In this document: positions 1-64,000 of the stretch, piece by piece
How positions within the stretch are numbered: position 1 is the first letter of the stretch
Layout: each line of letters opens with the position of its first letter
DNA from: Moraxellaceae bacterium
GTDB lineage: Bacteria; Pseudomonadota; Gammaproteobacteria; Pseudomonadales; Moraxellaceae
Length of the DNA stretch: 64,000 nt
Direction: 5' to 3'
NCBI GenBank assembly: GCA_030646295.1
Contig: JAUSND010000016.1
Span: 62,001 to 126,000 of the forward strand
Position numbers and translations under genes: made by a program
The notes under the pieces: generated by a model
Told to the model about the DNA's origin: nothing
The model's input: the letters and a program-made list of their open reading frames with translations, nothing else
The model's database searches: none

Positions 1-1992
1 GGCGACCTGATGGCCATCCTGCACGGCAACATAGGCAGCGCGCATGGCCACTTCGGTCTTGCCAAAGCCCACATCGCCGCACACCAGTCGATCCATAGGA
101 CGCGGTGCACGCAGATCGGTAATGGTCGCAATAATGGCTGCGGCCTGGTCGGCGGTTTCCTCAAACGGAAAACCGGCAGAAAAGTGCTGGTAATCCAGTT
201 CGTTGAACGCAAAGGCATAGCCGGGGCGTGCGGCACGCCGGGCATAGATATTGAGCAGTTCTGCGGCCGTGTCACGCACCTGCTCGGCGGCCTTGCGCCG
301 GGCCTTGGTCCATTGTTCCGTACCCAGCCGGTGAAGCGGGGCCATGGCATCGTCGGCGCCGGAGTAGCGGGCAATCATGTGCAGGCTGGAGACCGGCACG
401 TATAGTCTGGCCTTGTCGGCATATTCCAGCAGCAGGAATTCCTGGGGCTGGTTGTCGATATCCAGGGTGACCAGTCCCTGATAGCGGCCGACACCATGAT
501 CGATATGTACCACCGGCGCGCCAGGATGCAGTTCGCTCAGGTTCTTGATGATCATTTCGCCAGAAACGTCCTGGCTGCTGGCCTTGCGCCGACGGCGCTG
601 CATGACGCGCTGGCCGAACAGTTGCGACTCGGCAATCACCACCAGTTCGGGTTGCTGCAACCACAGGCCCTGTTCCAGCGGCGCAATGGTGATGGCAGGT
701 CCGGCATCGGTGCTGTGCAGGAAGTCCTGCCAGCTTTCCACCGTGCGCGGCTTCAGCCCGGAACGACCGAACAGCTCCAGCAGGCTTTCACGGCGGCCGG
801 CACTTTCGGCACTGAACAGGATGCGGGCCCTGGCATGCTGCTGCATGAAGGTCGTGAGCGCGGTGAGGGGTGTATCGCTGCGGCCATCGACCGGTAATGC
901 CGGTGATGCTGCAAAGGGCAGATTAAGGCTGCCGGCACGTTCCTCGACCGTACCCGATTGCCACTCGATACGCGGAAAGCGGTTAAGGGCCTCGAGCAGC
1001 TCGTTGTCACGCAGAAAAAGTTTTTCCGGCGGCAGCAGGGGGCGAGTGGTGTCGTGATGCCGGCTTTCATAACGGTTCTGGATTTCCTGCCAGAAATGAT
1101 CAATCTGGTTTTTGGCATTGGTATCAAAAAAGCAGAGTGCATTGCCCGGCAGGTAATCAAACAGTGTGCTGGTCTGCTCAAAAAACAGTGGCAGATAATA
1201 TTCGATGCCACCTGCGGCCAGGCCGTTGATCACATCCTGATACACAGGGCAGCGTTTCGGGTCGCCGTCAAAGGCATTGGCCCATGCATCACGGAAACGA
1301 CGGATGGCACCTTTGTCGAGCGGGAACTCTTTCGCGGGCAGCAGTTCAACGCTGGGAATGTTTTCCACCGTGCGTTGCGTGTCCACATCAAAGCGGCGCA
1401 GGGTGTCGATCTCGTCGTCAAACAGTTCGATACGCAGCGGGTATTCCGTGCCCATGGGGAACAGGTCGATCAGGCTGCCGCGCACGGCAAATTCGCCATG
1501 TTCGAACACGGTATCGACAGCGGTATAGCCGGCGGCTTCCAGCTGGCGGCGGAACTCGGTGCCATCCAGTTTCTGTTTCACTGCCAGTGACAGGGAGTGC
1601 CCGCCAAGCCAGCCCCGTGGAGCGATGCGCTGGGCCAGTGTGCTGACCGGCACCACCAGAATGCCGCGCTGCAGGCCGGGCAGGGTCGCCAGTGTGCGCA
1701 GGCGAGCCGAGATGATGTCCTGATGCGGCGAGAACTGGTCGTAGGGCAGGGTTTCCCAGTCGCTGAAATGCAGCACCGGCAGGGCGCCGGCCAGAAAGAA
1801 GCCGAGTTCGTCCTCCAGACGGGTGGCGGACTGAGTATCCGCGGTCACAACGATCACCACGCCGGCATGCTGTTGCGCCGTCTCCGCCAGCGTCAGCGCC
1901 AGCGACGACCCCGTCAATGCGCCCCAATGCCTGCGGTCACCAGCTTTGACGGGCAGGTCGGGAAGGAGGGGCAGTGGCGTGGGCAGGCTCAT
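1..1992 (-). CDS. mfd: Transcription-repair coupling factor Mfd, N-terminal 664 residues (cut by window edge)
   Basis: Mfd removes RNA polymerase stalled at DNA lesions and recruits UvrA. I translated the minus strand from the ATG ending at 1992; the frame is open to base 1. The N-terminal part shows the UvrB-like region, with segments such as SDWETLPYDQFSPHQ. The polymerase-interaction segment follows (VVHIDHGVGRYQGLV, about residues 505-520). The last residues carry the helicase Walker A motif GDVGFGKTEVAMRA, so the translocase and C-terminal domains lie outside the window. No frameshift is seen. The gene is divergent from the flavoprotein gene at 2268. Identification is secure from the motif order; only the start is inferred, and a few residues either way are possible. 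Confidence 0.95.
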   Translation of the reverse strand, partial: MSLPTPLPLLPDLPVKAGDRRHWGALTGSSLALTLAETAQQHAGVVIVVTADTQSATRLEDELGFFLAGALPVLHFSDWETLPYDQFSPHQDIISARLRTLATLPGLQRGILVVPVSTLAQRIAPRGWLGGHSLSLAVKQKLDGTEFRRQLEAAGYTAVDTVFEHGEFAVRGSLIDLFPMGTEYPLRIELFDDEIDTLRRFDVDTQRTVENIPSVELLPAKEFPLDKGAIRRFRDAWANAFDGDPKRCPVYQDVINGLAAGGIEYYLPLFFEQTSTLFDYLPGNALCFFDTNAKNQIDHFWQEIQNRYESRHHDTTRPLLPPEKLFLRDNELLEALNRFPRIEWQSGTVEERAGSLNLPFAASPALPVDGRSDTPLTALTTFMQQHARARILFSAESAGRRESLLELFGRSGLKPRTVESWQDFLHSTDAGPAITIAPLEQGLWLQQPELVVIAESQLFGQRVMQRRRRKASSQDVSGEMIIKNLSELHPGAPVVHIDHGVGRYQGLVTLDIDNQPQEFLLLEYADKARLYVPVSSLHMIARYSGADDAMAPLHRLGTEQWTKARRKAAEQVRDTAAELLNIYARRAARPGYAFAFNELDYQHFSAGFPFEETADQAAAIIATITDLRAPRPMDRLVCGDVGFGKTEVAMRAAYVAVQDGHQVA

Positions 1993-2267
1993 CAGGCAAT
2001 CTCGCGACAGAAACGGCAAAAGCCCCAATCAAGGGGCGCGGCCATTGTAGCGGATATGGCGATCACGGTGGGGTGAACAAAACATGACACTTTATCGGGT
2101 CATTGCCGGGGGCAGAGGGACTGCGGAGGGAGAAAGTGACTATTGGCGCGCCAGTCCATCCGGGGCGCAGTATTGGGCCGTGAAGTCATTGTCTGCAAGT
2201 CACCCGGAACGGATGCTGGGCCACTACAAAAAGATGGATTTCACCGGCAATCCACGGAGAGGAACTC

Positions 2268-3827
2268 ATGAAGCACGCATTCGGTTGTTCAATGGGCAAG
2301 ATGGCACTCGCAGTCACAATGGCAATGGCCTTGTCTGGCTGCGAGTGGGAAAACTGGATGAAGACTGAAAAGGTCGAGCCGGAATACATGGCTCAGCCTG
2401 ACAGTGCCAAGCAACTGCGCGAATACATCGGCAAGGCAACCAGTGCAGGCAAGCGCGTGCGCATGACCGGCTCGGGTCACTCCGCATCGGATGTGGCCAT
2501 CACGAATGAAGTGCTGTTTACCCCGGAAAAACTCAACAAGACACTGACCTTGCAACGGACCCGGCTCAAGAACCCGAACGAGCCGCGACTGGTGCGTGTG
2601 CAAAGCGGCATCCGCATCAGGGAACTTAACGATTACCTGGACAGAAATGGTCTTGCCCTGTTCAACATGGGTGGCTATGACGGCCAGACCATCGCCGGTG
2701 TGATGATGACGGCGACGCATGGCTCCGGTCTTGGTTACGGTCCGATTGCCGATCAGGCCGTGAGCCTGCAGATGGTGGTGGAAGGCGGTCGCATGGTGCA
2801 GATAGAGCCATCAAACGGCATCACCAATCCATCGACATGGACGGGCAAGCTGGAAGAAGACTCCACTATCCCTGTCCAGCTGATCCAGAACGATGATGCG
2901 TTCAATGCAGCACGTGTTTCCATCGGGTCGATGGGCGTCGTGTACTCGGTTGTCTTGCGGGCAGATGCAAAGTTCTGGCTGCGCGAAGTGCGCCGCAAGG
3001 TCAAATGGTCCGAGCTGAAGCAGCCGGGCGGTTATCTTGAAAAAGTGCTGCAAAAGCAGCCAGTGTATGCCGACAGGACATCACCGGAACATATCGAGTT
3101 TCAGTACACCCCCTATGCCGATGCCAATGGTGATCACAGCTTCCTGATCACCGAGCGCTATCGTGTCTATTCTCCGTTGCCGGAGCAGTTGCCGGCAGAG
3201 CGCGGGCAGCCGGGTACGGATTTTGTCTCGGGTCTCATTACCGTGCTGGAGATGCCACTTGCCGCCATAGTGGATACCTTTCCAGAGCTGGCCAAGACCA
3301 TTCTCGAACAGAGCCTGACCTCGCAGGAAGACGACAACTACACCAACGTCAGCTACAAGGTGTTCAATGTTGGTGTTGTGAACTATACCGATGCCATTGC
3401 GATTGAAGCTGCCTTTGACATGCGTCAGACGATTGCTGCGATAGAGCGCTCCTTCAGCGTGGCTGACAGCCTGTTTGCCCAGGGTTTTGTGCATACCGCG
3501 CCGGTTGCCATCCGGTTTGTGAAAGCATCCGACGCACTGATTGCCACGCAGCAGGGACGCGACACCATGTTCATGGAAGTGATTTCGCTTCGGGACAGCA
3601 ACGGTGCCCGTCCGGTGATGGTCACACACCAGAACACCTATCTGCGCGAGTTTGGTTCCCGTCCGCACTGGGGTCTTGATCTGAACACGCTGACCAGTGA
3701 GGCACAGTTGCGCGCCCTGTACCCGAAATGGGAAACGTGGAAGACACAGTACCGCTACTTCAATGCCACCGGTACGTTTGATGGCAAGGTGACAGACCGT
3801 CTGGGCATCTCCGTGCGCCCGCGTTAA
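2268..3827 (+). CDS. FAD-binding lipoprotein oxidoreductase (sugar-1,4-lactone oxidase family)
   Basis: The product is 519 residues. A signal peptide ends in a lipobox (ALSGC), so it is probably an envelope lipoprotein. An FAD-binding PCMH-type domain follows: MTGSGHSASD near residues 65-75 and GVMMTATHGSGLGYG near 145-160 match the dinucleotide-binding loops of the VAO/L-gulonolactone oxidase family. The C-terminus carries SRPHWGLDLNTL, comparable to the HWGK-type ending of D-arabinono-lactone oxidases. The start is supported by a GGAGAGG-type ribosome site just upstream. Family members oxidise aldonolactones or polyols with O2; the substrate here cannot be told from sequence. Lipid anchoring is uncommon for this family. 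Confidence 0.8.
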   Translation: MKHAFGCSMGKMALAVTMAMALSGCEWENWMKTEKVEPEYMAQPDSAKQLREYIGKATSAGKRVRMTGSGHSASDVAITNEVLFTPEKLNKTLTLQRTRLKNPNEPRLVRVQSGIRIRELNDYLDRNGLALFNMGGYDGQTIAGVMMTATHGSGLGYGPIADQAVSLQMVVEGGRMVQIEPSNGITNPSTWTGKLEEDSTIPVQLIQNDDAFNAARVSIGSMGVVYSVVLRADAKFWLREVRRKVKWSELKQPGGYLEKVLQKQPVYADRTSPEHIEFQYTPYADANGDHSFLITERYRVYSPLPEQLPAERGQPGTDFVSGLITVLEMPLAAIVDTFPELAKTILEQSLTSQEDDNYTNVSYKVFNVGVVNYTDAIAIEAAFDMRQTIAAIERSFSVADSLFAQGFVHTAPVAIRFVKASDALIATQQGRDTMFMEVISLRDSNGARPVMVTHQNTYLREFGSRPHWGLDLNTLTSEAQLRALYPKWETWKTQYRYFNATGTFDGKVTDRLGISVRPR

Positions 3828-3869
3828 TCGCACAGGCCCTTGCTTCATGGACAGATCAGGAAGTTGAAA

Positions 3870-4673
3870 ATGAAAGACATGACACTTGATTCCCGCTGGG
3901 TGCTGGTGACAGGTGCCTCATCCGGGCTGGGTAAGGAAATGGCCTGCCAGCTGGCCAGGCAGTACAAATCCAACCTGATTCTGGTGGCGCGCCGGGCCGA
4001 CAAGCTGGATGCGCTCAAGGCCGAACTGGAAAAGGAAGCCGGTGTCTGCTGTCATGTCATTGCCGCAGATCTTTCCAGTCCGGTTGATGTCGACCGGGTT
4101 TATGAAGAGGCAATTGCAGTGGGGGATGTCTATGGTGTCATCCTCAATGCGGGAGTGACCCACTTCGGTCGGCATGTCGAGCTGGACTGGGCTGCCTTCC
4201 AGAGCTTGCTGGCCACCAATGTGACCAGTGTCATTCGTCTGATGAGCCTTTTCTCACCCTATCTCATCCGCAAGAAACAAGGCGGCGGCATCATGGTCAT
4301 CAGCAGCATGGCCAGCCTGCTGCCGGTTCCCTATCAGGCAGCCTACGCAGGCTCGAAGGCGTTTGTAACCAACTTCTCCCAAAGCATGCAGCAGGAGGTT
4401 CGTGACGAGAACCTGTCCATCACCGTCTTCGCGCCGGGCGGCATTGATACGGAAATGACCAGGGGCAGCAAGCTGAAATATTTCGAGAACACGATGTTTC
4501 TTCAGGATGTGACGTCCTGTGCAAGCGATGCCATCACTGCCATGAAAACCCGACGCTCGCTGTATGTGCCGGGGGCTCTCAACCGGCTGCAGTTGCTGTT
4601 CTCGCGACTGGTGCCGCGCAACATGGTGGCGAGCATTGCCCAGACTGCCTACCGGAAGGCGCTGGATATCTGA
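3870..4673 (+). CDS. Short-chain dehydrogenase/reductase
   Basis: This is a classical SDR of 267 residues. The N-terminal NAD(P) loop TGASSGLG, the structural ILNAG motif, the catalytic Ser in VISSMAS and the YAGSK catalytic Tyr/Lys pair occur in the usual order and spacing. The frame is open further upstream, but the ATG at 3870 gives the normal short lead before the first beta strand (SRWVLVTGASS). It follows the flavoprotein gene by about 40 bp on the same strand and may be co-transcribed with it and the next gene. The substrate is unknown. Confidence 0.88.
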   Translation: MKDMTLDSRWVLVTGASSGLGKEMACQLARQYKSNLILVARRADKLDALKAELEKEAGVCCHVIAADLSSPVDVDRVYEEAIAVGDVYGVILNAGVTHFGRHVELDWAAFQSLLATNVTSVIRLMSLFSPYLIRKKQGGGIMVISSMASLLPVPYQAAYAGSKAFVTNFSQSMQQEVRDENLSITVFAPGGIDTEMTRGSKLKYFENTMFLQDVTSCASDAITAMKTRRSLYVPGALNRLQLLFSRLVPRNMVASIAQTAYRKALDI

Positions 4674-4696
4674 GCAGGATTGTTGAGGGGCCGTAC

Positions 4697-5146
4697 ATGA
4701 ATCTCTCCATCAGGACGGTAGCGTTGTCGCTGTCATTGTTCGTCATGTTGTTCGCCGTACTGGGCGGTGTTTACTGGTTCGGCGCATCTGTGATAGCGCC
4801 GGCAGCATCACCGGATTTTTCACTCGAAGCAGGACCGGATCCTTCCGGTGCTGCAGCAGGGGTGTCGGCAGACGCAAAGACAGCAGCACCTCTGGATGCC
4901 CGTTCTGCTACTCATCCCGATGCCAGGCCACTGCCAGAAAAGGTGTCACTGACAGAGCAGGAACGACAGCAGGTCCTGACCGAATTTTTCAAGGCAGCAG
5001 AAAAGGATGTCCAGCGGCTGCAGGCAGAGATCAGCAAGGCAAAAGCCGATGGGCTTGCACTGGCGGATATTGCGGTCAGGGAAGAGAAGCTGCGCAAGAT
5101 GCAGGCCGTTATCCAGCAGGTGCAGGTGCGCAATCCGGGGTATTGA
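4697..5146 (+). CDS. Single-pass membrane protein of unknown function
   Basis: The product is 149 residues, and I do not recognise a family. It has one N-terminal membrane segment (about residues 8-32), an Ala/Pro/Asp-rich linker, then a charged helical region (from about residue 85) rich in E, K, Q and R that is probably coiled coil. The gene sits 23 bp after the SDR gene with a GAGGGG ribosome site, so it probably shares that transcript. The layout suggests a periplasmic helical domain tethered to the inner membrane. Confidence 0.65.
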   Translation: MNLSIRTVALSLSLFVMLFAVLGGVYWFGASVIAPAASPDFSLEAGPDPSGAAAGVSADAKTAAPLDARSATHPDARPLPEKVSLTEQERQQVLTEFFKAAEKDVQRLQAEISKAKADGLALADIAVREEKLRKMQAVIQQVQVRNPGY

Positions 5147-5242
5147 TCCCGGGGCGTGATGCAGACCGGAATACATCACGCCCATTCATTCCTGCCGGTC
5201 TTGTCCGTATCATCGGCGCTTTCCTGCTTCGATGCTGTGTCC

Positions 5243-8200
5243 ATGTCTGCTCCTTCTGCCCGATCCCGCCTGCGTGAGGCGATTGACGCCTGTCTGTCCC
5301 GGGACCGTCCGCGCCTGCGCAAGCGTCTGCGCGATCTGGATACCATCAAGTCGCCAGAGCAGCGGGCGGAGAAGCAGGCTGCCCTGGAGCAGTCGATTGC
5401 CACCTCGCAGGCGGCTGTGGCAAGTCGTCAGGCCAATATCCCGGCCCTGAGCTATCCGGACAACCTGCCGGTATCAGCCCGTGCCGATGACATCATTGCG
5501 GCGATTCGTGAACACCAGGTGGTTGTGCTGGCGGGCGAGACCGGTTCCGGCAAGACCACCCAGCTGCCCAAACTGGCGCTGGCGGCCGGGCGCGGCCTGC
5601 ATGGCTACATCGGTCATACCCAGCCACGCCGCATTGCGGCACGGGCGGTTGCTGCGCGAATTGCGGAAGAGCTGGACCTGCCCTTCGGGGACAAGGTTGG
5701 CTACAAGGTGCGCTTTACCGACGAGTTCTCTACGGATGGCTACATCAAGTTGATGACCGATGGCGTGCTGCTGGCCGAGCTCGCACACGACCGTTTTCTC
5801 AACGCCTACGACACCATCATTATTGATGAAGCGCACGAGCGCTCGCTCAATATCGATTTTCTGCTGGGCGTGCTCAAAAAACTGCTGCCCAAGCGGCCTG
5901 ATCTCAAGGTGATCATCACCTCTGCCACCATTGATGTGGAACGTTTCAGCCGGCATTTTGCCGATGCGTCCGGCAAGGGTGCCCCGGTGATTCTGGTGGA
6001 AGGGCGCACCTACCCGGTGGAAGTGCTCTATCGGCCGCTCAGCACCGATGTGGTGGCCTCGGATGAAGACGAAGGTTTTGACGAGATAGAAGAAGCCATT
6101 CCGCGCGGGGTGTTGACCGCTGTCGAGGAATGTCTGGAGCACGAGCGCACGCAAGGCCGGCGCGGGCAGGGCGACATCCTTGTTTTCTCCAGCAACGAAC
6201 GCGAAATCCGCGAGATTGCGGACGTGTTGCGCAAGTACGGTCCGCCGCACACTGAAGTATTGCCACTTTATGCCCGCCTGTCGGTGAGTGAACAGCAGAA
6301 AGTGTTCCAGACCGGCAAGGGGCGCCGCATCGTTATTGCCACCAACGTCGCGGAAACCTCGTTGACGGTGCCCAATATCCATTACGTGATTGATCCGGGT
6401 TTTGCCCGTGTCAGCCGCTATTCCTATCGCAGCAAGGTGCAGCGCCTGCCGATTGAAGCCATCTCGCAAGCCAGTGCCAACCAGCGCAAGGGTCGTTGTG
6501 GCCGTATTGCGCCTGGCGTGTGCATTCGTCTCTATTCGGAGGCGGATTTTATCGGTCGTGATGAGTTCACCGTTCCGGAGGTGCAGCGTACCAATCTGGC
6601 CGCCGTCATTTTGCAGATGGCAGCACTGCAGCTTGGCGATGTCGAAGAGTTTCCGTTTCTGGATGCCCCGGATTCGCGTTATGTGAATGATGGTTTCCGT
6701 TTACTGGAGGAGCTTGGCGCGGTTTCGGATGAACGACATCTCACCAGTGTCGGCAAGATCCTGTCCCGGTTTCCCGTGGACCCACGCATTGCACGCATGT
6801 TGCTGGAAGCGCGTGAGCGCGGAGCCCTGCGTGAAGTGCTGATCATTGCGGCCGCACTTGGCAGTCAGGACCCGCGCGACCGCCCGCATGACAAGCAGCA
6901 GGCGGCCGATGAACGACATGCGCAGTTCAGGCATCCCGATTCGGATTTTCTCTGGTATGTGAAACTGTGGGATACGCTGGAAGCGCAGCGTGGTGATCTC
7001 AGCGAGAACCAGCGCCGCGAATTTTCCCGCCGCCATTTCCTGTCGTGGCTGCGCCTGCGCGAATGGCGTGAAACCCATCGCCAGCTCAAGTTGCTGTGTC
7101 AGGACATGGACTGGCACGAAAACAAGGACGAGGCCGGTTATGAGGCGGTGCACCGTGCCTTGCTGGCCGGACTGTTATCGCGCATTGCCCAGAAGCAGGA
7201 AGACCGCGAATACCTGGCCGCACGCGGACAGAAAGCATTTGTGTTTCCCGGTTCGGTGCTGGCAAAAAAGGGCCCGCCCTGGCTGATGGCTGCAGATCTG
7301 GTGGAGACACAGCGCGTTTATGCCCGCACCGTCGCCAGAATCGAGCCGGAGTGGGCCGAAGCCGTTGCCGGCGACCTGCTCAAACGCAAGTATTTCGAGC
7401 CGCACTGGGAAAAGCGTCAGGGCCGTGTCGTCGCCTACGAACAAACATCGCTCTATGGCCTCATTCTCAATCCAAAGCGCAAGGTGGGTTACGAAGGCAT
7501 CAATCGTGAGGAGTCGCGCGAGATTTTCATTCGCGCCGCACTGGTGGAAGGCGATGCCGAGCTCAAGGCTGCATTTTTCCGGCATAACCGTGAGCTCATC
7601 GAAGAAGTGCGCGTGCTGGAAAACAAGGCACGTCGTCGCGATATCCTGATCGATGAAGAAACACTGTTTGCCTTTTACGATGAACGCATTCCGCCCGACA
7701 TTGCCAGTCTGGCCAGTTTCGAAGGATGGCGCCGCACGGTTGAGCGCGAAGATGCCCGGCATCTGTTCCTGACGCGTGAGTACCTGCTGGCCCGCGATGA
7801 TGCCGAGGCCAGTGACACGGATTTCCCGGATGAGCTGATCATGGGTAGCACCCGCTTTGCCCTGGAGTACTGTTTTGAACCGGGCCAGGTCGCCGATGGC
7901 GTGACCCTGCTGGTGCCCGCAGGTTTGCTGGATGAAGTGAGTGATGCACGACTGGCCTGGCTGGTGCCCGGCCTGTTGCCGCAGAAAATCGAGGCCCTGC
8001 TCAAAAACCTGCCCAAACCTGTGCGCCGCCAGCTGGTGCCGGTACCGGATACGGCGGCGGCGCTGATACAGGAGCTGGCGGACGGGCAGGGCGAGTTGCC
8101 CTCACGGCTGATCACGGCCCTGCGCCGTCGCGGGGTTGTCATCGGCCCGGAAGAAATGCCGGAAGAGAGTCTGCCGGACCACTGCCGCTTCAATATCCGG

Positions 8201-9181
8201 GTGCTGGGCGAAAAACAGCAGGTTCTCGCCGAAGGGCGCGACCTGCTGGCGTTGCGGCGCGGCCTGCGCGAGCAGGGCGGGCAGGCCATCACGGCCCCGG
8301 CGGCCCTCGGGCTGGAGCGCACAGGCCTGACGGACTGGCCGGATGTCGACATTCCCGAATCGGTCGAGATGACCGTAAAAGGCATGCAGAGCCGTGCCTA
8401 CCCGGCCCTGGTCGAGGTGGATGGCAAGGTCGATCTGCGCCTGTTTGCCACCCGGCGAGAGGCCGAAATCGCCCATCCGCAGGGGCTTAACGCCCTGTTC
8501 CGCCTCAAGTGTGCTGCCGAATTCCGACAGGCGGCCAAGCGGCTGGGGGATAACAAGGCCCTGACCCTGCAGTTTGCCCCCTATGGAAACCGGGCCAGTC
8601 TGGAGGCCCGTTTTGCCATCGCATTGTCCGACCAGATCTTTGTGGCGGGTCAGTCACTGGTTTACACTCGCGAGTCCTTTGAGCAGCGTTTGAGTGGCCG
8701 CAGGCCCCTGATCCTGTCCGAAGCCGAGCGCATGACCGGGGTGGTTACCCGCAGTTATGCAGCGGCAGCCGCCGTGCAGGCCCGCCTGGCAGACTTCAAG
8801 GCCCCCGTGTTTGCACGGGCAGTGGCGGACATCCGGGCACAGCTCAAGGCGTTGCAGCTGGAGGATTTTCTCGGTTCGGTGCCGTTTGATCGATGGCAGC
8901 ACTACCCGCGCTATTTCAGCGCGCTGGCGTTGCGGCTCGACAAGCTGCCAAACAATGTAGTGAAGGATGATCTGGCGTCGGCAGAAATGAGCCGTCGCTG
9001 GCAGGAATACGAAGCGCGACGCCAGCAATTGCTGGCGCGTGATATCGATGCAGCCGCCCTTACGGATTACCGGTGGCTGCTGGAAGAATACCGCGTCTCG
9101 CTGTTTGCCCAGACCCTCAAGACCGCTGTGCCGGTATCGGCATCACGTCTCGACAAGCTCTGGGGCGAGATTCCAAAATGA
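5243..9181 (+). CDS. hrpA: ATP-dependent RNA helicase HrpA
   Basis: This is a DEAH-box RNA helicase of 1312 residues, close to the usual HrpA length. Visible motifs are GETGSGKTTQLPK (motif I), TQPRRIAARAVA (Ia), DEAH (II), SATID (III), VIATNVAETSLTVPNI (V) and QRKGRCGR (VI). They are followed by the HA2/OB region and the long C-terminal domain typical of HrpA (DUF3418). The frame is open upstream to 5156, but the ATG at 5243 (MSAPSARSRLREAID) matches the normal HrpA N-terminus. HrpA has been linked to rescue of stalled ribosomes and mRNA processing. No disruption is seen. Confidence 0.96.
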   Translation: MSAPSARSRLREAIDACLSRDRPRLRKRLRDLDTIKSPEQRAEKQAALEQSIATSQAAVASRQANIPALSYPDNLPVSARADDIIAAIREHQVVVLAGETGSGKTTQLPKLALAAGRGLHGYIGHTQPRRIAARAVAARIAEELDLPFGDKVGYKVRFTDEFSTDGYIKLMTDGVLLAELAHDRFLNAYDTIIIDEAHERSLNIDFLLGVLKKLLPKRPDLKVIITSATIDVERFSRHFADASGKGAPVILVEGRTYPVEVLYRPLSTDVVASDEDEGFDEIEEAIPRGVLTAVEECLEHERTQGRRGQGDILVFSSNEREIREIADVLRKYGPPHTEVLPLYARLSVSEQQKVFQTGKGRRIVIATNVAETSLTVPNIHYVIDPGFARVSRYSYRSKVQRLPIEAISQASANQRKGRCGRIAPGVCIRLYSEADFIGRDEFTVPEVQRTNLAAVILQMAALQLGDVEEFPFLDAPDSRYVNDGFRLLEELGAVSDERHLTSVGKILSRFPVDPRIARMLLEARERGALREVLIIAAALGSQDPRDRPHDKQQAADERHAQFRHPDSDFLWYVKLWDTLEAQRGDLSENQRREFSRRHFLSWLRLREWRETHRQLKLLCQDMDWHENKDEAGYEAVHRALLAGLLSRIAQKQEDREYLAARGQKAFVFPGSVLAKKGPPWLMAADLVETQRVYARTVARIEPEWAEAVAGDLLKRKYFEPHWEKRQGRVVAYEQTSLYGLILNPKRKVGYEGINREESREIFIRAALVEGDAELKAAFFRHNRELIEEVRVLENKARRRDILIDEETLFAFYDERIPPDIASLASFEGWRRTVEREDARHLFLTREYLLARDDAEASDTDFPDELIMGSTRFALEYCFEPGQVADGVTLLVPAGLLDEVSDARLAWLVPGLLPQKIEALLKNLPKPVRRQLVPVPDTAAALIQELADGQGELPSRLITALRRRGVVIGPEEMPEESLPDHCRFNIRVLGEKQQVLAEGRDLLALRRGLREQGGQAITAPAALGLERTGLTDWPDVDIPESVEMTVKGMQSRAYPALVEVDGKVDLRLFATRREAEIAHPQGLNALFRLKCAAEFRQAAKRLGDNKALTLQFAPYGNRASLEARFAIALSDQIFVAGQSLVYTRESFEQRLSGRRPLILSEAERMTGVVTRSYAAAAAVQARLADFKAPVFARAVADIRAQLKALQLEDFLGSVPFDRWQHYPRYFSALALRLDKLPNNVVKDDLASAEMSRRWQEYEARRQQLLARDIDAAALTDYRWLLEEYRVSLFAQTLKTAVPVSASRLDKLWGEIPK

Positions 9182-9214
9182 AAGGGCTTGGCCCGCACAC
9201 AGGTAAACAGTTTC

Positions 9215-10336
9215 ATGAAGCAGATCGTTATCAGCGGTACAGGTCTTTTCACGCCGTCCGAAAGCATCAGCAACGACGAACTGGTCGCATCCTTCAATGA
9301 GTACGGTATCCGCTTCAACGAGCGCAACGCCGAGGCCATTGAACGTGGCGAGATCAAGGCCATGGGCCCATCCAACGCCGAGTTCATCGAGAAAGCCTCT
9401 GGCATCAAGTCACGTTTCGTCATCAACAAGTCCGGCATCATTGATCCGGATCGCCTGTACCCGGTCATTCCCGAGCGTAGCGATGAAGAGCATTCACTGC
9501 AGTGCGAAATGGCCATCTCTGCCATCAACGAGGCACTCAGGCAGGCCAACAAGACCGTAGACGACATTGATGCCGTGATCGTTGCCTGCTCCAACATGCA
9601 GCGCCCCTATCCAGCCATGTCGATCGAGATCCAGGCTGCCATGGGTATCAAGGGCTGGGCCTTCGACATGAATGTGGCCTGTTCCTCGGCTACGTTTGGT
9701 CTGCAGATGGCAACAGACTCCATCCGTTCCGGATCGGCAAGATGTGTCCTGATGGTCAACCCGGAAATCTGCTCGGGGCATCTGGAGTGGCGTGACCGCG
9801 ACTGCCATTTCATCTTTGGTGATGTCTGCACGGCAGTGGTGATCGAATCTGCCGAGACCTGCACGGCAGCGAATTCATTTGAAATCATTGGCACCAAGTT
9901 GCAGACCCAGTTCTCCAACAACATCCGCAACAACTTCGGTTTCCTTAACCGTTGCGACGAGTCCGGTGTTGGCCAGCGCGACAAGCTGTTTGTGCAGCAT
10001 GGCCGCAAGGTGTTCAAGGAAGTCTGCCCCATGGTAGCCGAGCAGATCTCTGCGCATCTGGACGAGCTGTCCGTGCCGGTAGAACAGGTAAAGCGCATGT
10101 GGCTGCACCAGGCCAACCTCAGCATGAATGACCTGATTGCCAAACGTGTGCTGGGACGTGACTTCACCCGTGAAGAGGCCCCGGTCATTCTGGACCGTTA
10201 TGCCAATACCAGCTCGGCTGGCTCCATCATTGCTTTCCATCTGCACCGTGACGACATCAAGTCGGGCGACACCGGGGTGATCTGCTCCTTTGGTGCAGGT
10301 TATTCGATAGGCAGCATCATCGTGCGCAAGCGCTGA
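9215..10336 (+). CDS. Beta-ketoacyl-ACP synthase III-like condensing enzyme
   Basis: This is a thiolase-fold enzyme of 373 residues. The catalytic triad of KAS III proteins is visible: Cys in NVACSSATFG, His in WLHQANLSMN and Asn in RYANTSSAGS. It is longer than housekeeping FabH (about 320 residues). Its N-terminal signature (VISGTGLFTPSESISNDELV) and the insert with ASGIKSR resemble the longer pseudomonad FabH-like group, for which medium-chain acyl-CoA priming has been reported. Genuine fabH is therefore probably elsewhere. The gene starts 34 bp after hrpA and is followed by a strong terminator. The acyl substrate is not deducible. Confidence 0.88.
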   Translation: MKQIVISGTGLFTPSESISNDELVASFNEYGIRFNERNAEAIERGEIKAMGPSNAEFIEKASGIKSRFVINKSGIIDPDRLYPVIPERSDEEHSLQCEMAISAINEALRQANKTVDDIDAVIVACSNMQRPYPAMSIEIQAAMGIKGWAFDMNVACSSATFGLQMATDSIRSGSARCVLMVNPEICSGHLEWRDRDCHFIFGDVCTAVVIESAETCTAANSFEIIGTKLQTQFSNNIRNNFGFLNRCDESGVGQRDKLFVQHGRKVFKEVCPMVAEQISAHLDELSVPVEQVKRMWLHQANLSMNDLIAKRVLGRDFTREEAPVILDRYANTSSAGSIIAFHLHRDDIKSGDTGVICSFGAGYSIGSIIVRKR

Positions 10337-10363
10337 TCAATAACCGCCCGGTTACAAACTGAT

Positions 10364-10400
10364 ACGCAAAGGCCGCATCCGAACGATGCGGCCTTTGCGT
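10364..10400 (+). terminator. Intrinsic terminator after the KAS III-like gene
   Basis: Perfect 16-bp inverted repeat (ACGCAAAGGCCGCATC, its complement, five-base loop) 28 bp after the stop codon at 10336. It has no long T run, so termination efficiency is uncertain. Confidence 0.7.
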
Positions 10401-10455
10401 ATATAGGGTGTACCAACCGGGTTATTACCTGTCACATTGTTTTTACCATCGTGTT

Positions 10456-10484
10456 GTAACAAGTTGGCACTTCCGGAGTCAGAT
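10456..10484 (+). promoter_or_regulatory. Candidate ECF-type promoter for the copper-RiPP operon
   Basis: GTAAC at 10456-10460 and GTCAGA at 10478-10483 are separated by 17 bp. This resembles ECF sigma promoters (GTAAC/GGAAC -35, GTC -10). It lies about 75 bp before the precursor ATG. Bufferin-type operons are known to be ECF-controlled in some bacteria. I cannot score this against a matrix, and a sigma-70 promoter elsewhere in 10400-10540 is possible. Confidence 0.3.
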
Positions 10485-10558
10485 AAGGGAAGCTGCCTCG
10501 CAGCCCATGTTTCACATACTCGCGCCAGCAGGCGCTAATCATGCAAAGGAGCAATACC

Positions 10559-10861
10559 ATGTCCAGACTCAGCACCCTGACCCCGATTGCTGCTGTTCTT
10601 GCCGTTTCCCTGTCCGGCGTCAGCCAGGCGGCCGAAAATCCGTTTGCCGCCAAGCCACTGTCCAGCGGTTTCACCGTGGCGGCTCATCATGAAGCCGGTA
10701 AGGAAGGCAAGTGTGGCGAAGGCAAGTGCGGCACCAAGGCAGACGACAAGTCCGCCAAAGAAGGCAAGTGCGGCGAAGGCAAATGCGGTACCAAGAAGGA
10801 TGCAGCTGATGCCAAGAAAGACGACAAGGCCGCCAAAGAAGGCAAGTGTGGCGAAGGCTAG
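10559..10861 (+). CDS. hvfA: HvfA-type copper-binding RiPP precursor with EGKCG repeats
   Basis: Precursor peptide of 100 residues. A signal peptide ends about at GVSQA/AENPF. The mature part is a Lys/Asp-rich linker holding five EGKCG motifs in the pattern EGKCGEGKCGTK, EGKCGEGKCGTK, EGKCG-EG. In Haemophilus HvfA the Cys of EGKCG is converted to an oxazolone/thioamide pair that binds copper. The start has a good AAAGGAG ribosome site. The frame stops at TAG (10859-10861) exactly where a sixth EGKCG would need Lys (AAG). Read past it, the frame gives CGAKN and a TGA at 10877-10879, so the terminal repeat looks cut by a one-base change. It is the first gene of a four-gene locus with the modifying enzymes. 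Confidence 0.88.
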   Translation: MSRLSTLTPIAAVLAVSLSGVSQAAENPFAAKPLSSGFTVAAHHEAGKEGKCGEGKCGTKADDKSAKEGKCGEGKCGTKKDAADAKKDDKAAKEGKCGEG

Positions 10862-10908
10862 TGCGGTGCCAAGAACTGAGTCAACCCAGAAAAAGAGCCA
10901 CCGGAACC

Positions 10909-11775
10909 ATGATCATGACGCAACCGGATGCACGCTTTATGGTTGAGGGTGCCGGCCTCGGCCTCCGTCGCAGCTTCATGCAGGAGCTGGCGACGGAGGT
11001 GCTTTCGGATGTTCCCGATTTTTTCGAGATTGCGCCGGAAAACTGGATGGGTATGGGCGGGCGGTATGGCCGCAGCTTGCACCAGTTCACCGAGCGTTAT
11101 CCCTTTGTGTGTCATGGCCTCTCTTTGTCCATAGGCGGCCCGCAGCCACTGGACATGCAGTTTCTCGGCGACCTTCGCCGGTTTCTGGATACACACCAGA
11201 TCCGCCTGTATTCCGAACACCTGAGCTACACCACCGACGACGGTCATCTGTATGACCTGCTGCCCATTCCCTTCACGCATGAAGCGGCCCGTTATGTGGC
11301 AGAGCGCGTGCAACAGGTGCAGGACGTACTGGGCCGCCGGATTGCCCTCGAAAATGTTTCGTATTACGCCGCGCCCGGTCAGGAAATGTCCGAGCAGGAT
11401 TTCCTGCTGGAGGTCCTGCAGCGTGCCGACTGTGACCTGTTGCTGGATGTGAACAACATCTACGTCAACAGCATCAATCACCGTTACGACGCAAATGCCT
11501 TTCTTGATGCAATGCCCGCAGAGCGGGTGTCCTATGTCCACATCGCCGGTCATTACGAAGAAGCGCCGGATTTGCGCGTGGATACCCATGGTGCCGATGT
11601 GATTCCGGAAGTCTGGCAACTGCTGGACCGCACCTACAAGCGGCTGGGCGCAGTGCCTACCCTGCTTGAACGAGATTTCAACATTCCTGCATTGTCCGTG
11701 CTGCTGCAGGAAATGGCACAGATTCGCCAGCACCAGCAGCCGTTCATTACATCCGGAGTGCGCCATGCCGGTTGA
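10909..11775 (+). CDS. hvfB: Multinuclear iron oxidase (MNIO, DUF692) of HvfB/BufB type
   Basis: TIM-barrel enzyme of 288 residues. Metal-binding and signature segments of DUF692 are all present in order: PENWMG, VCHGLSLSIG, LYSEHLSY, ALENVSYY, LLLDVNNIYVN, YVHIAGH, VDTHG and LLERDFN. MbnB and HvfB of this family use two or three irons and O2 to turn Cys into oxazolone/thioamide. The adjacent Cys-repeat precursor is the obvious substrate. The frame is open upstream over the precursor's end, but the first sensible start is the ATG at 10909 (or 10915). Its end overlaps the next gene by 11 bp, which implies translational coupling. Confidence 0.93.
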   Translation: MIMTQPDARFMVEGAGLGLRRSFMQELATEVLSDVPDFFEIAPENWMGMGGRYGRSLHQFTERYPFVCHGLSLSIGGPQPLDMQFLGDLRRFLDTHQIRLYSEHLSYTTDDGHLYDLLPIPFTHEAARYVAERVQQVQDVLGRRIALENVSYYAAPGQEMSEQDFLLEVLQRADCDLLLDVNNIYVNSINHRYDANAFLDAMPAERVSYVHIAGHYEEAPDLRVDTHGADVIPEVWQLLDRTYKRLGAVPTLLERDFNIPALSVLLQEMAQIRQHQQPFITSGVRHAG

Positions 11776-12553
11776 TGATCGCCCTGCATTCCAGCACGTA
11801 CAAAAGCAGATGACCGACTGGCTGCGCGATCCGGACAACGCACCGGCACCTGCCGTTGAGGCACGCCGGCTGGCCATTTACCGCGACCTTTTCTTCAACA
11901 ATGTCCGCGACTTTGTCGAGAATGCCTACCCGGTTCTAAAGCGTCTGCTGCCAGAAGAAGAATGGTCTGCCCTGGTTCGCGATTTTTTCTCGCAGCATCG
12001 CTGCGAGAGCCCCTACTTCCGCGACATTTCGCTGGAGTTCCGTACCTGGATGGAGGCCGCGCGCAAGGACTTCCTTGCGACAAAGCCCTGGGTGCAGGAG
12101 CTGCTGCATTACGAGTGGATGGAGCTGGCCGCCGAGTGCGCCGAGACGGCCAGCACGGATGTGACCATCAATACTGACGGCGATCTGCTCGTCGACCAGC
12201 CTGTAGTGAGCGAGAGTGTGTGGCCACTGGTGTATCGCTGGCCCGTGCATGCGCTTGATCCGGACATGCTCGATGCAACATCCCCTCCGGAGCTTCCCAC
12301 GTTCCTGATTGTGTATCGCGACGCAGAAGATGCAGTACGTTTTCTGCAGGTAAATGCCATGACGGCACGTCTGGTCGAGTTGCTCCAGCTCAATACGCAT
12401 CACTCCGGCAGCGCCGTGCTGGAGCAGCTGGCCGGAGAGGCAGGCTTTGCTGATGCGGCGGCATTCCTGTCTGCAGGCAACGACATGCTCGCAGACCTGC
12501 GCCAGCAGGGCATCGTGACGGGCACGACTCCACTCTCTAGCAATTGCATGTAA
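11765..12553 (+). CDS. hvfC: DUF2063 partner protein (HvfC/BufC type)
   Basis: The product is 262 residues. The N-terminal domain shows the DUF2063 signature: LAIYRDLFFNN, ENAYPVLKRLL, FFSQHRCESPYFRDI and LEFRTWM. In MbnC/HvfC systems this protein forms a heterodimer with the MNIO enzyme and presents the precursor. The C-terminal half is less conserved and ends in a Leu-rich helical region that may be a winged-helix-like recognition part. Its start codon lies inside the end of hvfB, as in known MNIO operons. No truncation is seen. Confidence 0.9.
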   Translation: MPVDDRPAFQHVQKQMTDWLRDPDNAPAPAVEARRLAIYRDLFFNNVRDFVENAYPVLKRLLPEEEWSALVRDFFSQHRCESPYFRDISLEFRTWMEAARKDFLATKPWVQELLHYEWMELAAECAETASTDVTINTDGDLLVDQPVVSESVWPLVYRWPVHALDPDMLDATSPPELPTFLIVYRDAEDAVRFLQVNAMTARLVELLQLNTHHSGSAVLEQLAGEAGFADAAAFLSAGNDMLADLRQQGIVTGTTPLSSNCM

Positions 12554-12622
12554 CAACTGCATCCGGCGCGCATCAAACCTGCATCATTTCAAACACTCAT
12601 CATTTTCTTGCGGAGTTACTCC

Positions 12623-13138
12623 ATGAATACGCTTATTGACCGGGTGCAGCGCTGGGACGACCGGTTCCGCGATGTGTCCATCTGGTTTGGCGGCTTTGCC
12701 CCGGGCCTTTTTCTGCGGCTGCTGCTGGCCTACGAGTTCATGGAGGCAGGCCTTGGCAAGTATCACGGACAGAACTGGTTTGCCGACATCCAGAGCCAGT
12801 TCCCGTTTCCGTTCAACGTGATCCCGGTGGATGTTTCCTGGTTCATTGCCACCTGGGCCGAAATCCTTGGCGCCGCCTTGCTCGTGCTGGGGCTGGGCAC
12901 CCGCTACGTGGCGGGCATGCTGATGGTGCTCACCTTCGTGGCGGCCTACGCCGTGCATTTTCCGGCCGACTGGTCCGGCCTTGCCGAGCTCTGGAAGGGG
13001 TATGCCATTTCGGATGACGGGTTTGGCAACTACAAGCTGCCCCTGCTGTTTTTCCTGATGTTCATGGTGCTGCTGGGGCAGGGACCGGGGCGCCTGAGCC
13101 TGGATCATCTTATTGCCAGGCGTACAGGGCTTGCCTGA
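12623..13138 (+). CDS. DoxX-family membrane protein of the copper-RiPP locus
   Basis: Inner-membrane protein of 171 residues with about four hydrophobic helices. DoxX-type segments are visible ([20 protein letters not shown] near the N-terminus, [20 protein letters not shown] in the middle). DoxX proteins commonly close HvfABC/bufferin operons (HvfD/BufD) and are thought to act in membrane redox or export steps, but their job is unproven. It lies 69 bp after hvfC on the same strand with a CGGAG ribosome site. The start at 12623 (MNTLIDRVQ) is preferred over the upstream in-frame ATG. Confidence 0.85.
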
Positions 13139-13201
13139 TTTCCCTCCAGCCCCAAGGACGCCTAGAATGCCCGGCTTTGATACAGGTACAGGATAGTACT
13201 G

Positions 13202-14140
13202 ATGGTGCGTCGATATCTTGGGGTTGCTGCCCTTGCGCTGCTCTTTGCAGGGCTTGCAGAGCCTGCTTTTGCTGCCGGGTCCATTCCTGCTGATCCCTGG
13301 GAGGGCTTCAATCGCCGCGTCTTTGCCTTCAACGACAAAGTGGACCGCTACTTCCTCAAGCCGGTTGCCAAGGGCTATCGCAAGATCACCCCGCAGTTCC
13401 TCGACGACGGCATTACCAACATGCTGGGTAACCTCAGGGGCCCCATCGTGATTGTGAACGACGTCCTGCAGGGAAAACTGGTGCAGTCCGCGCAGGATAC
13501 GGGCCGCCTTCTGGTGAACAGCACGGTTGGCATTGCCGGTTTCTTTGATGTTGCCAGGCACATGAAAATGCCTCGCCATGAGGAAGACTTTGGCCAGACC
13601 TTTGCCAGATGGGGGGTTCCCGCCGGTCCCTATGTGGTGGTGCCATTCATGTTTGGCGTCACCATTCGCGATGGCGCCGGCATTGGTGCGGGCGCACTGA
13701 TGATCGGTGAGGTACTTGAGAACCAGCTTGAATTTGGCTGGGAAGAAAATGCCGTCGTGCTGGGGCTGGATATCGTTGATGCACGTGCCGACGTGATCCC
13801 CATGGAGGAGTCACTGGAGGTGCAGGGTGACCGCTATATCCTGATCCGTGATGCCTACTTTCAGCGCCGCGCGTTTCTGGTCAACGATGGCGTCATAGAG
13901 GAGGATCCCTTCCTTGATGACGATGCATCCATGGATGAAGAGCCTCTCAGTGAAGAGCCCGGCAGTGAAGATCCTGCCAATGGAGCACCTGTGACGGAAG
14001 AGCCTGCGCCAGACAGCCCGGCCCCGACAGACGATGGGGCCGGCACGGGTACCGATGCCCAGCCCGAGCCTGCTGCCGACCCGGCAGCCACGGCCGAGAC
14101 CGCACAGGCCGGTATGACGCCGGCCAGTGACGAGCTTTGA
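13202..14140 (+). CDS. mlaA: MlaA/VacJ-family outer-membrane lipid-asymmetry protein
   Basis: The product is 312 residues. The conserved MlaA core is clear: DPWEGFNRRVFAFND, VNDVLQGKL, FFDVARHMKMPRHEEDFGQT and WGVPAGPYVVVPF. MlaA sits in the outer membrane and extracts mislocalised phospholipids for the Mla pathway. The signal peptide ends EPAFA/AGS and contains no lipobox cysteine, whereas MlaA is usually a lipoprotein. The C-terminus (from about residue 235) is a long Asp/Glu/Pro/Ser/Ala-rich low-complexity tail. No mlaBCDEF genes are nearby. It follows the DoxX gene by 63 bp but is functionally unrelated to the RiPP locus. Confidence 0.88.
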   Translation: MVRRYLGVAALALLFAGLAEPAFAAGSIPADPWEGFNRRVFAFNDKVDRYFLKPVAKGYRKITPQFLDDGITNMLGNLRGPIVIVNDVLQGKLVQSAQDTGRLLVNSTVGIAGFFDVARHMKMPRHEEDFGQTFARWGVPAGPYVVVPFMFGVTIRDGAGIGAGALMIGEVLENQLEFGWEENAVVLGLDIVDARADVIPMEESLEVQGDRYILIRDAYFQRRAFLVNDGVIEEDPFLDDDASMDEEPLSEEPGSEDPANGAPVTEEPAPDSPAPTDDGAGTGTDAQPEPAADPAATAETAQAGMTPASDEL

Positions 14141-14188
14141 TCCGGTGAATCGCCGCGTGCTTGCGTGCCAGAAGGGGGAGGAGTAGTG

Positions 14189-15412
14189 TTGCCAAACCCC
14201 GCAAAACAGGCCTTCAAGCCCGGTATGTCACAACCATCCCAAGACCATATTCTCGTCATAGATGACGAGCCCGTGGTACGCGAAAGTCTTGCCGTCTATC
14301 TGAGTGACAGCGGTTTCAAAGTGGACACAGCCCGCAGCGGTGACGAGGGGCTGGCCCTGTTTCGCAACAAGAAACCCGACCTTGTGATTTGCGACCTGCG
14401 CATGCCGCTGGTTGACGGTCTGGACGTGCTCAAGGCCATCAACAGCGAGTCGTCCGAGACCCCTGTGATCGTGGTGTCCGGTCAGGGCAGCATGAATGAC
14501 GTTGTCACGGCATTGCGCAATGGCGCGGTGGATTACCTGTTCAAGCCACTGATCGAAATGGAAGTGCTGGAGCACTCCGTGCGCCGTGCCCTGGAACGGG
14601 GCCATCTGCTCAAACAGAACCGCCAGATTCGTGAACAGCTAGAGCTGACCAATGCCGAGCTGGAGCGCAGTCTGGACCTGCTGGAAGAAGACCAGGAGGC
14701 GGGCCGTCGCGTGCAATTGCGCATGCTTCCCCCCACCCCTCATGTCTTCAACGAAACCTGCCATTTCAGTCACCGCATCATTCCATCGCTCTACCTGTCC
14801 GGTGACTTTGTTGACTACTTCCGCATAGGGCCCGACCGCATCGGTTTTTATCTGGCCGACGTGTCCGGGCATGGCGCCTCCAGCGCGTTTGTCACCGTCT
14901 TCCTGAAGTCGCTGACCAACCGCATCCAGCGCCATTACGAGAAGCGTGCCGCCACAAACACCCTGTCGCCGGCCCGGTTGATGCGTGACATCAACAAAGA
15001 GCTTATCTCCATGGCCATGGGCAAGCATCTGGCGATGTTTTGCGGGGTAGTGGACCTGGCTGAGAACAAATTGATTTATTGCATTGGTGCCCACTTTCCG
15101 CCGCCTATACTGATTAACGATGGCGTTGCCAGTGCGCTGGAAGGGCGAGGGCTGCCGGTAGGCATTTTCAGTGATGCCACCTTTGAAGACATCGTGATCC
15201 CGCTGGCGCAGAAGTTCTCGCTAGTGGCCATGTCGGATGGTGTGCTGGAGGTGTTGCCGGAGGGCAGCATGGAGGCCAGGGAGGCCCATTTGCTGCAAGT
15301 GGTGTCTCAGGGTCCCAAGGATGCCGATGCGCTTGCATCGCTTCTGCAGGTGGATGGCGACATGGAAGTGCCGGACGATATTGCGCTGTTGGTAGTCAAC
15401 CGGAACGAGTGA
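14189..15412 (+). CDS. RssB-like response regulator with PP2C/SpoIIE phosphatase domain
   Basis: N-terminal receiver domain (IDDEP acidic pair, LVICDLRMP with the phosphoacceptor Asp, VSGQG, Lys in FKPL). It is joined through a coiled-coil linker (ELTNAELERSLDLLEED) to a PPM/SpoIIE-type phosphatase domain (LSGDFVDY, LADVSGHGASSAF, MSDGVLEV). In pseudomonads such proteins control an adjacent STAS antagonist and general stress signalling. I prefer the TTG at 14189, since GGAGGAG at 14177-14183 lies 5 bp upstream. The ATG at 14225 (MSQPSQDH) has no visible ribosome site but would also give a complete receiver. The stop lies 2 bp before the next ATG. Confidence 0.88.
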   Translation: MPNPAKQAFKPGMSQPSQDHILVIDDEPVVRESLAVYLSDSGFKVDTARSGDEGLALFRNKKPDLVICDLRMPLVDGLDVLKAINSESSETPVIVVSGQGSMNDVVTALRNGAVDYLFKPLIEMEVLEHSVRRALERGHLLKQNRQIREQLELTNAELERSLDLLEEDQEAGRRVQLRMLPPTPHVFNETCHFSHRIIPSLYLSGDFVDYFRIGPDRIGFYLADVSGHGASSAFVTVFLKSLTNRIQRHYEKRAATNTLSPARLMRDINKELISMAMGKHLAMFCGVVDLAENKLIYCIGAHFPPPILINDGVASALEGRGLPVGIFSDATFEDIVIPLAQKFSLVAMSDGVLEVLPEGSMEAREAHLLQVVSQGPKDADALASLLQVDGDMEVPDDIALLVVNRNE

Positions 15413-15414
15413 TC

Positions 15415-15915
15415 ATGTTGTCAGGTCGCATTCTCTATGCCGTGCATAACGGTACCTATGTCATCAAGTTTGTTGGTGAGGTCAGGGTACCCTTGTGTGC
15501 CTGTCTTGAAGGTTTTCTGGAGCGCATGTTTGCCGATGCCTCCCTGCACTCCGTACTGATCGATCTGACCGAGACCACCGGTATCGACAGCACCGCACTG
15601 GGCCTGATTGCCAAGATTGCGGTGTCGCTCAAGGAACGCCTGGCACGCAAGCCGGTAATCCTGTCGACCAACCCGGACGTAAACCGTATTTTGTCCAGCA
15701 TGGGCTTTGACCGCGTTTTCCTTATTCTGGAAAAGGCACCCGCCATCAACGAACCACTGGACGAGCTGCCCTTTACCGAGCCATCGCAGCAGGAACTCAC
15801 GCGTAATGTCATTGAGGCACATCGGGTACTGATGGGCCTTAACGAAAAAAACCGCAATACCTTCCACAATCTGGTGGACATGCTGGAGTGCGAGGAGCGC
15901 GACAGCAAGCGTTGA
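15415..15915 (+). CDS. STAS-domain anti-sigma factor antagonist
   Basis: The product is 166 residues. A STAS fold is visible, with the regulatory Ser/Thr region in LIDLTETTGIDSTALGLIAKI (about residues 43-63), the site kinases phosphorylate in SpoIIAA-like proteins. It is translationally linked to the preceding PP2C regulator, which probably dephosphorylates it. A C-terminal extension of about 50 residues is helical and unique. A strong terminator follows. Confidence 0.88.
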   Translation: MLSGRILYAVHNGTYVIKFVGEVRVPLCACLEGFLERMFADASLHSVLIDLTETTGIDSTALGLIAKIAVSLKERLARKPVILSTNPDVNRILSSMGFDRVFLILEKAPAINEPLDELPFTEPSQQELTRNVIEAHRVLMGLNEKNRNTFHNLVDMLECEERDSKR

Positions 15916-15961
15916 TGCTGGAGCTTTAATGCGAGAGCGTTGATGCAAAAGTTTCAGCCAT

Positions 15962-15991
15962 AAAAAAGCCCGATCACAGTCGGGCTTTTTT
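15962..15991. terminator. Bidirectional intrinsic terminator
   Basis: AAAAAAGCCCGA, 6-bp loop, TCGGGCTTTTTT. A-run and T-run flank the stem, so it can serve both the STAS gene (plus) and the tautomerase gene (minus), which converge here. Confidence 0.9.
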
Positions 15992-16012
15992 ATGGCAATT
16001 GTTTGCCAGGCC

Positions 16013-16216
16013 TCAGGTGCTGGCCTTGCGCAACTCGGTCACCTGCTCGCCACGGATACCCCAGTTGTCGGTATTCACCTCATCAATCACCACCACCGTG
16101 GTGGCCGGGTTCTTGCCCAGCACATCCTTCAGCAGGTTGGTCACCCCGGCAATCAGTGCGGCCTTCTGTTCCTTGGTAACCCCTTCATCGGTCACCTTGA
16201 TATTCACGTAGGGCAT
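16013..16216 (-). CDS. 4-oxalocrotonate tautomerase-family protein
   Basis: The product is 67 residues, normal for this family. After removal of Met the N-terminal residue is Pro (MPYVNIKV), the catalytic base of tautomerases. Sequence such as GVTKEQKAALIAGVTNLL and VVVIDEVNTDNWGI fits the family. The gene ends the minus-strand group with transaldolase and dusA. The substrate is unknown; many such small paralogues are not part of catechol degradation. Confidence 0.85.
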   Translation of the reverse strand: MPYVNIKVTDEGVTKEQKAALIAGVTNLLKDVLGKNPATTVVVIDEVNTDNWGIRGEQVTELRKAST

Positions 16217-16227
16217 GGTGTTCTTCC

Positions 16228-17181
16228 TCAGCCTTCCAGCTTTTGTATGAGCATGTTTTCCAGCTTGACCAGATCAGCGGCAAACAGGCGGATGCCTTCG
16301 GCCAGTTTTTCCGTCGCCATCGCATCATGGTTGTGCTGCCAGCGGAAGGCCTTCTCGTCCAGACGCGGCAACAGCAGGCCGGAGTCAATACGGGCAGGGT
16401 CCAGCCGGCGCGGCAGTACTGCCGTGCTTGCTGCCAGTTCATCCAGCAGGGCAGGGCTGATGGTCAGCTTGTCACAGCCGGCCAGTTGCGTGATCTCGCC
16501 AGTGTTGCGAAAGCTTGCGCCCATCACGACCGTTTTTACGCCCGTGCTTTTGTAATACTCGTAAATGCGTGCCACGGATTTTACGCCCGGATCTTCTTCC
16601 GCCGTGTAGTCGCGGCCTTCGGCTTTCTTGTACCAGTCCAGGATACGGCCCACAAACGGCGAGATCAGGGTGACACCGGCCTCGGCACAGGCCTGTGCCT
16701 GGGCAAAGCTGAACAGCAGCGTAAGGTTGCAGTGAATGTCTTCACCTTCCAGCAACTCGGCAGCACGAATGCCCTCCCAGGTGCTGGCAATCTTGATGAG
16801 GATGCGTTCGCGCGGCACCCCGGCAGCCGCATAGGCGGCAATCACGCGCCGTGCTTCGTGCACGGTGCCCATGGTGTCAAACGACAGGCGGGCATCCACT
16901 TCCGTGGAGACCAGGCCGGGAATGTGCGTCAGGATTTCTGCGCCAAAAGCCACGGCGGTTTCAGTCAGGGCACGGCGGCGGCGGGCATCTGGCGTCGCTT
17001 CCGTTTTGGCCAGGCTGACGGCCCGTTCAATGAGCGCCGCATATTCCGGCTGGCTGGCAGCCTTCAGGATCAGCGAAGGATTGGTGGTGGCATCTACCGG
17101 TTTCAGGCGGGCAATGCTGGCGATGTCACCGGTATCGGCCACCACCGTGGTCATTTTCTGCAACTGCTGAAGCTGGTTCAT
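16228..17181 (-). CDS. tal: Transaldolase
   Basis: The product is 317 residues, as for TalB-type enzymes of the non-oxidative pentose phosphate pathway. Signatures are [13 protein letters not shown] near residue 28, the Schiff-base Lys in [15 protein letters not shown] (about 130) and [15 protein letters not shown]. The N-terminus [19 protein letters not shown] is typical. It lies 17 bp after dusA and 11 bp before the tautomerase gene, so the three are probably co-transcribed. Confidence 0.96.
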
Positions 17182-17198
17182 CGTGTACCCGTCGTCCT

Positions 17199-18206
17199 TT
17201 ACTGATTGGCTGCCGCCATCGCGGTAGCCACATGTTCTGCAGCCTGTCGCACCACTTTCAGTCCCGCGCCCTTGCGATGGGCATTGTCACTGATGTGCTG
17301 GCGCCAGCGACGTGCGCCGGGCAGGCCCTGATAGAGACCCAGAATATGCCGCGTCATGTGCGAAAGCGAAACACCTTCCTGCAATTCTTTTGACATGAAT
17401 TCCAGGTACTGCGAAAGAATGTCGTCCCGTGAGGGCAGATCGGTGATGCCGAACAGCGGCAGCGCCTCGGCCAGCACATACGGATTGTGATAGGCCTCGC
17501 GCCCGATCATTACACCATCGGTGTGCTGCCAGTGCTCCCGGATCTCCGCCACGGTCTTGATGCCGCCGTTGATGTGGATCTCCAGTTGCGGGAACTCGCG
17601 TTTAAGCCGGTACACATCCTCGTAGCGCAGCGGCGGAATCTCGCGGTTTTCCTTGGGGGAGAGGCCCGCCAGAATGGCAATGCGGGCGTGCACCACAAAG
17701 GTCTGGCAGCCGGTTTTGGCCACGGTGTCCACAAACTTCACCAGATGCTCGTAGTCATCCAGATTGTCGATGCCGATGCGGTGCTTCACCGTGACCGGAA
17801 TCCTTACCTTTGCCTGCATGGCCGTGATGCATTCGGCCACCAGATCGGGCTCGGCCATCAGGCAGGCGCCAATCTTGTTCTTCTGCACACGGTCAGACGG
17901 GCAACCCACATTCAGGTTGACCTCGTCATAGCCCCAGTCCTCGGCCATGCGGGTACAGATGGCCAGCTCACCCGCATCCGAGCCACCCAGTTGCAGGGCC
18001 AGCGGGTGCTCGATGGCATCGTATTTCAGAAAGCGTGCGCTATCCCCGTGAATGAGCGCCCCGGTCGTCACCATCTCGGTGTACAGGCGCACATAAGGGT
18101 TGAACAGACGCAAAAAGTACCGGTCATGCCGGTCCGTCCAGTCCATCATCGGGGCGACGGACAGAACCTTGGCAGGGGGAGTCTTGGGGGAGGAGGGCGT
18201 TGTCAT
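17199..18206 (-). CDS. dusA: tRNA-dihydrouridine(20/20a) synthase DusA
   Basis: FMN-dependent tRNA uridine reductase of 335 residues. Motifs are [42 protein letters not shown], the active-site Cys in [11 protein letters not shown] and VKHRIGIDN. The wording YTEMVTTGA and the C-terminal ARRWRQHIS segment point to DusA rather than DusB or DusC. The frame stays open upstream to 18620, but the ATG at 18206 matches the family start. The upstream extension is low in plausibility. Confidence 0.94.
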
Positions 18207-18423
18207 GGGTGAATTGTCGCGCAGAACGACGGCGGCTGGCGAGGGGTAGGGTTTACAGGACGGGAGGGTACTGATCAGTGGTGTGTTGCCGCGCAGCCTG
18301 AAATACACTGGGCTCCCTTGCCAACGCGTCCAGACGGGTGGTTTTCCAGTTACCCGGTTTGTTGCGTGTGCCACCCCGTTAAAATGATTGCTGAGAGAGC
18401 CCCGGTTGAGATTTTCATACCTG

Positions 18424-18912
18424 ATGCCCGCATGTTTGCGCACTGCCGGGCACGGCCACCGGCCAATATTTTCCTTCTTCCGCAGCTTTGTCGTCATCTT
18501 CTGTGTCGGTAGCCTGTTGTCGGCATGCACCGCCATTCCCGAGAATCTCTGGGCGATCAACCGCACCATCTCCGACCGCTTTGTGTATGTCAGTGATCTG
18601 GATAAATGGTGCGTGAGCAATTATGTTGAGCTGGATGTGACCGGTGATTACCCCTTTAGTGGTGACTGCGAAGAGTATGCCATTGCAGTCAAGCACCACC
18701 TTGATCACATGGGCATAGCCGCATCGGTATGGCGTGTTGAGGGCAACGGCGTACCCCATGCGGTCACCTGTACCGAAGATGGCTGGTGCCTTGATTACAA
18801 TGTCATTCCCACGCAGATGGACAAAACGCCGTACTGGTTTATCGAAAGGATGACCATACTGACGCCGGTAGTAAAAGATACCGGGGCAGATGCGCCCGAA
18901 AAAACGCCATAA
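18424..18912 (+). CDS. Transglutaminase-like cysteine peptidase family lipoprotein
   Basis: The product is about 162 residues with an uncharged membrane-directing stretch and a lipobox LLSAC. The mature part shows a possible Cys/His/Asp triad of the bacterial transglutaminase-like fold (BTLCP-like): GDCEEYAIAVKHHL, GVPHAVTC and WCLDYNVIP. Related proteins act on cell-surface adhesins or other periplasmic proteins. The start is uncertain (ATGs at 18388 and 18424). No LapD/LapA-type partner is adjacent, so the target is unknown. Confidence 0.72.
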   Translation: MPACLRTAGHGHRPIFSFFRSFVVIFCVGSLLSACTAIPENLWAINRTISDRFVYVSDLDKWCVSNYVELDVTGDYPFSGDCEEYAIAVKHHLDHMGIAASVWRVEGNGVPHAVTCTEDGWCLDYNVIPTQMDKTPYWFIERMTILTPVVKDTGADAPEKTP

Positions 18913-18978
18913 TTATCGGGGCATGGCGCATGGTCGGTGTGCAGGCGTATGCTGGGAGGTCTGGCGCAGTTACAGGCT

Positions 18979-19010
18979 TCAATTTTTAGTAAACATTTGA
19001 TAATTATAAT
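18979..19010 (+). promoter_or_regulatory. Candidate sigma-70 promoter for the Ca2+/H+ exchanger gene
   Basis: An AT-rich patch with TATAAT at 19005-19010 stands out in GC-rich DNA, 79 bp before the ATG at 19089. The upstream TTCAAT is not at ideal spacing, so only the -10 is convincing. Confidence 0.4.
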
Positions 19011-19088
19011 TATTTGCGAGGGGCGCCAGGTTTTTTAGCCCACCTCTTTTTTGATGAAGAACTTTGACAGAAAGGATGCGACCAACCC

Positions 19089-20207
19089 ATGAAGCCCTCC
19101 ATCAACTGGCTGTTTGCCTTTATTCCCGTATCGCTGGTGCTGGAACACCTTCATGTAGCGGCCCCCTACATTTTCTTCTCGGCGGCGCTGTCCATCATTC
19201 CCATCGCCAGCCTCATCATCCAGGCAACGGAGCAGATTGCCTCGCGCACCGGTGATGCCATCGGCGGCTTGCTCAACGCCACGTTCGGTAATGCGCCGGA
19301 ACTCATCATTGCGTTTGTGGCGCTTAATGCCGGCATGCTCGACATGGTTCGTGCCTCGCTGATTGGCGCCATCCTGGCCAATACCTTGCTGGCGCTTGGC
19401 ATTGCCTTCCTGCTCGGCGGATTGCGGCATCACGATCAGGACTACAACTCCACCGCAGCGCGCGCCTACAGCTCGATGATGCTGATTGCCGTGATAAGCC
19501 TCATGGTGCCCAGCGCCTTCAGCCGCTTCTTTGCGCCAGAAGAAACCATCCGCCAGGAAACCCTGCTCAACATCGGATTGGCAGTTGTACTGCTTGTTAC
19601 CTATGCACTGTATCTGGTGTTCATGCTCAAGACGCATCCTGCATCATTTGCTGCCGCAGGCACGGCCGGCGACGAGGGTCACGACTCTCATGCAGCTCAT
19701 GCCGGCCATGGCGGTCATGGTGACGAGGAGGGCAAGCCCTGGAGCAATGCACGCGCCATTGGCACGCTGGTAGGCGCCTCTGTGCTGGCCGCGTTCATGA
19801 GCGAGATTCTGGTCGGCGCTGCCGAGGGCACCGGAACAGCGCTGGGAATGACCGAGGTATTCATCGGTATCGTGTTTGTTGCCATTGTAGGCGGCGCCGC
19901 AGAGAGCGGCTCTGCCATCGTCATGGCGCGCAAGAACCGCGTGGACATGGCAGTGGGCATTGCCCTTGGTAGCTCCATCCAGATCGCCCTGTTCGTGGCA
20001 CCCGTGCTGGTGCTGGCCAGCTACTTCATTGCCCCAGCCCCGATGGAGCTTTCCTTCGGGCGAGCCGAGGTAGGTGCATTGCTTATGGCCGTGCTGATCG
20101 GTGCCGTGGTGTCTGGCGACGGACGCGCCAACTGGTTCAAGGGTGTGCAGCTGATTACCGTCTATTTGATCATCGCGCTGATGTTTTACTTTTTGCCGTC
20201 GGCGTAG
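19089..20207 (+). CDS. Calcium/proton exchanger (CaCA superfamily)
   Basis: Inner-membrane antiporter of 372 residues with about 10-11 hydrophobic helices. The two alpha repeats with their acidic ion-binding residues are visible: GGLLNATFGNAPELIIAFVAL in the first half and VGGAAESGSAIVMARKNRVD in the second. A His/Gly-rich cytosolic loop (HDSHAAHAGHGGHGDEEG) separates the halves and may sense or bind metal. It exports Ca2+ (or other cations) in exchange for protons. It matches the Cax/ChaA family and shows no defect. Confidence 0.93.
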   Translation: MKPSINWLFAFIPVSLVLEHLHVAAPYIFFSAALSIIPIASLIIQATEQIASRTGDAIGGLLNATFGNAPELIIAFVALNAGMLDMVRASLIGAILANTLLALGIAFLLGGLRHHDQDYNSTAARAYSSMMLIAVISLMVPSAFSRFFAPEETIRQETLLNIGLAVVLLVTYALYLVFMLKTHPASFAAAGTAGDEGHDSHAAHAGHGGHGDEEGKPWSNARAIGTLVGASVLAAFMSEILVGAAEGTGTALGMTEVFIGIVFVAIVGGAAESGSAIVMARKNRVDMAVGIALGSSIQIALFVAPVLVLASYFIAPAPMELSFGRAEVGALLMAVLIGAVVSGDGRANWFKGVQLITVYLIIALMFYFLPSA

Positions 20208-20221
20208 GGTGCGTGTATTGG

Positions 20222-20273
20222 AATTCAGTCTGGTCAGTGTCAGGAAAACCTGATACTGGATCGCACCTGAATT
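20222..20273. repeat. Nested inverted repeat, possible decayed attC or terminator
   Basis: Outer arms AATTCAG/CTGAATT enclose a 10-bp stem (CAGTGTCAGG and CCTGATACTG, one mismatch) with an AAAA loop. It overlaps the stop codon of the minus-strand gene at 20272, as the intact attC sites further right do, but lacks clear AAC/GTT core sites. It may be a terminator for the convergent genes. Confidence 0.35.
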
Positions 20274-20634
20274 AACGGCCTCGGTAGGCTTCGCAACCTA
20301 TGCCGTCGCCATCACGGTCAAGGTGTGGACCATACCTTGGCTCTCCAATACGAACAGGTGCCGCTCCCATGGCACGTGCTTCAGCGCAGTTCTTGAATGG
20401 ACTCGAAGTCCCATCGGCTTTATCGTCGTTTTTGGGTGTGACCAAGGGGCGGCTTGAGTCTTCTTCTGGCTGGGCAGGCGTTGAGCTTTGGCCGCCATGG
20501 CAATGGTAGTCTCCGGTTTTCCGGTTGTTGTGACAGCCTTGCTTATTAAGACCACCAGAATGCGCCTCAACATTATTCACACATACAGCAATAAGAGCTG
20601 CTGCAACTGCGCTGAGGGATATTTTGCATTTCAT
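20272..20634 (-). CDS. Secreted YHYH/excalibur calcium-binding-type protein
   Basis: The product is 120 residues. A signal peptide ends about at NVEA/HSGG. A YHCHG-type segment follows (GGLNKQGCHNNRKTGDYHCHGG), then a Ser/Pro/Glu linker and a C-terminal excalibur domain (FKNCAEARAMGAAPV and HLDRDGDGIGCE, an EF-hand-like Ca2+ loop with two Cys). Such proteins are extracellular and often near nucleases or phage genes. It may be the last cassette of the array to the right or the first chromosomal gene beyond it, because no clear attC follows it. Confidence 0.8.
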   Translation of the reverse strand: MKCKISLSAVAAALIAVCVNNVEAHSGGLNKQGCHNNRKTGDYHCHGGQSSTPAQPEEDSSRPLVTPKNDDKADGTSSPFKNCAEARAMGAAPVRIGEPRYGPHLDRDGDGIGCEAYRGR

Positions 20635-20654
20635 AGGCCCTCGGATAGCACTCT

Positions 20655-20712
20655 AGTGTTGAAGTTAAGGGGCACGGGGGTAGACGGTTTCACCTGAATA
20701 AGTTGTTAAGGG
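20655..20712 (-). repeat. attC site 5 (most diverged)
   Basis: On the minus strand it reads CTTAACAACTTATTCAGGTG ... CCCCTTAACTTCAAC. It carries the AAC core and an L-type box, but the outer GTT is degenerate. It follows the cassette gene at 20714. Confidence 0.55.
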
Positions 20713-20713
20713 A

Positions 20714-21034
20714 TCATCCAAAAAATACAGAATTGATTGCATATACCCATGCTACACATAGAGTGGCGCAAAGAAAAAAAGAGGATGTTTGGCTTAATTT
20801 GTGAACAATCGCGCCGAGAATATAGACATATATTCCTGACATTATGAGCCCTGGTATGGCAAGTACAATCCTGGGATAGACTCCTGATGGGAATATGACT
20901 GTGCCGATAAAAGCAAGAAAAATTGTGGCTGGGATGATGGCGAATAGGAAGAAATTACCTTTTGCATCAGCGCTAAACATATCTCTGGCAAAGGACTTTA
21001 GCCATTGATGGTATGAAATATTTTCTTGGCTCAT
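20714..21034 (-). CDS. Cassette gene: small membrane protein, unknown
   Basis: The product is 106 residues, and I do not recognise a family. It begins MSQENISYHQWLKSFARDMF and then shows two or three hydrophobic helices (FFLFAIIPATIFLAFIG, IVLAIPGLIMSGIYVYILG). The longer frame to 21118 would run through the neighbouring attC, so I start at 21034, where AAGGAG lies 7 bp upstream. Low GC and cassette context suggest recent transfer. Confidence 0.7.
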   Translation of the reverse strand: MSQENISYHQWLKSFARDMFSADAKGNFFLFAIIPATIFLAFIGTVIFPSGVYPRIVLAIPGLIMSGIYVYILGAIVHKLSQTSSFFLCATLCVAWVYAINSVFFG

Positions 21035-21052
21035 ATTTTTCTCCTTTCCCCT

Positions 21053-21111
21053 GACGTTGGAGTTAAGGTTTCGAGGTGGCTTAACCTCGAACCTTTGACG
21101 ATTTGTTAAAT
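21053..21111 (-). repeat. attC site 4
   Basis: On the minus strand it reads TTTAACAAATCG ... CCTTAACTCCAACGTC. The inner arms (TTCGAGGT / ACCTCGAA) pair well around a GGCTTA loop. It separates the cassette gene ending at 21115 from the one starting at 21034. Confidence 0.75.
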
Positions 21112-21114
21112 TGC

Positions 21115-21600
21115 TCACTGCGTGAATGTGGCTTTGACTCGCTTTGAGAAAAAGAAATACGGAACCCAGATAACAGTGCCGATGAATGAGCGTGTAACTT
21201 CTTTGATTGTCTCAGGATCAGTAGGTTGGCTGGAAATGGCAGGTATCATTTGGGTGAAAGCCACGTCAATGAGAACGAAAGCAAAAGATGCCAAAAAATA
21301 GAAAATTGCAATTGCTGGGACGTGGCGTGATTTCTGAGTAATGAAGTATAGAGTGGCTAAGGCCAAGGCGATGACTCCTAGATTTCCTATGATCTCAAAT
21401 GCTAATAGTGGAGCCCAAAGTGAATGGTAGCTTTCACTTGATGGGGAAGTGAGAACTTGCCATGTGCCATCAGAGAAAATAGGTAGATGAGTTTGATACA
21501 AAGAAATGCCAATATTTATGGGTGTAATAACAAGGCCAATTACCACTAGAATTAGCCAGCCTCTGATGCCTTGATAATCTTTATCCACTGATTTTTCCAT
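21115..21600 (-). CDS. Cassette gene: DUF2569-like four-helix membrane protein
   Basis: The product is 161 residues. It begins MEKSVDKDYQGIRGWLILVVIGL, and the GIRGWL start plus about four hydrophobic helices resemble the DUF2569 family. The ATG at 21600 has AGGGG upstream and avoids the attC, so it is preferred over the open frame to 21621. Function is unknown. DUF2569 proteins are frequent in mobile cassettes. Confidence 0.75.
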   Translation of the reverse strand: MEKSVDKDYQGIRGWLILVVIGLVITPINIGISLYQTHLPIFSDGTWQVLTSPSSESYHSLWAPLLAFEIIGNLGVIALALATLYFITQKSRHVPAIAIFYFLASFAFVLIDVAFTQMIPAISSQPTDPETIKEVTRSFIGTVIWVPYFFFSKRVKATFTQ

Positions 21601-21621
21601 GTATTTCCCCTGAGTTGCCAC

Positions 21622-21693
21622 ACGTTGGAGCTAAGCGGCGCAGTGACGGGTCGAAGGCCTGGCACTGTGTCCGACTTGAGTGATTTGTTAGGA
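21622..21693 (-). repeat. attC site 3
   Basis: On the minus strand it reads CCTAACAAATCACTCAAGTC ... GCGCCGCTTAGCTCCAACG. This is a textbook attC layout with paired arms (GGACACAGTGCC / GTCACTGCGCC, imperfect). It closely resembles the site at 23314 and overlaps the stop codon of the gene at 21688. Confidence 0.85.
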
Positions 21694-22785
21694 TTTTTTC
21701 TTGTTAAAGCTTTCAACTAATTTTATAAACGCATCTGTATCAATTGTTGGTAATTTAACTGTGGTCTGCACTTCAGCTGCCTTCGGGAGCTTAATGCTAT
21801 CTAGTCGCTTATTGATTTTTTCATAGTCAATGTTATTTAAGTGCTCAGCCCATGATGGGATAGTTAATCCTTGGGCCGGTCCTACTGCAGGCGTAGAGGC
21901 GCGCTTTAATTTGTCTAGCTCTGAACGAAGCTTTGCTATGTTGGCCTTTGAGTCTCTGTCTTGCTTCTTGAGTTTTTCTAGTTCTGCAACGACGGCTTCC
22001 ATCGCATTGATTGCATTATTCTTTTCTAATGTTGCTGCGTCAATTTGCATTTGATGCCCATCAAGTGCGCCAGTAAGGCTTTGGACAAAGCTGCCCATTT
22101 CATCAGCGCTTCCTGAGAGGCGATTAAATATAGTGAGAAAATATCCGACAAGCTCATTGTCGGAGAAATTTGGATATCTCACTTTGTGATCAATTTCGCT
22201 CCAAGCTTCTTCGAAGATGGTTCTTACCTGAACCTCGGTTATTACTTTTCTTTGTAATGGCTGACTCTCAAACACATAATGAACTGAGCGATACCCGGCA
22301 GGATGATTCTTTATTTCGAATCCGTGATCGCAAAAGCTTTTTGTTAATTCATCACCATCACCTGCCCGTATATATGCGACGGGCTTTTCTATGCTAGTCC
22401 AGCTTGAGCACAATGCAGAATCAATTTCAAAGCAGTCATTTTTGAATAAATGAAGCGCCCTTACGCCAACCAAGTCAGTTACTATGGAGTAGTAATTTTC
22501 TTTGTTAATGCCTTTGTATTTATCGCTTCCTTCAGCGCACTTCCTAACGATTTTCTCTAGTAGATGATGAGTGTCTTTTACTCTCCATCTAACGGAATGG
22601 ACCTTGTTAAAGGTCTGAATCAGTCTTGCAAAAAGCTCTGCTGATTGCAGTAGTTTTGCGGTATTTTGTTCATGATCAATCCCAATTTCTTTGAGTGAGG
22701 TCCAGTCAAGCTCGCTTTTTTCCCATGTTGCTCTTTCAAGGCGATTCCTGCTGAGAAAATCTTCAAGAGTAATTTCATCTATCAC
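21688..22785 (-). CDS. Cassette gene: RelA/SpoT-type (p)ppGpp synthetase-like protein
   Basis: The product is 365 residues. The N-terminal 230 residues carry nucleotidyltransferase motifs of RelA/SpoT synthetases: VKDTHHLLEKIVRK, VTDLVGVRALHLF, GYRSVHYVF and ITEVQVRTIFEEAWSEIDHKV. The C-terminal part has a strong heptad coiled coil (about residues 255-300, AVVAELEKLKKQDRD...), then a Lys/Pro-rich tail. There is no HD hydrolase, TGS or ACT domain. Such stand-alone synthetases include housekeeping SASs and toxSAS/CapRel antiphage toxins; which applies is unknown. GTG at 22785 has AAGGA 9 bp upstream; TTG at 22791 is possible. Confidence 0.85.
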   Translation of the reverse strand: MIDEITLEDFLSRNRLERATWEKSELDWTSLKEIGIDHEQNTAKLLQSAELFARLIQTFNKVHSVRWRVKDTHHLLEKIVRKCAEGSDKYKGINKENYYSIVTDLVGVRALHLFKNDCFEIDSALCSSWTSIEKPVAYIRAGDGDELTKSFCDHGFEIKNHPAGYRSVHYVFESQPLQRKVITEVQVRTIFEEAWSEIDHKVRYPNFSDNELVGYFLTIFNRLSGSADEMGSFVQSLTGALDGHQMQIDAATLEKNNAINAMEAVVAELEKLKKQDRDSKANIAKLRSELDKLKRASTPAVGPAQGLTIPSWAEHLNNIDYEKINKRLDSIKLPKAAEVQTTVKLPTIDTDAFIKLVESFNKKKS

Positions 22786-22810
22786 AATCAAATATCCTTG
22801 CTAAAAATCT

Positions 22811-22858
22811 TAACGTTGGAGTTAAGGGCGTGATCTTCCCACTCGAATGAGTTGTTGG
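22811..22858 (-). repeat. attC site 2 (short)
   Basis: On the minus strand it reads CCAACAACTCATTCGAGTGG ... CGCCCTTAACTCCAACGTTA. Only about 48 bp, with little sequence between the core sites, but both ends match the other sites. Confidence 0.7.
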
Positions 22859-22862
22859 AAAA

Positions 22863-23297
22863 TTAACATTCATCCATTGGGCAAAGAGATGTTTCTTTAA
22901 GCATTGCAAGGAACTTAAGGTGGAAGTACCTGTCTTTTGATAAGGTCATATAATGAGCTGCGACAAGCTCAACATACATAGTGCCATTTAGCTTTGTTAG
23001 ATACGCATCAGCAGACTTTTTATGAAGAGAAGAGTAGATTTTCCAATTGCTTTGGTCTTGGCGTATTCTTGATTTCTCAGTTGGAGTTGCCTTGTCTAGC
23101 AAAAACGTTAGGTATTTCTGTGAGCCTTCATCGTAAAGCTTAACGGCAAGATCAGAGCAATCTAGGCTCTCTGCCGTTGTTCCCGTGTTGCGTTGATAGC
23201 AGGTATTTACTTTCTTCTCTATGGGGTCTTCATCTTCATAGGCGTAAGAAAGCACTGGTGTTATGAGTAGCATGGCTACTAATGCTATTTTCTTCAT
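22863..23297 (-). CDS. Cassette gene: LprI-like (DUF1311) periplasmic protein
   Basis: The product is 144 residues. A signal peptide ends about at LSYA/YEDE. The mature protein resembles the lysozyme-inhibitor LprI/DUF1311 family: paired Cys near the start (NTCYQRN, SLDCSDLAVKLYDEG) and the family motif QDQSNWKIYSSL. A C-terminal Cys pair is present (LCPMDEC). AAGGAAAT precedes the ATG. It may inhibit host lysozyme or simply be an envelope protein. Confidence 0.68.
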   Translation of the reverse strand: MKKIALVAMLLITPVLSYAYEDEDPIEKKVNTCYQRNTGTTAESLDCSDLAVKLYDEGSQKYLTFLLDKATPTEKSRIRQDQSNWKIYSSLHKKSADAYLTKLNGTMYVELVAAHYMTLSKDRYFHLKFLAMLKETSLCPMDEC

Positions 23298-23313
23298 TTA
23301 TAATTTCCTTTTT

Positions 23314-23386
23314 TAACGTTGGAGCTAAGCGGCACAGTGGCAGGCCAAAGGCCTGACACTGTGTCCGACTTGAGCGAATTGTTAGC
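23314..23386 (-). repeat. attC site 1
   Basis: On the minus strand it reads GCTAACAATTCGCTCAAGTC ... GCCGCTTAGCTCCAACGTTA. The arms pair around AGGCCTTTGGCC. Both ends have perfect core features; this is the best site of the array. Confidence 0.88.
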
Positions 23387-23394
23387 ACTAATTT

Positions 23395-24183
23395 TTATAG
23401 GTCAACGGTCCATGTTTCTCCAAGATCGCTATCAAATCCATTTGTATAGGTTATCCTTGAAAACCCAAGTTTAGTTGCCTGCTCTTGAATTTTGATCTCG
23501 TTCTGGAATTTATAAACCATGGGTTTTGACATTAATACATAAGATATTTTTAGTCTGTTCTTTTCGGTTCCAGTTGTTGTTACTTTTATATCAAGACCAT
23601 TTTTTACAAAAGATTCCTCGATGGTTGATGCATATATTTGGCGTCTTTGTGCCGACACTTTAGAGAGTAAGGTGGAGGCCTTTTTCCCAAAGGCTTTTTC
23701 TTCTTTAGACTTTCCATTATCAAGGTAGTCGACTTTCATCATTATAAGCTGGATGCCATCTTTGGATGCCTGTTCCAGTTGACTTGCTGTTCCATAGAAG
23801 CCTTTGAGGCTTTTCTCGTTTTCTTTGAGTCTGGTTTCGATTCTAGCCAGCACTGCTGAGTCCTTGGCAAGCATGTCAACTGGATTAGGTTTCTTTGCTG
23901 GCGCGGCTGGTGTAGTGACGGGGAGCTTATCCTTTTCCATTGGTTTCGTTGCAGCCGCCGCTCCCATTTTTTGGGTTGAAACAACGGTTTCTATTTTTGG
24001 CTCTTCTGTGCTTATTACTGCGAATATGGCAAAAGCTAACCAGGAAAAACCGACTACACGGGCGGTTGTTGTGTGACCTTTTCGTAGCAGGTACCACGAG
24101 AATATGTAAGGAATAAAAAGTATTCCGAGAATGAGAAGGATGCCAACATTTCTTTTTTCTTCTGGAGCGGTTTTGGTGTTCAT
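23395..24183 (-). CDS. Cassette gene: membrane-anchored protein, unknown
   Basis: The product is 262 residues. Two N-terminal hydrophobic helices (GILLILGILFIPYIFSWYLL and VVGFSWLAFAIFAVIS) are followed by a Lys/Pro/Ala linker and a soluble C-terminal domain of about 160 residues with mixed helix and strand. I do not recognise the domain. It is the first cassette when the array is read on the minus strand. AAGGAT precedes the ATG. Confidence 0.7.
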   Translation of the reverse strand: MNTKTAPEEKRNVGILLILGILFIPYIFSWYLLRKGHTTTARVVGFSWLAFAIFAVISTEEPKIETVVSTQKMGAAAATKPMEKDKLPVTTPAAPAKKPNPVDMLAKDSAVLARIETRLKENEKSLKGFYGTASQLEQASKDGIQLIMMKVDYLDNGKSKEEKAFGKKASTLLSKVSAQRRQIYASTIEESFVKNGLDIKVTTTGTEKNRLKISYVLMSKPMVYKFQNEIKIQEQATKLGFSRITYTNGFDSDLGETWTVDL

Positions 24184-24559
24184 AGCTATCCTTTGGTATG
24201 AGTGCTAGCGTTAACTAAGTATCAGAAGTGACGTCTTCAAATGCATCACTTTTGATGTCTAATCCGCTTGTAATTACCCCCATCCCAGATTCCATCTGGC
24301 GGGCTTTGTACTGAACATACTGCATGTTGCAAGGTTGGTCTATCGGGCGCCATGCCTCCATTAATTGCTGTCGCTAAGGCATGTTTAGGGCTTTTATCGT
24401 CCTGCCAATGGCCTGCCCTAATCAGTACCCCGAAGTCCTGGAGGGCGCAGGCCAAACCACTCATAAACCACCAACCAGACAGCTCAGCATGACCCCATCC
24501 CCATAAAGCTTTCACGATTCCCGGTGGGCATTAGGCCCCGCCTTTGGCAAACTCCTCCG
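24184..24559. other. 376-bp gap between cassette array and recC, unresolved
   Basis: The first 35 bp hold a possible cassette boundary (GCGTTAACTAAG at 24208-24219). The rest is neither clearly coding nor repetitive. A minus-strand frame of 89 codons (24246-24515, rich in Trp and His, starting MKALWGWGHAELS) is open, but I recognise no family and see no ribosome site. It could be a fragment of a mobile-element gene or a conserved non-coding flank. No promoter for recC stands out. Confidence 0.4.
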
Positions 24560-27500
24560 ATGCTAAATCTATATCAGTCCAACATGCTCGATGCGCTGCT
24601 CAGGCTTTACCTGGCAGTGCGTGAGCCCGCGCACGATCCCCTGGTCCCCGAAACCCTGCTGGTGCCTTCGCTGGGCATGCAGCGCTGGCTGCAGCTGGAG
24701 CTGGCCCGGGAGCAGGGCATTGCCGCCAATCTCGATTTCAAGTTGCCGGCCTCGTTTGTCTGGCAGCTCATTACCCGTGTGTTTCCGGATGTCCCCCGGC
24801 GCTCCGCCTTCGATCCCGAGGTGCTGGCCTGGCGCGTGCTCACGGCTCTGCCCGAGGTAAATGAGCTGGAAGGGGCCGCGCTGGCCGCCAACTGGCAGGC
24901 GGCAGATCCGGCAGGCCGTTACGAGCTGGCCTGGCGCGTGGCCGACCTGTTTGACCAGTATCTGATCTATCGTCCGGACTGGCTGCGCCTGTGGGAGGCC
25001 GGCAAGCTGCTTGGCCTGGGGGCAGACGAGGCGTGGCAGGCGGCCCTGTGGCAAAGGCTGACCAAGAGTGGCGAGCCGCACCGTGCGCGCTTGCTGGGCG
25101 ATCTGGCGCAACAGCTGCGCAATGGCAAGGTGCCCGGCCTGCCGGCACGGCTGGCGGTGTTCGGCGTGAGTTCGCTGCCGCCCATGATCTGGCAATTGCT
25201 GCAGGCGCTGGGTGAGCACATCGAGATCAATCTTTTCCTGCTCAATCCCAGCCAGGAATACTGGGGCCAGTTGCGCCGTGGCGATGCGGGCGAGGGCGGT
25301 CATCCCCTGCTGGCCTCGCTGGGGCAGCAGGGCCGTGATTTCATCAATACCGTGGCCGCCAGTGGCGTGAACGAGCCGGTGCAGTCGCATGCCTTTGTGT
25401 CGTCACATGGTGGCTCGGTACTGGCAACACTGCAGTCCGATCTGCTGCAGCAGCATGTGCGTAACGAGAGCGACCGTCTGCCCTTGCAGGCAGATGATGA
25501 CTCCCTGCAGGTGCACGTCTGCCACAGCGCCCTGCGTGAAGTGGAGGTACTGCACGATCAGCTGCTCATGCAGTTTGAAAAGAATCCGGGCCTCATGCCG
25601 GATGATGTGCTGGTGATGTGCACGGATATCCAGCGCTATGCACCATTGATCGAGGCGGTGTTTGCCACGCGCCACAATCCGGCCGCCATTCCGTTCACCA
25701 TTGCCGACCGCCGCCTGGAAACCGAAGAGCCCTTGCTGCGCCGCTTTGCCGATCTGCTTGCCTTGCCCGGTTCGCGCTTTGAAGTCGAACGCGTGCTGGC
25801 GCTGCTGGAAGAACCATCCCTGCGTGCCCGCTTCGAGCTGGACGAGGCCGATGTACCGGTCATCCGCCGCTGGTGTGAACAACTGCACCTGCGCTGGGGA
25901 CGTGATGCAAAGGATCGCAGTGAGCGTGGTTTGCCGACCGATGTGCCGCTCACCTGGCAGGATGCACTGGCGCGATTGCGTCTGGGCTTTGCGCTGCCGG
26001 TGGCTCTGGCGCCAGCCGACGATCATCGTTTTGCTGGCCGTGTGCCGCTCGATGCCGTGTTCTCGGTAGGGCAGGCACAAATCCTGTCGCGCCTCTCCCT
26101 GCTGATCGAGGCCTTGATCGGCTGGGAAAATCGCCTGTCGCGCCCGCGCAGTCTCAATGACTGGGCCGATACACTTGATGCCCTGCTCGATGGTTTCTTT
26201 GCAGAAACGCCCGAAAGCCGTGACGCGCTGCAATACCTGCGTGATGGCCTCACCGAACTGCGTGATCAGGCACGTCGTGCCCCCGAGGCAGGGCCGCAAC
26301 CGTTTGCCGTGATTCGACGCTGGCTTAACCGTCAGGTGAAGGGGCTGGAGAGCCGCCGTGGGTTCCTGCATGGTGCCGTCACGTTTTGCGCTATGGTCCC
26401 CATGCGCAGCCTGCCGTTCAAAATGATTGCCGTGCTGGGCATGGACGATGGCTTGTTCCCGCGCCAGCAAAAACCATGGCCGTTTGACCTGATGGCAGAA
26501 AACCCGGCATCGGGTGACCGCTCGCGCCGCCAGGATGACCGTTACCTGTTTCTGGAAACGCTGCTCGCCGCGCGCGATACGCTCTATCTCAGCCATGTCG
26601 GCCTGAGCGAGGTAGACGGCACCGCAAGGCCACCCTCACCGGTATTGTCCGAGTTGCTCGATCAGGTGCGTGCGACTGTTTCAGTGCCGGATGAAAAAAC
26701 CTTCCGTAAAAAGTTCATCACCGAACATGCCCTGCAGCCGTTCAGTCCTCGTTATTTCTCTGGTGAAAAAAAGCAGAGTGAAGAAAAGCTGTTCTCGTTC
26801 TCCTCGCGCTTTGCCGCCGCCAGCCGTCTGCTCGGACTGAAATCGGGTGACGTCACCCCGGCATTCAGCCAGCCCTTGCCACAGGCTCCGGATGATCTGC
26901 TCAGTGTAACCGTGCAACGCTTCGAGCGTTTCCTTGCCCATCCGCAGCGTTTCTTTCTGCGCGAGCGCATGGGCGTGCAGATTCCCTATGCAACAGATGC
27001 ATTGCAGGACGAAGAGCCCGTCGACATCACTGACAAGCGCGAGTTGCGCCAGCGTCTGTACCACCAGTCCACACTGGGCGTTGCCAGCCTGCGCGCCGAA
27101 GGCCTGCTGCCATCGGGCATGTGGGGCACGCAACTGTTCGGTGAACAGGCCGGGCAGGTGGATGAAGTCCGCACAAAGGTAGAGGCCTTGCAGGCAACGC
27201 CGGTGGAGGCTGCGCCGGTACACCTGACAGTGGATGGCGTCACGTTTACAGGCGTACTGGATGACCTGACCAGCGTTGGCCTGGTGCGCGTCTCGCTTGA
27301 AAACAAACTCTACGCCACCGATGTACTGCGCCTGTATTTTGCCCACCTGCTGCTGTGTGCCACCAGGCCTGCCGGTGTGGAATTGCGCAGTTACCTCATC
27401 GGTCTGGACAAAGAAGTAATACTGGAGCCGGTCGCGGACCCGCTCAAACTGCTGGCCGATTTCGCCGCCGCCTATCAGGAAGGCCTCTGCCTGCCCTTGC

Positions 27501-27712
27501 CCCTGTTCCGGCGTGCGTCACCGGTCTGGATTAAAAAGCAGAGTCTGGATGAGGCCCGCAAGGCCTATGAAGGCAATGACTACAACACCGGTGATGGCGA
27601 GGATGCCTGGATAAACATGCTCTGGCGCAATGCCGATCCCTGCGACGAACGTTTCATTCACTGGGCCGAACGCCTGTATGGCCCGTTGGCAGAGGAGGTC
27701 GGCAAGCTGTGA
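24560..27712 (+). CDS. recC: Exodeoxyribonuclease V subunit gamma RecC
   Basis: The product is 1050 residues, slightly shorter than E. coli RecC. The N-terminus reads MLNLYQSNMLDALL and LLVPSLGMQRWLQLELA, typical of RecC. It has the inactive helicase fold without Walker motifs (ADRRLETEEPLLRRFADLL) and a C-terminal inactive nuclease-like domain. RecC reads Chi and splits the DNA strands in RecBCD. The frame is open 36 bp further upstream, but 24560 matches the family. The stop overlaps the GTG of recB. Confidence 0.95.
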   Translation: MLNLYQSNMLDALLRLYLAVREPAHDPLVPETLLVPSLGMQRWLQLELAREQGIAANLDFKLPASFVWQLITRVFPDVPRRSAFDPEVLAWRVLTALPEVNELEGAALAANWQAADPAGRYELAWRVADLFDQYLIYRPDWLRLWEAGKLLGLGADEAWQAALWQRLTKSGEPHRARLLGDLAQQLRNGKVPGLPARLAVFGVSSLPPMIWQLLQALGEHIEINLFLLNPSQEYWGQLRRGDAGEGGHPLLASLGQQGRDFINTVAASGVNEPVQSHAFVSSHGGSVLATLQSDLLQQHVRNESDRLPLQADDDSLQVHVCHSALREVEVLHDQLLMQFEKNPGLMPDDVLVMCTDIQRYAPLIEAVFATRHNPAAIPFTIADRRLETEEPLLRRFADLLALPGSRFEVERVLALLEEPSLRARFELDEADVPVIRRWCEQLHLRWGRDAKDRSERGLPTDVPLTWQDALARLRLGFALPVALAPADDHRFAGRVPLDAVFSVGQAQILSRLSLLIEALIGWENRLSRPRSLNDWADTLDALLDGFFAETPESRDALQYLRDGLTELRDQARRAPEAGPQPFAVIRRWLNRQVKGLESRRGFLHGAVTFCAMVPMRSLPFKMIAVLGMDDGLFPRQQKPWPFDLMAENPASGDRSRRQDDRYLFLETLLAARDTLYLSHVGLSEVDGTARPPSPVLSELLDQVRATVSVPDEKTFRKKFITEHALQPFSPRYFSGEKKQSEEKLFSFSSRFAAASRLLGLKSGDVTPAFSQPLPQAPDDLLSVTVQRFERFLAHPQRFFLRERMGVQIPYATDALQDEEPVDITDKRELRQRLYHQSTLGVASLRAEGLLPSGMWGTQLFGEQAGQVDEVRTKVEALQATPVEAAPVHLTVDGVTFTGVLDDLTSVGLVRVSLENKLYATDVLRLYFAHLLLCATRPAGVELRSYLIGLDKEVILEPVADPLKLLADFAAAYQEGLCLPLPLFRRASPVWIKKQSLDEARKAYEGNDYNTGDGEDAWINMLWRNADPCDERFIHWAERLYGPLAEEVGKL

Positions 27713-30700
27713 AACATTCCGATCACATACTCAAGCCACTCGATTTGTACACGCTGCCGTTGAAAGGCGTGCAACTGGTCGAGGCCAGCGCCGGCACCGG
27801 CAAGACCTGGACGATTGCCGGTCTTTATCTGCGCCTGCTGCTGGAAACCGAAGAAACCATCAGCCGCATTCTGGTGGTGACCTTTACCAAGGCCGCCACC
27901 GCCGAATTGCGCGACCGTCTGCGTTCCCGTCTGGTCGATGTGGAAAGCGCCCTGTTGCAAGGGCAAAGTGACGATCCGTTCTGCCAGTGGGCGCTTGAGC
28001 GTTTTACCGGCGAAGCACGTGAAGCTGCGATCAAAAAACTGGGCGAGTCCATCCGCCAGTTTGACGAAGCCTCCATCTACACCATTCACGGGTTCTGCCA
28101 GCGTGTGCTGAATGAAGTGCAACTGCCGGCGTTGTTAAGCGAGCCGGAGATTGTGCCGGACGAGCGCGAGTGGTTGCCCGGCCTTTTGCAGGAGGCATGG
28201 ATTCGTCATTGTGATTCACCCCTGCTGGCCGAGCTGCTTCGCCTTGGTACCCTCACGCCAGAGGTGGTGCAGCGCGATATTGATGTGCTGCTGCTCAAGT
28301 CCTACCTGCATGTCACCACAAAGAAAAAGAAAGTGGCGGTAGATGCCCTGCTCAAACAGCGCGAGCACTTGCGTGCCGAGTGGCTGCGCGAGCGGACGGA
28401 CATCATCAAGGATGTGAGCGAGGCCGATGCACTCAGTCGCGCCAAGGACCAGTACAAGGATCTGGACAGCATGCTGGCCCTGCTGGAGGGCTGGTTGTCT
28501 GCCGATGTCGGGCTCGACAAGAAAATCCGGCAGCTGACGCCGCTGAAGTTCGAGGAAAAGCGCAAGCAGAAAGGCCGCATGCCGCAGCACCCGTTCTGGG
28601 AAAAGCTGCAGGACTGGTTTGCCGAGGCCGATCTGCTGGTCACGCACTTCCGCACAACGGTGATTGATGATGTGCGTGCCGGTCTGATGGCACACAAGCA
28701 GGCACAGGGCCTGCTGTCGTATCAGGATCTGCTGGCATTACTGGCCGAGGCTGTTGAAGACGATGCCATCGCACAAAGCATTCGTGCCAGTTATGGCGTT
28801 GCGCTGATTGACGAATTCCAGGACACCGATCCGCTGCAGTTCAGGATTTTCGACAAGCTGTATCGTCAGGGCCATCTGCCGATGTATCTGGTGGGTGACC
28901 CCAAGCAGGCCATCTACAGTTTCCGTGGTGCCGATATTTTCACGTATCTGCGCGCCCGCCAGCATGCCAACGGGCGCTACACGCTCGGCACCAACCGACG
29001 CTCGGTGCCGGCACTGGTCAATGCCGTCAATGGCCTGTTCACGCGGCACTCCAATCCCTTCCTGCTCTCGGACCTGCGCTTCCCCAGGGTGGATGCAGTA
29101 GAGCCCGAGGCAGCGCTGTCCATTCATGAGCCGCCGTTCAAGTGCTGGCTGCTGCCTGCGCATGAAGGCAAGCAGCTCGGCAAAGAGGCTGCACATCGCT
29201 TCAGTGTGGGCACGACCGTTGCAGAAATTGTGCGGCTGTTGCAGGGCGCCGCTGCTGGTGAAATTACCATTGGCGACAAGCCGCTTCGCCCCGGTGACAT
29301 TGCGGTGCTGGTCCCCAAACACAAGGATGGTCGCGCCATTACCGAGGCACTGGCAGAGGCGGGCGTGCCTGCCGTCATTCGCAGCCAGGATTCCGTATTT
29401 GCCACCGATGAAGCGCATGATGTGTTATCAGTGCTGGAGGCCATTGCAGCACCGGGTCGGGACGGGCAGGTGAAGGCTGCGTACCTTTCCAGACTGTTGG
29501 GCGGCACCGTTGAGTCGCTGTATGCCGAGCAGGAAGATGATGCACGCTGGTCATCCCTCATCGAGCAACTGCTGGAGGCCCGCGAGCGCTGGCTCACGCA
29601 GGGCTTCATGCCCATGTGGGAAAAGTGGCTGGCCGCATTCAATGTGTATGAGCGCGTGCTGACGGGTGCGTATGGCGAGCGCCGTCTCACCAATCTGCGT
29701 CATCTTGCGACCCTCATGCAGCAGCAGGCCGACCTTGATCCGGTGCCGGAACGACAACTCGCCTGGCTGCGCGAACAGGTTCGTGACGGCGAGACCACCG
29801 AAGACACACAACTGCGTCTGGAAAGCGATGCCGAGCGCGTGCAGGTGCTGACCATTCATGTCAGCAAGGGCCTCGAATATCCCGTCGTGTTCTGTCCCTT
29901 CCTGTGGGATGGCGCGTTGCTGCAAAAAGCCGATGCCCATCGTGCGGAATATCGTGCGGGTGACCAGTCGCTACTCGATCTGGGTTCCGACAAGTTCGAG
30001 CATGCGCAAACCCGCATGGCCACCGAACGACTCGCCGAAAAACTGCGTGTGCTCTACGTTGCGCTTACACGCGCCAAGTACCGCTGCTATGGCGTGTGGG
30101 GCTGGGTGAAGGAGAGCGAGCAGGCCCCGTTCAGCTGGCTGCTGCTGGGTGGCAATACCGAAGGTGATCCCGATGCCGATATTCTGGCTCGCGACCTGAA
30201 ACGATTTGAGTACGCGGCCTATGCGGATGCCCTGAGCAATATGGCCACGCAGGTGCCGGAAGGTTTTGCCTGGCAGGCGCTGGATGCCGACATTCCGCAG
30301 CTGACCATGCCGACAGCGCTGGCCGCAGAAGGCGAACCCTCAATACCATCGTTCAGTCGTTCCCTTATCCGGCGCTGGCGCGTGAGCAGCTTCACCGGCC
30401 TTTCCGAAAGCGCGCATGACCAGTCGCACAAGGGCGAAAGTCCCGACCACGATCTGGATCTTCCCGAGAGTGTTATACAGAAGGTTGTTGCGCCGGAAGT
30501 CGCTGCACCAGAAACCATGCAGGAGCCGCAAGGCATTCACGCCTTTCCGCGTGGCGCACGTGCCGGCGTGTTCTGGCATGCCGTGCTGGAGGATTGCGTA
30601 GGTGTGAATGTGCCGGACCGTCTGGCCCTCATCACCGAGCGCCTGCAACAACATGCCTTGCCGGTTGATCTGGCCGCGCAGGTCAATGAAACGCTTGCAC

Positions 30701-31266
30701 GGTTGCTGGAAACCCCACTGGATGCCGAAGGCGCCCGCTTGGGTGCGCTCGATGCCGCCCGTGCAGAAATGGAATTTCTCTATCCCGTGCAGCAACTGGC
30801 ACCGCAACAGTTCCAGAGCTTACCGGATGTACCGGACCGTTATCGCGATGCCCTCAAGGCACTCGATTTCCCCACGCTCAAAGGCTACCTCAAGGGCTTC
30901 ATCGACCTGATCTACCGTCACAACGGCCGCTATTACGTGCTCGACTACAAGACCAACTGGCTGGGCCCGGATGATCGCGCCTATACCGCTGAGCGCATGG
31001 AAGTGGCCATGGCAGATTCGCATTACTACCTGCAGTACTGGCTGTATGTGCTCGCCCTGCACCGGCATCTGCAAACCGTGAAAGCCGATTACGACTACGA
31101 CCGTGATATCGGCGGCGTGCGTTATTTGTTCCTGCGCGGCATCGCAGCGGAAACCCGTGGCGTGTATGCCCGCAAGCCGTCGCGCGCACTGATTGAATCT
31201 CTGGATGGCCTGATGCGTGGCAATAAAACAGGACATGAACATTCAGCACAGGGAGTGACAGCATGA
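27709..31266 (+). CDS. recB: Exodeoxyribonuclease V subunit beta RecB
   Basis: UvrD-like helicase plus nuclease of 1185 residues. Walker A is VEASAGTGKTWTIAGLYLR near residue 25, the DExx box IDEFQDTDPLQFR, and motif VI region LRVLYVALTRAKYRCY. The C-terminal RecB nuclease motif is YYVLDYKTNWLG, with upstream FWHAVLED. The GTG start overlaps the recC TGA (GTGA), and the end overlaps recD (ATGA), so translation of the three is coupled. Confidence 0.97.
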   Translation: MKHSDHILKPLDLYTLPLKGVQLVEASAGTGKTWTIAGLYLRLLLETEETISRILVVTFTKAATAELRDRLRSRLVDVESALLQGQSDDPFCQWALERFTGEAREAAIKKLGESIRQFDEASIYTIHGFCQRVLNEVQLPALLSEPEIVPDEREWLPGLLQEAWIRHCDSPLLAELLRLGTLTPEVVQRDIDVLLLKSYLHVTTKKKKVAVDALLKQREHLRAEWLRERTDIIKDVSEADALSRAKDQYKDLDSMLALLEGWLSADVGLDKKIRQLTPLKFEEKRKQKGRMPQHPFWEKLQDWFAEADLLVTHFRTTVIDDVRAGLMAHKQAQGLLSYQDLLALLAEAVEDDAIAQSIRASYGVALIDEFQDTDPLQFRIFDKLYRQGHLPMYLVGDPKQAIYSFRGADIFTYLRARQHANGRYTLGTNRRSVPALVNAVNGLFTRHSNPFLLSDLRFPRVDAVEPEAALSIHEPPFKCWLLPAHEGKQLGKEAAHRFSVGTTVAEIVRLLQGAAAGEITIGDKPLRPGDIAVLVPKHKDGRAITEALAEAGVPAVIRSQDSVFATDEAHDVLSVLEAIAAPGRDGQVKAAYLSRLLGGTVESLYAEQEDDARWSSLIEQLLEARERWLTQGFMPMWEKWLAAFNVYERVLTGAYGERRLTNLRHLATLMQQQADLDPVPERQLAWLREQVRDGETTEDTQLRLESDAERVQVLTIHVSKGLEYPVVFCPFLWDGALLQKADAHRAEYRAGDQSLLDLGSDKFEHAQTRMATERLAEKLRVLYVALTRAKYRCYGVWGWVKESEQAPFSWLLLGGNTEGDPDADILARDLKRFEYAAYADALSNMATQVPEGFAWQALDADIPQLTMPTALAAEGEPSIPSFSRSLIRRWRVSSFTGLSESAHDQSHKGESPDHDLDLPESVIQKVVAPEVAAPETMQEPQGIHAFPRGARAGVFWHAVLEDCVGVNVPDRLALITERLQQHALPVDLAAQVNETLARLLETPLDAEGARLGALDAARAEMEFLYPVQQLAPQQFQSLPDVPDRYRDALKALDFPTLKGYLKGFIDLIYRHNGRYYVLDYKTNWLGPDDRAYTAERMEVAMADSHYYLQYWLYVLALHRHLQTVKADYDYDRDIGGVRYLFLRGIAAETRGVYARKPSRALIESLDGLMRGNKTGHEHSAQGVTA

Positions 31267-32942
31267 ACAATGTGATCTCTCCCCTGATGCAATCCTCACG
31301 AACCTGGCTGGCACGTGAGGCCCCCGATCTGCCCCCTGATTTGCTCCTGGCCATTGATGCCCTGTATCAGGCCGTGGAAGGTGGGCATGTCTGCATTCGT
31401 GTGGATGTCGAGCATGCCGACGCATGGCTCGCAACCGGCTGGGTAGGTCGTCCCGGTGCCTATTGCCCCTTCATTCTGGAAGCCAGCATTCTGGAAACCA
31501 GCGGGCGTTTTTATCTGGCGCGGTATCACAGCCATGAAGAGGGTGTGGCTGCCGCGCTCAAGTCCCGAGCCTCGCAGTTGCTCACGCCCCATGATCCGGC
31601 GCGGTTGCAGGCCGATCTGGATGCGCTGTTTACCGGTGGCCCGGAAGATCGCCAGCGCCTTGCGGCATTAGTGGCGCAATTCAAGTCGCTCACGCTGGTC
31701 AGCGGCGGCCCCGGCACGGGCAAGACCACCACAGTGGTGAAAATGCTCGCGCTGTTGCAGGCACAGGCGGGTGATGCGCCGTTGCGGATTTTGTTGGCAG
31801 CGCCCACCGGCAAGGCGGCACAACGCTTGTCCGAGTCCATTCGCAATGCCACGCAGTCGCTCGATATTCCGGATGATGTAAAAGCCTGCATTCCCGAAGC
31901 GGCGCAAACCCTGCATCGCCTGCTCGGTGCGCAAGGGGATACGGGTCGCTACCGTCACGATGCCGGCAATCCTCTGGCCTGTGATGTGCTGCTGGTTGAT
32001 GAAGCCTCCATGATTGATCTTGCACTCATGCAGGCCGTACTGGCTGCCTTGCCGGATGAAGCGCGCCTGATATTGCTCGGTGATCGCGATCAGCTGGCCT
32101 CGGTAGAGGCGGGCAGTGTGTTTGGTGATCTGTGTGCCAGCGAGGGCATGAGTGATGCACTCAGTCAGGCACTCGCACCCTATGAGGTGGCGGTTGCTCC
32201 GGCGGCCATCAGCAGCCCCTTGGCAGATTGCCGCGTGGAACTCACCCGCAGTTACCGCTTTGCCGCCGATAGCGGCATCGGCGCTTTGGCCCGTGCCGCG
32301 CGTGCGGGTGATGCTACCGGGTTTCTGGGCACACTCGACAGCAGTCCTGATCTTTCACGCTGCAGCACAGTCCAGTTGCGCGAGCAGATGCAGCAGGGCT
32401 ATGCAGCCTATCGTGATGCCGCCAAAGCCGGTGACACAGCCGCGGCATTCGCCGCCTTCCTGAACTTCCGCGTGCTGTGTGCCCATCGTCAGGGCCCCGC
32501 CGGCGTCGAAGGCCTCAACGCCCTGATGGAGCCGGCAGGCACCGTCTGGTATGCCGGTCGCCCGGTGATTGTGCGTGCCAACGATTACGCACTGCGCCTG
32601 TTCAATGGTGATATCGGCCTGTGTTTGCCCACCGCAGAGGGGCTGCGTATTTTCTTTGAGACCGCACCCGGGCAATACCGGGCACTGTCGCCCGGACGCC
32701 TGCCGGCACATGAGTCCGCCTGGGCCATGACCGTGCATCAGTCGCAAGGTTCGGAGTTTGATGAAGTGCTGCTGGTCTTGCCGGAGGTGGTGACACCCGT
32801 GCTGGACAGGCCGCTCATCTACACGGCAGTCACGCGCGCCAAATCACGCTTTGCCCTGTGCGGTGCCGCGCCTGTGCTGGAGGCCGCACTGGCCACGCTG
32901 CCACAACGGGAGTCGGGGCTGGTGGAGAAGCTGGGTTTCTGA
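31263..32942 (+). CDS. recD: Exodeoxyribonuclease V subunit alpha RecD
   Basis: SF1 5'-3' helicase of 559 residues. Walker A VSGGPGTGKTTTVVKMLALL near residue 145, LLVDEASMIDLALM (Walker B), LLGDRDQLASVEAGSVFGDLC and the C-terminal WAMTVHQSQGSEFDEVLLV and LIYTAVTRAK are all present. The N-terminal RecB-binding domain is also there. It completes the RecBCD complex for double-strand break repair and degradation of foreign DNA. Confidence 0.97.
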   Translation: MNNVISPLMQSSRTWLAREAPDLPPDLLLAIDALYQAVEGGHVCIRVDVEHADAWLATGWVGRPGAYCPFILEASILETSGRFYLARYHSHEEGVAAALKSRASQLLTPHDPARLQADLDALFTGGPEDRQRLAALVAQFKSLTLVSGGPGTGKTTTVVKMLALLQAQAGDAPLRILLAAPTGKAAQRLSESIRNATQSLDIPDDVKACIPEAAQTLHRLLGAQGDTGRYRHDAGNPLACDVLLVDEASMIDLALMQAVLAALPDEARLILLGDRDQLASVEAGSVFGDLCASEGMSDALSQALAPYEVAVAPAAISSPLADCRVELTRSYRFAADSGIGALARAARAGDATGFLGTLDSSPDLSRCSTVQLREQMQQGYAAYRDAAKAGDTAAAFAAFLNFRVLCAHRQGPAGVEGLNALMEPAGTVWYAGRPVIVRANDYALRLFNGDIGLCLPTAEGLRIFFETAPGQYRALSPGRLPAHESAWAMTVHQSQGSEFDEVLLVLPEVVTPVLDRPLIYTAVTRAKSRFALCGAAPVLEAALATLPQRESGLVEKLGF

Positions 32943-32953
32943 CGGGCAACAAA

Positions 32954-32995
32954 AATCCCGCTTGCTCATCCGTGACGGAGGGGCAGAGCGGGATT
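32954..32995 (+). terminator. Probable terminator between recD and the convergent FilA-like genes
   Basis: AATCCCGCT/AGCGGGATT outer stem with a small inner stem TCCGTGACGGA. It has an A run on the left, so it may act better for the minus-strand gene at 33023. Confidence 0.5.
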
Positions 32996-33022
32996 GATGA
33001 AAAGCTGATGCGTTACGCTAGC

Positions 33023-33874
33023 TCAGTGACCGGCAACCGTGACCATTGAGCCGGAAAGATTAAGACCAACAACATCCACATTGCCGATCGAGGATGCAGC
33101 CGAATCACCCAGTCTGAGACCGGTAATCTTTATATCCGTACCGCCTGTACCAAACGTCACGACAGAGGTTTGTACCCCGGTTGGCACCAGATCAATCTTG
33201 AAGTCCACATCCAGCGCAGCTGATGCACCGGAGTTATCCAGCAGGATGTTGCTTGCACGGAAACCAGAGCCACCTGTGCCGCCACCATTGGCATCTTTCA
33301 ATGCAAAGTTGGCAATGTTAAGTCCTGCGGCCATGGATGTGGTCACGCGGATCATCTGGCCACCAGGCGCTTCATTTCCCAGTGTCATCAACAGCGAGGA
33401 TGCCCCGAGGGTAATCGAGATGTTATCCATGATGACGCCGGTCTGGTTGGTAACGGCATTGCCCAGGCCATTGCTCTGTGCGGCCGAAATGGAACCGGTA
33501 TTGATGACGGTGTTGGCCGGAATGGAAATATTGATCTGCAATGCGGCCTGGCTGCCGGCAGTGCCAGCATCAATATCGCCTGTTGCATCAACCAGCATCA
33601 CGATGGACTGGCCGACAGGCGTTGTAATGCTTGTTGCCGTATGACCGGCAGCAGAAAGAGGATTGCCGATGACAATGGCGCCATCAACAACAGGGTCGGC
33701 ATCATGAAGAATTGTCGAAAAAGAAACACCACCTGCTGCAGGCGTATAAGTGACGGTAATACCGTCCTGGCCTGTCATTTCAGAAAGGGTTTCGTCTTCC
33801 AGTGATTCCAGTCCGAATGCGGATGCAGACATCGCAATGGAGGAGGCCAGAATCAACCGTGTGGCGTGTTTCAT
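33023..33874 (-). CDS. FilA-like (DUF6160-like) secreted protein, copy 4
   Basis: The product is 283 residues. A signal peptide (ASSIAMSASAFG) is followed by the family signature LESLEDETLSEMTGQDGITV. The rest is rich in Gly, Ala, Thr, Asn and hydrophobic beta-strand repeats with almost no Cys, Trp or His. It ends NVDVVGLNLSGSMVTVAGH. Similar proteins in Acinetobacter are annotated FilA, a putative pilus-assembly protein of unproven role. It is diverged from the pair at 34048 and 35035 but has the same layout. Confidence 0.65.
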   Translation of the reverse strand: MKHATRLILASSIAMSASAFGLESLEDETLSEMTGQDGITVTYTPAAGGVSFSTILHDADPVVDGAIVIGNPLSAAGHTATSITTPVGQSIVMLVDATGDIDAGTAGSQAALQINISIPANTVINTGSISAAQSNGLGNAVTNQTGVIMDNISITLGASSLLMTLGNEAPGGQMIRVTTSMAAGLNIANFALKDANGGGTGGSGFRASNILLDNSGASAALDVDFKIDLVPTGVQTSVVTFGTGGTDIKITGLRLGDSAASSIGNVDVVGLNLSGSMVTVAGH

Positions 33875-33985
33875 TTTTTCACCATGTTTATTCTTCTTTT
33901 GACTTCATGGTTGAACGTTATGTGTCTGATCAAACCCTATAACACTAATGCAGCGCTTATCTTGTTTGTATCTGAAGCGATCAGG

Positions 33986-34022
33986 CCACTGCATGCATGA
34001 GTGAGGCTCATGCATGCAGTGG
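33986..34022. terminator. Perfect 16-bp hairpin after FilA-like copy 3
   Basis: CCACTGCATGCATGAG, short loop, exact complement. It lies 26 bp after the stop of the gene at 34048 on the minus strand. There is no T run, so it may be an mRNA-stabilising hairpin rather than a terminator. Confidence 0.55.
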
Positions 34023-34047
34023 TCGTCCATCCGGAGATGGTGATCTG

Positions 34048-34923
34048 TCAGTGACCGGCAACCCGGATCAGGGTGCCAGCCAGGTTCAGGCCGATCACGT
34101 CAACATTGCCGATGGCCAGGTTGTCTGTCGCCGAGGTGCTGCCCAGGCGCAGGCCGGTAATGCTCATGTCCATGCCGCCAGTACCAAGGGTGACCATGTT
34201 CAGCTGCAGGCCGGTCGGTATGACATCAATTCGTGCATCAACAGCGAGGTCGGTGCTGGCACCGGCGTTGTTGATGGAGATGTTGGTGGCACGGATGGCA
34301 GAGCCACCGCTGGCTGCCGTACCGTTGCCGCCGTTGGCGTCACGGAGGGCAAAGTTGGCCAGTGACAGGCCGCCGGTCATGGTGGTGGTCAGACGCATCA
34401 TCTGGCCGGTGGTGGCCACTTCGTTACCCAGTGTCATGGCAAGAGTGGTGGCACCCAGGGTAATGGCAATGTTGTCCATGATGGCCGAGGTCTGGTTGGT
34501 CACGGCAACGCCGGCACCATTGCTCTGTGCAGCCGAAATGGAACCGGTGTTGATCACAGTACCTGTCGGAATGGCGACGCTGACCAGCAGGGAAGCCTGG
34601 TTGCCAGCAGTCACGGTGTCTACATCGCCGGTGGCGTCGATCAGGATGTTGATGGCCTGGCCAACCGGGGTGGTGACGCTGGTCAGGGTGTGACCGGCAG
34701 CAGCCAGCGGGTTACCGATAACGATGGCACCGTCGACAGTCGGGTCGGTGTCATGAATCACGGTCGACATGGTGATACCACCAGCCGGCGGGGTGATGCT
34801 GATGGTGACGCCGTCCTGACCAGTGGTTTCGGCCAGCGCTTCATCTTCCATGGCTTCCATGGCAAAGGCAGAGGAGGACAGTGCAATGGCAGACACCAGA
34901 GCGAGTTTGGCGAAGTGCTTCAT
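34048..34923 (-). CDS. FilA-like (DUF6160-like) secreted protein, copy 3
   Basis: The product is about 291 residues: signal peptide ending SSAFA, then MEAMEDEALAETTGQDGVTI, followed by a Gly/Thr/Ala-rich beta-repeat region and the end NVDVIGLNLAGTLIRVAGH. It is nearly identical to copy 2 (35035); I count about eight amino-acid differences, for example VDTVTAGNQ versus VDAVTAGSQ. Recent duplication or ongoing gene conversion is likely. The long plus-strand frames over this region are antisense shadows. Confidence 0.65.
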   Translation of the reverse strand: MKHFAKLALVSAIALSSSAFAMEAMEDEALAETTGQDGVTISITPPAGGITMSTVIHDTDPTVDGAIVIGNPLAAAGHTLTSVTTPVGQAINILIDATGDVDTVTAGNQASLLVSVAIPTGTVINTGSISAAQSNGAGVAVTNQTSAIMDNIAITLGATTLAMTLGNEVATTGQMMRLTTTMTGGLSLANFALRDANGGNGTAASGGSAIRATNISINNAGASTDLAVDARIDVIPTGLQLNMVTLGTGGMDMSITGLRLGSTSATDNLAIGNVDVIGLNLAGTLIRVAGH

Positions 34924-34980
34924 CATCGAGTTCCCTGTTTTTTGTTATTTCTGTCTGTATATCTGTGTAAAAGCCGAACA

Positions 34981-35011
34981 GGCCACTTGAAGCGTCATGC
35001 TGCAAGTGGCC
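34981..35011. terminator. Hairpin after FilA-like copy 2
   Basis: GGCCACTTG, 13-bp loop, CAAGTGGCC, placed like the hairpin after copy 3. The shared placement suggests the duplicated unit included its 3' flank, though the stem sequence has changed. Confidence 0.5.
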
Positions 35012-35034
35012 ATCCATCCGGAGATGGCGATTTA

Positions 35035-35910
35035 TCAGTGACCGGCAACCCGGATCAGGGTACCAGCCAGGTTCAGGCCGATCACGTCAACGTTGCCGAT
35101 GGCCACGTTGTCGGTCGCCGAGGTGCTGCCCAGACGCAGGCCGGTGATGCTCATGTCCATGCCGCCGGTGCCGAGGGTGACCATGTTCAGCTGCAGGCCG
35201 GTTGGCACAACGTCAATCTTGGCATCGACAGCGAGGTCGGTGCTGGCACCGGCGTTGTTGATGGAGATGTTGGTGGCACGGATGGCAGAGCCACCGCTGG
35301 CTGCCGTACCGTTGCCACCGTTGGCGTCACGGAGGGCAAAGTTGGCCAGGGACAGACCGCCGGTCATGGTGGTGTTCAGGCGCATCATCTGGCCGGTGGT
35401 GGCCACTTCGTTACCCAGTGTCATGTCCAGGGTGGTGGCACCCAGGGTGATGGCAATGTTGTCCATGATGGCCGAGGTCTGGTTGGTCACGGCAACGCCG
35501 GCACCATTGCTCTGTGCAGCCGAAATGGAACCGGTGTTGATCACGGTACCTGTCGGGATGGCGACGCTGACCAGCAGGGAGGCCTGGCTACCGGCAGTCA
35601 CGGCGTCTACATCGCCAGTGGCATCGATCAGGATGTTGATGGCCTGGCCAACCGGGGTGGTGACGCTGGTCAGGGTGTGACCGGCAGCGGCCAGCGGGTT
35701 ACCGATAACGATGGCACCGTCGACAGTCGGGTCGGTGTCATGAATCACGGTCGACATGGTGATACCACCAGCCGGCGGGGTGATGCTGATGGTGACGCCG
35801 TCCTGACCAGTGGTTTCGGCCAGCGCCTCATCTTCCATGGCTTCCATGGCAAAGGCAGAGGAGGACAGTGCAATGGCGGATACCAGTGCGAGTTTGGCGA
35901 AATGCTTCAT
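35035..35910 (-). CDS. FilA-like (DUF6160-like) secreted protein, copy 2
   Basis: The product is 291 residues, starting MKHFAKLALVSAIALSSSAFA, with the same body as copy 3 and only scattered substitutions (TTLDMTLGN for TTLAMTLGN, VDAKIDVVP for VDARIDVIP). It has the usual family signature at about residues 23-43. No LPXTG, lipobox or beta-barrel ending is seen, so the product is probably released or assembled at the surface. Function is unknown. Confidence 0.65.
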   Translation of the reverse strand: MKHFAKLALVSAIALSSSAFAMEAMEDEALAETTGQDGVTISITPPAGGITMSTVIHDTDPTVDGAIVIGNPLAAAGHTLTSVTTPVGQAINILIDATGDVDAVTAGSQASLLVSVAIPTGTVINTGSISAAQSNGAGVAVTNQTSAIMDNIAITLGATTLDMTLGNEVATTGQMMRLNTTMTGGLSLANFALRDANGGNGTAASGGSAIRATNISINNAGASTDLAVDAKIDVVPTGLQLNMVTLGTGGMDMSITGLRLGSTSATDNVAIGNVDVIGLNLAGTLIRVAGH

Positions 35911-36048
35911 TATCGGATTCCCCGGTTTTTGTTATGCGGTTTTTAAAATTTGAACAACTACAACGGTTACATCGTTTTACTGCTTTCTTGCGAGCCCTGA
36001 CCGACGAGTGAGTTGTGGATCAGACGCAAGGAAAGTTCTTCATGCGGT

Positions 36049-36906
36049 TCAGTGGCCGTAAAGCCTCAGCACTGAGCCGTTCATGTTGAGTCCAAGTATG
36101 TTCAGGTTGCCCATGGTGGACGTTGTTGTGTCGCCCATGCGCAGGTTGGTCATGCGGATATCAACACCTGTTGTTGCAGAGCCAAACTGGGTCAGCGTGG
36201 TTTGCAGCCCGGTGGGAACCACATCAACCTTGGCATCCACGTTAAGGTTTGCCGCACCAGCGTTTGTCACGGCAATGGTGTCTGCCCGAATGGCGGCGCC
36301 ATTGGCGTCGACAGCATTGGCATCACGGATGGCAAAGTTGGATACCGACAGACCGCTGGTCATGTTGGTTGTGATACGCATCATCTGGCCGGTGGTGGCC
36401 ACTTCGTTACCCAGTGTCATGTCCAGCACAGTGGTGCCGGGCAGGGTAATGGTCATGTTATTGATGATCACGCCCGTCTGGTTGCTGATGGCAACCCCGG
36501 GACCGTTACTTTGTGCAGCAGACAAGGTACCGGTATTGATGATGGTGCCTGCGGGGATGGTGATGTTGATGCCCAGCGAGGCCTGGTTGCCTGCGGTCAC
36601 CGTGTCTACGTCACCGGTGGCGTCCAGCAGAATGGTAATGGGGTTGCCGCCAGTGTTGATGCTGGTCGCGATGTGATCCGCAAGGGCAAGGGGGCGACCG
36701 ATGACAATGGCGCCGTCAATTGCAGCATCGGAGTCATGAATGACGGTAGAAAACGAGATGCCGCCAGCTGGAGGGGTCACGCTGATGGTGACGCCGGCCT
36801 GACCCAGTGTTTCGGCCAAAGCAGCATCGTCCAGCGACTCAAGTGCCAGTAGTGGGGCTGAAAACAGCATGGATGTAGCAACTGCCAACCGGGTTAGGCG
36901 TTTCAT
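36049..36906 (-). CDS. FilA-like (DUF6160-like) secreted protein, copy 1
   Basis: The product is 285 residues: MKRLTRLAVATSMLFSAPLLA signal peptide, then LESLDDAALAETLGQAGVTI. The body matches the other copies in pattern (SFSTVIHDSDAAIDGAIVIG, MTLGNEVATTGQMMRITTNM) but is clearly diverged. It is upstream-most of the four on the minus strand and would be the first gene if they share a promoter. The start at 36906 is chosen by alignment with its paralogues; 36924 is in frame. Confidence 0.63.
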   Translation of the reverse strand: MKRLTRLAVATSMLFSAPLLALESLDDAALAETLGQAGVTISVTPPAGGISFSTVIHDSDAAIDGAIVIGRPLALADHIATSINTGGNPITILLDATGDVDTVTAGNQASLGINITIPAGTIINTGTLSAAQSNGPGVAISNQTGVIINNMTITLPGTTVLDMTLGNEVATTGQMMRITTNMTSGLSVSNFAIRDANAVDANGAAIRADTIAVTNAGAANLNVDAKVDVVPTGLQTTLTQFGSATTGVDIRMTNLRMGDTTTSTMGNLNILGLNMNGSVLRLYGH

Positions 36907-37007
36907 TTTAATGATAACCGGCATTTATTTTTATTGATCGTTGATCCTTGCATATATGTTTTCTACCGTCAATCGCCCCCGGACGAGGGGGGATTGCCTC
37001 CCTCCGT

Positions 37008-37634
37008 TCAGGCCGCCCAGGCCACGTCCCTCCACGGTCCGGGCCTTCTGGCTTCCACCCCGCGCAGCCACTCTTCCAGCAAAAGCAGGCCTTCCGGCCA
37101 GTCGCCAAGGTCGGAGTCGGCATTGATATGGCCTGCACCATAGGCAAGATGAAGCTCGGCGCCCCAGTGGTCTGCCAGCTCCGCTGCTCGCCAGGCATCG
37201 CAGCAACGGTCGTTGTCGCTGCCAATCAGCAGGGCGGGAAAGGGCAGGCGACCTGAAGGGATGGGCGCAAAGCGACGCAATACCGGGGATACCGTGCGGC
37301 GCTCTACATCAGCGGGTGCCACCAGCAGGGCACCTGCCACCCTGTGCCGGTGCTGCCTTGCCCAGTGCGCAATGGTGATGCAGCCCAGGCTGTGGCCGAT
37401 CAGCAGGACAGGCTTTTTGCACTCGCTGATGGCCTTGTCGAGTGCGGCAATCCAGTCTTCGCGCTGAGGCGTGTCCCAGTTGTCCTGCTGCACGCGGCGA
37501 AAGGCCGGGAACAGCTGTTCCCAGCGGCTTTGCCAGTGCCCGGTGCCGGAGTTGTGCCAGCCCGGCAGGACCAGGACATCGTATCGGTCGAGGGCTGTAC
37601 TCAATCCGGATGCGCTTGCCATGATTGGCTCCAT
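37008..37634 (-). CDS. RBBP9/YdeN-family alpha/beta hydrolase
   Basis: The product is 208 residues. The order of family motifs is clear: VLVLPGWHNSGTGHWQSRWE near the start, nucleophile GHSLG near residue 100, Asp in GSDNDRC and His in GAGHINADSDLGDWPEG near the C-terminus. It is a serine hydrolase of unknown substrate. It ends 84 bp from the FilA-like copy 1 start, so it is separate from that cluster. Confidence 0.9.
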   Translation of the reverse strand: MEPIMASASGLSTALDRYDVLVLPGWHNSGTGHWQSRWEQLFPAFRRVQQDNWDTPQREDWIAALDKAISECKKPVLLIGHSLGCITIAHWARQHRHRVAGALLVAPADVERRTVSPVLRRFAPIPSGRLPFPALLIGSDNDRCCDAWRAAELADHWGAELHLAYGAGHINADSDLGDWPEGLLLLEEWLRGVEARRPGPWRDVAWAA

Positions 37635-37849
37635 GTCTGGTGCTGTTGTGCGATGAGGAGAGCCTACGACATGGTTTTTATTCTTAAAAATAATGTTTTT
37701 CTATTTTTATATAACCGTTTAGTTGTTTGTCTCGATTTTTGCCGCAAATGTCACTTCGGGCAGGTAATGAGTCATTGGGGTGGCCGGGTGTGTGCCCTTA
37801 CAATCAGCGCCTTGGTGTCTTCCGTCCCTGATTTGGCAATTGAGGCTGT

Positions 37850-39022
37850 ATGAGCAAGTTCTTTGACCGTCCTGTGCGTTTTTACAAGGCCAGCTCCGCG
37901 TTTGTGAACAATGCCGTGCAGCGACGGGTGAACAAGGCGCGCTATATCCAGGCGGACAAGTCGGACTACGAGGTGATCTGCACGGACGGATTGATGACGG
38001 TGCGGCATTACAAGCCACTCCCTGCCGGTTCTACCGTGCTGATTGATGGCAAGCCCTATGTCGCACGCCAGCGCCGTTTTGCCATGCCGCTGGTACTGGT
38101 GCCGCCGCTGGGTGTGTTTGGCTGGATATTCGACCTGCTCGCCGATCGCAGCATGGTGAAGTATTTCCTGTCGCATGGTTTTGAGGTGTACCTGATTGAT
38201 TGGGGCGCGCCCCGTGCAGACGACAGTGATATTTCCCTGGAAGATTACGTTTGCCGCTGGTTCCCCAAGGCGATGGCCGCCATTCGTGCCCATAGTGGCA
38301 GTGAGGAGCAGTCGCTGGTGGGCTACTGCATGGGCGGCTTGCTGGCCCTGATGTATCTGGCTTCCAGTCAGGATGACAAGGTCGGGAATCTGGTGACGAT
38401 TGCCTCGCCCGTGGACATGCACAAGATGGGGTTTGCCGGCCCGCTGAGCCGGGTGCTGAGCAAGCCGGTATGGGCCATCGGCAAGGTGACGGGACTCAAG
38501 ATCACGGAAATGGAGCGCCGGTTTTTTCACGTGCCGGGCAAGCGTCTTTCGCTCATGTTCAAGATGACCAATCCAATGGGCACGGTTTCCAGCTATGTGC
38601 AGCTGGTGCGCAACATGGCCGATGATGAATACGTGTCGCGCTACATGACCATGAATGAATGGTTTACCAACATGCCGGACTATCCGGGCGCGACCGTGCA
38701 GGAAATGATCCGCAAGATGGGTTTGTACAACCGTATGGCCAAGGGACGTTTCCGGATTGGCAATCGCGTTGCAGAGTTTGCTTCAATTCGTTCAAATCTC
38801 CTCGCTTTTGCCGGAGATAACGACAAGATTGTGCCTGTTGCTGCTGCCAGGGCCATCATGGGTGTGGTCAGTTCAACGGACAAGACCTTTCATGTCGTAC
38901 CCGGTGGCCATGCCGGGGTCTTTACCGGCAGCAAGGCCGCCCACACTACCTGGGCCATCAGCAAGGACTGGCTGAGTGAGCGCTCCCGGCCGCTGGCCGC
39001 TGAAATTGCGGCCTCGACCTGA
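37850..39022 (+). CDS. PhaC-like polyhydroxyalkanoate synthase / alpha/beta hydrolase
   Basis: The product is 390 residues. The lipase-like box is GYCMGG, with Cys as nucleophile as in PHA synthases. The other triad members are Asp in FAGDNDKIVP and His in PGGHAGVF. Length and LPLVLVPPLG-type opening (MPLVLVPPLGVFGWIFD) fit class III PhaC. No PhaE, PhaR or phasin gene is near, so it may be an alternative synthase or a related acyltransferase. It may begin a plus-strand group of lipid/redox genes. Confidence 0.82.
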   Translation: MSKFFDRPVRFYKASSAFVNNAVQRRVNKARYIQADKSDYEVICTDGLMTVRHYKPLPAGSTVLIDGKPYVARQRRFAMPLVLVPPLGVFGWIFDLLADRSMVKYFLSHGFEVYLIDWGAPRADDSDISLEDYVCRWFPKAMAAIRAHSGSEEQSLVGYCMGGLLALMYLASSQDDKVGNLVTIASPVDMHKMGFAGPLSRVLSKPVWAIGKVTGLKITEMERRFFHVPGKRLSLMFKMTNPMGTVSSYVQLVRNMADDEYVSRYMTMNEWFTNMPDYPGATVQEMIRKMGLYNRMAKGRFRIGNRVAEFASIRSNLLAFAGDNDKIVPVAAARAIMGVVSSTDKTFHVVPGGHAGVFTGSKAAHTTWAISKDWLSERSRPLAAEIAAST

Positions 39023-39161
39023 GTCCGGTCTTTTTGTCAGCGTCCCCGGTCGGCCGGGGACTGACATAATCGCTCAGTCCCGCCCGTCGTTGCTGTCACT
39101 TGCTGTCATGCCATCTGCCCGCATGTCTGTATAGAATCCGGTGACTTGCCGTTCACGGACC

Positions 39162-40208
39162 ATGCCAATGAGAACCCGTATTACCGAATTGCTGGGGATT
39201 GCCCATCCCGTGCTGTCTCCCGGCATGACCTATGTATCCAATGCGGATCTGGTTGCGGCCGTGTCGAAGGCCGGTGGACTGGGTATTCTGGCGGTTGGCC
39301 ATCTGTCTCCGGAAGAAACCCGTGCCGAAATCCGTCGTGTGCGCTCGCTGACCGATAAACCGTTTGGTGTCGGGGTTGCCCTGATCATGCCGGGTGCGGC
39401 GCAAAATGCCGAAATTGCCATCGAGGAAAAAGTTCCCGTCCTGAATTTTTCGCTGGGCAAGGGCGACTGGATCTGCAGGCGGGTACATGCCTATGGTGGC
39501 AAGGTGATTGCTACCGTGGTGAATGAAAAACATGCGCAGGCAGCAGAGCGCTCCGGCGTGGATGCATTGCTGGTGACCGGGCATGAGGCTGCGGCCCATG
39601 GTGGTGATGTCACCTCGCTGGTTCTGATTCCAGCCATTCGCCAGATTTCATCATTGCCCATCATTGCGACCGGAGGCTTTGGCACTGGTGGTGGCCTGAT
39701 TGCGGCACTGGCACTGGGTGCCGATGCAGTGGCGATGGGGACGCGTTTTGCAACATCACAGGAAAGCCCTGTGCACGCCAACACGAAAAAGCTGATCACG
39801 GAGAAATCCGTGAGCGACACGCTCTACACACCGAATTTCGACGGCATGCCCTGTCGCATCATGAAGACACCGCCGGGTGTTGCGGCAGCAGCAAAACCGC
39901 TGTCATTGCCTCGTGTCATGATAAAAGCCCTGCAGGCGGCGAGGGAGCTTGGCCGTCCGCTGACGGCCCTTGTCCGGGATGTACTGAAGCAGGGTTTTGC
40001 ACAGACCTTGCAACTCGCTTATTTTGGCGCCGCCACATTGCAGATTCGCAAGGCCGTCATTGAAGGTGATCATGTTACCGGGGTACAGCTTATTGGCCAG
40101 GTACAGGGGCTGGTAAAGGATGTCCCCAGTGTTGAAGTCATCATGCAGCGCGTGATGCAGGAAGCCGGAGCCGCTCTGGCCGAGGTCAATTCACGGGTGC
40201 GGGTCTGA
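39162..40208 (+). CDS. Nitronate monooxygenase family protein
   Basis: FMN-binding TIM-barrel protein of 348 residues. Landmarks are HPVLSPGMTYVSNADLVAAV, the catalytic-region His in VTGHEAAAHGGDV, the phosphate-binding IIATGGFGTGGGL and AMGTRFATSQES. These fit 2-nitropropane dioxygenase/nitronate monooxygenase and related enoyl reductase-like enzymes. The start at 39162 gives the usual short N-terminus. Confidence 0.9.
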   Translation: MPMRTRITELLGIAHPVLSPGMTYVSNADLVAAVSKAGGLGILAVGHLSPEETRAEIRRVRSLTDKPFGVGVALIMPGAAQNAEIAIEEKVPVLNFSLGKGDWICRRVHAYGGKVIATVVNEKHAQAAERSGVDALLVTGHEAAAHGGDVTSLVLIPAIRQISSLPIIATGGFGTGGGLIAALALGADAVAMGTRFATSQESPVHANTKKLITEKSVSDTLYTPNFDGMPCRIMKTPPGVAAAAKPLSLPRVMIKALQAARELGRPLTALVRDVLKQGFAQTLQLAYFGAATLQIRKAVIEGDHVTGVQLIGQVQGLVKDVPSVEVIMQRVMQEAGAALAEVNSRVRV

Positions 40209-40247
40209 GCGCACGCTGCTCAGCAATTCGTGCCAGGGAGTCAATTC

Positions 40248-40808
40248 ATGGATGCCATTCAAACCATGCTGACACGCCGTTCGCGTGGTCAGCTTTCGAG
40301 GCCCGTCCCGCCTCCGGAAGTGCTCGACAAGGCTTTTGCCTGTGCCTTGCGCGCACCTGACCATCGCATGTTGCGCCCATGGCGTTACCTGACCATTCAG
40401 GGCGAAGCATTGATTGCGTTGGGCAATGTGTTTGTCAAAGCCTCTCTGGCAGACAAGCCCGGGCTTGAGCCACCGGAGATCGAGCGTTTGCGCAACATGC
40501 CGCAGCGTGCACCCCTGATTGTGGTTGCCATTACCCGTCATCATGATGATGCCAAGGTACCACGTGACGAGCAGGTGCTATCTACAGGTGCTGCTGTCCA
40601 GAATTTCCTGCTGGCTTTGCATGCACAGGGATATGCCGCCATGTGGCGTACGGGGCCGCTGGCAGCGCATCCGGTCGTCATGGCGGCGCTGGGCCTGACA
40701 ACAGGGGAGTCGATTGCCGGATTCATTTACACCGGCACTGGCATGGCCGAGGCCAAGCCCCAGTCACCACTGGTAAAAAATGATTTTGTTCTGGAGTGGC
40801 GCGGATGA
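40248..40808 (+). CDS. Nitroreductase family protein (YdjA-like)
   Basis: FMN enzyme of 186 residues. It begins MDAIQTMLTRRSRGQL and continues with ALRAPDHRMLRPWRYL, typical of the YdjA branch. GTGMAEAKPQSPL near the end completes the flavin site. GGGAG precedes the ATG. The stop overlaps the next ATG (ATGA), so the two are coupled. Substrate unknown. Confidence 0.9.
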   Translation: MDAIQTMLTRRSRGQLSRPVPPPEVLDKAFACALRAPDHRMLRPWRYLTIQGEALIALGNVFVKASLADKPGLEPPEIERLRNMPQRAPLIVVAITRHHDDAKVPRDEQVLSTGAAVQNFLLALHAQGYAAMWRTGPLAAHPVVMAALGLTTGESIAGFIYTGTGMAEAKPQSPLVKNDFVLEWRG

Positions 40809-41254
40809 GTGATTCTTCACAGCGTGCTGCGGATCTGGTTCGGGTACTGCATGCAGATATTCCGCTCACCGCAGCCATGCAGTTGTCACTGCAGTCTTTT
40901 GACGGCAAAACCCTGGTATTCAAGGTTCCGTTAACGCCAAACATAAATGACAAGGGCACGGCCTTTGCTGGCAGTATCACGTCACTGGGTTGCATTACCG
41001 GATGGGCATTGCTGACGCTCTGGAGCGAGCAGGTGTTCGGGCATTGCCAGTGCGCGGTGTACGACGCGCAGTTTCATTTCAGTCAGCCACTGCATGGGGA
41101 CTTCACGGCAACTGTTTCCTTGCCTGACATGGCGCACATCACCGACAGCATCCGGCGCAAGAACAAGGGCAAGGTGTCGCTGGATATTGAGTTGGCGGAC
41201 AGCAATGGTGTGGCAACACGACTGCATGCCCGCTATGCGGTGTGGCGCAGCTGA
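40805..41254 (+). CDS. YiiD-type putative thioesterase (hot-dog fold)
   Basis: The product is 149 residues. The signature PLTPNINDKGTAFAGSITSLGCITGWALLTLW matches the YiiD C-terminal (thioesterase-like) family in pieces: NINDKGTAFAGS is the most diagnostic. It is translationally coupled to the nitroreductase. It may release fatty acyl groups, consistent with other lipid genes nearby, but this is inferred. Confidence 0.8.
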   Translation: MSDSSQRAADLVRVLHADIPLTAAMQLSLQSFDGKTLVFKVPLTPNINDKGTAFAGSITSLGCITGWALLTLWSEQVFGHCQCAVYDAQFHFSQPLHGDFTATVSLPDMAHITDSIRRKNKGKVSLDIELADSNGVATRLHARYAVWRS

Positions 41255-41292
41255 CGGGTTTGATCGCCAGCCGGTTTGTCTGAAGCCGGGCC

Positions 41293-41940
41293 TCAGGCCC
41301 GGATGCCCGCCAGGCTGAAGCGCACGATGTGTGTGGCCAGCTCGTCGATTTCTTCCTCGGTCCGGGGAATCTTTATGCCCAGCCGGCTCAGCATCGGTTC
41401 GGCAAGACCGTAATAAAAGCACTGGCTGACCAGACTGATGGCAAGCCTGCTCAGTTCCTCTTCATCCAGTTCGCGGCCTGCAACCACCATCACCACAGAG
41501 CGTGTGATGCCGTGCTGTGGGGTCACGATCTCTTTCACCAGATAATCCAGCGCCTCGGTTGGCTCCACAAACTCGCGCACGCACATGCGGGTCGGGCGCT
41601 GCTTTTCATCACTGCCCAGTACGCGATGCAGGATGTTCTTTACCAGCCAGTAGAGCCGCTCTTCCGGTGCGGCCTGCGTGGTCTCTTCGGTTTCCAGGGG
41701 GTAGTCGGCAATCATCTGCTCGGACTGGGCCTTCATCACTGCCTGATAAAGCCCCATCTTGCTGCCGAAGTGGTAGTTGATTGCCGCGACATTGGCTCTG
41801 GCTCGATCGGCAATGTCACGAATACGCGTGGACTCAAAGCCAAGATCGGCAAAAAGCGGTTTTGCCGCCTCGATGAGTGCGGTACGTGTGGTGGTGGCTG
41901 GGTCTGTGCCAGCGGAGGCAAGGGGACGGATACGGTACAT
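41293..41940 (-). CDS. TetR-family regulator with CerR-like C-terminal domain
   Basis: The product is 215 residues. N-terminal HTH: ALIEAAKPLFADLGFESTRI, DIADRARANVAAINYHFGSK. The C-terminal half (LKNILHRVL-like VKNILHRVLGSDEK, FVEPTEALDYLVKEIV) matches the CerR/DUF1956 ligand domain. The ATG at 41940 has GGAAG 5 bp upstream and is preferred over GTG at 41955. It is divergent from the regulator at 42129 and may act on the palindrome between them. Confidence 0.88.
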   Translation of the reverse strand: MYRIRPLASAGTDPATTTRTALIEAAKPLFADLGFESTRIRDIADRARANVAAINYHFGSKMGLYQAVMKAQSEQMIADYPLETEETTQAAPEERLYWLVKNILHRVLGSDEKQRPTRMCVREFVEPTEALDYLVKEIVTPQHGITRSVVMVVAGRELDEEELSRLAISLVSQCFYYGLAEPMLSRLGIKIPRTEEEIDELATHIVRFSLAGIRA

Positions 41941-41977
41941 GGGGCTTCCGGGCACAGGGGATGGAAATGGCTGATTG

Positions 41978-41989
41978 AAACAGCTGTTT
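41978..41989. promoter_or_regulatory. Palindrome AAACAGCTGTTT between divergent TetR genes, candidate operator
   Basis: Perfect 12-bp palindrome 38 bp upstream of the minus-strand TetR start, set in an AT-rich patch that probably holds the promoters. TetR-type repressors commonly bind such sites near their own start. GAAAC-N4-GTTT resembles PsrA-type boxes, but assignment to one regulator is a guess. Confidence 0.5.
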
Positions 41990-42128
41990 AAATTAATCGA
42001 TTACAGTCCTGGTTGGCAAGTCCATGGCGTGACCTGGCTGGTTTTACCTGGTGGTATGTACGCCATACTCATCGGTATGGTAGAAAGTCAAACTTATCCG
42101 GCATCCCAATTTCCCCAGGCAAGTCGAC

Positions 42129-42941
42129 ATGAGAGAAGCATTGCTGGCGGCGCTGCGTGAGGTCGCCCAGAGGCAACACCCAAAACGGCCCACTGAAGAG
42201 GATGTGGCGGTGGCGGCGGGTGTTGACGTGGCGACTGTCAGGGAGCATCTGGGGCCGGCTGACAATTTCATGGCATTGCTGGCGTATCAGACACCGGCGT
42301 CTGATACGCGCGAACGGATCATTGCCAGCGCCGCACGCGTGTTTGGGCAGAAGGGCTTTCAGCGGGCCAGCCTTGATCAGGTGGCCGCAGATGCAGGCCT
42401 GACCAAAGGGGCCATTTACTGGCATTTCAAAAGCAAGAATGACCTGTATTTTGCCTTGCTGGACTCCCGCTTTCAGCGGGACACCAGCAGCATGCTGGGG
42501 TCGGTTGCCCGGATGGCCGCCGGTCCCGCAACTGCCAGTGTCGTCAAAATGATGGCGGCTGTGTTCAGTTCCGGGCTTGAGCAGGCAACGGCAGACCCTG
42601 ACTGGCCACGTCTGTTTGTCGAGGTGATGGGGCAGTCGCGTGAGCCCGAGGTGCGGGACCGCATCGCCCAGTTCTATGAGCAAGGCTGGGAGTTTGTCGG
42701 GCGCATGGTGCGCGACATGCAGGCGGCCGGACTGGTGCGCAGTGATATTGATCCCGACCTGATGGCAACATTCTGGTTTGCGCTGGGCGACGGCCTGATT
42801 CTGGCCTGGCTTTCACAGCCGGACCGCATTGATTTCTCGGTTCTTTCCGAAGGCATTCTGGACATGATGTGGCGCGGGATTGCGCCGGTTAATTCCCATT
42901 CAACTCCCGATAACAACGATACCGGAGCTGTTGCAACATGA
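42129..42941 (+). CDS. TetR-family regulator with two N-terminal HTH units
   Basis: The product is 270 residues. A full TetR HTH lies at about residues 58-105 (RERIIASAARVFGQKGF, QVAADAGLTKGAIYWHFKSK). Before it, residues 1-55 look like a second, weaker copy: EDVAVAAGVDVATVREHLG aligns with QVAADAGLTKGAIYWHF. The C-terminal ligand domain (WPRLFVEVMGQ, PDLMATFWFALGDGLILAWL) is AcrR-like. The stop overlaps the adaptor ATG (ATGA), so this is the local regulator of the efflux operon. Confidence 0.87.
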   Translation: MREALLAALREVAQRQHPKRPTEEDVAVAAGVDVATVREHLGPADNFMALLAYQTPASDTRERIIASAARVFGQKGFQRASLDQVAADAGLTKGAIYWHFKSKNDLYFALLDSRFQRDTSSMLGSVARMAAGPATASVVKMMAAVFSSGLEQATADPDWPRLFVEVMGQSREPEVRDRIAQFYEQGWEFVGRMVRDMQAAGLVRSDIDPDLMATFWFALGDGLILAWLSQPDRIDFSVLSEGILDMMWRGIAPVNSHSTPDNNDTGAVAT

Positions 42942-44059
42942 CACACCTGACCCGTACCCCGACCACTGTGGCGCTGCTGGCGCTGGTCTCTGTTTTTGGT
43001 CTCGCCGGTTGTGGTGACAAAAAAGAGGATGCTGCGGTCATGGCGACCACTGAGGCTCCGCTGGAGTTGCTGCCGGCCGATGTTGCCGTGGTCAAGCGTG
43101 GCGTGCTGGCGGGCGGACTGCCGGTGACGGGTGCCTTGCAGGCGGTGAACCAGACAACGGTACAGACGCGCGTTGCTTCGGATATTTCGGCAGTGCTGGT
43201 GCGTGAAGGTGAGTATGTAGAGAAAGGCCAGGTATTGGCTCGTCTGGGTGTGCAAGATCTGGAAGCACGTGTCAAACAGGCCGAGGCACAGCTGGCGAGC
43301 GCCAGCGTAGAGGCCCAGTTGTCGCGTGCCCTCGTTGATCGCAATCGCAAGCTGTTTGAAAAAAACTATTTTTCTGAAAATGATTTTGCCCGCAGTCAGG
43401 GAGAAGCAGAAGCGCGAGAAGAGGCAGTACGTGCACAGCAGGCTGTCGTGGATATTGCCCGCAAGGCGCTGAACGATGCGGCCGTGCGTGCGCCCATGAG
43501 CGGTATCGTGGCAAAGCGTTATGTAGAGCCTGGCAGCAGTGTCGGCATGGATGCCCGGCTTTTCGATATCGTGGATTTGCGCGAGATGGAGCTGGAGGTT
43601 TCGCTTCCTGCATCCGAGGTGCCGCGGTTACGCGTTGGCCAGCCCGTCAGCTTTACGGTCGATGGCTTTGGTTCGCGCGGCTTTGAGGGGCAGATAGCCC
43701 GTATCAACCCTGTAGCGGATGCGGCAACGCGTGCCATTGCCGTGTATGTGCGGGTAAAGAATTCTGATGCAGCGCTCAAGGGTGGCATGTTTGCCCGTGG
43801 CGAGATTGCCTCCGGTACGGGGCAGACTGCCGTGATCATGCCGCTGAATGCAGTACGTCGTGGCGATGCCGGCTCCACCGTGTTTGTCCTCAAGGACGGC
43901 AAGCTGGAGCTGCGGGTTGTGACGCTGGGCACTATTGATGAGCGTGCCGGTCAGGCAATTGTCATCAGTGGTGTCACCGATGGCGAGACCGTGGTGGTGG
44001 CCAGCCTCAATGAGCAGGCCGCCAATCACCCTGCCAAAGTGGTCACCCTTGGCAAGTAA
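42938..44059 (+). CDS. RND efflux periplasmic adaptor (membrane fusion) lipoprotein
   Basis: The product is 373 residues. A signal peptide with lipobox LAGC anchors it in the inner membrane. The biotinyl-lipoyl half motifs VQTRVASDISAVLVREGEYV and RAPMSGIVAKRYVEPGSSVG flank an alpha-helical hairpin (about residues 115-165), followed by beta-barrel and membrane-proximal domains. It links the inner-membrane pump encoded next to an outer-membrane channel. Confidence 0.93.
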   Translation: MTHLTRTPTTVALLALVSVFGLAGCGDKKEDAAVMATTEAPLELLPADVAVVKRGVLAGGLPVTGALQAVNQTTVQTRVASDISAVLVREGEYVEKGQVLARLGVQDLEARVKQAEAQLASASVEAQLSRALVDRNRKLFEKNYFSENDFARSQGEAEAREEAVRAQQAVVDIARKALNDAAVRAPMSGIVAKRYVEPGSSVGMDARLFDIVDLREMELEVSLPASEVPRLRVGQPVSFTVDGFGSRGFEGQIARINPVADAATRAIAVYVRVKNSDAALKGGMFARGEIASGTGQTAVIMPLNAVRRGDAGSTVFVLKDGKLELRVVTLGTIDERAGQAIVISGVTDGETVVVASLNEQAANHPAKVVTLGK

Positions 44060-44083
44060 GCCACCCGATTGGAGTTAATGGCT

Positions 44084-47000
44084 ATGTGGCTTACCCGCGT
44101 CAGTATCAACAATCCCGTCTTTGCTGCCATGATGATGTTTGCGCTCATGGTGCTTGGACTGTTCTCCTGGAAGGATATCGGGGTTGAGGAATTTCCCAAT
44201 GTGGAATTTCCGTTTGTCATCATCAACACCAATTACATTGGCGCGTCACCGGAAGTGGTGGAGTCCGATGTCACGCGCAAGATAGAGGATTCCGTCAACA
44301 CCATTGCCGGTGTGAAGCGTGTGTTCTCCACCTCCTATGAAGGCCGTTCGTTTGTAGCCATCGAGTTCTATCTGGATGTGCCTGTTGCGGTGGCTGTGCA
44401 GGATGTGCGCGACAAGATTGCACTGATCAAGAACGATTTCCGCGATGAGGTCGATGACCCGATTATCGAACGCTACAACCCGGGGTCCGTGCCGGTGGTC
44501 TCGCTGGCATTCACGTCGTCAACACTGACGCCGCGTGAAGTCTCTACCTGGATTGAGCAGAAGGTGAAAAAGCGCTTCCAGACCGTGCCGGGTGTGGGCA
44601 AGGTGGAAGTCATTGGCGGTGTGAAACGAGAGATTCGGGTTTTCATCCGTCCCGAGCGTCTGCGTGGTTATGGTATCGGTGTTGATCAGGTGGTGCAGAT
44701 GCTACGCACCGAGAATCAGGAGCTTCCGGCCGGTTCGCTCACGCTGAACAATGTCGAGCAGATTGTCCAGATCAAGGGGCGTATCGCCAACCCGAAGGAT
44801 TTCCGTCGCCTGATTGTGGCGCAGCATGCCAGTGGCCCTGTGTATCTGGAGCAGGTTGCCGATGTGGTTGATGGCGAGCAGGAACTGGAGTCTGCCGCCA
44901 TGATTAACGGCGAGCGCGCGGTATCGGTTGATGTCATCAAGTCCTCGGGTGCCAATACCATCAAGGTGGTGGACAAGTCGCACGAAGTGATGGATGAGCT
45001 GAGAAAGGAGCTGCCTGCCGGTGTAAAGATGATCGAGGTAGCTGACAGTTCCCGGTCGATTCGCGCATCACTTGAGGATGTACAGAAGACACTGATCGAA
45101 GGTGCCTTGCTCGCGATCCTCATTGTCTTCCTGTTCCTGGGGTCATGGCGCTCCACCGTCATCACGGGTCTGACGCTGCCCATTTCCTTGCTGGGCACAC
45201 TGTTTGCCATCTATTTCTTCGGCTTTACGCTCAACCTGATGACCTTGATGTCCTTGTCACTGTGTATCGGACTGTTGATCGACGATGCCATCGTGGTGCG
45301 TGAAAACATCGTGCGCCATGGTGCCATGGGCAAGGATCATCGTACGGCTGCAATGGATGGCACCAAGGAAATCGGCCTGGCCGTGCTGGCGACCACGCTG
45401 GCGATTGTGGCGGTATTTCTGCCGGTGGCTTTCATGGGTGGCATCATCGGCCGCTTCTTCTACCAGTTTGGCGTGACGGTATCGTCGGCTGTATTGCTGT
45501 CGATGTTTGTGAGCTTCACGCTCGACCCCATGCTGTCATCCATCTGGCCAGACCCGGATATTCATGGTCGCAAGAAAACCTCGTGGCTGGGCCGCATGCT
45601 CGACAGGTTCTCGGACTGGCTGGATGGTCTTGGTGATGTTTATGTCCGTGTAATGCAATGGGGATTTCGTCAAGAAACATGGACCATTCCTGTTCCCTAT
45701 TACTGGAAGCGGTTTGCGGTGTACTGGGCTCCCATGGGGAATCGGTCACTGGTGATGCTTCTTGCGGTATTGTCTTTGGTGGGAGCACTTTACCTGGCGA
45801 AAAATATCGGCGGTGAATTTGTACCAGAGCCGGATATGTCGGAAATCGGTGTGAAATTCCAGACGCCGGCCGGGTCCTCCCTGGAGTACACCCAACAGAA
45901 AGTACTGCAGGTGGATGCGATTATCCGCCAGTATCCGGAAGTCATTGCCAGCTATGCCACCATCAATACCGGCATGAATGTGGGCAAGGACCATGCGGGT
46001 ATCCGGGTAAAGCTCAAGCCGAAGGCCGAGCGTGAGCGCAGCCAGAAAGAGCTGACGCGTGATTTGCGCCAGCGTTTGTCACGTGTTGGTGGCATTACCC
46101 TCACTTCTGTTGCTGCGGCAAAAGAGGCAGTGTCTGGCGGCCTCAAGCCCATCATGCTGTCTGTGCAGGGTGATGACCTTGAGCAGTTGCGCAAGATATC
46201 GGACGAAATTGTTGCGGGCATGCGCAAGATCAATGGTCTGGTGGATATTGAAACGTCGCTGCTGGCACCCAAGCCGACGGTGGCGGTAAACATTGATCGT
46301 GAACAGGCCTCCGACCTGGGGCTGAGTGTTGGCCGTCTTGGTGCCACGTTGCGCCCCTTGCTGGCTGGCGATGATGTGACTACGTGGCAGGATGCCAGTG
46401 GTGAAAACTATGACGTGAACGTGCAGTTGCCTCGCATGGAGCGCCGTACTGTCAGTGATCTTGGTGCATTGCCCGTTGCCAGCGGCGTGAGGGACCCGGT
46501 CACGGGTGCACAGAACATGGTGACACTGGGGCAGGTGGTCCGGATTTCCGAAACCACCGGTGCCGCACAGATCAATCGCCGTAACCTGTTCCGTGAAGTG
46601 ATGATACAAGCCAACGTTGAAGGACGTCCTGCAGGCGATGTGGGGGCGGACATCAAGAAGCTTCAGGACAGCATCAAGCTGCCGCCGGGCTATCGTTTTG
46701 AGACGGAAGGCCAGAACAAGGACATGGAAGAGTCAATCGGTTTTGCTGTTTCTGCGCTTTTGCTGGCCGTGATTTTCATCTACATGTTGCTGGGTTCGCA
46801 GTTCAACAGCTTCCTGCATCCGGTGTCGATCATGACATCGCTGCCGTTGTCGCTGATTGGTGTATTTGCGGCACTGTTCCTGTTTGGCAGTACGCTGAAC
46901 ATTTTCTCGATCATTGGCGTGATCATGTTGATGGGTCTGGTGACAAAGAACGCCATTCTTATCGTCGACTTCATCAATGTGGCCGTGAAGGCCGGGCAGG

Positions 47001-47266
47001 AACGTTCCGAAGCCATCATGAATGCCGGGCGCACGCGCTTGCGCCCCATCCTGATGACAACCTCTGCCATGGTGATGGGCATGGTGCCGCTGGCGCTCGG
47101 GTTGGGCGAGGGTGCCGAACAACGCGCCCCGATGGCCCATGCGATTATCGGTGGCGTGATCACTTCCACCTTGCTCACCCTGATCGTGGTGCCGGTGGTT
47201 TACACGTATCTGGATGACCTGAAAAGACTGACCTTCCGGCTGTTTGGTGGTGGCAAGGCGCATTGA
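44084..47266 (+). CDS. RND-family (HAE1-type) efflux permease
   Basis: The product is about 1060 residues with 12 membrane helices and two large periplasmic loops. Characteristic parts are [52 protein letters not shown] (the proton-relay Asp pair in helix 4) and [15 protein letters not shown]. It exports drugs, solvents or lipids by proton antiport. ATGs at 44078 and 44084 are possible; GGAG at 44071-44074 spaces better for 44084. No outer-membrane channel gene follows. Confidence 0.94.
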
Positions 47267-47301
47267 GCAAGCGCGTCTACTGCACCATGTTCGACTGTCG
47301 C

Positions 47302-47338
47302 GAATGAAAAAGCCCCGCACTGCGGGGCTTTTTCATTC
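47302..47338. terminator. Bidirectional terminator after the RND operon
   Basis: GAATGAAAAAGCCCCGCA / TGCGGGGCTTTTTCATTC, near-perfect hairpin flanked by A and T runs, between convergent genes. Confidence 0.92.
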
Positions 47339-47352
47339 GGGGGATGCAGCGA

Positions 47353-48057
47353 TCAGTTCATGGCATTGCTGTCAGGGCGCTGTGATGTCTGTGCCACAGC
47401 GGGTGTGCAGTTGAGAAAGCGCGACTGGCTCAGCCATTTCTTGTTCGGGTAATACGAAAAGACAAACTGGCCGCCTTTGAGCGTATCAATGATCTGGCGC
47501 GCCACACCTTCGCGTACTGCCGGGCAACCCCAGCTGCGCCCCAGCCGTCCCAGTTTCTGGACGGTTGATTCATTCACATAGGGTGCACCATGCATCACGA
47601 TGGAACGCTTGAGGGCCTGATCGTTGAAGCCTGGCTCAAGGCCATCCATGCGCATGGAGTAACCGTTGCCGCCATTGTAAGTGTCCATGGTGCGGAACAG
47701 CCCCAGGCTGGATTGCAGGCTGCCTTCAATATTGGAGAAGTCACGGGCAATGTTGTCGCCGGTGTGCTTGCCGTGTGCAACCAGCTCACGAAACAGCAGG
47801 CGGGCCTCCCGTGTATCAAATACCCATAGTCGTGGCACAGACGAAGGACGGGAGTAATCAATGACGGCAAGGCGGGAGGAGGGAGCCATGCCATTCGCCG
47901 TGGCACAGGCCAGTGCACTGGCGGCCAGTTGCAGTACGGCAGGATCGGCATCAGGGGCCGCCGCAAGCAACTGGTCTGAGAGGCTCATGCTTGCTGCCAT
48001 TGCAGGTGATGCCAGGGGCATGGCGAGCAGAGCTATAACGGATAACAAACGGCGCAT
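47353..48057 (-). CDS. Murein L,D-transpeptidase catalytic-domain family protein
   Basis: The product is 234 residues. Signal peptide ends PAMA/ASMS. The catalytic region has the His of IVMHGAPYVNES and the Cys of GRSWGCPAVREG (PF13645-type, distinct from classic YkuD). It is probably periplasmic and acts on peptidoglycan cross-links or lipoprotein attachment. It is divergent from another L,D-transpeptidase gene at 48262. Confidence 0.88.
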   Translation of the reverse strand: MRRLLSVIALLAMPLASPAMAASMSLSDQLLAAAPDADPAVLQLAASALACATANGMAPSSRLAVIDYSRPSSVPRLWVFDTREARLLFRELVAHGKHTGDNIARDFSNIEGSLQSSLGLFRTMDTYNGGNGYSMRMDGLEPGFNDQALKRSIVMHGAPYVNESTVQKLGRLGRSWGCPAVREGVARQIIDTLKGGQFVFSYYPNKKWLSQSRFLNCTPAVAQTSQRPDSNAMN

Positions 48058-48261
48058 GTGGTACTCCGCGAGGACGAGTCAGTTACTGCTCCAGCAGAAA
48101 CAAGGAGCGTTGCATGGCGCAATCCTTCGCAGAAACACTGCGTTATCTGATCATCCTGACATCTCCAGAACGGGCCGACAAGGTAGAATCGTAACCATGT
48201 GCAACACCTTTATATGGGGATGACCACTGGCTGTAGCAAGCCGCAGGGGAGGGAGTCGGGG

Positions 48262-49860
48262 ATGAGTGGTTGTATGAGCCGTCTGATGGTACTGGTGCTC
48301 TGGCTGGCGTCGTTTGCCAGTTTTGCTCTGGAGCCGGAGGCAGAGACTACCCCGGTGCCAGACGAGGCGGCGCTGGCTGCCATGGCCGAGACCATGGTTA
48401 TTCGCGACGACAAGGTGCTGCGGGAGGCCGTGGCCAGCTTTCAGGCAGGCCATGAGGGGGGCGCTTTCTGGCTGGCGCAGCAACGACTGCCCCAATTGCT
48501 GGGCGCACTGGATGAGCTGGTGACAGACGGGCTGAATCCTGCGGATTACGGGGTGGAGCAGCTCCGCGTATGGCAACGTCGGGGTGGACAGGATGCGGCC
48601 ATGGAAAACCTGGCCACACGCGCCTACCTGCTGGCCTTGCTGCATCTCTTCCGGGGCAAGGTTGATCCGGCGGCGCTGGATGCCCACTGGAATTTTGCTC
48701 CCGCCACGCCTGACATACAGGGGCTGCTGGCCAAGGCACGTGAGGCAGCTGACGCCGGGCGGATTGCCTCTGCCTTCACGTATGCCCGCCCGGTACGTCC
48801 CGAATATAACGGTCTGAGAGCGGCACTGGCCCGCTTGCGTGGACAGGTGTATGAGGGGGGCTGGCCGGTAGTGCCGGCCGGCAAGCCTCTCAAGCCCGGC
48901 ATGACGGATGCGCGCGTTGCCATTTTGCGCAGCCGCCTGCAGCAGGCGGGTCTTGCCAGCCGGGTGCTCAAGGGGAAGCCCACATTTTTCGATGATGAAC
49001 TGGCTCTGGCCCTCATGCGCTTTCAGCGTGAGGCCTATCTTGAGCCTGATGGCGTGGCAGGCCCTCAAACAATCAGGGTGCTTAATGTGCCCTTGCAGCA
49101 GCGGATTGACCAGCTCAGGGCCAATCTGGAGCGTATGCGCTGGGCGCATGATCCTGCCATGGGGCCGATGGTTGTTGTGGATATTGCCGGCTTCCGGATT
49201 GCCTACATGCGGGAAGGCAAGGTGGTCTGGGCGTCACGGGTGCAGGTTGGCAAGGCATATCGGTCAACACCGGTATTCAGGGCGACAATCACGCACCTCA
49301 CCCTTAATCCGACCTGGACGGTGCCCCCGACCATCATGGCGAACGATGTCCTGCCCATGGTGCGCAAGGATCGGGGTTACCTGAAGAAGAATAATCTCAG
49401 GGTTTTCACACAGGATGGTCGTACCATTCCGGCGGAATCGGTCAACTGGTGGCAGCCAGGCAACATCGTCCTGCGTCAGGATGCGGGGGAGGATAACTCA
49501 CTGGGCCAGCTGGCCATCCGCTTTCCCAACCCTTATGCCGTGTACCTGCATGACACGCCGCACAAGGAGCTGTTCGAGTCCAGTCAGCGCGCCTTCAGTT
49601 CGGGCTGCACCCGTGTCGAGAACATACATGAGCTGGCGGTTCTGCTTCTGGATGATCCGGTCAACTGGCGTCGTGAGGCACTGGATGAGGCTATTGCCGA
49701 AGGTAAAACACGGCAGGTCAATCTGGTCACACCAATCCCGATCATGCTGGTGTACTGGACGGTGGACATAGCAGCTGACGGGTACGTCTCCTTCAAGGTG
49801 GACATCTATGAGCGCGACCAGCCACTGGTTCGTGTGCTGGATCGCGCCGTGGTGATGTAG
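48262..49860 (+). CDS. L,D-transpeptidase of the YcbB/LdtD type
   Basis: The product is 532 residues. Signal peptide ends SFA/LEPE. N-terminal scaffold domain, then a peptidoglycan-binding-like segment (ALMRFQREAYLEPDGVAGPQT) and the YkuD catalytic domain with VYLHDTPHKELF and SSGCTRVENI (active Cys). It forms 3-3 peptidoglycan cross-links. GGGAG lies before ATG 48262; the frame is open further upstream without a better start. Confidence 0.9.
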   Translation: MSGCMSRLMVLVLWLASFASFALEPEAETTPVPDEAALAAMAETMVIRDDKVLREAVASFQAGHEGGAFWLAQQRLPQLLGALDELVTDGLNPADYGVEQLRVWQRRGGQDAAMENLATRAYLLALLHLFRGKVDPAALDAHWNFAPATPDIQGLLAKAREAADAGRIASAFTYARPVRPEYNGLRAALARLRGQVYEGGWPVVPAGKPLKPGMTDARVAILRSRLQQAGLASRVLKGKPTFFDDELALALMRFQREAYLEPDGVAGPQTIRVLNVPLQQRIDQLRANLERMRWAHDPAMGPMVVVDIAGFRIAYMREGKVVWASRVQVGKAYRSTPVFRATITHLTLNPTWTVPPTIMANDVLPMVRKDRGYLKKNNLRVFTQDGRTIPAESVNWWQPGNIVLRQDAGEDNSLGQLAIRFPNPYAVYLHDTPHKELFESSQRAFSSGCTRVENIHELAVLLLDDPVNWRREALDEAIAEGKTRQVNLVTPIPIMLVYWTVDIAADGYVSFKVDIYERDQPLVRVLDRAVVM

Positions 49861-49866
49861 TCCTTC

Positions 49867-50727
49867 TCAGAAGCGCCCTTCCCGGTAATCCTGGAATGCC
49901 TGGTGGATCTCGTCCTGGGTGTTCATCACGAAGGGACCATACCGGGCAACAGGCTCACGCAGTGGCTGGCCGGCAATCAGGAGTAGTCGTGCCCCCTTGC
50001 TTCCTGATTGCATTTCAATGGTATTACCATTACCAAGAACCACCATCTGCCCTTGTCCTGCATGATGCCCGTTATTTGGTCCTACCACTGCATCTCCCTG
50101 AAAGAAGTAGAGAAAAGTCTGGTGGGAGTCGGGTACCAGCGGCGAGTACGTGATGTCGGGGGCCAGGGTGATGTCCCAGTAAAGCGGGCGTGTGGCGATA
50201 CCCTGTACCGGGCCTGTTGCACCAGCAAGTTCGCCTGCAATCAGTTTGATCTCTACACCATCTACAGGTCTTACCACTGGAATGGATTCGGGTGAAAACT
50301 CCTGGTAGCGGGGCGCATTCATCTTGTCGCGTGCAGGCAGGTTGACCCAAAGCTGAAAGCCCCACATCAGGCCGTCTTCCTGCTCCGGCATTTCCGAGTG
50401 CACAATGCCCCGGCCTGCAGTCATCCATTGCACCGAGCCGGGCACCATCAGGCCGCTGTGGCCATGGTTGTCCTGGTGACGCATGCGGCCGGCCAGCATG
50501 TAGGTCACTGTTTCGAAGCCGCGGTGCGGATGGTCAGGGAAGCCGGCGATGTAGTCCCCGGCCTGGTCCGAACGAAACTCGTCGAGCATGAGAAACGGGT
50601 CAATGTCCGGCACAATGGATGTGCCGATGACCCGGTTGAGCTTGACGCCGGCACCATCGGAGGCTGGCACACCGCGAACAATGCGGGTGACGGGACGGCT
50701 GATGACGGCAGGATTGGTGGTGGACAT
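49867..50727 (-). CDS. Pirin family protein
   Basis: Bicupin of 286 residues. The N-terminal cupin carries the metal-binding set: HPHRGFETVTYMLAG, WMTAGRGIVHSEMP and FQLWVNLP. The C-terminal cupin is complete. Some pirins have quercetinase activity or act as redox-sensitive partners. The stop lies 7 bp from the convergent L,D-transpeptidase stop. Confidence 0.93.
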   Translation of the reverse strand: MSTTNPAVISRPVTRIVRGVPASDGAGVKLNRVIGTSIVPDIDPFLMLDEFRSDQAGDYIAGFPDHPHRGFETVTYMLAGRMRHQDNHGHSGLMVPGSVQWMTAGRGIVHSEMPEQEDGLMWGFQLWVNLPARDKMNAPRYQEFSPESIPVVRPVDGVEIKLIAGELAGATGPVQGIATRPLYWDITLAPDITYSPLVPDSHQTFLYFFQGDAVVGPNNGHHAGQGQMVVLGNGNTIEMQSGSKGARLLLIAGQPLREPVARYGPFVMNTQDEIHQAFQDYREGRF

Positions 50728-50865
50728 GGCAATCTCCTGTTCTGATGCTGGCAGTTTCCACTATTCGTGGAAAAGGAAAAATAAGCCTGTCGCTGAAAGT
50801 GTGTTGCCATGAGTGCAACAATGGCGTGGTGACAATGTGAGGTGGGCCAGGGTGTTGGCCAAAAA

Positions 50866-50887
50866 AATCCCCGCCGGAGCGGGGATT
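50866..50887. terminator. Terminator downstream of the small PA1571-type gene
   Basis: AATCCCCGC, CGGA loop, GCGGGGATT. An A run precedes it on the plus strand, so it ends minus-strand transcripts. Confidence 0.8.
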
Positions 50888-50930
50888 GGGTATTCGTCAG
50901 GGCTGGCATGAGGCGCCAGCAGCCGGTGAA

Positions 50931-51098
50931 TCAGTTTGCCGTGCCGGGAAACTGCCAGAGCTTCATCAGCTCGTCGCAGGCCTGCATGATCATCTCTTCG
51001 GTAATCGGAATTTCCCGGCCCTGTTCATCCAGCAAGGCAGCGCCATGAAACGGATTGCCGAAATTATCGGTCATCAGGTTGTCTTTGGCTTGCATCAT
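50931..51098 (-). CDS. Small PA1571-type conserved protein
   Basis: Short frame of 55 codons that I translated by hand: MMQAKDNLMTDNFGNPF, then ALLDEQGREIPITEEMIMQA, then CDELMKLW. The core LDEQGREIPITEEMI matches what I know of the PA1571-type small proteins found in Pseudomonadales. GAGGTG lies just before the ATG and a terminator follows, so it is a complete gene. The role is unknown; no membrane segment. Confidence 0.8.
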   Translation of the reverse strand: MMQAKDNLMTDNFGNPFHGAALLDEQGREIPITEEMIMQACDELMKLWQFPGTAN

Positions 51099-51251
51099 TC
51101 ACCTCGCTTGGCCATCGTGTGGCTCTGGCTGGATCGGCCCATCGTCAAGACGATGGTTGTTGTGATGTGACACTGATCACTTTTCACTCAGTCAGTATAG
51201 GGAGCCACCTTTCCCGCGTATCGTGACAGTCGCTGTAATGTGTAACGAACT

Positions 51252-52409
51252 ATGAAAGATTTGACTGAAAATAATTCTCATCTGCAGCCTGAGCCATTCC
51301 GCCTGGGACTCCTCGTCAATCCTCTGGCAGGGCTGGGGGGCAGCGTGGCACTCAAGGGCAGTGACGGCGTGGCCGAAGAGGCGCTGGCACGTGGTGCCGT
51401 GCCGCAGGCACCTGCGCGGGCGCATGCCGTGCTGGAGCAGTTGCTGCCCTGGCGTGACCACATTGTGATTTTCACTGCGGCCGGCGAGATGGGAGAGGAT
51501 ATTGCGACCCGGCTCGGGTTTGCGACAAGGCTTGTTTACCGGCCCGCCATGGCGACATCGGCGTCGGATACCGAGGCGACGGCTCGCGCTGTGCAGGAGG
51601 CAGGTGCTGATTTGCTGCTGTTTGCCGGAGGGGATGGCACTGCCAGGGATATTTGTCGGGTGATTGGTTTGTCCCTGCCGGTTCTGGGTGTTCCGGCCGG
51701 TGTGAAAATGCATTCAGGCGTGTTTGCGGTGACGCCGCGTGCTGCCGCTGAGGTGGTACAGCTGTTGCTCAAGGGCGAGCTGGTGCTGATTGATTCTGCT
51801 GATGTCCGGGACATTGATGAGGCTGCCCTGCGTAATGGTCGGGTACAGGCCCGTCATTTCGGCGAGGTGCGTGTGCCGGCAGAGGGCCGCTACCTGCAGC
51901 AGGTCAAATGCAATGGCAAGGAAGTCGAGGCATTGGTACTGCAGGAAATTGCAGCGGATGTGGTAGAGCGCATGGAGGAGGCAGGGGGTACCTGGATCAT
52001 TGGCCCCGGTACCACACCTGCGGCCGTGATGGAGTTGCTGGGCTTGCCGAACACCCTGCTTGGCATGGACGTGGTACGCAATGGCGAGGTGGTCGCTGCT
52101 GACGCGGACGCTGCCACACTGGAGCAGTTTGTCCGTGATGGCGATTGTCATCTTGTCATCACGGCAACCGGAGGCCAGGGCATGTTGCTGGGGCGCGGCA
52201 ACCAGCAGCTTACGCCGGCAGTGCTCCGTGCCATCGGGCGTGAACGCATGCTGATTGTGGCGACCCACGAAAAGCTTGCGGCCTTGCAGGGAAGGCCTTT
52301 GCTCATGGATGTCAGTGACCCTGCGCTGGAACAGTTACTGCAGGGGTTTGTCGAGGTTGTGACCGGCTATCGCAGTCATGTTCTCTACCGGCTTGCCACT
52401 CATGCCTGA
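51252..52409 (+). CDS. ATP-NAD kinase (AcoX-like) family protein
   Basis: The product is 385 residues. The NAD-kinase/diacylglycerol-kinase GGDGT motif is present in LLLFAGGDGTARDICRVIG, following GLLVNPLAGLGG near the start. The C-terminal half contains GPGTTPAAVMELLGLPNTLLG and VITATGGQGMLLGRGNQQ. AcoX-like proteins share this build, but their substrate is not settled. No acetoin genes lie near. Genuine NadK is shorter, so this is a paralogue. Confidence 0.85.
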   Translation: MKDLTENNSHLQPEPFRLGLLVNPLAGLGGSVALKGSDGVAEEALARGAVPQAPARAHAVLEQLLPWRDHIVIFTAAGEMGEDIATRLGFATRLVYRPAMATSASDTEATARAVQEAGADLLLFAGGDGTARDICRVIGLSLPVLGVPAGVKMHSGVFAVTPRAAAEVVQLLLKGELVLIDSADVRDIDEAALRNGRVQARHFGEVRVPAEGRYLQQVKCNGKEVEALVLQEIAADVVERMEEAGGTWIIGPGTTPAAVMELLGLPNTLLGMDVVRNGEVVAADADAATLEQFVRDGDCHLVITATGGQGMLLGRGNQQLTPAVLRAIGRERMLIVATHEKLAALQGRPLLMDVSDPALEQLLQGFVEVVTGYRSHVLYRLATHA

Positions 52410-52469
52410 TGCATCTGCCTGAAACCCTGCCTGACACGCTCTCGTCATGGTTGGTCAGGGCGCGTGGGC

Positions 52470-55184
52470 TTACAAAAGAAACTCTGGCATGGGGCTGGTG
52501 GCAAAGGTTGTCGCAACGCCAGTAACGGCCGCCCAGACCTGGTTACGCATGCCTGAGCCTCCTTGCGCTGCCTGGAGAATGGCGGCCATGCGATTGCTGA
52601 CACCAAGCTTGGCAAAGATGTTCTTGAGATGCCATTTGGTGGTGGAAAGGGCCACGCCGATACGTGCACTGATTTCGTTATTGCTGAGGCCGTTGCGCAG
52701 CAGTTGCAGTACTTCCTGCTCCTTGGCGGTGAGGAGCGTGTCTTCCCGTCCCTCTGCCAGTGTGGATGGACTGTCCTGCAACAGGTCCTTGAACATCTCT
52801 ACATAAATGGCAGGCAGTGGAAGGTTACCGATCTCGTGGCAGCGCCGGAGGAATGTTCCCAGTCCGGGTGCCTCGTCAAATACTGTCCGGTTAATGCAGA
52901 TGATGCTGTAGTAGTCGACCATTTTTTTCAGGCGGTGCAACGCTACATTGTCATCACCCATCAGATGGCGGGTCAGGACCAGATTGGCTTCAACTACAAC
53001 AGCACGTGAATTGGCTCCGCTTTTTTTCAGGGCAGCCAGGATCACCTCAAGAATGTGCTCTGCCTCTTCAAAGCGCTGTTTGCTGCATAACCATAGTGAG
53101 GTGGCAAGTCCGTAACGTTCCCAGCCTTCATCATAGGCGCGGGTACGCCGCCATGTTCCATTGACCAGACGTTCCTGCAACTGGCTGGCGTCGGCGATGC
53201 GGTCCATGGCGTCCGTGTCGTTTTCGGCGTGTGCCTGGCGCAGCTCTTCGTACACCACCTGGCTCATGAAACGGTCGTAATTACCCATTTGCAGGATGCG
53301 CTTGAGTTGCGACAGCAGCCGGGCTGCTCTGGCGTTTTCCTGACGCAGGCTCAGCAAGCGAGAGAGCGTCAGGTATGTGTAGGCGATGATCTCGGTGGCA
53401 CAGGACGAGTTGACGAGGGGAACCAGTTCCTCGAGCAGGTTGAGCGAATCCTGTGTCCGGTTCTGTTCATACCGGACGACGGCAGCAGCCGTTGCCGCGT
53501 TGATCCATGTTGGCGTATGAGGAAAGTCGCGCAGTTTTTCAAAGTTGCTCTCGGCATTCTGCATGGCCTCGAACATGCGTCCTGTGTTGCGGTCGCAGAG
53601 AATCTGGATGAGGTCGGCATAACTGCACAGGTACTCGTAACCAAGCTGTCCAAGTACCACTCGTCCTTGCTCGGTATACTGCATGGCATTGCCGAACTCA
53701 CCGTGCAAAAGGTAGTGATACCCGAGAATGGTCAGTGAGAATGCACGAATGTCATGGTGCTGGCTGGAGCTGATCAGCATGGCCTGGTCAGTGTTAAGCA
53801 TGAAATCGGTATCGTGCTGGAACAGCTGCAGCATCATTTCCAGGAAAATCTGGGTGGATTCGTCAGGCTGGTGCCTGTTTTTCTGCTGTTGCAGTGCATC
53901 AAGGTAATACCGTGCCTGATTGAAGCGTCGCGACAGGATGAGGGCACTGATGAGTGCAATGAAGAGGTCGCGATCCGTCAGCACTTCTTCATCAGGCAGT
54001 GGGTCCAGCCAGCGGATAATGCTGATGCAGTCGCCCTTGCGCGACCAGCGATCACAGCTGGTGCGCAGTATTTCAAGAAACAGTCCGGGTTGCCTGGCCA
54101 GCTCGGCATGCTCCAGTGCCATTTCATCTTCGTTGTGAGAGAGCCATTCACGGGCTGCAGCTTCGTGCAGTACCGGAAGGCTGTCCGGAAATTCGATCCG
54201 CAGGCGGTTGCGCAGGAAGTCCTGGAACAGGGGGTGATAGCGGAACCAGCCCGGGCGCTGTTCGATCATCTGGAGAAAAAGTCCTTGCGACATCAGGCGA
54301 TCAATCAGGCGGGCAGAGTCTTCACGCTTCAGGACGGCATCGCACAGGGCGGCATCAAACCGCTCAAACAGTGACGAGTACAACAGGAACTCTCGCTGGT
54401 CCTCTGAAAGCCCTCGCAATACCACGTGGGCAAAATAATCGACCAGCTCTGGCTGTGAGCCACTGAAGGCTGTCAGCGCGGCATCCCCGGCACGGGCGCA
54501 GGCCAGCAAGGCAATCTTTACGCCAGCCATCCAGCCTTCGGTTTGTTGCAGCAGTTGGGCAATATGCTGGTCATTCGGGATCTCAAGGCCCATTTCTGTT
54601 GCCAGTTCACGAACCTGGGCTGGTGTCAGGCGCATGTCATGCCCGTCAATCAGCAGCAGTTTGTCGGCCAGCTTGAGACGGCTCAGGGAAAAGTCCGGGT
54701 GTACACGGGTGCCAAGAATGAAGTGCACATGCACTGGCAGGTATTCGAGCAGGGAGGAGAACGCGTCCTGGACCAGTTTGTGGGTAGCCAGCTGGAAATC
54801 ATCCAGCACGATGAACAGCTCTCCCTTGACCGCTTCAAAGGCTTGCAGCAGTGACTCGGCAACGCTGTGTGCGGGCAGGTGGATGTCGGCACCGAGTGGC
54901 GTGTACGACACCGTGTCAAAGTCAGGGACAACCTCACGGAGCGAGTCGGTCAGGTGGGCAAAGAAGTGCACCGGGTCGGCATCCCGGGGGTCCAGAACCA
55001 TCATGACGGTATGCCGTTCCGGCGTCTGCTTCTGCCATTGCTGGAGGAGGGTGGACTTGCCGAAGCCCGGGGGGGCAAGCAGGAGCGTCAGGGCGTAGTC
55101 GATGCTGCGATCCAGAAGACTCAGAAGCTCCGGTCGAGCAATACGGTTACCCGGCTCGCGGCCATGGCTGCGGTATCCTGGCAT
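52470..55184 (-). CDS. MalT-type LuxR-family transcriptional activator
   Basis: The product is 904 residues. Walker A LLLAPPGFGKSTLLQQW near residue 42 and FIVLDDFQLA (Walker B) define the STAND ATPase of MalT/AlkS-type regulators. Helical TPR-like repeats fill the middle. The C-terminal LuxR HTH is LTAKEQEVLQLLRNGLSNNEI with VALSTTKWHLKNIFAKL. Such proteins need ATP plus an inducer. It is divergent from the di-heme cytochrome gene at 55380 and is the likely regulator of that gene and of the peroxidase gene beyond. Confidence 0.9.
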   Translation of the reverse strand: MPGYRSHGREPGNRIARPELLSLLDRSIDYALTLLLAPPGFGKSTLLQQWQKQTPERHTVMMVLDPRDADPVHFFAHLTDSLREVVPDFDTVSYTPLGADIHLPAHSVAESLLQAFEAVKGELFIVLDDFQLATHKLVQDAFSSLLEYLPVHVHFILGTRVHPDFSLSRLKLADKLLLIDGHDMRLTPAQVRELATEMGLEIPNDQHIAQLLQQTEGWMAGVKIALLACARAGDAALTAFSGSQPELVDYFAHVVLRGLSEDQREFLLYSSLFERFDAALCDAVLKREDSARLIDRLMSQGLFLQMIEQRPGWFRYHPLFQDFLRNRLRIEFPDSLPVLHEAAAREWLSHNEDEMALEHAELARQPGLFLEILRTSCDRWSRKGDCISIIRWLDPLPDEEVLTDRDLFIALISALILSRRFNQARYYLDALQQQKNRHQPDESTQIFLEMMLQLFQHDTDFMLNTDQAMLISSSQHHDIRAFSLTILGYHYLLHGEFGNAMQYTEQGRVVLGQLGYEYLCSYADLIQILCDRNTGRMFEAMQNAESNFEKLRDFPHTPTWINAATAAAVVRYEQNRTQDSLNLLEELVPLVNSSCATEIIAYTYLTLSRLLSLRQENARAARLLSQLKRILQMGNYDRFMSQVVYEELRQAHAENDTDAMDRIADASQLQERLVNGTWRRTRAYDEGWERYGLATSLWLCSKQRFEEAEHILEVILAALKKSGANSRAVVVEANLVLTRHLMGDDNVALHRLKKMVDYYSIICINRTVFDEAPGLGTFLRRCHEIGNLPLPAIYVEMFKDLLQDSPSTLAEGREDTLLTAKEQEVLQLLRNGLSNNEISARIGVALSTTKWHLKNIFAKLGVSNRMAAILQAAQGGSGMRNQVWAAVTGVATTFATSPMPEFLL

Positions 55185-55293
55185 GGGCCATCTCCCTGAT
55201 TTTTATTATTTTTATGGATAAACGGTAGCGGGTAGGCGATGAAAAAACTAGCACAGAATCGTTAAGTGGTAAACACGATGTTCCTTTTTCCCC

Positions 55294-55313
55294 TCCCAAG
55301 GGGGGGGGAAGGG
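55294..55313. promoter_or_regulatory. C-tract/G9-tract element upstream of the cytochrome gene
   Basis: CCCTCCCAA followed by nine G (55300-55308) forms an inverted repeat in the intergenic DNA, about 70 bp before the cytochrome ATG. It resembles the GC-rich repeat before the peroxidase gene (61124-61149). It could be a MalT-type binding site or a slippage-prone tract. Confidence 0.4.
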
Positions 55314-55379
55314 CTGGGGCGGGATGTGCATGATTCGCTAGCCGGAGTCCATAGTGCCGGTGCCAGGAGGGTGACCATC

Positions 55380-57698
55380 ATGAATACAAAAAGAACAAGA
55401 AAGGCGCTTGGGCTGTCTGCCCTGCTGGCGCTACCGGGTCTGGGTCTTGCGGCTCCGAGCTTTCCCGAACAGGAAAAAGTCTGTAACTACGATGCCACAC
55501 GTGAGTTCAAGCGTGCGCTGTCGGCCACATCATTCCCGACGCCGGTCGCCAGCAGCATGCTGGTCAACGGTGTACAGGTATGGACGGCGGGATCGACGTC
55601 GGTACCCACCATCAAGCCGGGTGACACCATCACCCTGCGCGGGACCGGTTTTGGCCTGGGTACCGATATCGACTTCAGCAAGATCATGATTGGCAACAGT
55701 CGTGTGCTTGAAACCGACCTGAGCATGTACAAGCAGTCGCTCGACATCATCGCCCAGGTGAACTACGAAACGAGCAGCACGCACAGTACCTGGCCCAAGG
55801 ATGTCCTGAGCTGGACCAATACCGAGGTCAGGTTCAAGGTGCCGGTGCATGTGAGCGCCGGGCCGATCCAGCTGCAGGTGCAGAAGCGCGTTGGTCGCAT
55901 GGCATCACTGACCAAACCGGGTCAGGCTCATAACGTGATTGATGCCCAGACCAAGCGCATTACCAGTGACTTCTTCACGCACAAGTGTGACGTGGTGTCC
56001 GAACTGGGTACTGAAACCAAGTCGATTACCCCGATCAATGTCGCTGTCAGCAATTCCGGCTTGCCCGGTCTGCTGACGCAGGGACGCAAGATTTTCTGGT
56101 CCTACGATTTCAATATTGGTCTGGCTCACAAGATGCGCGAGCTAGACTGGGCCAAGATCTTTTCCTACAAGACAACGGACCCGATCACCCGCCAGCCGGC
56201 GGACCCGCGCAAGCTGTTTGGTGCCTACAAGACCGTGGCGGGCGAAGTGCCGGCTGAAGCGATCAATGACGTCTATTTTGATCCGTATCCAATGCCCAAT
56301 CCGATTCCCGGACTGTTGCTGGTGACGCCGCAAAAAACCAAGGGCAACACTAAAAATACGGGATGGGTTGGCTATCGTACGGCGGAGTCCAGTCATCCCT
56401 ACAACGGTAATGGTGCCTGGGCCGGCTTTAACTGTGCGTCCTGCCATGGCTATCGCATCAGCTATGAAAAAACGCCGGGCCAGCAGGTTACCAAGGTGGT
56501 GCCAGGCTTGCCCAACCCCGAATGGAGCATGAAGTGGACGGTACTGGGCGATAAGACCGGTGCAACCACGGCGACCTTCGACAGTATCGACATCAGCGAA
56601 GAGGGTCCTTCCTGGGCGCCGGGCAAGGCTGATATCGACAAGACCACCCTGTTGTACTACATGCCAGCCGGTGCAGGTGAGCACAACATTGTGCGAGGTG
56701 CCGGTGAAGGCAGCGAGACCGACAACGATTACCAGTTCTCGCCCATCACGATTCCGAACGTGACCAATTACATGGCGATCCGTCGTTCACTGTCGCACAC
56801 GGAATCCTATGTCGGGTTTGAAGGCTCCTACATCCACTCTGAAGAACCGGATGGCGCCATGGGCTCCATGCGTGCCGAGGACCTGAAGGCGCTGACGGCC
56901 TACATGACCACGCTGGACGGGGATGACAAGGACCTGCGCAATGTCGGCATTTATCGCTGGCTGAAGGCCAAGGGCAAGCTTGGCACCCAGACTGGCAATG
57001 CAGCGCTGACCGAAGGGCAGTTTGTACAGAATGGCTGGCAGTCCTATCCTGGTGTTGCCGCGACAGTCAATCAGGGCAAGACGGCCTATACCCGTGATTG
57101 TGCAAGCTGCCACAGCGACAAGCTTGGCGCCCACACCAACGAGCGCATGTTCCGTCTGGATCAGGTCGGCCGCTTCTTTGCGCCAACGATCTATCAGAAG
57201 GACCAGCAGTCCATTCGTGCCACCTTCCTGCGTGACATGTACTGGGTGCAGTCGCGTGGTCTGCTCTCCGATGGTCACGTCCGTAATATCGAGGATCTGG
57301 TAAACCCGGATCGTTGCACGGAAGGTACCGCGCTTTATAACCAGTATTACACGCTGCACTCTGCAGTACGTCCTGATCTGGGATCGCCGGATCAGCCTGC
57401 TGCCTGGCCTGATCTTAACCGCAAGGGCGATGTGTTCCGTATCTACAAGAATGTGGAATACAGCACCACAGACCCGTCCACCAAGCGCAACCGCTTTATC
57501 GAGCGGCACAAGTATTTTGTGACAGTGCCGTGGGATAACGGTCATTACTACTGGGATTACCAGAAAATGCGTCGCGAGTACGGCCCTGCGGAAATGGGTA
57601 CGGCCCAGCCGATTGGAATGCCGGCTGCACCACACCCCTGGTGTGCCGCTAACGGTGGCGATGTTGATGACCTGACGCAGTATGTGCTGACGCTTTAA
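55380..57698 (+). CDS. Secreted di-heme c-type cytochrome with IPT/TIG-like domain
   Basis: The product is 772 residues. Signal peptide ends GLA/APSFPEQ. Residues about 60-160 look like an IPT/TIG Ig-like domain (IKPGDTITLRGTGFGLGTD). Two heme c sites follow: CASCH at Cys352 and CASCH at Cys574. The large di-heme arrangement resembles MauG/RoxA-type and fatty acid di-heme oxygenase proteins, but I cannot assign a substrate. Met and His residues at the C-terminus could be distal ligands. AGGAGG lies just before the ATG. A terminator follows at 57733. Confidence 0.82.
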   Translation: MNTKRTRKALGLSALLALPGLGLAAPSFPEQEKVCNYDATREFKRALSATSFPTPVASSMLVNGVQVWTAGSTSVPTIKPGDTITLRGTGFGLGTDIDFSKIMIGNSRVLETDLSMYKQSLDIIAQVNYETSSTHSTWPKDVLSWTNTEVRFKVPVHVSAGPIQLQVQKRVGRMASLTKPGQAHNVIDAQTKRITSDFFTHKCDVVSELGTETKSITPINVAVSNSGLPGLLTQGRKIFWSYDFNIGLAHKMRELDWAKIFSYKTTDPITRQPADPRKLFGAYKTVAGEVPAEAINDVYFDPYPMPNPIPGLLLVTPQKTKGNTKNTGWVGYRTAESSHPYNGNGAWAGFNCASCHGYRISYEKTPGQQVTKVVPGLPNPEWSMKWTVLGDKTGATTATFDSIDISEEGPSWAPGKADIDKTTLLYYMPAGAGEHNIVRGAGEGSETDNDYQFSPITIPNVTNYMAIRRSLSHTESYVGFEGSYIHSEEPDGAMGSMRAEDLKALTAYMTTLDGDDKDLRNVGIYRWLKAKGKLGTQTGNAALTEGQFVQNGWQSYPGVAATVNQGKTAYTRDCASCHSDKLGAHTNERMFRLDQVGRFFAPTIYQKDQQSIRATFLRDMYWVQSRGLLSDGHVRNIEDLVNPDRCTEGTALYNQYYTLHSAVRPDLGSPDQPAAWPDLNRKGDVFRIYKNVEYSTTDPSTKRNRFIERHKYFVTVPWDNGHYYWDYQKMRREYGPAEMGTAQPIGMPAAPHPWCAANGGDVDDLTQYVLTL

Positions 57699-57732
57699 AC
57701 GGGTCTGCTCGGGAGATGTTTCCTGAGTGATT

Positions 57733-57768
57733 AATAAAAAAACCTGCCATGAAGGCAGGTTTTTTTAT
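57733..57768 (+). terminator. Intrinsic terminator after the di-heme cytochrome gene
   Basis: ATAAAAAAACCTGCC, ATGAA loop, GGCAGGTTTTTTTAT. Long T run; strong. Confidence 0.92.
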
Positions 57769-58214
57769 GTCTGCAAGAAGGCGTCGCCATTGGAAATTGT
57801 CATGGCTGGGCTGCGGTTTGCAGTGGTGATGCTGGCCCGGACGGGTGTTTGTGTAATGTGCGTATGACCGCAACGGAGGTGCGCGTTATCACCATGATGA
57901 CAATGAAGGTAAGCACTCTGGTGTTATCAGTGATGCAGGTGAGTGATGCAAGGGTGGGTGAAGAGGAGTGGGCAGTGTGACTGTCCGGGAGGGAGTTATG
58001 TGCGATGGGGGCATAAGCAGATCACTGGCGCGGGCCGCAGTGATGCAACTTCCGGTTAAGGCATGTGGCATGTGGCATGCGTTAAGGGTTGGTGCAGGAT
58101 TGTGATTAAGGTTCAGGGAAAAAATTGATGTGACGTTTATTACTGGTGTGGGTTTTGCTGAGTCATAAGTTGTTGGAACGGCTGCTATTGGTAAGTGGCA
58201 ATGTGTTTTCCGGC

Positions 58215-58250
58215 CCATGAAAAAGCCCCCTTGCGGGGGCTTTTTCATGG
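58215..58250 (-). terminator. Intrinsic terminator after the alpha-dioxygenase-like gene
   Basis: CCATGAAAAAGCCCCC, short loop, CGGGGGCTTTTTCATGG, flanked by A/T runs. Ends the minus-strand peroxidase transcript. Confidence 0.92.
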
Positions 58251-58270
58251 CATTACACCAGTGTTGTGAC

Positions 58271-61018
58271 TTACTTGTCTTCGCTACGCTGGTGCTTGAA
58301 GAACACACCATTGTCACCGAAGGCAGACACGATCAGCGGTGAGGTCAGCTCCAGTTCGCCAATCTTCTTGGCACTGGCGCGACGCTCATTCGCATACTGT
58401 GTGTTGGTGGATGGCCAGATGGAGGTCTTGATTTCCATCGAGGTGGCGTACACGTCATACAGCTTCGAGCCGGCACCGAGGGTGGCCAGGTCGTGACGGA
58501 AGTCATGCGGGGTGGTGGCAAACTTTGTCTTCACTTCCGGGCGTGGCACAAAGTAGATCTGTGTCGGAGCCTTTGGTGTCGCCACAGTGGCGCCAGTCTG
58601 CGTTACCTCTGCCATGTCGTTCATGATCACGAGTGTCGGCTTGGTGCTGACAGCCGAGAACAGGATGGTGGAACCCAGTTCGTTGGCATCAGTCGACACA
58701 TAGTTCGACAGTTCTTTGGCAAAGAAGTTGTAGTTGGTGCCCTGACCGGCCAGCGTGTAGAGCGCCGACACGTTTTCCGATGGCTTGCCGTTCACGAGAG
58801 CCTTCCAGGCCAGACCAGGCTGGAACTTGTTGTTTGCCGCCGGATTTTCGGTGACGGACAGACGCAGCAGGCCGTAGTCCGAGCCCTGGAACAGGCCGGT
58901 GTAGCCGTTGCCGGCAACCGGTACAAACTTCACCTTGGCCATGGCAGCGTGACGGTGGATTGGCTTGACGTAGCCGGCAGGGGCGACATCAGTACGGGTT
59001 TGCACCTTCTTCCAGAGGATGGAGCTGATCAGGCCACCGGTATCGGTCTCTGCCAGAGCAGGCATGGTGGTCTTGTACTGTGTGCGCTTGGCACCGTTCA
59101 CCCAGAGGTGATCAGCCTTGGCACTGGCATTCCAGCTTTCGTAGTCAGCTGTCATGTTCAGGCCCCATGGCTTGAAGGCATTTTCTACGCCGGTCAGGCT
59201 GAGTGCCAGCTGCGGGTTGTGACGACGGAGTACATCAACCATCGTGGTGTTTTCCACCCAGTTGTAACCTTCCTGTGTGTAAACGGCCGGTGTGTAGTCC
59301 TTGGTGTAGAAGCGGTCGGTCATCAGACGGCGCGAAGCATTCATGATGAAGATCTGGAAGGCGGTTTCGCCGAAGGCAAAGCCGTCAGGACGCACGGTTT
59401 CGGCCATCATGCCGACCATGGTGTCGATCTTCTCGATGTCGTTGTTGTACAGGCGCTTCAGGTTGGCCAGCGTGACAGGATCGGTTGTCAGGTCTTCGAA
59501 CTTCGTGATCGGGTTCAGCTGGATCTGGCGGCGGAACTCGTTGTAACGAGGTACACCACGTTCGCGGTCACGCAGGATGTCGATCGTTGCCAGATCGATG
59601 TTGCCAACGGTTGGAATCGAGAGGTTACGCAGGAAGTTCGGGTAGTTGTTCAGCGTCAGCGAACCGGGGTTCGTGATGCCGAAGGAGTACCACAGGCGTT
59701 CCGGAGTTTCGCTGTTCAGCATGGATTCGGCATTGGCATCGCGTGTGTCTGGCAGTGCCACGGTCTTTACGACTTCATTGTCACCAATGTCGTAAACCTG
59801 GACGTTGTCACGCATCAGCGGGTGCATGCGATACACGGCAACAAACTCTTCCGTCAGGGTGTACGGTGTGCCGGAGTTGTTCGGGTTGGCTGAGCCAACC
59901 AGACCGGCAATGGCGTGATCCAGCGTGCCGCTGCCGACGTTACCAGCCAGGTTGGAATCCGTGCCGAGGATGGTCTTGATGAACGAGTCGGTCTTGGACA
60001 GGTCGTCGTACCACTGGCGGGTTTCTGCCTGGTACTTGTCACGACCTTCGGCGTTACCGATCAGACCCCACCAGTTGGCGTACATGGCGCGCTCGGTGAC
60101 CGGGTTCGCGATCACGGCAGGCGTCCATTCCACGGTGTGGATCTTGGCCATCAGGGCAGAGTTGACCAGGCGTGCCTTGTCATACAGCCACTGGTCGCTT
60201 GCCGTCGGGTACTTCTGCTTGAGCATGGTGGCAATGGCATTGTGCTCTTTGGTGAAGAGCTGGTGCAGCATGCTCAGACCCACCCACCAGTTTTCGTTGA
60301 AGCCGGTGATCGACTTGCCGCTGAGGAACTCCTTGGGCAGCGTGCCGTCAGCATTGATCTTCAGCTTGCCGTCCACAAAGGAGCGTACGGTGTTGTTGGT
60401 GGCCTTGCTGCTGCCATACAGCTGCGAGCCGTCCCACCAGTGGGTGTTGTGGTTGCGGTAGGTGTTGATCTTGCCGGCATCGACGGCGGTGCGGCTGGGG
60501 TCGGCCTGAGTGCGGCGCACATCCAGGTAACCGGTACCCAGCGCATCACCGGAGGGCAGCGGAACCTTGATCGGGTTGGAGGACTGGTTGGCGCCGTGAT
60601 CCACCCAGTCATGCACCATGAACTGGATCCATGACGCTGCGATGAAGTTCAGGCTGGGGGCGGGCTTGAAGGGGCCACGGGCCAGCAGGGTGTTACTGAC
60701 TTCACGGGGGTTGGGGCTAAGCAGGCCGGTTGCTTCGGTTTCACCCGTGGCAGCAGTCGGATCCACGTTGCGGCCAAAGCGCACGTAGACTGAACCTTCG
60801 GCCGGGTTTGACAGGATGTTGCAGGTACCGTCTTCGGTACGTGCCGTCAGGCTGCGCTGGTCGCAGGTGATGGAGCCGTTGAGTTTCGGGTAGTCCTCAA
60901 GATCGAACAAGTTGTTCTCGAGGAGATTGGAGCGCTCTACCGCCAGCGTGATAAGACCTGCGGCGATCCCTAAGGTGCCGAATTTGGTCAAGGCTGGCCA
61001 GGTGACCCAGATTGCCAT
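58271..61018 (-). CDS. Fatty acid alpha-dioxygenase-like heme peroxidase fused to a catalase-like domain
   Basis: The product is 915 residues, against about 640 for plant alpha-dioxygenases. N-terminal region: distal His in FMVHDWVDH (136-141), LHQLFTKEHNAI (251-262), KIHTVEW (292-298), and catalytic Tyr396 with proximal His399 in VYRMHPLMRD. RERGVPRYNEFRR follows. These are hallmarks of fatty acid alpha-dioxygenases, which make 2-hydroperoxy acids. From about residue 677 a separate region begins (HRHAAMAKVKF, GLFQGSDYGLLRLSV, GQGTNYNFF, ending FGDNGVFFKHQRSED) that resembles catalase-like heme domains of allene-oxide-synthase-type proteins. That second assignment is tentative. No signal peptide or CxxCH is seen. 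GAGG lies before the ATG. Confidence 0.82.
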   Translation of the reverse strand: MAIWVTWPALTKFGTLGIAAGLITLAVERSNLLENNLFDLEDYPKLNGSITCDQRSLTARTEDGTCNILSNPAEGSVYVRFGRNVDPTAATGETEATGLLSPNPREVSNTLLARGPFKPAPSLNFIAASWIQFMVHDWVDHGANQSSNPIKVPLPSGDALGTGYLDVRRTQADPSRTAVDAGKINTYRNHNTHWWDGSQLYGSSKATNNTVRSFVDGKLKINADGTLPKEFLSGKSITGFNENWWVGLSMLHQLFTKEHNAIATMLKQKYPTASDQWLYDKARLVNSALMAKIHTVEWTPAVIANPVTERAMYANWWGLIGNAEGRDKYQAETRQWYDDLSKTDSFIKTILGTDSNLAGNVGSGTLDHAIAGLVGSANPNNSGTPYTLTEEFVAVYRMHPLMRDNVQVYDIGDNEVVKTVALPDTRDANAESMLNSETPERLWYSFGITNPGSLTLNNYPNFLRNLSIPTVGNIDLATIDILRDRERGVPRYNEFRRQIQLNPITKFEDLTTDPVTLANLKRLYNNDIEKIDTMVGMMAETVRPDGFAFGETAFQIFIMNASRRLMTDRFYTKDYTPAVYTQEGYNWVENTTMVDVLRRHNPQLALSLTGVENAFKPWGLNMTADYESWNASAKADHLWVNGAKRTQYKTTMPALAETDTGGLISSILWKKVQTRTDVAPAGYVKPIHRHAAMAKVKFVPVAGNGYTGLFQGSDYGLLRLSVTENPAANNKFQPGLAWKALVNGKPSENVSALYTLAGQGTNYNFFAKELSNYVSTDANELGSTILFSAVSTKPTLVIMNDMAEVTQTGATVATPKAPTQIYFVPRPEVKTKFATTPHDFRHDLATLGAGSKLYDVYATSMEIKTSIWPSTNTQYANERRASAKKIGELELTSPLIVSAFGDNGVFFKHQRSEDK

Positions 61019-61123
61019 GGTGGTTTCCCTCTTCCCTGTTTCTTGTTGGTTTTGTCGGTTTTGTTGTGAGCCGAGCTGATCTGATCAGCAGCAGGCGAGT
61101 GTAGGGATAGGGGTGGTGCATGG

Positions 61124-61149
61124 CCCCACCCTTCAGGAGGGGTAGGAGG
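61124..61149. promoter_or_regulatory. GC-rich inverted element upstream of the alpha-dioxygenase-like gene
   Basis: CCCCACCCTT and AGGAGGGGTAGGAGG form a partial inverted repeat about 110 bp before the gene start at 61018. AGGAGGGGTAGGAGG resembles MalT boxes (GGGGATGAGG-like), and a similar element precedes the cytochrome gene at 55294. Binding by the MalT-type protein at 52470 is only a proposal. Confidence 0.35.
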
Positions 61150-61213
61150 CGAGACTGGCTAGTTTCTGTGACTTACTGGTTTTGTGTTTTTGCGGGCTGA
61201 TCGGGTGAAAAAA

Positions 61214-61242
61214 GAACAACGGCCGCATAAGCGGCCGTTGTT
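61214..61242. terminator. Hairpin downstream of htpX
   Basis: GAACAACGGCCGC, ATAA loop, GCGGCCGTTGTTC: perfect 13-bp stem 41 bp after the htpX stop on the minus strand. Confidence 0.75.
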
Positions 61243-61282
61243 CCTGTTGCGGGGTTATTTGCGCAATAACCAGAGAAAAGAC

Positions 61283-62188
61283 TTACATGATTTGCTGGTT
61301 CTGCAGCGCCTGGATACGGACTTCCAGTGGCGGGTGCGACATGAACAGCTTGGCCAGGCTGAAGCCTTCCAGCTTGCCGGTAGTAATAGCCAGCGCGGTC
61401 ATCTCGGCAGGCATCTGGTCAGGCAGTTCATGCTCGGCCTGCAGGCGGCGCAGGGCATTGATCATGGACTGCTTGCCGGCCAGTTCGGCACCGGCGATGT
61501 CGGCCTTGAACTCGCGGCGGCGCGAGAACCACATGACGATGGTGGAGGCGAGAATGCCCAGCACCAGGTCGGCGATCATGCTGGTCACGAAGTAGGCGAT
61601 GCCGGGGCCATCTTCGTTCTTGAACACAACGCGGTCGACAAAGTTGCCGATGATGCGCGAGAAGAACATGACGAAGGTGTTCACCACACCCTGGATAAGG
61701 GAGTGGGTGACCATGTCGCCGTTGGCCACGTGGCCGATCTCGTGGCCGAGGACGGCTTTGACTTCGTCACGGCTCATGCGTTGCAGCAGGCCGGTCGATA
61801 CGGCAACCAGGGCGGCATTCTTGTTCCAGCCGGTAGCAAAGGCATTGGACTGGTAGCTGGGGAAGATGCCGACTTCCGGCATCTTGATGCCGGCCTTGGT
61901 GGACAGTTCCTGCACGGTGGCCACCAGCCAGCGCTCTTCTTCGGTACGCGGATTTTCGATCAGCTGGGTGCCCGTGCTGCGCTTGGCCATCCATTTGGAG
62001 ATGAACAGGGAGAACAGGGAGCCCACCATGCCGAAAACAAAGCACATGATGAGAAGGTTGCCCAGTTGCAGGGTGTTGCCGGCGCCGTGCGAAGAACCGA
62101 CACCCAGAATGCTGAGCACAATACCGGCGACGACGATAATGGCAAGGTTGGTCAGCAGGAACAACGCGATGCGTAACATGGACTTCAA
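61283..62188 (-). CDS. htpX: Zinc-dependent membrane protease HtpX
   Basis: The product is 301 residues. The metalloprotease motif [13 protein letters not shown] is near residue 145, with the third ligand Glu in [12 protein letters not shown] (about 230). Membrane helices lie at residues 5-30 and 40-60 and two more lie in the second half. HtpX degrades misfolded inner-membrane proteins. The start [16 protein letters not shown] is typical. Confidence 0.96.
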
Positions 62189-62313
62189 TACTCCCTGGAT
62201 TTGCTGTTTAAAGCGGTAAAAGTGAAATTAGGGCCGGCATGGCCCCATTTCAAGCAGACAATTGTGTATGGATGGTGAACAGGGCATCGGAGGATGCCCT
62301 GTCTTGCTGGTGT

Positions 62314-63768
62314 TCAGGCGGTGCCGTGGCGCTGGCGATAGGCTTCCAGAAAGCGTGCCAGGCGGGTGATCGCTTCTTTCAGGTCTTCCTTGTTGGGCAG
62401 GAAGACCACGCGGAAGTGGTCGGGCCTTGGCCAGTTGAAGCCGGTACCCTGCACCAGCAGTACCTTCTCGGCACGCAGCAGTTCCAGGATGAACTGCTGA
62501 TCATCCGTAATCGGGTACACCTTCGGGTCCAGACGCGGGAACAGGTAAAGCGCACCCTCCGGTTTTACGCAGCTCACGCCAGGAATGGCATTGAGCATCT
62601 CCACAGCGAGATTGCGCTGTTCATAGAGGCGTCCGCCCGGACGGATGAGGTCGTTGATGCTCTGGTATCCGCCCAGTGCCGTCTGGATGGCGTACTGGGC
62701 CTGCACATTGGCACACAGGCGCATGGAGGCCAGCATGTCCAGGCCTTCTATATAGTCCCTGGCCATGGCCTTGTTGCCGCTGACCATCAGCCAGCCGGAG
62801 CGGAAGCCGGCCACGCGATAGGACTTGGACAGGCCATTGAAGGTGATGCAGAGCAGATCCGGGGCGAGGGTGGCCAGGCAGGTGTGCTGGGCCTCGTCAT
62901 ACAGGATCTTGTCGTAGATCTCGTCGGCAAACAGGATCAGGTTGTGCTTGCGGGCCAGGGCGACGATCTTTTCCAGCACGGGCTTCGGGTAGACCGCGCC
63001 GGTCGGGTTGTTGGGGTTGATGATCACAATGCCGCGGGTCTTCGGGGTGATCTTCTTCTCCATGTCCTCCAGATCGGGATACCAGTGATCCTCCTCGTTG
63101 CAGAGGTAATGTACCGGGGTACCACCGGACAGGGTGACGGCAGCGGTCCACAGTGGGTAGTCCGGGGCCGGGATCAGCATCTCGTCGCCGTTGTTGAGCA
63201 GGGCCTGCATGGCCATGACGATCAGCTCGGACACCCCGTTGCCGATATAGATGTCGCCGACTTCCACGCCGAACAGGTTCTTCTGCTGGTAGTACTGCAT
63301 GATGGCCTTGCGTGCAGCGAACAGGCCCTTGGACTCGCAATAGCCTATTGCGTTGGGCAGGTTGGCGATCACGTCCGCCAGGATTTCCTGGGGGGCCTCG
63401 AAGCCGAAGGGGGCCGGGTTGCCGATATTCAGCTTGATGATGCGGTGGCCCTGTTCCTCCATCGCGGTGGCTTCCTTGAGGACAGGACCGCGGATGTCGT
63501 AACAGACGTTCTTCAGCTTGGCAGACTTCGTGATTTCCATGGAATGCTCGCGCACTGGGGGTTTGGTGGGGGATGACTCAACCGGGTGTTGCAGGCGGTA
63601 GTCCGCCATGTCGGCCAGCAATTGATCGACCGTGGCCTGACGCGGACTGCGGCCCTTCTTCAGTTCGCCGACAAAATTCGGGTCCTTGCGGAACAGGGTG
63701 CCAAACTGGGTGGCACTGAGGTCCGGGTAGTCGGCGAGGAAGGTTTCGACGGATTCAAGCAGGGGCAT
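62314..63768 (-). CDS. alaA: AlaA-type alanine aminotransferase with extra N-terminal HTH-like segment
   Basis: The product is 484 residues. The aminotransferase begins at residue 77 (MEITKSAKLKNVCYDIRG), where most AlaA proteins start, and has the PLP-binding NPNNPTGAVY and Lys in FNGLSKSYRVAGFRSGW. AlaA moves amino groups between glutamate and pyruvate. The preceding 76 residues (FLADYPDLSATQFG, NFVGELKKGRSPRQATVDQLL) look like a small HTH protein of a type often seen alone. ATG at 63540 would give the standard enzyme; neither start has a strong ribosome site, so the fusion is not certain. Confidence 0.88.
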   Translation of the reverse strand: MPLLESVETFLADYPDLSATQFGTLFRKDPNFVGELKKGRSPRQATVDQLLADMADYRLQHPVESSPTKPPVREHSMEITKSAKLKNVCYDIRGPVLKEATAMEEQGHRIIKLNIGNPAPFGFEAPQEILADVIANLPNAIGYCESKGLFAARKAIMQYYQQKNLFGVEVGDIYIGNGVSELIVMAMQALLNNGDEMLIPAPDYPLWTAAVTLSGGTPVHYLCNEEDHWYPDLEDMEKKITPKTRGIVIINPNNPTGAVYPKPVLEKIVALARKHNLILFADEIYDKILYDEAQHTCLATLAPDLLCITFNGLSKSYRVAGFRSGWLMVSGNKAMARDYIEGLDMLASMRLCANVQAQYAIQTALGGYQSINDLIRPGGRLYEQRNLAVEMLNAIPGVSCVKPEGALYLFPRLDPKVYPITDDQQFILELLRAEKVLLVQGTGFNWPRPDHFRVVFLPNKEDLKEAITRLARFLEAYRQRHGTA

Positions 63769-63788
63769 GATGGCTTAAATTGTCCTGA

Positions 63789-63816
63789 ATAGGGTTTTAA
63801 ATAGGATATTCCCTAT
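63789..63816. promoter_or_regulatory. ATAGGG-N16-CCCTAT inverted repeat upstream of alaA
   Basis: Arms ATAGGG (63789-63794) and CCCTAT (63811-63816) with a further ATAGGA copy between them, in AT-rich DNA 20-50 bp upstream of the long alaA start. Possible operator, perhaps for the HTH segment itself; unproven. Confidence 0.35.
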
Positions 63817-64000
63817 GGTGTTACTGTGTCCGGGTTTGTGCAAGTGGTGACATGGCGTATTTGTGTAACAGTTCGCCCGGGCCGGAATCTTTTCAGTGAG
63901 CCCCGGCTTTTGGCTTGTGAGACGGGCATGGCGCCCCCATCAGGGCTTTTCTGGCTGTATGAACTGGGCCGTATAAACGAGGCAGGACGCGGAGCGCATC
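63817..64000. other. Window-edge segment, no supported gene
   Basis: A plus-strand frame from ATG 63929 and a minus-strand frame ending near 63896 are both open to the edge but too short to judge. No terminator or RNA gene is seen. Confidence 0.4.

Follow-up and report, generated by a model that had tools for sequence, protein, structure and literature searches.

A putative fatty acid alpha-dioxygenase joined to a predicted catalase-fold domain without a proximal haem ligand in a Moraxellaceae bacterium

Does the long gene at 58271-61018 of the window (the whole stretch of 64,000 nucleotides analysed here, from a Moraxellaceae bacterium) encode one haem enzyme or two joined in a single chain? 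An earlier note on this DNA proposed the latter, namely an alpha-dioxygenase (alpha-DOX) making fatty acid 2-hydroperoxides and fused to a catalase-like domain that rearranges or breaks them. In the ORF list the gene is an uninterrupted open reading frame of 915 aa that occupies exactly 58271-61018 on the minus strand. Its relatives are 61-91% identical in a 31-row alignment, and the alignment of 79 related loci revealed that the alpha-dioxygenase and the catalase-like domain are kept in one chain across many gammaproteobacteria. The single polypeptide claimed by the note is thus neither misread nor a chance fusion, and the arrangement is conserved. All residue counts below refer to 80 aligned rows (the window plus the 79 loci). 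An NCBIfam search with the whole protein gave no match, and Pfam (E up to 1) gave An_peroxidase only over the whole chain, with no lipoxygenase domain. The features of the gene are:

58271..61018, minus strand: whole protein, putative alpha-dioxygenase plus catalase-fold domain, 915 aa, stop codon included (ORF)
59162..61018, minus strand: putative fatty acid alpha-dioxygenase part, residues 1-619 (Pfam, PDB search, residue counts, PMC8720084)
58274..59155, minus strand: predicted catalase-fold domain without the proximal Tyr, residues 622-915 (AlphaFold2, Foldseek, VIA-align, conservation, profile-profile comparison)
58955..58966, minus strand: K685-P-I-H688 (profile alignment, conservation in 80/80 rows, PMC5617202)
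58274..58315, minus strand: C-terminal end from D902 ('...FFKHQRSEDK') (conservation, VIA-align)

A hydrophobic stretch lies near the N-terminus (about residues 14-27), and the alpha-dioxygenase part spans residues ~60-619. The Pfam family An_peroxidase matches residues 60-604 (E 2.8e-107). In the PDB search the three best solved relatives are all plant alpha-DOX (E 1.4e-110 to 3e-103); the next family follows at E 1.3e-29, and the alpha-DOX matches exceed lactoperoxidase by >240 bits. The accessible passages of PMC8720084 give the roles of H157, H382, Y379, H311, T316 and R559 in the rice alpha-DOX, of which His311, Thr316 and Arg559 place the carboxylate and C2. Mapped by eye on the 4kvj alignment with a constant offset of 3, these residues correspond to H136, H399, Y396, H294, T299 and R564 of the window protein, which therefore has the haem ligands His136 and His399, the radical Tyr396 (roles by PMC8720084) and the substrate residues His294, Thr299 and Arg564. 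H294, T299, Y396, H399 and R564 are each present in 80/80 rows and H136 in all 78 rows with a letter there, and the note was correct that the N-terminal part keeps the haem ligands and catalytic Tyr of alpha-dioxygenases. This part also contains T192, W194, D196 and S198, which we take to be a calcium site, and Cys52 and Cys66. The same family includes the plant and cyanobacterial alpha-DOX (4kvj, 4kvl, 4hhr; CalDOX, LepDOX), with the same haem ligands, radical Tyr and H311/T316/R559 equivalents. CalDOX of Calothrix is closely related (43% identity, averaged over two pieces that include the second domain as well), and O2-dependent C2 oxygenation of fatty acids is reported for it in the accessible passages of PMC8720084. 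Because of the conserved residues and this tested homologue, we infer alpha-DOX activity. It seems very improbable that the dioxygenase part is a peroxidase, or a dioxygenase with another regiospecificity: the animal haem peroxidase family to which it belongs is wide, and sequence alone cannot give product specificity, but the PDB ranking, the invariant carboxylate- and C2-placing residues and the tested CalDOX all argue against it.

The C-terminal domain is longer than the 240 residues assigned to it by the note; its junction with the Calothrix stand-alone gene places it at residues 622-915 (~294 residues). The AlphaFold2 model of this domain has a pLDDT of 85.8 and a pTM of 0.87. When the structure prediction was compared with catalase and AOS folds, a check suggested by the note, the best match in Foldseek was the M. 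avium 33-kDa catalase-related protein (a mini-catalase; E 4.9e-4, the sole match below 0.001), followed by coral AOS (E 0.043), with TM-scores of 0.36 and 0.35. The top VIA-align match had Z 10.5 (191 residues, 3.9 A) and AOS had Z 9.3, compared with a usual best Z of 7 to 8 for models without a clear match. The best 50 matches listed, many of them near-copies, are all catalase or catalase-related (Z 10.5 to 9.3); we count among these chanoclavine synthase, which presumably has the catalase fold. The full-length model was poor in the dioxygenase part (mean pLDDT 65.6). We regard the model-based evidence for a catalase fold, as the note had predicted, as good, not overwhelming.

Sequence comparisons give modest evidence for a catalase kinship of this domain. 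Pfam searches at E up to 10 with four fused domains and one stand-alone domain found no catalase (PF00199) and one unrelated family at 0.13; three further stand-alone forms had no Pfam catalase match at 0.01, the domain profile, run against PDB sequences, retrieved no catalase, and the domain had no match in phage records. Lumazine synthase, the top hit of the PDB profile search (E 3.6e-4, 91 positions), looks like chance and conflicts with the fold. In hhalign comparisons the narrow alignments A2 or A3 against A4 were not significant (P 0.33-0.48); the wider domain alignment against A4 gave P 0.0087 and a score of 27.5, with controls at no more than 24.25 (shuffled) and at 21.1 (reversed). 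A comparison of the domain family (A6) with the mini-catalases (A7) gave P 5.7e-4 and a score of 35.7 over 209 columns, where 100 column-shuffled controls reached at most 19.75 and the reversed control 18.1. The motifs K/R-x-x-H, R-x-S and G-x-A-x-K line up between the C-terminal domain and the mini-catalase in the profile alignment. Of the two segments that the note had singled out, 'HRHAAM' is not a motif, since H688 is invariant (80/80) but position 690 is H in 34/80 and position 691 is G in 72/80; in 'NFF', F766 is conserved in 80/80, while N764 is N in only 67/80 and F765 is F in only 58/80.

Coral AOS and catalases have R64, H67, R102, N137, Y353 and R360 in common (PMC5617202). K685, H688 and R719 of the window domain are the equivalents of R64, H67 and R102, K685-P-I-H688 being the counterpart of the distal-side R64-x-x-H67, and they align to R88, H91 and R128 of the mini-catalase L151; each is present in 80/80 rows. 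Coral AOS has Arg where the window domain has Lys at K685. Also conserved are K739, N749, D839-F840-R841 and H909, the last in 76/78 rows and in all 13 rows of a wide alignment. N762 (76/80) and N764 (67/80), otherwise Asp, are candidates for the N137 position of AOS, with uncertain register. The chain does not extend to the Y353/R360 stretch of coral AOS; it breaks off just short of Tyr353. VIA-align sets the model's final residue against 353-355 in human catalase, 410-413 in HPII and 349 in AOS, although the register of the chain end is unsure, since confidence is low over the final four residues of the model (block mean 58). We take the proximal haem Tyr to be Tyr358 in human catalase and Tyr415 in HPII. 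The stop codon lies at the same point in 74 of the 78 loci whose end is covered, including L077 with its frame break, and the early end is also found in six stand-alone homologues aligned; all 11 mini-catalase domains used as controls have an intact R-x-x-x-Y. An ungapped match of the chain end to the catalase motif could place Tyr912 as the proximal ligand. It is rejected as a feature of the family, since 42 of the 76 rows with letters at position 912 have no Tyr (Y in 34, S in 14, N in 13, H in 8) and the window itself has Ser. Thus, the proximal Tyr haem ligand (R-x-x-x-Y) is absent from the C-terminal domain, and since the haem-holding residue is missing, the catalase-like part is probably no second haem enzyme. 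The note's picture of a working AOS- or catalase-type haem enzyme is not supported: K685, H688 and R719 are present, but the chain stops before the proximal Tyr stretch. By the note's own refuting condition of a single haem, the strong, two-haem form of an oxylipin pathway would probably fail.

Pairings of an alpha-DOX with a catalase-fold partner occur in other arrangements as well. In Calothrix, the same catalase-fold domain is encoded by a gene of its own in the vicinity of the CalDOX gene; CalDOX is active when expressed alone, according to the accessible part of PMC8720084, so that the domain is dispensable for alpha-DOX chemistry in that relative. In Rhizobium, Phyllobacterium and Nonomuraea, a mini-catalase with an intact R-x-x-x-Y is fused in reversed order to an alpha-DOX, and the paired alpha-DOX fall into two separate groups of the dioxygenase tree. 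From the Calothrix gene pair, the reversed fusions and the two tree groups, the idea of alpha-DOX coming with catalase-fold partners was right in spirit, and such pairings in other bacteria hint that fatty-acid peroxides are handled in a manner not yet studied. A 301-aa gene after the Qingshengfaniella alpha-DOX was rejected as a catalase-like partner for want of similarity. Lys, Arg, Lys, Asn and D-F-R are invariant across 13 divergent rows, which include stand-alone forms with signal-like N-termini, and the two remotest stand-alone homologues have Gln in place of the distal His. No dioxygenase was recognised around the stand-alone domain genes of L130 (ORF list inspected by eye) and P. veronii (annotation).

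Haem dioxygenases coupled to catalase-related partners are already known from cyanobacteria. Nostoc punctiforme has a linoleate 10S-dioxygenase and a 10S-hydroperoxide lyase (Brash 2014, as cited in the accessible parts of PMC9579011 and PMC13049297). Like the window protein, this system combines a COX-superfamily dioxygenase with a catalase-related partner; a review speaks of a 2012 fusion of two such proteins, which may be the same system. In contrast to the window protein, the accessible accounts describe 10-position chemistry on linoleate and, for Nostoc, separate genes and a lyase-active partner. The coral AOS- and HPL-lipoxygenases and the cyanobacterial catalase-lipoxygenase fusions likewise join a catalase-fold domain to an enzyme producing fatty acid hydroperoxides, but that oxygenase is a lipoxygenase, which is C-terminal in the coral proteins; the catalase-like part of the coral proteins keeps R64, H67, R102, N137, Y353 and R360, whereas that of the window is last in the chain and ends before Y353. 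The mini-catalases (PF00199 'catalase family', ~370 aa; M. avium 3e4w/3e4y and the own genome copy L151) have the same predicted fold as the window domain, which differs in having neither a PF00199 match nor the proximal R-x-x-x-Y helix. The rhizobial and Nonomuraea fusions (peroxidase family protein, about 935-950 aa) share alpha-DOX and catalase-fold domain with the window protein and differ in their opposite order, intact R-x-x-x-Y and separate dioxygenase group. Fungal PpoC and CcDOX1 also carry a conserved partner domain, not acting as P450, but it is P450-related and their dioxygenase makes 10- or 8-hydroperoxides. The P450-related domain of CcDOX1/2 has no haem Cys, and the dioxygenase domain of Coprinopsis CcDOX1 alone is inactive (both from the accessible part of PMC9579011); CcDOX1 may by analogy serve as a precedent for a dead haem partner domain. 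The solved alpha-DOX and CalDOX, unlike the window protein, have no catalase-fold extension. The accessible passages of PMC8720084 describe no catalase-like domain on an alpha-DOX and state that N- and C-terminal extensions were removed from the alignment before the tree was built, and no fused alpha-DOX/catalase is described in the titles and abstract starts listed by searches of open-licence papers. The combination of an alpha-DOX with a catalase-fold partner that has no haem ligand is a new variant of this known kind.

We consider that the protein is probably a fatty acid alpha-dioxygenase whose C-terminal catalase-fold domain has no proximal haem ligand and most likely serves a non-haem role. 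The N-terminal part would bind one haem and form a tyrosyl radical on Tyr396, which would take a hydrogen at C2 from a free fatty acid held by His294, Arg564 and Thr299; O2 addition would then give a 2-hydroperoxy fatty acid. The C-terminal domain would be a pseudo-catalase, with the barrel and the distal Lys, His and Arg retained and the proximal Tyr gone. Without a haem of its own, it would most likely keep the dioxygenase in an active shape and use its old distal pocket to take up the fatty acid or the 2-hydroperoxide, which is short-lived, and so allow a controlled hand-over of the product, to decarboxylation (yielding the Cn-1 aldehyde), to a 2-hydroxy acid or to a partner enzyme. A bolder version, which we put forward tentatively, is that the ligand-less barrel is a haem-free partner enzyme, or has a His909-type haem site, and takes 2-hydroperoxy fatty acids from the attached alpha-dioxygenase, the domain also working alone elsewhere; if true, it would add a new class of lipid enzyme that has the catalase fold without being a catalase.

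A one-polypeptide oxylipin pathway in which the catalase-fold domain holds haem through another ligand (for example His909, or one from a partner chain or the dioxygenase part) and itself converts the 2-hydroperoxide, as an isomerase, lyase or peroxidase, appears unlikely. The invariant distal Lys685, His688 and Arg719, the near-invariant His909, the rhizobial fusions with R-x-x-x-Y intact and the separate-gene catalase-related lyase that transforms the Nostoc 10S-DOX product (accessible part of PMC13049297) are in its favour, but there is neither a conserved proximal Tyr nor an R-x-x-x-Y, six aligned stand-alone homologues have the same truncation, and the distal His is Gln in the two remotest. 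It is distinctly unlikely that the domain is a haem-free enzyme or binder of an anionic lipid or hydroperoxide, with Lys685, Arg719, Lys739 and Arg841 as a carboxylate site and His688 in acid-base chemistry; the residues invariant across the 13 divergent rows, stand-alone forms included, and the stand-alone genes of L130 and P. veronii around which no dioxygenase was recognised are consistent with it, whereas the titles and abstract starts searched gave no haem-free catalase-fold enzyme. Speaking against our preferred reading, the conservation of K685, H688 and R719 on the former haem side (80/80), and of H909 (76/78), exceeds what a plain scaffold would require, and these residues would also suit a haem held another way.

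Bacterial alpha-oxidation of fatty acids has hardly been studied; the accessible passages of PMC8720084 state that little is known about non-plant alpha-DOX and name one earlier cyanobacterial enzyme. Here a conserved gammaproteobacterial alpha-DOX clade, which includes Alcanivorax, Marinobacter, Oleispira and Pseudomonas, carries a built-in second domain. That alpha-DOX pair with catalase-fold proteins in three arrangements points to a partner that handles the unstable 2-hydroperoxide, a role that would be missed by work on a lone alpha-DOX. It is also unusual that a catalase fold is retained across genera without its haem ligand.

The genomic neighbourhood includes two further genes:

55266..57698, plus strand: convergent neighbour, 810 aa, two CxxCH motifs, TIG domain (context)
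52470..55184, minus strand: MalT-type LuxR regulator (context, outside the protein)

The convergent c-type cytochrome was rejected as a pathway partner, being near the gene in only 6/80 other loci. Its only PDB match (E 0.018) is not convincing, and the RoxA-like cytochrome next to the Rhizobium fusion resembles it only over CxxCH-sized stretches. A type II secretion link was likewise rejected: gspC, D, F or G genes occur in 30/80 loci, confined to Pseudomonas (27), Atopomonas (2) and one gammaproteobacterial MAG, and because of these taxon labels the proximity counts as one event. Five further loci, of the Thalassolituus type, have a single GspE-like ATPase only. Open reading frames 'orfV/orfX' are reportedly described in a paper on the P. 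alcaligenes xcp cluster. A regulator of the MalT-type LuxR family lies near the gene in 63/80 related loci.

The alpha-dioxygenase (alpha-DOX) fusion is encoded by a single gene of the window:

58271-61018, minus strand, uninterrupted ORF of 915 codons, alpha-DOX followed by a catalase-fold domain

Residues 60-604 of its product match the animal haem peroxidase family of Pfam (E 2.8e-107), and in a PDB search the three best solved relatives are plant alpha-dioxygenases (E 1.4e-110 to 3e-103), followed by lactoperoxidase (1.3e-29). Alignment with the solved structures, read with the residue roles of PMC8720084, identifies H136 and H399 as the haem ligands, Y396 as the radical tyrosine, and H294, T299 and R564 as the residues placing the carboxylate and C2. 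Rice alpha-DOX numbering has a constant offset of 3 from chain 4kvj, and the species of the 4KV and 4HH entries are swapped in PMC8720084, which leaves the residue match unaffected. Among 80 rows (the window and 79 of 80 related loci, L077 being left out for its frame breaks), H294, T299, Y396, H399 and R564 are conserved in every row, and H136 in all 78 with a letter at that place. The earlier note was thus right that the N-terminal part keeps the haem ligands and catalytic Tyr of alpha-DOX.

A Pfam search with the C-terminal domain listed no family. The AlphaFold2 model of residues 622-915, made from 75 sequences, has a mean pLDDT of 85.8 and a pTM of 0.87. Foldseek against the PDB returned a 33-kDa catalase-related protein of M. 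avium as the sole match below 0.001 (E 4.9e-4) and coral allene oxide synthase (AOS) in the second row (E 0.043), both with low TM-scores (0.36 and 0.35, respectively). When the Foldseek list was re-examined with VIA-align, each of the 50 rows displayed had a catalase fold, variants of a single enzyme making up many of them, and Z ran from 10.5 (191 residues, 3.9 A) down to 9.3, the value for AOS; the tool's own note gives 7 to 8 as the usual best Z where no clear match exists. When the family profile of the domain included the stand-alone members (A6), it aligned with a mini-catalase profile (A7) over 209 columns (P 5.7e-4), and its score of 35.7 exceeded all 100 column-shuffled controls (maximum 19.75); comparisons with narrower or fewer sequences were weak (P 0.48 to 0.0087). 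Model and profiles together support the proposal that the C-terminal part is catalase-like.

The haem of coral AOS and catalases is coordinated by R64, R102 and R360, with H67, T66 and N137 as distal residues and Y353 as proximal ligand (PMC5617202). In the A6 versus A7 alignment K685, H688 and R719, each conserved in 80 of 80 rows, fall on the mini-catalase places of R64, H67 and R102. Of the HRHAAM segment, previously taken as a catalase-like motif, the first His is conserved and the remaining positions are not. The distal His is replaced by Gln in two stand-alone relatives, L167 and L168. According to VIA-align, the final residue of the model aligns with AOS 349, human catalase 353-355 and HPII 410-413; the proximal Tyr is Tyr358 in human catalase and Tyr415 in HPII. 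Among the 78 loci with the end present, 74 have their stop codon here (L077 is counted, its frame breaks being upstream), the exceptions being three loci 1-2 residues longer and L010, which is around 100 residues longer, as after a frame change. Six stand-alone homologues share the end point. By contrast, R363 and Y367 of R-x-x-x-Y are present in 11 of 11 mini-catalase domains. Because the C-terminal domain stops before the proximal Tyr, by family rules it cannot hold haem as catalase does.

The related loci are the best 80 of 146 relatives, a choice that favours full-length matches and hence gives no measure of fusion frequency. Residue 909 or further is reached by 78 of them, L030 ending at 893 and L036 at 780, near a contig end. 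Hosts among these best 80 include Agitococcus and Fluviicoccus (Moraxellaceae), Pseudomonas, Atopomonas, Alcanivorax, Marinobacter, Oleispira, Thalassolituus, Teredinibacter and others; one contig attributed to a Pedobacter MAG carries an 80% identical copy (L005), probably under a wrong label, as a contig agreeing with it in length and match position (G038) counts towards the window's own genus in the family sample. Matches to the fusion protein occur in 12 of 199 genomes of the family and in 37 of the 293 sampled from the order. Of these 37, 17 (counting the genome of the window) match over the whole length and ten, one of which is also among the 17, have an alpha-DOX frame that stands alone and is 588-625 codons long; the remaining matches are distant or partial ones to peroxidases. 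With the C-terminal part alone as query, two genomes in the class sample of 321 (one being that of the window) and seven in the phylum sample of 398 were matched, five of the seven being fusions.

Besides the window-type fusion, alpha-DOX and the catalase fold are paired in two other arrangements. Calothrix sp. PCC 6303 carries an alpha-DOX gene on a plasmid; behind it come a 110-aa ORF, a transposase gene, the gene of a 303-aa stand-alone homologue that is 44% identical to the window's C-terminal domain, and then genes for a GMC oxidoreductase and a patatin-like phospholipase. This alpha-DOX is taken to be the characterised CalDOX, because all 16 numbered CalDOX residues checked (PMC8720084) fit it; the available text names Calothrix parietina as the source, with no strain. 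In the other arrangement, seen in Rhizobium, Phyllobacterium and Nonomuraea, proteins of around 935-950 aa (four examined) have a PF00199 domain first and alpha-DOX second. At least 80% of this reversed fusion is present in 16 plasmid records, and a patatin gene lies close to that of Phyllobacterium. The related features are:

L164, 3645-12805, Calothrix array: AraC regulator, alpha-DOX, transposase region, catalase-fold protein, GMC oxidoreductase, patatin-like phospholipase
L171, 1768-4593, and L173, L174, L175, reversed fusions with intact R-x-x-x-Y mini-catalase, where annotated only "peroxidase family protein"
L130, 7748-8653; L165, 6881-7861; L126, 1309-2589, stand-alone domain relatives, signal-like N-termini (by eye)
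L167, 3807-4847; L168, 4241-5227, likewise

A RoxA-like cytochrome c gene lies 3' of the reversed fusion in L171, and in L170 (4637-5542) a 301-aa protein without Pfam match is encoded directly 3' of an alphaproteobacterial alpha-DOX gene. Genome G345 has the fusion plus a stand-alone alpha-DOX and a stand-alone domain copy around 23 kb apart, the latter lipoprotein-like by eye.

Of 29 dioxygenase domains placed in a tree, those 15 with the catalase fold behind alpha-DOX form one group (support 99/100), as do the four with it ahead (100/100); the former adjoins five stand-alone gammaproteobacterial rows (91/100), and deeper forks are open. Given the separate groups and the reversed domain order, two separate fusion events are the simplest reading.

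The residues observed suggest that one haem and a Tyr radical would insert O2 at C2 of a free fatty acid, yielding an (R)-2-hydroperoxide, which gives a Cn-1 aldehyde and a 2-hydroxy acid in known alpha-DOX (PMC8720084). The ligand-less catalase barrel may then support the dioxygenase, its old distal pocket holding or passing on substrate or product. The fungal CcDOX1 is similar in being a dioxygenase with a partner domain lacking its haem ligand, namely a P450-related one in which the haem Cys is missing; on its own, the dioxygenase domain of CcDOX1 showed no activity (PMC9579011). That the catalase-fold domain is likewise a needed partner is countered by CalDOX, which is active when expressed by itself (PMC8720084), and a mere scaffold fits poorly with the invariant Lys, His and Arg of the old distal side. 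The phospholipase neighbours in two arrangements (Calothrix and Phyllobacterium) fit a route in which membrane lipid yields fatty acid and this in turn the hydroperoxide.

Among the open-licence papers listed by our searches, none describes a fusion of alpha-DOX with a catalase-fold domain. Nostoc is known to have a COX-like dioxygenase whose partner is catalase-related (Brash 2014, as cited in PMC9579011 and PMC13049297), and one review sentence mentions a cyanobacterial catalase-haem dioxygenase fusion converting linoleate (PMC11719350). Fusions of a catalase-type domain with a lipoxygenase are also known, from corals (PMC5617202) and cyanobacteria (PMC11719350).

The window protein has no cysteines but C52 and C66, which 78 of 80 rows share; taken together with its hydrophobic N-terminus and with the signals on stand-alone relatives, this hints at export. 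Since the N-terminal helix of known alpha-DOX contributes to the substrate channel (L53, R57; PMC8720084), the hydrophobic N-terminus is no sure sign of it.

The fusion gene of the window appears to stand alone. An M48-family peptidase gene lies upstream, and on the other side are:

55266-57698, convergent, downstream of the fusion gene, 810-aa protein with TIG domain and two CxxCH motifs
52470-55184, MalT-type LuxR regulator

The 810-aa protein, which is unusual and only weakly related to di-haem cytochrome c peroxidases, is near the fusion gene in six of the 80 other loci, and the regulator in 63 of 80 (tblastn). By ORF, the regulator is on the same strand just upstream (77-377 bases) in 48 loci, divergent upstream in 10 and downstream in two, the window included. 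A type II secretion cluster contains or adjoins the fusion gene in 30 loci (for example, L009, 248-12662), of which 29 bear the label Pseudomonas or Atopomonas. Within the Pseudomonas lineage the gene often lies between gspC/D and gspE-G.
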